Source: Acidimicrobiales bacterium (lineage in GTDB: Bacteria > Actinomycetota > Acidimicrobiia > Acidimicrobiales > Iamiaceae). From it: DNA of 10,127 bases. Below the pieces are notes generated by a model, which was not told the DNA's origin, searched no databases, and saw only the letters and a program-made list of their open reading frames with translations. Below are positions 1 through 10,127 of the stretch, piece by piece (positions within the stretch are counted from its first letter, which is position 1; each line of letters opens with the position of its first letter). The stretch lies in NCBI GenBank assembly GCA_020439605.1, contig JAGQSI010000046.1, forward strand, positions 1 through 10,127. The letters run 5' to 3'. The position numbers and the translations under genes were made by a program.

Positions 1-87
1 CTTCTCGGTGCCAAACCAGGCGACGTGATCGAGTACGAAACCCCTACTGGGGCAAGGCTCAAGGTCGAGATCGTCTCGCTCGGCTAA
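1..87 (+). CDS. greA: Transcription elongation factor GreA, C-terminal end (partial)
   Basis: The window opens inside a coding frame that ends with TAA at 85-87. The last 28 residues include LGAKPGDVIEYETPTGARL and end KVEIVSLG. This matches the end of the FKBP-like C-terminal domain of GreA: a 'GxxxGDxVxxxTPxG' turn followed by a final beta strand. GreA rescues backtracked RNA polymerase by stimulating cleavage of the transcript 3' end. The coiled-coil domain that does this lies upstream of the window. Only the tail is visible, so GreA is preferred over a GreA/GreB-like relative from the short motif alone. The gene converges on the acyl-CoA dehydrogenase gene, with 11 nt between the two stop codons. 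Confidence 0.8.
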   Translation, partial: LLGAKPGDVIEYETPTGARLKVEIVSLG

Positions 88-110
88 GCGTTCTTTGGCT
101 AAGCGTTCTT
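82..110. repeat. 14-bp tandem direct repeat at the convergent gene ends
   Basis: GGCTAAGCGTTCTT occurs at 82-95 and again at 97-110, separated by one T (15-bp period). The first copy carries the greA stop codon (TAA, 85-87). The second carries, on the minus strand, the stop codon and last residues (PKNA-stop) of the acyl-CoA dehydrogenase gene. It looks like a small slippage duplication. Before it, the two genes would have shared or nearly shared stop-codon bases. No hairpin with a T-tract is visible here, so it does not explain termination of either gene. Confidence 0.85.
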
Positions 111-1442
111 CGGGAGATCGCTGAACGGCACATTCTTGGTGTCTCCTGGTTCTTTGGGAAGCCCAAGGACACGCTCGCCAATGATGTTGCGCTGAATCTG
201 ATCAGTTCCGCCGTAGATGGGCGGTGCCTGGGCATAGAGCGCCGTGGTCGTAACTGCTCCAAGGAATGGATTGCCAGTGACCTCATTGAGCGCTGCGCTC
301 TGCTGGGTCGAATAGCCATGGAGCATGCCTGCGGGGCCGACAATCTGAAGTCCAAGGTCTCGTTGGAGGCGCACAATGTTGGACATTCCTAGTTTCGCAA
401 TGTTGCCGATTCCGGCAATGTCCTTGCCCTGGGCCCTAGCCGCCTTGGAACGCTCCGCGTTGTAACGGCCGATTTCACCCATTGTGTAGAGCTCGGCGAG
501 ACCCTGGCGCACGATCGGGTCCTTGTCGCACCCGTAGTGGCGTGCCATGCCCACGAGCATTGCTGCACTGCCGTGGTCATTCCTCTTGGCTTTGGGAGCC
601 GCTGACTTCTCGGCTTTCTTCGCAGCGGGTGCTGAAACGAAGTCCCCGGCTCGGCGATCTAGGTGACCGGCGAGGGTTCCAGGCGTTGCCCCTCCTCCAC
701 CACCTGAGCCACCAGCGCCGAGACCGGCACGCTCATGGCCAAGAGTCGAGTTGGCGACAGCCCATCCGTTGTTCAATGCCCCGATGATGTTGGCATCTGG
801 CACTCGTGCTTCGTCTATGAACGTCTCGTTGAACATGGCATGGCCAGTCATCTCTCGAAGCGGCCGAACCTCAATTCCGGGTTGGACCATCTCGATGCCG
901 AAATAGGTGATGCCTTGGTGCTTTGGCAGATCTGGATCAGTGCGAGCAATCAACATGCCAAGGTCTGCGGTCTGACCCAACGAGGTCCAAACCTTCTGCC
1001 CGGTAACAATCCATTCGTCACCATCTTTGATGGCGCGGGCGGTGAGACCTGCAAGATCCGAACCAGCCCCCGGCTCAGAGAACAACTGACACCACGCCTT
1101 TTGACCAGTGACGATGTCCTTCACGAAGGTGTCGATCTGCTCCTGGGTTCCGTGATCGGCGATTGTGGGAGCGGCCAGTAGCAGCCCGAGCCCAGATGGA
1201 GCCCCCAACGCTCCGAATGCACTGATGGCCTTGGCGATGCGCACACCCACGCTGCGAGCAACCCCACGCCCGTAGGCGTTGGTGGGCAGGGTTGGTGCCG
1301 CCCAGCCAGCCAGGCCAAGGCGCTCCCACCATTGTGAAACGCTCAGGTCTGCGTCCCAGTTATCGCTCAACCAGTCGTTCAACTCCTCTAGAAGCTCATC
1401 GCTCGAATCGGTCGAAGAAGTGGCTCCGGCAGTATCGGTCAT
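99..1442 (-). CDS. Acyl-CoA dehydrogenase family protein (FadE-type)
   Basis: Predicted 447-residue FAD-dependent acyl-CoA dehydrogenase, which introduces the alpha,beta double bond into acyl-CoA thioesters. The flavin-domain motif FSEPGAGSDLAGLTA (121-135) and WIVTGQKVWTS (144-154) are clear, as is the C-terminal signature PPIYGGTDQIQRNIIGERVL (407-426). In medium-chain enzymes the catalytic Glu sits where Gly411 is here (YEGT versus YGGT), so the base must come from elsewhere in the fold or from a partner subunit. A Gly-rich segment (242-251) resembles a linker seen in some actinobacterial FadE proteins. It is followed by a Lys/Ala-rich stretch (about 272-288). The ATG at 1442 is chosen because AGGGG lies about 6 nt upstream. 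An in-frame ATG at 1523 would place 27 unconvincing residues across the intergenic palindrome. The gene is divergent from the KAS III unit and may share its regulation. The acyl substrate is unknown. Confidence 0.9.
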   Translation of the reverse strand: MTDTAGATSSTDSSDELLEELNDWLSDNWDADLSVSQWWERLGLAGWAAPTLPTNAYGRGVARSVGVRIAKAISAFGALGAPSGLGLLLAAPTIADHGTQEQIDTFVKDIVTGQKAWCQLFSEPGAGSDLAGLTARAIKDGDEWIVTGQKVWTSLGQTADLGMLIARTDPDLPKHQGITYFGIEMVQPGIEVRPLREMTGHAMFNETFIDEARVPDANIIGALNNGWAVANSTLGHERAGLGAGGSGGGGGATPGTLAGHLDRRAGDFVSAPAAKKAEKSAAPKAKRNDHGSAAMLVGMARHYGCDKDPIVRQGLAELYTMGEIGRYNAERSKAARAQGKDIAGIGNIAKLGMSNIVRLQRDLGLQIVGPAGMLHGYSTQQSAALNEVTGNPFLGAVTTTALYAQAPPIYGGTDQIQRNIIGERVLGLPKEPGDTKNVPFSDLPKNA

Positions 1443-1575
1443 CTCAATCCCCTGAGGTTCTTGGGCACAACCCATGCGCCCTCCGGAAACTTTACTTGAC
1501 CAACCGGTCAAGTTGGAACCCAAGACACGTCGAGAGGTGTAACCTCATGAGCGTCGAATCAAGGGGCCTCATGCG
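1443..1575. promoter_or_regulatory. Divergent intergenic regulatory region
   Basis: This 133-bp region lies between the start codons of the acyl-CoA dehydrogenase (minus) and the KAS III gene (plus). It holds a ribosome binding site for each gene: minus-strand AGGGG about 6 nt before 1442, and AAGGGG at 1561-1566, 9 nt before 1576. It also holds the 18-bp palindrome at 1495-1512 and a smaller inverted repeat, GAGGT-GTA-ACCTC, at 1534-1546. On the minus strand TAAAGT (1494-1489) abuts the palindrome and could be a -10, but the matching -35 (TTCCAA, 1518-1513) is poor. No convincing plus-strand promoter was found by eye. Confidence 0.5.
1495..1512. promoter_or_regulatory. Palindrome, candidate TetR-family operator
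   Basis: CTTGACC-AACC-GGTCAAG is a perfect 7-bp inverted repeat around a 4-bp centre, lying between two divergent acyl-metabolism genes. Symmetric sites of this size are typical of TetR-family repressors, many of which control fatty-acid and acyl-CoA genes in actinobacteria. No TetR gene lies in the window, so the regulator would be encoded elsewhere. The position suggests control of the acyl-CoA dehydrogenase, the KAS III unit, or both. The symmetry is seen directly; the regulator family is inferred. Confidence 0.5.
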
Positions 1576-1579
1576 ATGA
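1547..1579 (+). CDS. Possible 10-residue leader ORF overlapping the KAS III start
   Basis: ATG at 1547 opens a 10-codon frame (MSVESRGLMR) whose TGA overlaps the KAS III ATG as ATGA (1576-1579). A weak purine stretch (GAGAGG) lies about 11 nt upstream. If translated, it could couple ribosomes into the KAS III gene. The KAS III gene has its own good ribosome binding site (AAGGGG, 1561-1566) inside this small frame, so the leader may be chance. There is no run of a single amino acid that would indicate attenuation. Confidence 0.2.
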   Translation: MSVESRGLMR

Positions 1580-2538
1580 CACGCACCCAACACATCTATC
1601 TGAGCGGATGGGGCGCATATCACCCTGAAGGACGTTTGACCAACGATGACCTCGTCGAACAGCTCGACACGTCACACGAATGGCTAGACACCCACATCGG
1701 CATCTCAGAAAGGCGCAAGGCCAGGCCTGATGAGGCGGTAGCCGAGATGAGCGCCAACGCTTCTCGGATGGCTCTCAAGCGCGCCGGGATCGGACCCGAC
1801 GATCTCGATCTCATTGTCGGAGTTACTTCCTATGACGACTATGTGGCACCGGCTTCAGGTGCTCGGGTCGGAAATCTGATCGGCTCGCAGGCGCATGCCT
1901 TCGATGTAAAGGCAGCTTGCTCTGGCTGGATGGTTGGTCTTGACGTGGCGGACTCATTTCTTCGCACGGATAAGGCCACGCGGGCCTTGGTGTGTTCTGC
2001 GGAGAAGTCCGGCATTGGGGTCAACCCGCAGGACCGCACAACTTGGCCGTTCTTCGGAGACGCCGCCGGCGCAGCAATCGTCCAAACAGAACGCCCGGAC
2101 CGAGGCCTTGAGGTGCTCACCATCAAGCGCGGATCGGACAATTCGCTATACGATGCAGTCGAGTTCCCATACGGCGGATGGTTTCGAATGGACGCACCCC
2201 GCACACGGGTCTGGGTGGAAGCCGCCATGGCCTCAATGGCAGCTGACCTTCTGGAGGAGATCGGCGCTGAGATTGGAGATCTCCGAGCCTTCGTTGCCCA
2301 TCAGGCCAATCTGAGACTGATCGAACGCATAGCCAAGGACCTCGGCGTAGACCCTGAAAAACACTGGCACAACGTTTCATGGGCGGGAAACACCGCTTCT
2401 GCTGGGGCACCCACTGCTCTATTTGGCGGGCTCGAGAAACACGAACAAGACCTGAAGGACGGCGATCTGATCCTCGTGGTCACCGTTGGCTCCGGCCTGA
2501 ATGTGCTCGGCCTCGCGCTTCGGTGGGTCTCCAACTGA
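1576..2538 (+). CDS. FabH-like 3-oxoacyl-ACP synthase III (KAS III) family protein
   Basis: A 320-residue thiolase-fold condensing enzyme, the normal length for FabH. The Cys-His-Asn triad is complete: Cys115 in AACSGWMVGL, His242 in FVAHQANLRLIE and Asn272 in WAGNTASAGAPTAL. FabH enzymes condense an acyl-CoA with malonyl-ACP to start fatty-acid chains. Relatives of the same fold instead transfer acyl groups to hydroxyls or join two acyl chains. Two departures from housekeeping FabH are visible. The segment DTSHEWLDTHIGISERR has His40 where FabH has the CoA-contacting Arg of 'TRTGI'. The C-terminal loop is GSGLNVLGLALRW rather than GxGxTWG. No ACP or other fatty-acid synthase genes are nearby. 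This points to a specialised rather than essential role. It is the first gene of a tight five-gene unit, with AAGGGG 9 nt before the start. Confidence 0.88.
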   Translation: MTRTQHIYLSGWGAYHPEGRLTNDDLVEQLDTSHEWLDTHIGISERRKARPDEAVAEMSANASRMALKRAGIGPDDLDLIVGVTSYDDYVAPASGARVGNLIGSQAHAFDVKAACSGWMVGLDVADSFLRTDKATRALVCSAEKSGIGVNPQDRTTWPFFGDAAGAAIVQTERPDRGLEVLTIKRGSDNSLYDAVEFPYGGWFRMDAPRTRVWVEAAMASMAADLLEEIGAEIGDLRAFVAHQANLRLIERIAKDLGVDPEKHWHNVSWAGNTASAGAPTALFGGLEKHEQDLKDGDLILVVTVGSGLNVLGLALRWVSN

Positions 2539-2540
2539 CG

Positions 2541-3707
2541 ATGAAGGCCCAAACCCAACCAAGACGGCCTGCACCATCTTCTGCTGCAAGTAAATCTCCA
2601 CAGCTCCCGTCCCAACCGCCGAACAACAAACGTCTAGCGCTTCAGCGGGTAGGCGGACTCGACGGGCTGCGGGTACTAGGTGCAATAGGCGTGGTTATCT
2701 ACCACACCGTCGGAGCAGTGGCAGACAGCACTCCGAAGGTGATTCAGGTTGCACCACCCATGGCATTCACCTTCTTCATCATCTCGGGGTTCGTTCTCTA
2801 CCGACCCCTAGCCAGGGCCCACATGGAACGTCGGCGCGTCCCAAGTCCAACGAGATTTTGGATCGGCAGAATCATCAGGGTCATGCCCCTTTGGTGGACG
2901 GCTGTCACCATTTACCTTTTGGTGAACGGGACGGACTCACTGAAACGTCCCATCGATTGGTTCGTCACCTACGCGAGCTTCCAATACGTGGTCAGAGATG
3001 CCCGATATGCGGTTATCGGTCCTGCGTGGGCGCTATCGGTCGAGTGGATCTTCTACATGAGCGTGCCAGTGTTTGCTCTCGCGCTTCGCTCGCTCAACCG
3101 TCGATTCTTCCCACGGGTAGAACCAGTTCGAATCCAGTTGAGCTTCCTCATTCCACTACTGATAATCACAGCGATCATCTCCACAACCCGACCTTTCATG
3201 GCAATTCTCGTAGGCATGGTCCTGTCGGTCGTGGAAATACACCAAGCGCAGACCAACAAACGTTTGGAATTGCTGCGAGTCCTCGGCTCCCCCGGTTTCG
3301 CTCTTGGAGTAACCGTGGTGGCTGCTGTTGTCCTCGCGTTCTACGAGTTCCCAAGTGGACTGTCTGTCCAGTGGCTAGAGCAAGATCCGTTCATCGTCGT
3401 CATCTGGATCGTGGTGGCCACTGCTTGGTTCGGTACCGTCGCCTTCGGCAGAGGCAATGGGATTATCACCAAGCATCTCGGGTCACCGTTGATGGCTCGG
3501 CTGAGTGTCTTGACCTTTGGCCTCTATGTTTGGCACGACCTGGTGCTGCACCAGGTCACCTCCCATCTAGGAACCGACGCCCATCTAGGCGCTGCGCTGT
3601 TTCTCACGCTGCTCGGCTCCATCCTTCTAGCCACCTTCACCTACCTGGTTATTGAGCGTCCCCTCATGAGCGTTCGATATCAGGTCAACCCTCCTGTTCA
3701 AGGCTGA
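2541..3707 (+). CDS. Acyltransferase 3 (AT3) family membrane protein, copy 1
   Basis: A 388-residue polytopic membrane protein of the AT3/OafA-like family, which transfers acyl groups (often acetyl) onto glycans, lipids or small molecules. A Pro/Ser/Gln-rich, probably cytoplasmic tail (1-36) precedes the first helix. Family motifs run in order: LDGLRVLGAIGVVIYHT (His55), IISGFVLYRP (80-89), FWIGRIIRVMPLWW (Arg110, Arg113), WALSVEWIFY (Glu168), FGLYVWHDLVLH (His332) and VIERPL (370-375). All positions usually conserved in the family are present, so the protein is probably active. The ATG at 2541, 2 nt after the KAS III stop, is chosen. A longer reading from 2379 would run through the KAS III coding sequence with unrelated, low-complexity residues. 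It is probably translationally coupled to its neighbours and is clearly paralogous to the next gene. Confidence 0.9.
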   Translation: MKAQTQPRRPAPSSAASKSPQLPSQPPNNKRLALQRVGGLDGLRVLGAIGVVIYHTVGAVADSTPKVIQVAPPMAFTFFIISGFVLYRPLARAHMERRRVPSPTRFWIGRIIRVMPLWWTAVTIYLLVNGTDSLKRPIDWFVTYASFQYVVRDARYAVIGPAWALSVEWIFYMSVPVFALALRSLNRRFFPRVEPVRIQLSFLIPLLIITAIISTTRPFMAILVGMVLSVVEIHQAQTNKRLELLRVLGSPGFALGVTVVAAVVLAFYEFPSGLSVQWLEQDPFIVVIWIVVATAWFGTVAFGRGNGIITKHLGSPLMARLSVLTFGLYVWHDLVLHQVTSHLGTDAHLGAALFLTLLGSILLATFTYLVIERPLMSVRYQVNPPVQG

Positions 3708-3709
3708 CA

Positions 3710-4915
3710 ATGAGCGATAAACAGATCTCCCGAGAACAACGACGCGCCACCTCGCTGCGCTACGTCGCTTCGCTGGACGGATTACGGGCCATCGCCGCAC
3801 TTGGCGTCGTAATCATCCACACTCAAAGCGCATCCAACGCTTCAATCGGTCTCTACATCTTCACCGGAGCCCTCGCAGGGCCCTTGTTCCTTCTGTTCTT
3901 CTCCATATCAGGGTTCGTGCTGTATCGAGGATGGGCTCGGCGCCACATGGCGATGTCCGAACGCCAACCGGCTGCGGGCTCTTTGAAGGGAAGCGCTGAC
4001 GGTGGCGCAGATGGCCGTACCTATATGTATCTGGCACGCCGCCTCCTACGCATCTACCCCCTCTACTGGGTGGTAGCAACCGCGGCACTGCTGGTCTCCG
4101 ATCAGACCTCAGGGCATTCGGCAATGGACATCATTCAGGTCTACTTCTTGTTGCCTTTCCCAAACCTGAATGCCCTAACAGATCTCGGACTAGGCATTGT
4201 TGTTTGGACCCTGCTCATAGACATCATCTTCTACGTCTATGTGACCGGTCACGCCATCGCCATGACCAAGCTCATAAAGCGATTCCGTCGCAGGTACACA
4301 CCATTTCAGATCGAATCCGCTGTGTACATCGCGATGATCTCAGTGGTCCTGATCGCCTCCCCATTCGTACGTGGCCCCCTCGTAGCACTGGCCTGTCTAC
4401 CGTTCGGAATGTGGTTTGCAGTTATAGAGGCGGAGCAGAATCGCCTAGGTCGACGCATGGCAGCCATCAATGGACTGGTGGACAGTTGGTGGCTCATTCC
4501 CATTTGCTACGCCATCCTTGGACCATCTCTGGCCTATCTCCTGCGAGACACCAAGACTCACGGCGAGTTCCTCACCAACATGTTCGGGGTCCAACTGATC
4601 CTGACCGGTGCTGCCAACTGGATGATGGTGGTGATTCTCTTCGGCAACCCCAACTGGCCGCTACAACGCTTCTTGACATCCAAAGCCATCAGGGTCGCCA
4701 GCCTCCTCACCTACGGCACATACCTGTGGCACCCGGTGGTGTTGATGCTGCTGGCACAGAATCTTCCAGACGCCAAGCTCGTCACCAACTTGGCTATCAC
4801 CGTGTTCGGATCAGTACTTCTTGCGTCCATCACATACGTCTTGGTTGAAAAGCCGTTGGCCAACATGCGTATCAAGATGAGACAACCTGAGCCCGTATCC
4901 GCCAGCACCAAATGA
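3710..4915 (+). CDS. Acyltransferase 3 (AT3) family membrane protein, copy 2
   Basis: A 401-residue multi-pass AT3 protein beginning 2 nt after the stop of copy 1. Shared motifs are SLDGLRAIAALGVVIIHT (His37), SISGFVLYRGWARRHM (65-80), RRLLRIYPLYWV (110-121), GTYLWHPVVL (His341) and YVLVEKPLANMR (376-387). Copy 1 aligns with it at each of these, so a tandem duplication is likely. Two differences stand out. The cytoplasmic loop after the SGF motif is longer and Gly/Ala/Ser-rich (about 82-103). The family's 'WSLSVExxFY' segment reads WTLLIDIIFY (166-175), replacing both the Ser and the acidic Glu (now Asp171). Activity may therefore differ, or the protein may be a non-catalytic partner. It ends in an ATGA overlap with the fusion gene. 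The acyl donor and acceptor are unknown. Confidence 0.88.
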   Translation: MSDKQISREQRRATSLRYVASLDGLRAIAALGVVIIHTQSASNASIGLYIFTGALAGPLFLLFFSISGFVLYRGWARRHMAMSERQPAAGSLKGSADGGADGRTYMYLARRLLRIYPLYWVVATAALLVSDQTSGHSAMDIIQVYFLLPFPNLNALTDLGLGIVVWTLLIDIIFYVYVTGHAIAMTKLIKRFRRRYTPFQIESAVYIAMISVVLIASPFVRGPLVALACLPFGMWFAVIEAEQNRLGRRMAAINGLVDSWWLIPICYAILGPSLAYLLRDTKTHGEFLTNMFGVQLILTGAANWMMVVILFGNPNWPLQRFLTSKAIRVASLLTYGTYLWHPVVLMLLAQNLPDAKLVTNLAITVFGSVLLASITYVLVEKPLANMRIKMRQPEPVSASTK

Positions 4916-7900
4916 CTACCTCGTCACCCCCAACAACCAACTGTGAACCAATTTCGGCTGGTGCCTGGTGCAAGCCCTTAGGGGGCTTTCGAGGCCTAGG
5001 TGCGCTCATCGTTGTTGGTGGCCACACCTTCTTTGCCTCAAGGATCTACCCGTACAACGGAGCGATCCATTTCTTGTCGATCATCGTTCCGATCTTCTTC
5101 GTCATCTCGTCTTATGCGCTATACCGTCCATTCCTTGAGGCGCAGCTGAACCAAGATCCTCAACCAAATGCGCGCTACTTCTGGTGGAAGCGGTTCTTGC
5201 GCATCTATCCCCTCTACTTTGTTGCCCTCAGCTTCTACTTGGTCCTACTACCGGGTGTACGGCCTCAAAGTGGGCGAGTAATTGATTACCTGAAGCTCTA
5301 TGGCTTCATGCAGATCTATGACCCGGATCTGGTTCGCTTCAGCGGTATCCCAGCGGCATGGTTCCTTTGTGACGAAGTCGTCTTCTACTTGCTGATTCCG
5401 TTCATCGCGATGTTCTCGGTCTGGCTTGCCAGACGGAGCCAAGACCGCAGGCGCAGTGCAAGAGCGCGCAACGCTGTTCGCGCAAACGTCAAGATCGCCA
5501 TCGGAATGATCGTCATCGGTCAGGTGTCTAGAACCTGGCTGCTGCTCATCGACTATCCGGGTGCAACCTCACTGCCTGTTTCCAACCTGGACTACTACGG
5601 CCTGGGCATACTCCTCGCAGCAGCAAGCCTCGCGGAGCGCAACTCGATGAAGATCCCTTCAGCCACCAACTGGCTGAGGCTCAGGCCAAAGGCGGCCACC
5701 GCAGTGGTCGTTATCGGCGCGATCGGAATGAACCTGATCGCCAACAAGCCGGGGCAGACGCTCTCGCGTTGGGAAGACGTGCAGCGCTATGGGCTATACA
5801 GCTTCATCACCGCACCGCTGATGGTTGTCATGGTTCTCGGGGTCCAGGACCGCTCGTTCAACCGCGTCCTCGGTTCTCCAAGATGGAACTTCTTCGCCAC
5901 TTTGTCGCTGCACCTCTACCTGTGGCATCAGTTGGTTCTCGGAGGCTTCGACCATTACATCACCGAGATAGCCAACGTTGACCTCGGCACTCGCTTCATC
6001 ACTGGCCTGGTCCTCGTAACCGGTGCTATTGCGACCACCACTGCCTGGTCCGCTCTATTGAGACCAGCGCTCGACGCCCCCTATTCACGCTGGAGCAAAC
6101 TGTTTCCCCGGCCTGGCGATCAGCCTCTGCCTCAATGGGTGAGGCCTGCTTCTTTGGCAATTGGCTGCGCAGTCCTGGTGGCAGGGGTCTGGGTGTCGAT
6201 CACCTACGGGGCCTCACCGATGAAGGCGCTAGGCGGAGTTGAGATGGTCACGGTCACCAATGCCCGCCGCGGTGACACGATCGTCATCATGACCACCGGC
6301 GCCAGTCGCAAGACTGTTGACAAGGTCGCAGTGGATGAGTTCGGGTCTGCCATTGCAAGGGAGATAGACCCGGGCCGCTACGAGGTGCGCCAGGAGCGAG
6401 GCGGACGGCTGGTGGTCAAGAGAATGACCGTGGTCAAAGGACTTGAGGATCGCCCCTCGGCTGACTTCTACCAAAGCCAGCAGTTCTCTGAAGGGCTGAA
6501 CTACATAACCACCAGAGATGGCACCAAGCTTTCCATCTACGTGGACCTGCCGGGACCTGCCTCAAAGGGCCCCTATCCAACGGTTGTGGAGCTCAGCGGC
6601 TATCGGATCGGCGACGATGAGGTCACTCAGCCCGCAACCGCAATCGCACGAGCACTTGGATACGCGACCGTTGGGGTCAACATGCGTGGATCTGGCTGTT
6701 CGGGTGGAGCATTCGAGCTGTTCAGTCCTGCACTTCTCGCCGATGGCTACGACGTGGTCGAAACTATTGCGAGCCAAGACTGGGTATCCACGAACAAGGT
6801 TGGCCTCATCGGGTTCTCCTACGGTGGCCTCGGGGCGCTAGCCGCCGCCTCCAGCGCGCCACCATCGCTGAACAGCGTCACAGCACTGAGCATCTATGGA
6901 GATGCTCGACAGGCGCTTCATCCCGGTGGGCTCAGCAATTCGGGTTTCCCGATCGGCTGGATGCAGAACCTGACTGCGGACGCAAAGCCATTTGCACCCA
7001 AGTGGGTTCAGAAGCGGGTGCAAGAGGGAGACACAACATGCAGGAACAACCAACTCCTGCACTCACAGGCAGTGGACATAGTCGAGCGCTACATGCGCGA
7101 TGTGCCACTAGATGAACGCTTCGACGACATTTCTCCGTCTGTCTGGGCCAAATCCATCAACGTTCCCGTTTTTCTTGCAGGACAGTTCCAAGACTCGACG
7201 ATCGGCAATGATCTCGCAGACCATTTCGCCAACTTCACGGCCGCCCCGCTCAAGAAGCTGGTACTCACCAACGGCACTCATGGAGACGCCATTGCCCCAC
7301 AGGTCATTTGGCGTATGGACGAGTTCCTTTCGCTGTATGTGCGCCGAGAGGTGCCTGCCAAGTTCGACCCTGGCGCAATCTTGGCCAAGACCAGACCTGG
7401 CGTGGATTCTGACCTGGTGCCCGAAGGTCCCACACCTGTTACCAGCGTCTCAGATCAGCCTTCCTTCGAAGCCGCTTTGAGCGCGTACGAGCTAACGCCA
7501 GATGTTGAGGTGCTGTTTGAGTCCGGCAACTCAGCGGTGCCCGAAGCGGCCGCCGCCGCACAGTCCCAGGGATACGCGACTTGGCCACCCAGCGAAGCAC
7601 GCACTTCGGCGCTCTATCTGGCACCCGATGGCTCTCTTGGTTCGGTGAACTCCGCCAATGCTGCATTGGCAAGATTCCGAACCAACCCGTCACTAGCGGG
7701 AGAAGCTCTCAACATCGAAGGCAGCGACCTCACAACCAACACGATGTCCAAATGGCCCCAGCCAACTACGGGGTCGGCAGCGTCGTGGATTGGCGAGCCA
7801 GCACCAACAAACCAGGCCTTGGTTGGCTCAGGAATTGTGCAGCTCTGGGTGAAGGCAGATACACCAGATGCAGATCTTCAGGCGAGCCTTTCCATGATCG

Positions 7901-8277
7901 ACTCAGCCGGCAAAGAAACCCAGATTCAAGTGGGTTGGAGGCGAATCTCCGATGCTCGTGATCAGAGGTATGAACCTGGAACTTGGACGCAGGTTCCGAT
8001 AGTTCTCGGCCCTATGGGCCAAATCATTCGTGAAGGCACCCGTCTTCGCCTGACCCTAGGAACCGCTGGAGACACCCAGGTTCAATGGAGCTTCTACCCT
8101 CCGCCCAATGGCGCATCCACCGTGCAGGTTGGCCAGGGCGGCGACTCGCCGAGCTGGATGGTGTTGCCAGTGATAGATGACTTCAAGGTGATCGCCAAGG
8201 CACCCGCATGTGGAGTGCTTCGTGGTCAACCATGTCGAGACTATGAGCCGCTCGTCAACAATGATGGGAACTCATGA
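4912..8277 (+). CDS. AT3 acyltransferase fused to CocE/S15-family alpha/beta-hydrolase
   Basis: A 1121-residue two-enzyme fusion with an ATGA-overlap start. Residues about 22-395 form a divergent AT3 membrane domain: GLGALIVVGGHTFF (His38), WKRFLRIYPLYF (92-103), AAWFLCDEVVFY (Glu155) and LHLYLWHQLVL (His339). A further helix (about 415-432) should carry the rest outside the membrane. Next comes a beta-rich segment (443-520), then FYQSQQFSEGLNYITTRDGT, which starts a CocE-like hydrolase: Tyr564 (ELSGYR, oxyanion hole), Ser636 (GFSYGG), Asp761 (GQFQDS) and His790 (NGTHGD). Residues about 860-1095 (SALYLAPDGSL, QLWVKADTPDADLQASLSM) resemble the PepX-C jelly roll. Cysteines 596, 710, 1100 and 1108 suit extracytoplasmic disulfides. 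Known relatives of the hydrolase part include cocaine esterase, amino-acid ester hydrolases and X-Pro dipeptidyl peptidases, so an ester or amide hydrolase, or an acyl transferase, is likely. No frameshift is seen at the junction. Confidence 0.88.
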   Translation: MTTSSPPTTNCEPISAGAWCKPLGGFRGLGALIVVGGHTFFASRIYPYNGAIHFLSIIVPIFFVISSYALYRPFLEAQLNQDPQPNARYFWWKRFLRIYPLYFVALSFYLVLLPGVRPQSGRVIDYLKLYGFMQIYDPDLVRFSGIPAAWFLCDEVVFYLLIPFIAMFSVWLARRSQDRRRSARARNAVRANVKIAIGMIVIGQVSRTWLLLIDYPGATSLPVSNLDYYGLGILLAAASLAERNSMKIPSATNWLRLRPKAATAVVVIGAIGMNLIANKPGQTLSRWEDVQRYGLYSFITAPLMVVMVLGVQDRSFNRVLGSPRWNFFATLSLHLYLWHQLVLGGFDHYITEIANVDLGTRFITGLVLVTGAIATTTAWSALLRPALDAPYSRWSKLFPRPGDQPLPQWVRPASLAIGCAVLVAGVWVSITYGASPMKALGGVEMVTVTNARRGDTIVIMTTGASRKTVDKVAVDEFGSAIAREIDPGRYEVRQERGGRLVVKRMTVVKGLEDRPSADFYQSQQFSEGLNYITTRDGTKLSIYVDLPGPASKGPYPTVVELSGYRIGDDEVTQPATAIARALGYATVGVNMRGSGCSGGAFELFSPALLADGYDVVETIASQDWVSTNKVGLIGFSYGGLGALAAASSAPPSLNSVTALSIYGDARQALHPGGLSNSGFPIGWMQNLTADAKPFAPKWVQKRVQEGDTTCRNNQLLHSQAVDIVERYMRDVPLDERFDDISPSVWAKSINVPVFLAGQFQDSTIGNDLADHFANFTAAPLKKLVLTNGTHGDAIAPQVIWRMDEFLSLYVRREVPAKFDPGAILAKTRPGVDSDLVPEGPTPVTSVSDQPSFEAALSAYELTPDVEVLFESGNSAVPEAAAAAQSQGYATWPPSEARTSALYLAPDGSLGSVNSANAALARFRTNPSLAGEALNIEGSDLTTNTMSKWPQPTTGSAASWIGEPAPTNQALVGSGIVQLWVKADTPDADLQASLSMIDSAGKETQIQVGWRRISDARDQRYEPGTWTQVPIVLGPMGQIIREGTRLRLTLGTAGDTQVQWSFYPPPNGASTVQVGQGGDSPSWMVLPVIDDFKVIAKAPACGVLRGQPCRDYEPLVNNDGNS

Positions 8278-9140
8278 TGGCTAAAGTCGGTGTTGCGATA
8301 GCTGATGTGGTCGACGGTGGGTGGACCTCTCTTGGCAGCCATGCCCAAGCGCTCGAGGAGTGCGGAGTGTCGGCCATTTGGCTGACCGACCATCTCTTCT
8401 GGCATCGCCCAACAGTGGATGTCATCGGCGGACTCCATACGGTGGCGGCTGCCACATCTGAATGCACCATCGGACCATGCGTGCTCCAATTGCCGTTACG
8501 TCATAGCGCTAGCACCGCGAAATCCATGTCCTATCTAGACCATGTCTCAGGTGGCCGAGTGACCGTTGGAGTTGGGGTGGGAGAACACGAGGCCGAATAT
8601 CGAGCGGCTGGGCTCGGCGACGTGTATCACCGTCGAGGCAAACTCCTTGATCAACAGATCGAAGAACTTAGACAGTGCTGGTCCAATGATCTCAATGACC
8701 CCAACAGCTCCATGTCTCCAGCTAGACCTCTACCACTTTGGGTGGGAGGACGTTCGTCAGCTGCTCGCCGCAGAGCCGCACGAACAGGCGATGGCTGGTG
8801 TCCTCACATAGTGAGAGAGCCTTGGGTTCGAAAGCAACATCAACGCCTCGAAGCAGACCTGGCCGCTGAGGGTAGGCACAGAGATGAAATCACTTTTACC
8901 CCGGCGCTTGCTTTCGCAGTAGAGAACGCGGTTGCAAACGAAGACCCCTACGAGTGGTTCTCACAGTTGTTCAACCTTCCCACCCAGGTGTTCGAACCCA
9001 ACATTGTGGTTGGCAGTCCCAGCCAGATTGCCGAAGAAATCTCTGCGATGTTCGAAGCTGGAGCAGACCAGGTCACCTTTTTCCCTGGAACCAGCCAGCC
9101 TGCAGAACATGTCGCTCGAGTTATCGAGGCTCTCGGCTAG
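8274..9140 (+). CDS. LLM-class flavin/F420-dependent oxidoreductase
   Basis: A 288-residue luciferase-like TIM-barrel oxidoreductase. Recognisable segments are LEECGVSAIWLTDHLFW (28-44), SYLDHVSGGRVTVGVGVGEH (86-105) followed by EAEYRAAGL, LPLWVGGRSSAARRRAARTG (153-172) followed by DGWCP, and the C-terminal EISAMFEAGADQVTFFP. The layout fits the F420-dependent branch common in actinobacteria, whose members reduce or oxidise alcohols, C=C bonds or imines. An FMN-dependent enzyme cannot be excluded. The start overlaps the fusion gene's stop (ATGATGG with TGA at 8275-8277). Either of two adjacent ATGs (8274 or 8277) could be used. It is the last gene of the unit and presumably a soluble cytoplasmic enzyme acting on the acyl group or acceptor handled by the unit. 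The substrate is unknown. Confidence 0.87.
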   Translation: MMAKVGVAIADVVDGGWTSLGSHAQALEECGVSAIWLTDHLFWHRPTVDVIGGLHTVAAATSECTIGPCVLQLPLRHSASTAKSMSYLDHVSGGRVTVGVGVGEHEAEYRAAGLGDVYHRRGKLLDQQIEELRQCWSNDLNDPNSSMSPARPLPLWVGGRSSAARRRAARTGDGWCPHIVREPWVRKQHQRLEADLAAEGRHRDEITFTPALAFAVENAVANEDPYEWFSQLFNLPTQVFEPNIVVGSPSQIAEEISAMFEAGADQVTFFPGTSQPAEHVARVIEALG

Positions 9141-9209
9141 TAGACGGATCTGTTTGCCCTTGCCGTAGCGGCCTCTCCACCAGGCTGGCCTGAATCATGT
9201 ATGGATCAA

Positions 9210-9237
9210 GTCCATGCCGCCGCTAACTGGCGTGGAC
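9210..9237. terminator. Stem-loop between convergent genes, possible terminator
   Basis: GTCCATGCC (9210-9218) pairs with GGCGTGGAC (9229-9237), giving a 9-bp stem with one G-T wobble around a 10-nt loop. It sits just before the IclR gene's stop codon and 70 nt after the oxidoreductase stop. No T-run follows on either strand, so a classical intrinsic terminator is not shown. In actinobacteria, hairpins without a U-tract are often proposed as terminators. It could serve both converging genes. The rest of 9141-9239 shows nothing recognisable. Confidence 0.35.
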
Positions 9238-9239
9238 CA

Positions 9240-9905
9240 CTAGTTCTCTCCGAGCACCTGCTCGATAGCAGCCGCGGCAGCGAGAACGGGTTCACCGAGT
9301 CGCTCACCTAGGTTCTCCCCCACCCGTCCGAGCGGACCAGAGATCCCAATTGCAGCCAGAAGCGCTCCGTCTAGATAGACCGGGGCACTCAACGATGCTA
9401 CTCCTGGGGCTCTTTCCTCTAGAGATACACACCATTTCTGCGGTGTTGTCTCCCCCGCTAGGAGCCGACCAGCAGATCCCACTCCAAGAGCCAGGCGCGC
9501 CCCCTGCGCCACGATTGTTCGCAACTCGTGTGATCCTTCGAGCGAAACCAGACATACGCGATGGTCGCCATCTTTGATGTACATCTGCACGCTCTCGCCT
9601 GTCAGTTGCTGCAGCTCAACAAGCATCGGCCGCGCCAACACCGCCAGCCGCGCGTTCTCATCAACCAACCGCCCAAGTCTCCCAAGGGTCCCACCAAGTT
9701 CGTAATTGCCGTTGGGACCGCGCCGCAACAAACCGTGTGCTTCCAAGGCCGATGCCAGCCGGTGAAGGGTGGGTTTTGGTATGTCAGTTCGAGAGACAAG
9801 ATCAGGTAGAGAACATGACCGGCCGCTAACTGTCGCCTCAGCAACTGCATCAATGATCCTTATTGACTTGTCTAAAACGCCAACACCGCTTACCCTGTGT
9901 TCCAT
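9240..9905 (-). CDS. ndgR: IclR-family regulator, NdgR/LtbR type
   Basis: A 221-residue IclR-family transcription factor. The N-terminal winged helix-turn-helix covers about residues 6-70, starting SGVGVLDKSIRIIDA and including LPDLVSRTDIPKPTLHRLAS. The effector domain follows from about 85 and includes LTGESVQMYIKDGDHRVCLV and ERAPGVASLSAPV. The SGVGVLDK start and PGVAS-SAPV block match what I recall of Streptomyces NdgR. The divergent leuC is the known neighbour of NdgR and of Corynebacterium LtbR, which represses leuCD and leuB. The effector domain appears about 20 residues shorter than NdgR between GSAGRLLAGE and EERAPGVA. No Shine-Dalgarno precedes the ATG. The promoter -10 is only 8 nt away, so the message is probably leaderless. 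Autorepression through the palindrome in its own promoter is likely. Confidence 0.85.
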   Translation of the reverse strand: MEHRVSGVGVLDKSIRIIDAVAEATVSGRSCSLPDLVSRTDIPKPTLHRLASALEAHGLLRRGPNGNYELGGTLGRLGRLVDENARLAVLARPMLVELQQLTGESVQMYIKDGDHRVCLVSLEGSHELRTIVAQGARLALGVGSAGRLLAGETTPQKWCVSLEERAPGVASLSAPVYLDGALLAAIGISGPLGRVGENLGERLGEPVLAAAAAIEQVLGEN

Positions 9906-9913
9906 CAGTTGAT

Positions 9914-9942
9914 ACTATCGTCTCATATTTTGAGACAGTCAA
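9914..9942 (-). promoter_or_regulatory. Promoter of the IclR regulator gene
   Basis: On the minus strand, TTGACT (9942-9937) and GATAGT (9919-9914) are separated by exactly 17 bp, a good sigma70/HrdB-type match. Transcription would start near 9907-9906, at or next to the ATG (9905-9903). This predicts a leaderless mRNA and fits the absence of a ribosome binding site. Confidence 0.65.
9920..9936. promoter_or_regulatory. Palindromic operator between the IclR gene and leuC
   Basis: GTCTCA-TATTT-TGAGAC is a perfect 6-bp inverted repeat with an AT-rich 5-bp centre. It exactly fills the spacer between the -35 and -10 of the IclR gene and lies 27 bp upstream of the leuC ATG. A bound dimer would block the regulator's own promoter and could also block leuC transcription. 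That the IclR protein binds here is inferred from position and symmetry. Confidence 0.6.
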
Positions 9943-9963
9943 GCCCGATCCGGGGAGCCACCC

Positions 9964-10127
9964 ATGTCAGCACCACGCACACTCAGTCAGAAGGTGTGGG
10001 ACGCACACGTCGTCTCACGTCAACCGGGCGAACCCGATCTTCTCTTCATCGACCTCCATCTCGTCCATGAGGTCACCAGCCCTCAGGCCTTCGATGGGTT
10101 GCGCATAGCAGGGCGTACTGTTCGTCA
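9964..10127 (+). CDS. leuC: 3-isopropylmalate dehydratase large subunit LeuC (partial, N-terminus)
   Basis: The first 54 codons of a gene that runs off the window. [17 protein letters not shown] and [19 protein letters not shown] are the hallmark N-terminus of LeuC, an aconitase-family enzyme. With LeuD it isomerises 2-isopropylmalate to 3-isopropylmalate in leucine biosynthesis, using a [4Fe-4S] cluster. The cluster cysteines lie beyond the window edge. GGGGAG at 9952-9957, 6 nt before the ATG, supports this start. The gene is divergent from the NdgR/LtbR-type regulator across 58 bp that contain the palindrome at 9920-9936. No clear plus-strand -10/-35 pair could be assigned by eye. Confidence 0.95.

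What the first reader, a model, noticed from the sequence alone, without database searches (positions are those of the whole stretch)
4912..8277. AT3 acyltransferase fused to a complete CocE/S15-type serine hydrolase
One uninterrupted frame joins a multi-pass AT3 domain, an extra transmembrane helix (about 415-432) and a large hydrolase with its putative Tyr564, Ser636, Asp761 and His790 in the expected motifs, plus a PepX-C-like end. The established precedent is AT3-SGNH (OafB-like), where an eleventh helix places an SGNH esterase fold outside the membrane. Here an unrelated alpha/beta-hydrolase takes that place. This suggests convergent evolution of a two-step relay, in which AT3 presents an acyl group across the membrane and a serine hydrolase transfers or removes it. 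I am not aware of this architecture having been characterised.
Basis: partly seen in the sequence, partly recalled or inferred. Interest (0 to 1): 0.75.

Follow-up and report, generated by a model that had tools for sequence, protein, structure and literature searches.

The report
Membrane acyltransferase fused to outside hydrolase
A bacterial gene makes one protein that joins a membrane enzyme, of a kind that passes acyl groups through the membrane, to a large serine hydrolase that very probably sits outside the cell; it resembles known two-part surface-acylation enzymes but uses an unrelated second part, and it lies in a conserved cluster with more such membrane enzymes.

Summary
Observation confirmed. 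Window 4912-8277 is one 1121-aa frame: AT3 domain, an 11th transmembrane helix, a linking domain, a CocE/S15 hydrolase and PepX_C. It is no assembly error: 18 further full-length fusions, 44-62% identical, with AT3 and hydrolase motif residues invariant in 19 of 19. The hydrolase is very probably outside: 11 hydropathy peaks with alternating positive-inside loops, the same four cysteines and no others in 19 of 19 hydrolase parts, helix 11 in 19 of 19 fusions but 0 of 5 hydrolase-less relatives, lipobox-like or hydrophobic N-termini in 82 of 99 standalone relatives. New: a tight operon (KASIII, AT3, AT3, fusion, LLM oxidoreductase, facing IclR) is conserved in two more genomes, and a second AT3 type is adjacent or fused upstream in 9 of 10 readable cases. 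Most likely AT3 presents an acyl group outside and the hydrolase transfers it; removal is the main rival; neither is shown. My paper searches listed no description of this architecture. New variant of a known kind, rare in the genomes searched.

The parts
4912..8277 (+). AT3-CocE/S15 fusion protein, 1121 aa
   Evidence: open frame; Pfam and NCBIfam domains over cut-off; 18 other full-length fusions
4984..6060 (+). Acyl_transf_3 domain, residues 25-383, 10 predicted helices
   Evidence: Pfam; family-averaged hydropathy and loop charges; R27-X10-H38, R94-X2-R97, S332-X3-Y336 invariant in 19 of 19
6148..6204 (+). 11th transmembrane helix, residues 413-431
   Evidence: hydropathy; present in 19 of 19 fusions, absent in 5 of 5 hydrolase-less relatives tested
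6229..6486 (+). linking domain, about residues 440-525 (limits by eye), also present in standalone exported relatives; fold not assigned
   Evidence: alignments; most order-level standalone matches begin at model positions 415-442; no Pfam hit for residues 432-533
6517..7284 (+). Peptidase_S15 / CocE hydrolase domain, residues 536-791
   Evidence: Pfam; matches to solved structures include a CocE/NonD hydrolase, cocaine esterase and alpha-amino acid ester hydrolase
6601..6603 (+). Tyr564, putative oxyanion tyrosine
   Evidence: invariant in 56 of 56; aligned with Tyr44 of cocaine esterase; role recalled
6817..6819 (+). Ser636, putative nucleophile (GFSYGG)
   Evidence: invariant in 56 of 56; aligned with Ser117 of cocaine esterase; role recalled
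7192..7194 (+). Asp761, putative catalytic acid
   Evidence: invariant in 56 of 56; no firm alignment to a solved structure
7279..7281 (+). His790, putative catalytic base
   Evidence: invariant in 56 of 56; no firm alignment to a solved structure
7489..8094 (+). PepX_C domain, residues 860-1061
   Evidence: Pfam
3710..4915 (+). AT3b, N-type AT3; its stop overlaps the fusion's start (ATGA)
   Evidence: Pfam; junction; trees
2541..3707 (+). AT3a, another AT3 (start placed by me just after the KASIII stop; the mechanical ORF begins at 2379)
   Evidence: Pfam; junction; trees
1576..2538 (+). beta-ketoacyl-ACP synthase III-like protein, first gene of the operon
   Evidence: Pfam; NCBIfam models below their cut-offs; Cys, His and Asn motifs present (roles recalled)
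8274..9140 (+). luciferase-like oxidoreductase, start overlaps the fusion's stop
   Evidence: Pfam; NCBIfam F420-dependent models below their cut-offs; conserved downstream in two other genomes
9240..9905 (-). IclR-type regulator, convergent with the operon
   Evidence: Pfam; in the same place in two other genomes; next to an AT3-AT3 gene in a third

Best explanation
A membrane enzyme of surface acylation. The 10-helix AT3 domain takes an acyl-CoA-type donor from the cytoplasm and presents the acyl group at the outer face (inferred from AT3 homology and invariant motifs). Helix 11 carries the CocE/S15 domain across the membrane, so that Ser636 works outside (well supported by sequence). Ser636 most likely takes up the acyl group, or an acylated intermediate, and passes it to a glycan or glycolipid acceptor (inferred). 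The fusion works together with N-type AT3 partners encoded just upstream, and the KASIII-like enzyme may supply a special acyl chain (inferred from the conserved operon). My estimates: topology 0.95, functional link to the neighbouring AT3s 0.8, acyl transfer through Ser636 0.45.
For: Domains. 19 fusions including the window's, with AT3 motif and hydrolase residues invariant. 11 hydropathy peaks in residues 1-440 and positive-inside alternation: presumed inside loops sum to about 28 K+R, outside loops to about 8. The same four cysteines and no others in 19 of 19 hydrolase parts. Helix 11 in 19 of 19 fusions and 0 of 5 hydrolase-less relatives of the same AT3 clade. 82 of 99 standalone relatives have a lipobox-like (52) or other hydrophobic (30) N-terminus. 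Operon conserved, with overlapping start and stop codons. Successive AT3 modules are fused in other lineages: AT3a-AT3x in two genomes, AT3x-type with fusion-type AT3 in P0026 and P0027. 15 positions distinguish the fusions from 32 generic standalone hydrolases, 7 of them within 7 residues of Ser636 or Asp761 (no control run). Precedents: AT3-SGNH proteins need both domains (PMC7448272, passages); Chp2, a membrane-anchored alpha/beta-hydrolase acting outside, is an acyltransferase (PMC4183827, passages).
Against: No structure model, so no evidence that Ser636 can reach the AT3 outlet; about 100 residues lie between helix 11 and the hydrolase. The first 70 residues after helix 11 are not poor in positive charge (10.6 K+R, 9.5 D+E), and two hydrolase parts reach a hydropathy (1.65, 1.66) like the weakest helix 11 (1.6). 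The generic standalone relatives have the same linking domain, and only 2 of 20 loci examined show a (weak) AT3 match nearby, so that domain is no adaptation to AT3. P0022-P0025 are separate hydrolases nested among the fusions. G005 has a fusion-type AT3 without hydrolase and without an N-type AT3 beside it on its short contig, so the AT3 can exist alone. No acceptor or acyl group is known.
Confidence: 0.45

Rival explanations
1. Editing enzyme: AT3 and its partners acylate a surface molecule, and the tethered hydrolase removes or trims acyl groups. The two halves act on the same product in opposite directions.
For: The putative triad is complete, and the best matches among solved structures are CocE/NonD hydrolase and cocaine esterase. 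Standalone relatives look exported and mostly lie away from AT3 genes, so they are presumably hydrolytic. Hydrolase-less AT3-AT3 proteins exist, one of them beside the same kind of IclR regulator, so acylation apparently does not need the hydrolase.
Against: Opposing activities in one chain in 19 of 19 are odd unless regulated; residues near the active site changed in the fused clade, which editing would allow but does not require.
Confidence: 0.3
2. Co-anchoring only: the AT3 domain and the hydrolase have separate substrates, and the fusion merely holds the hydrolase at the membrane in a coregulated pathway.
For: The unit of linking domain plus hydrolase is the same as in standalone exported relatives; separation appears to have occurred again at least once.
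Against: A single helix would anchor the hydrolase; the AT3 motifs are invariant in 19 of 19 fusions, so AT3 is not a mere anchor; the fusion persists down to 44% identity.
Confidence: 0.15
3. The hydrolase domain acts on amide or amino-acid ester bonds (like X-Pro dipeptidyl-peptidase or alpha-amino acid ester hydrolase), for example on an exported peptide or antibiotic.
For: Peptidase_S15 and PepX_C domains; alpha-amino acid ester hydrolases among the matches to solved structures.
Against: Xaa-Pro dipeptidyl-peptidase model far below its cut-off, 24.6 against 642 bits; CocE/NonD and cocaine esterase score higher than the ester hydrolases and peptidases.
Confidence: 0.1

Closest known systems
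AT3-SGNH acyltransferases (OafA, OafB, OatA, PglI)
   Same: AT3 with R-X10-H and RXXR motifs, 10 helices, an 11th helix, a serine-esterase-type domain outside, conserved cysteines
   Different: the outside part is a linking domain plus S15/CocE hydrolase plus PepX_C, about 690 residues after helix 11; no SGNH family was among the hits
Exported CocE/NonD hydrolases (TIGR00976)
   Same: linking domain, S15 domain, PepX_C, the conserved cysteines, the catalytic residues
   Different: fused behind an AT3 domain instead of a signal peptide; clade-specific residues near nucleophile and acid
VanT (AT3 plus racemase) and NRF-AT3 proteins
   Same: other AT3 fusions with a second domain
   Different: the second domain is unrelated, in VanT cytoplasmic, in NRF proteins N-terminal (PMC12423673, passages)
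Chp2 of mycobacteria
   Same: membrane-anchored alpha/beta-hydrolase acting outside as an acyltransferase
   Different: cutinase-like motif, one helix, no AT3 domain; acylated trehalose is donor and acceptor (PMC4183827, passages)

Membership tests
AT3 (PF01757) | profile match above the curated cut-off | tested here: met
   74.6 bits against 31, profile positions 6-324 of 326; among relatives P0015 gave no hit at E 0.001
AT3 (PF01757) | R-X10-H in helix 1 and RXXR in helix 3 | tested here: met
   R27, H38, R94, R97 invariant in 19 of 19; motif definition from PMC9833829, section 9
AT3 (PF01757) | FXXXXXL in helix 2 (named in the paper as a conserved region, not as defining) | tested here: not met
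   by eye the stretch is FVISSYAL, with Ala at the Leu place and Leu one residue later; SXXXY in helix 9 is met by S332 and Y336
AT3 (PF01757) | 10 transmembrane helices | tested here: met
   10 peaks before helix 11 in family-averaged hydropathy with window 17 and a threshold of 0.75 that I chose; the single sequence at 1.4 gave only 7; no structure model
AT3-SGNH | SGNH domain after the AT3 domain | tested here: not met
   no SGNH family among the Pfam or NCBIfam hits
AT3-SGNH | 11th helix placing the second domain outside | tested here: met
   inference from sequence, no reporter data
AT3-SGNH | both domains needed for acyl transfer | not testable with these tools
   needs an experiment
CocE/NonD hydrolase (TIGR00976) | profile match above the curated cut-off | tested here: met
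   114.8 bits against 66.3; best stretch covers profile positions 2-271 of 550
CocE/NonD hydrolase (TIGR00976) | Ser nucleophile and oxyanion Tyr | tested here: met
   invariant in 56 of 56 and aligned to cocaine esterase
CocE/NonD hydrolase (TIGR00976) | Asp and His of the triad | tested here: inconclusive
   invariant in 56 of 56, but alignments to solved structures there are weak and disagree
X-Pro dipeptidyl-peptidase | match to the Xaa-Pro dipeptidyl-peptidase model above cut-off | tested here: not met
   24.6 bits against 642

The most novel reading that the evidence does not exclude
The operon encodes a heteromeric transmembrane acyl-transfer machine: paired N-type and C-type AT3 modules, found side by side or fused in several combinations (AT3a-AT3x, AT3x-AT3c, AT3c-hydrolase), hand an unusual KASIII-made acyl chain across the membrane to an S15/CocE hydrolase that evolved into the terminal acyltransferase, independently of the SGNH solution.
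Probability: 0.3. Interest if true: 0.78.

Novelty: new variant of a known kind. Interest (0 to 1): 0.58.

Why it matters
[quoted passage not shown] A second, unrelated serine enzyme in the place of SGNH would be an independent test of the idea that the outside serine carries the acyl group. The paired AT3 modules raise the question whether some AT3 proteins work as heteromers; one paper search for tandem or paired AT3 found nothing on it. The family also offers natural variants with and without the hydrolase and helix 11.

Tried and rejected
Assembly error: rejected; 18 further full-length fusions, two of which match the copies in genomes G010 and G007. Cytoplasmic hydrolase: rejected on helices, charges, cysteines and relatives. 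Generic standalone hydrolases as partners of AT3 genes: a weak AT3 match (54 and 62 bits) at only 2 of 20 loci; contigs as short as 3.3 kb and queries limited to 10 AT3 sequences make this a lower bound. Linking domain: no Pfam family. Defence link: PADLOC gave nothing for the fusion, AT3a, AT3b or KASIII and one weak oxidoreductase hit for the LLM gene. Plasmids: 0 of 144 matching records cover 80% of the query. AT3 part against solved structures: no match at E up to 1. Promoter and terminator scan: 1 promoter-like and 7 terminator-like sites, against shuffle means of 2.6 and 5.2.

Spread: full-length fusions in 3 of 99 genomes of the relatives set, 3 of 24 of the family, 2 of 397 of the order and 1 of 395 of the class. 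These sets overlap and all include the window's own genome. Searches used strict E-value limits (1e-150, 1e-165, 1e-190), and searches scored at most two candidates per genome. The profile search of the large protein set gave no further fusion, with only the 8000 candidates sharing most words scored. The genome-contig scan with the single protein found no relative; with the alignment it gave 11 loci, two of them full fusions that match G007 and G010.

Rows dropped or chosen: A2 holds 37 standalone hydrolases that I picked from those listed; one search lists the best 120 of 282 proteins. The hydrolase tree used 26 of the listed separate hydrolases, with P0021 cut to 520 residues because its tail looked out of frame; it is midpoint-rooted. 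The second AT3 tree left out four fusion rows (P0002, P0005, P0010, P0017) and warns of long branches, L100_n among them. The 99 proteins are the listed ones of 650-900 aa except the AT3 proteins; 17 of 99 showed neither signal, and several of those look truncated. A strict pattern missed RXXR in AT3a and P0121_c, although by eye both have it, and found no SXXXY in P0121_c and P0122_c. The positions were chosen at 84% or more in the fusions and 80% or more in the other 32.
Full report
WHAT IS THERE. The window is G000:C410:1-10127 of a genome that is about 70% complete. Window 4912-8277 is one frame of 1121 aa. Pfam gives Acyl_transf_3 at residues 25-383, Peptidase_S15 at 536-791 and PepX_C at 860-1061, all above the curated cut-offs; NCBIfam gives CocE_NonD above its cut-off. 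A profile of that alignment pairs the Tyr and Ser with Tyr44 and Ser117 of cocaine esterase (numbers counted from the printed alignment, roles recalled). Asp761 and His790 rest on conservation: the stretches that reach them in solved structures are weak and disagree. On the AT3 side the motifs R-X10-H, RXXR and SXXXY (PMC9833829, section 9) are R27/H38, R94/R97 and S332/Y336, invariant in 19 of 19 fusions; the FXXXXXL stretch of that paper is not matched exactly.

IT IS A REAL FUSION FAMILY. A protein search found 18 other full-length proteins, 44-62% identical over 98-100%. For one of them, P0015, Pfam did not report the AT3 domain, but it is 50% identical over 94% of residues 1-440. A second search with the profile gave the same set and no further fusion, with only the 8000 candidates sharing most words scored. 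In genomes, full-length copies were seen in three, G000, G007 and G010, all of one genus in the tool's kinship table. Searches of 397 genomes of the order and 395 of the class gave two and one full-length fusions, the window's own included, at strict limits and with at most two candidates scored per genome. The family is real and, in these sets, rare.

TOPOLOGY. Family-averaged hydropathy of the 19 fusions over residues 1-440 shows 11 peaks at a threshold that I set: 10 in the AT3 part and one at 414-430. The single sequence at a higher threshold shows 8, the last at 413-431. K+R sums in loops alternate, about 28 over the presumed inside loops and about 8 over the outside ones; the part after helix 11 has 51 K+R against 82 D+E, though its first 70 residues are near balance. 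Each of the 19 hydrolase parts has exactly four cysteines, at positions 596, 710, 1100 and 1108; 37 standalone relatives have these too, with one exception at 710, and 18 of the 37 have just four, 16 have six. Helix 11 is present in 19 of 19 fusions and absent in 5 of 5 relatives of the same AT3 clade that lack the hydrolase: P0026, P0027, P0121, P0122 and the AT3 of G005. Of 99 standalone relatives, 52 have a lipobox-like motif, 30 another hydrophobic N-terminus and 17 neither. Together this places the hydrolase outside.

THE NEIGHBOURHOOD. The operon reads KASIII-like (1576-2538), AT3a (2541-3707), AT3b (3710-4915), fusion (4912-8277), LLM oxidoreductase (8274-9140), with a convergent IclR gene (9240-9905) and a divergent acyl-CoA dehydrogenase (99-1523). 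The starts of the fusion and of the LLM gene overlap the preceding stops, and the same is seen in G010 and G007. G010 has the same order with one more AT3, here called AT3x; identities are 79, 67, 55, 58, 60, 52 and 54% for dehydrogenase, KASIII, AT3a, AT3b, fusion, LLM and IclR. G007 has the same genes on two contigs: dehydrogenase, KASIII, AT3a and the start of AT3x on one, and the rest of AT3x, AT3b, fusion, LLM and IclR on the other. AT3a and AT3x lie in one frame without a stop in both G010 and G007.

TWO AT3 TYPES THAT GO TOGETHER. In the trees AT3b, AT3x and the N-terminal halves of AT3-AT3 proteins form one group, with AT3a beside it, and the fusion's AT3 and the C-terminal halves form another (starred supports; 100/99 for the second). 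P0027 is an AT3x-like half (45% to that of G010, the match running just past the gene's own stop) followed by a fusion-type AT3. In G003 one frame holds an AT3-AT3 protein: its second half falls at the base of the fusion-type group, its first half at the base of the group that holds AT3a and the N-types, on a long branch. In G008 such a protein, cut by the contig end after 38 matching residues of its second half, lies next to an IclR gene 57% identical to the window's. Counting the fusion-type AT3s whose upstream side I could read (window, G010, G007, P0026, P0027, P0121, P0122, G003, G008, G005), an N-type AT3 is directly upstream or fused in 9 of 10; G005 is the exception, on a short contig. 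For the other 16 fusions the upstream side was not readable. The pattern suggests that the two types work together; the count is small and the genomes are related.

HISTORY OF THE HYDROLASE. The hydrolase parts of the 19 fusions and six proteins listed as separate hydrolases (P0020-P0025; P0021 looks broken) form one clade (100/100), and P0022-P0025 form a supported group nested among the fusions. So the fusion probably came first and was split later, although the tree is midpoint-rooted and inner forks are not all firm. Fifteen positions separate the fusions from 32 generic standalone hydrolases, and the split members mostly share the fusions' residues; 632, 638, 640 and 642 lie near Ser636, and 758, 763 and 768 near Asp761 (no control run). 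The surroundings of the active site therefore changed when, or before, the fusion arose.

HOW IT PROBABLY WORKS. Supported by sequence: the motif residues of both parts are kept, and the hydrolase is outside. Taken from AT3 work: AT3 presents an acyl group at the outer face (PMC9833829: abstract and outline, sections 7 and 9, and the first part of section 11), and in AT3-SGNH proteins both domains are needed (PMC7448272, passages). Inferred here: Ser636 takes over the acyl group and passes it on, or removes it. An exported alpha/beta-hydrolase that acts as acyltransferase is known in mycobacterial Chp2 (PMC4183827, passages), so transfer by such a fold has precedent. Against a direct relay: about 100 residues lie between helix 11 and the hydrolase, the same linking domain occurs in standalone exported relatives, and the split forms suggest that tethering can be lost.

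WHAT IS KNOWN. The passages that I saw of two papers name SGNH as the commonest partner of AT3, and racemase (VanT) and NRF as others (PMC9558356, 12 of 16 places; PMC12423673); no S15 or CocE fusion is named in them. Paper searches for AT3 with SGNH and OafB, with CocE, with peptidase S15, with the two Pfam numbers, with alpha beta hydrolase, and with abhydrolase names listed no paper whose title or abstract start describes the architecture; I did not read all listed papers, and the library holds open-licence papers only. Some automatic names in the protein set already mention both halves ('predicted acyl esterase/peptidoglycan/LPS O-acetylase OafA/YrhL'), so the architecture is visible in databases.

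VERDICT. Observation confirmed. Interpretation partly supported: architecture and topology yes, relay plausible but open. A new variant of a known kind, in an unexpected setting of several AT3 genes.

Noticed in passing
window 99-1523 (-): The acyl-CoA dehydrogenase carries a Gly/Ala/Lys-rich insert after a GHERAGLGAG stretch; a similar but diverged insert is in the G010 copy.
   Followed up: partly
L099 (G005:C209), 1-1239 (+) and about 1172-5081 (-): An N-type AT3 is convergent with what look, by eye, like an MBOAT gene and an SGNH-like gene: parts of another acyl-export pathway beside an AT3 of this type. No domain search was run on them.
   Followed up: no
L054 18043-19851 (-): A Peptidase_S9 hydrolase lies about 4.5 kb beyond the IclR gene in G010; probably unrelated.
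   Followed up: no
L006 1426-2970 and L105 2395-3939 (G005:C245): A fusion-type AT3 of 514 aa ends in a Pro/Arg/Gly-rich tail instead of helix 11 and hydrolase.
   Followed up: partly
genomes: Several relatives have many matches to the fusion, up to eight in one genome, mixing AT3 and exported CocE/NonD hydrolase matches.
   Followed up: no
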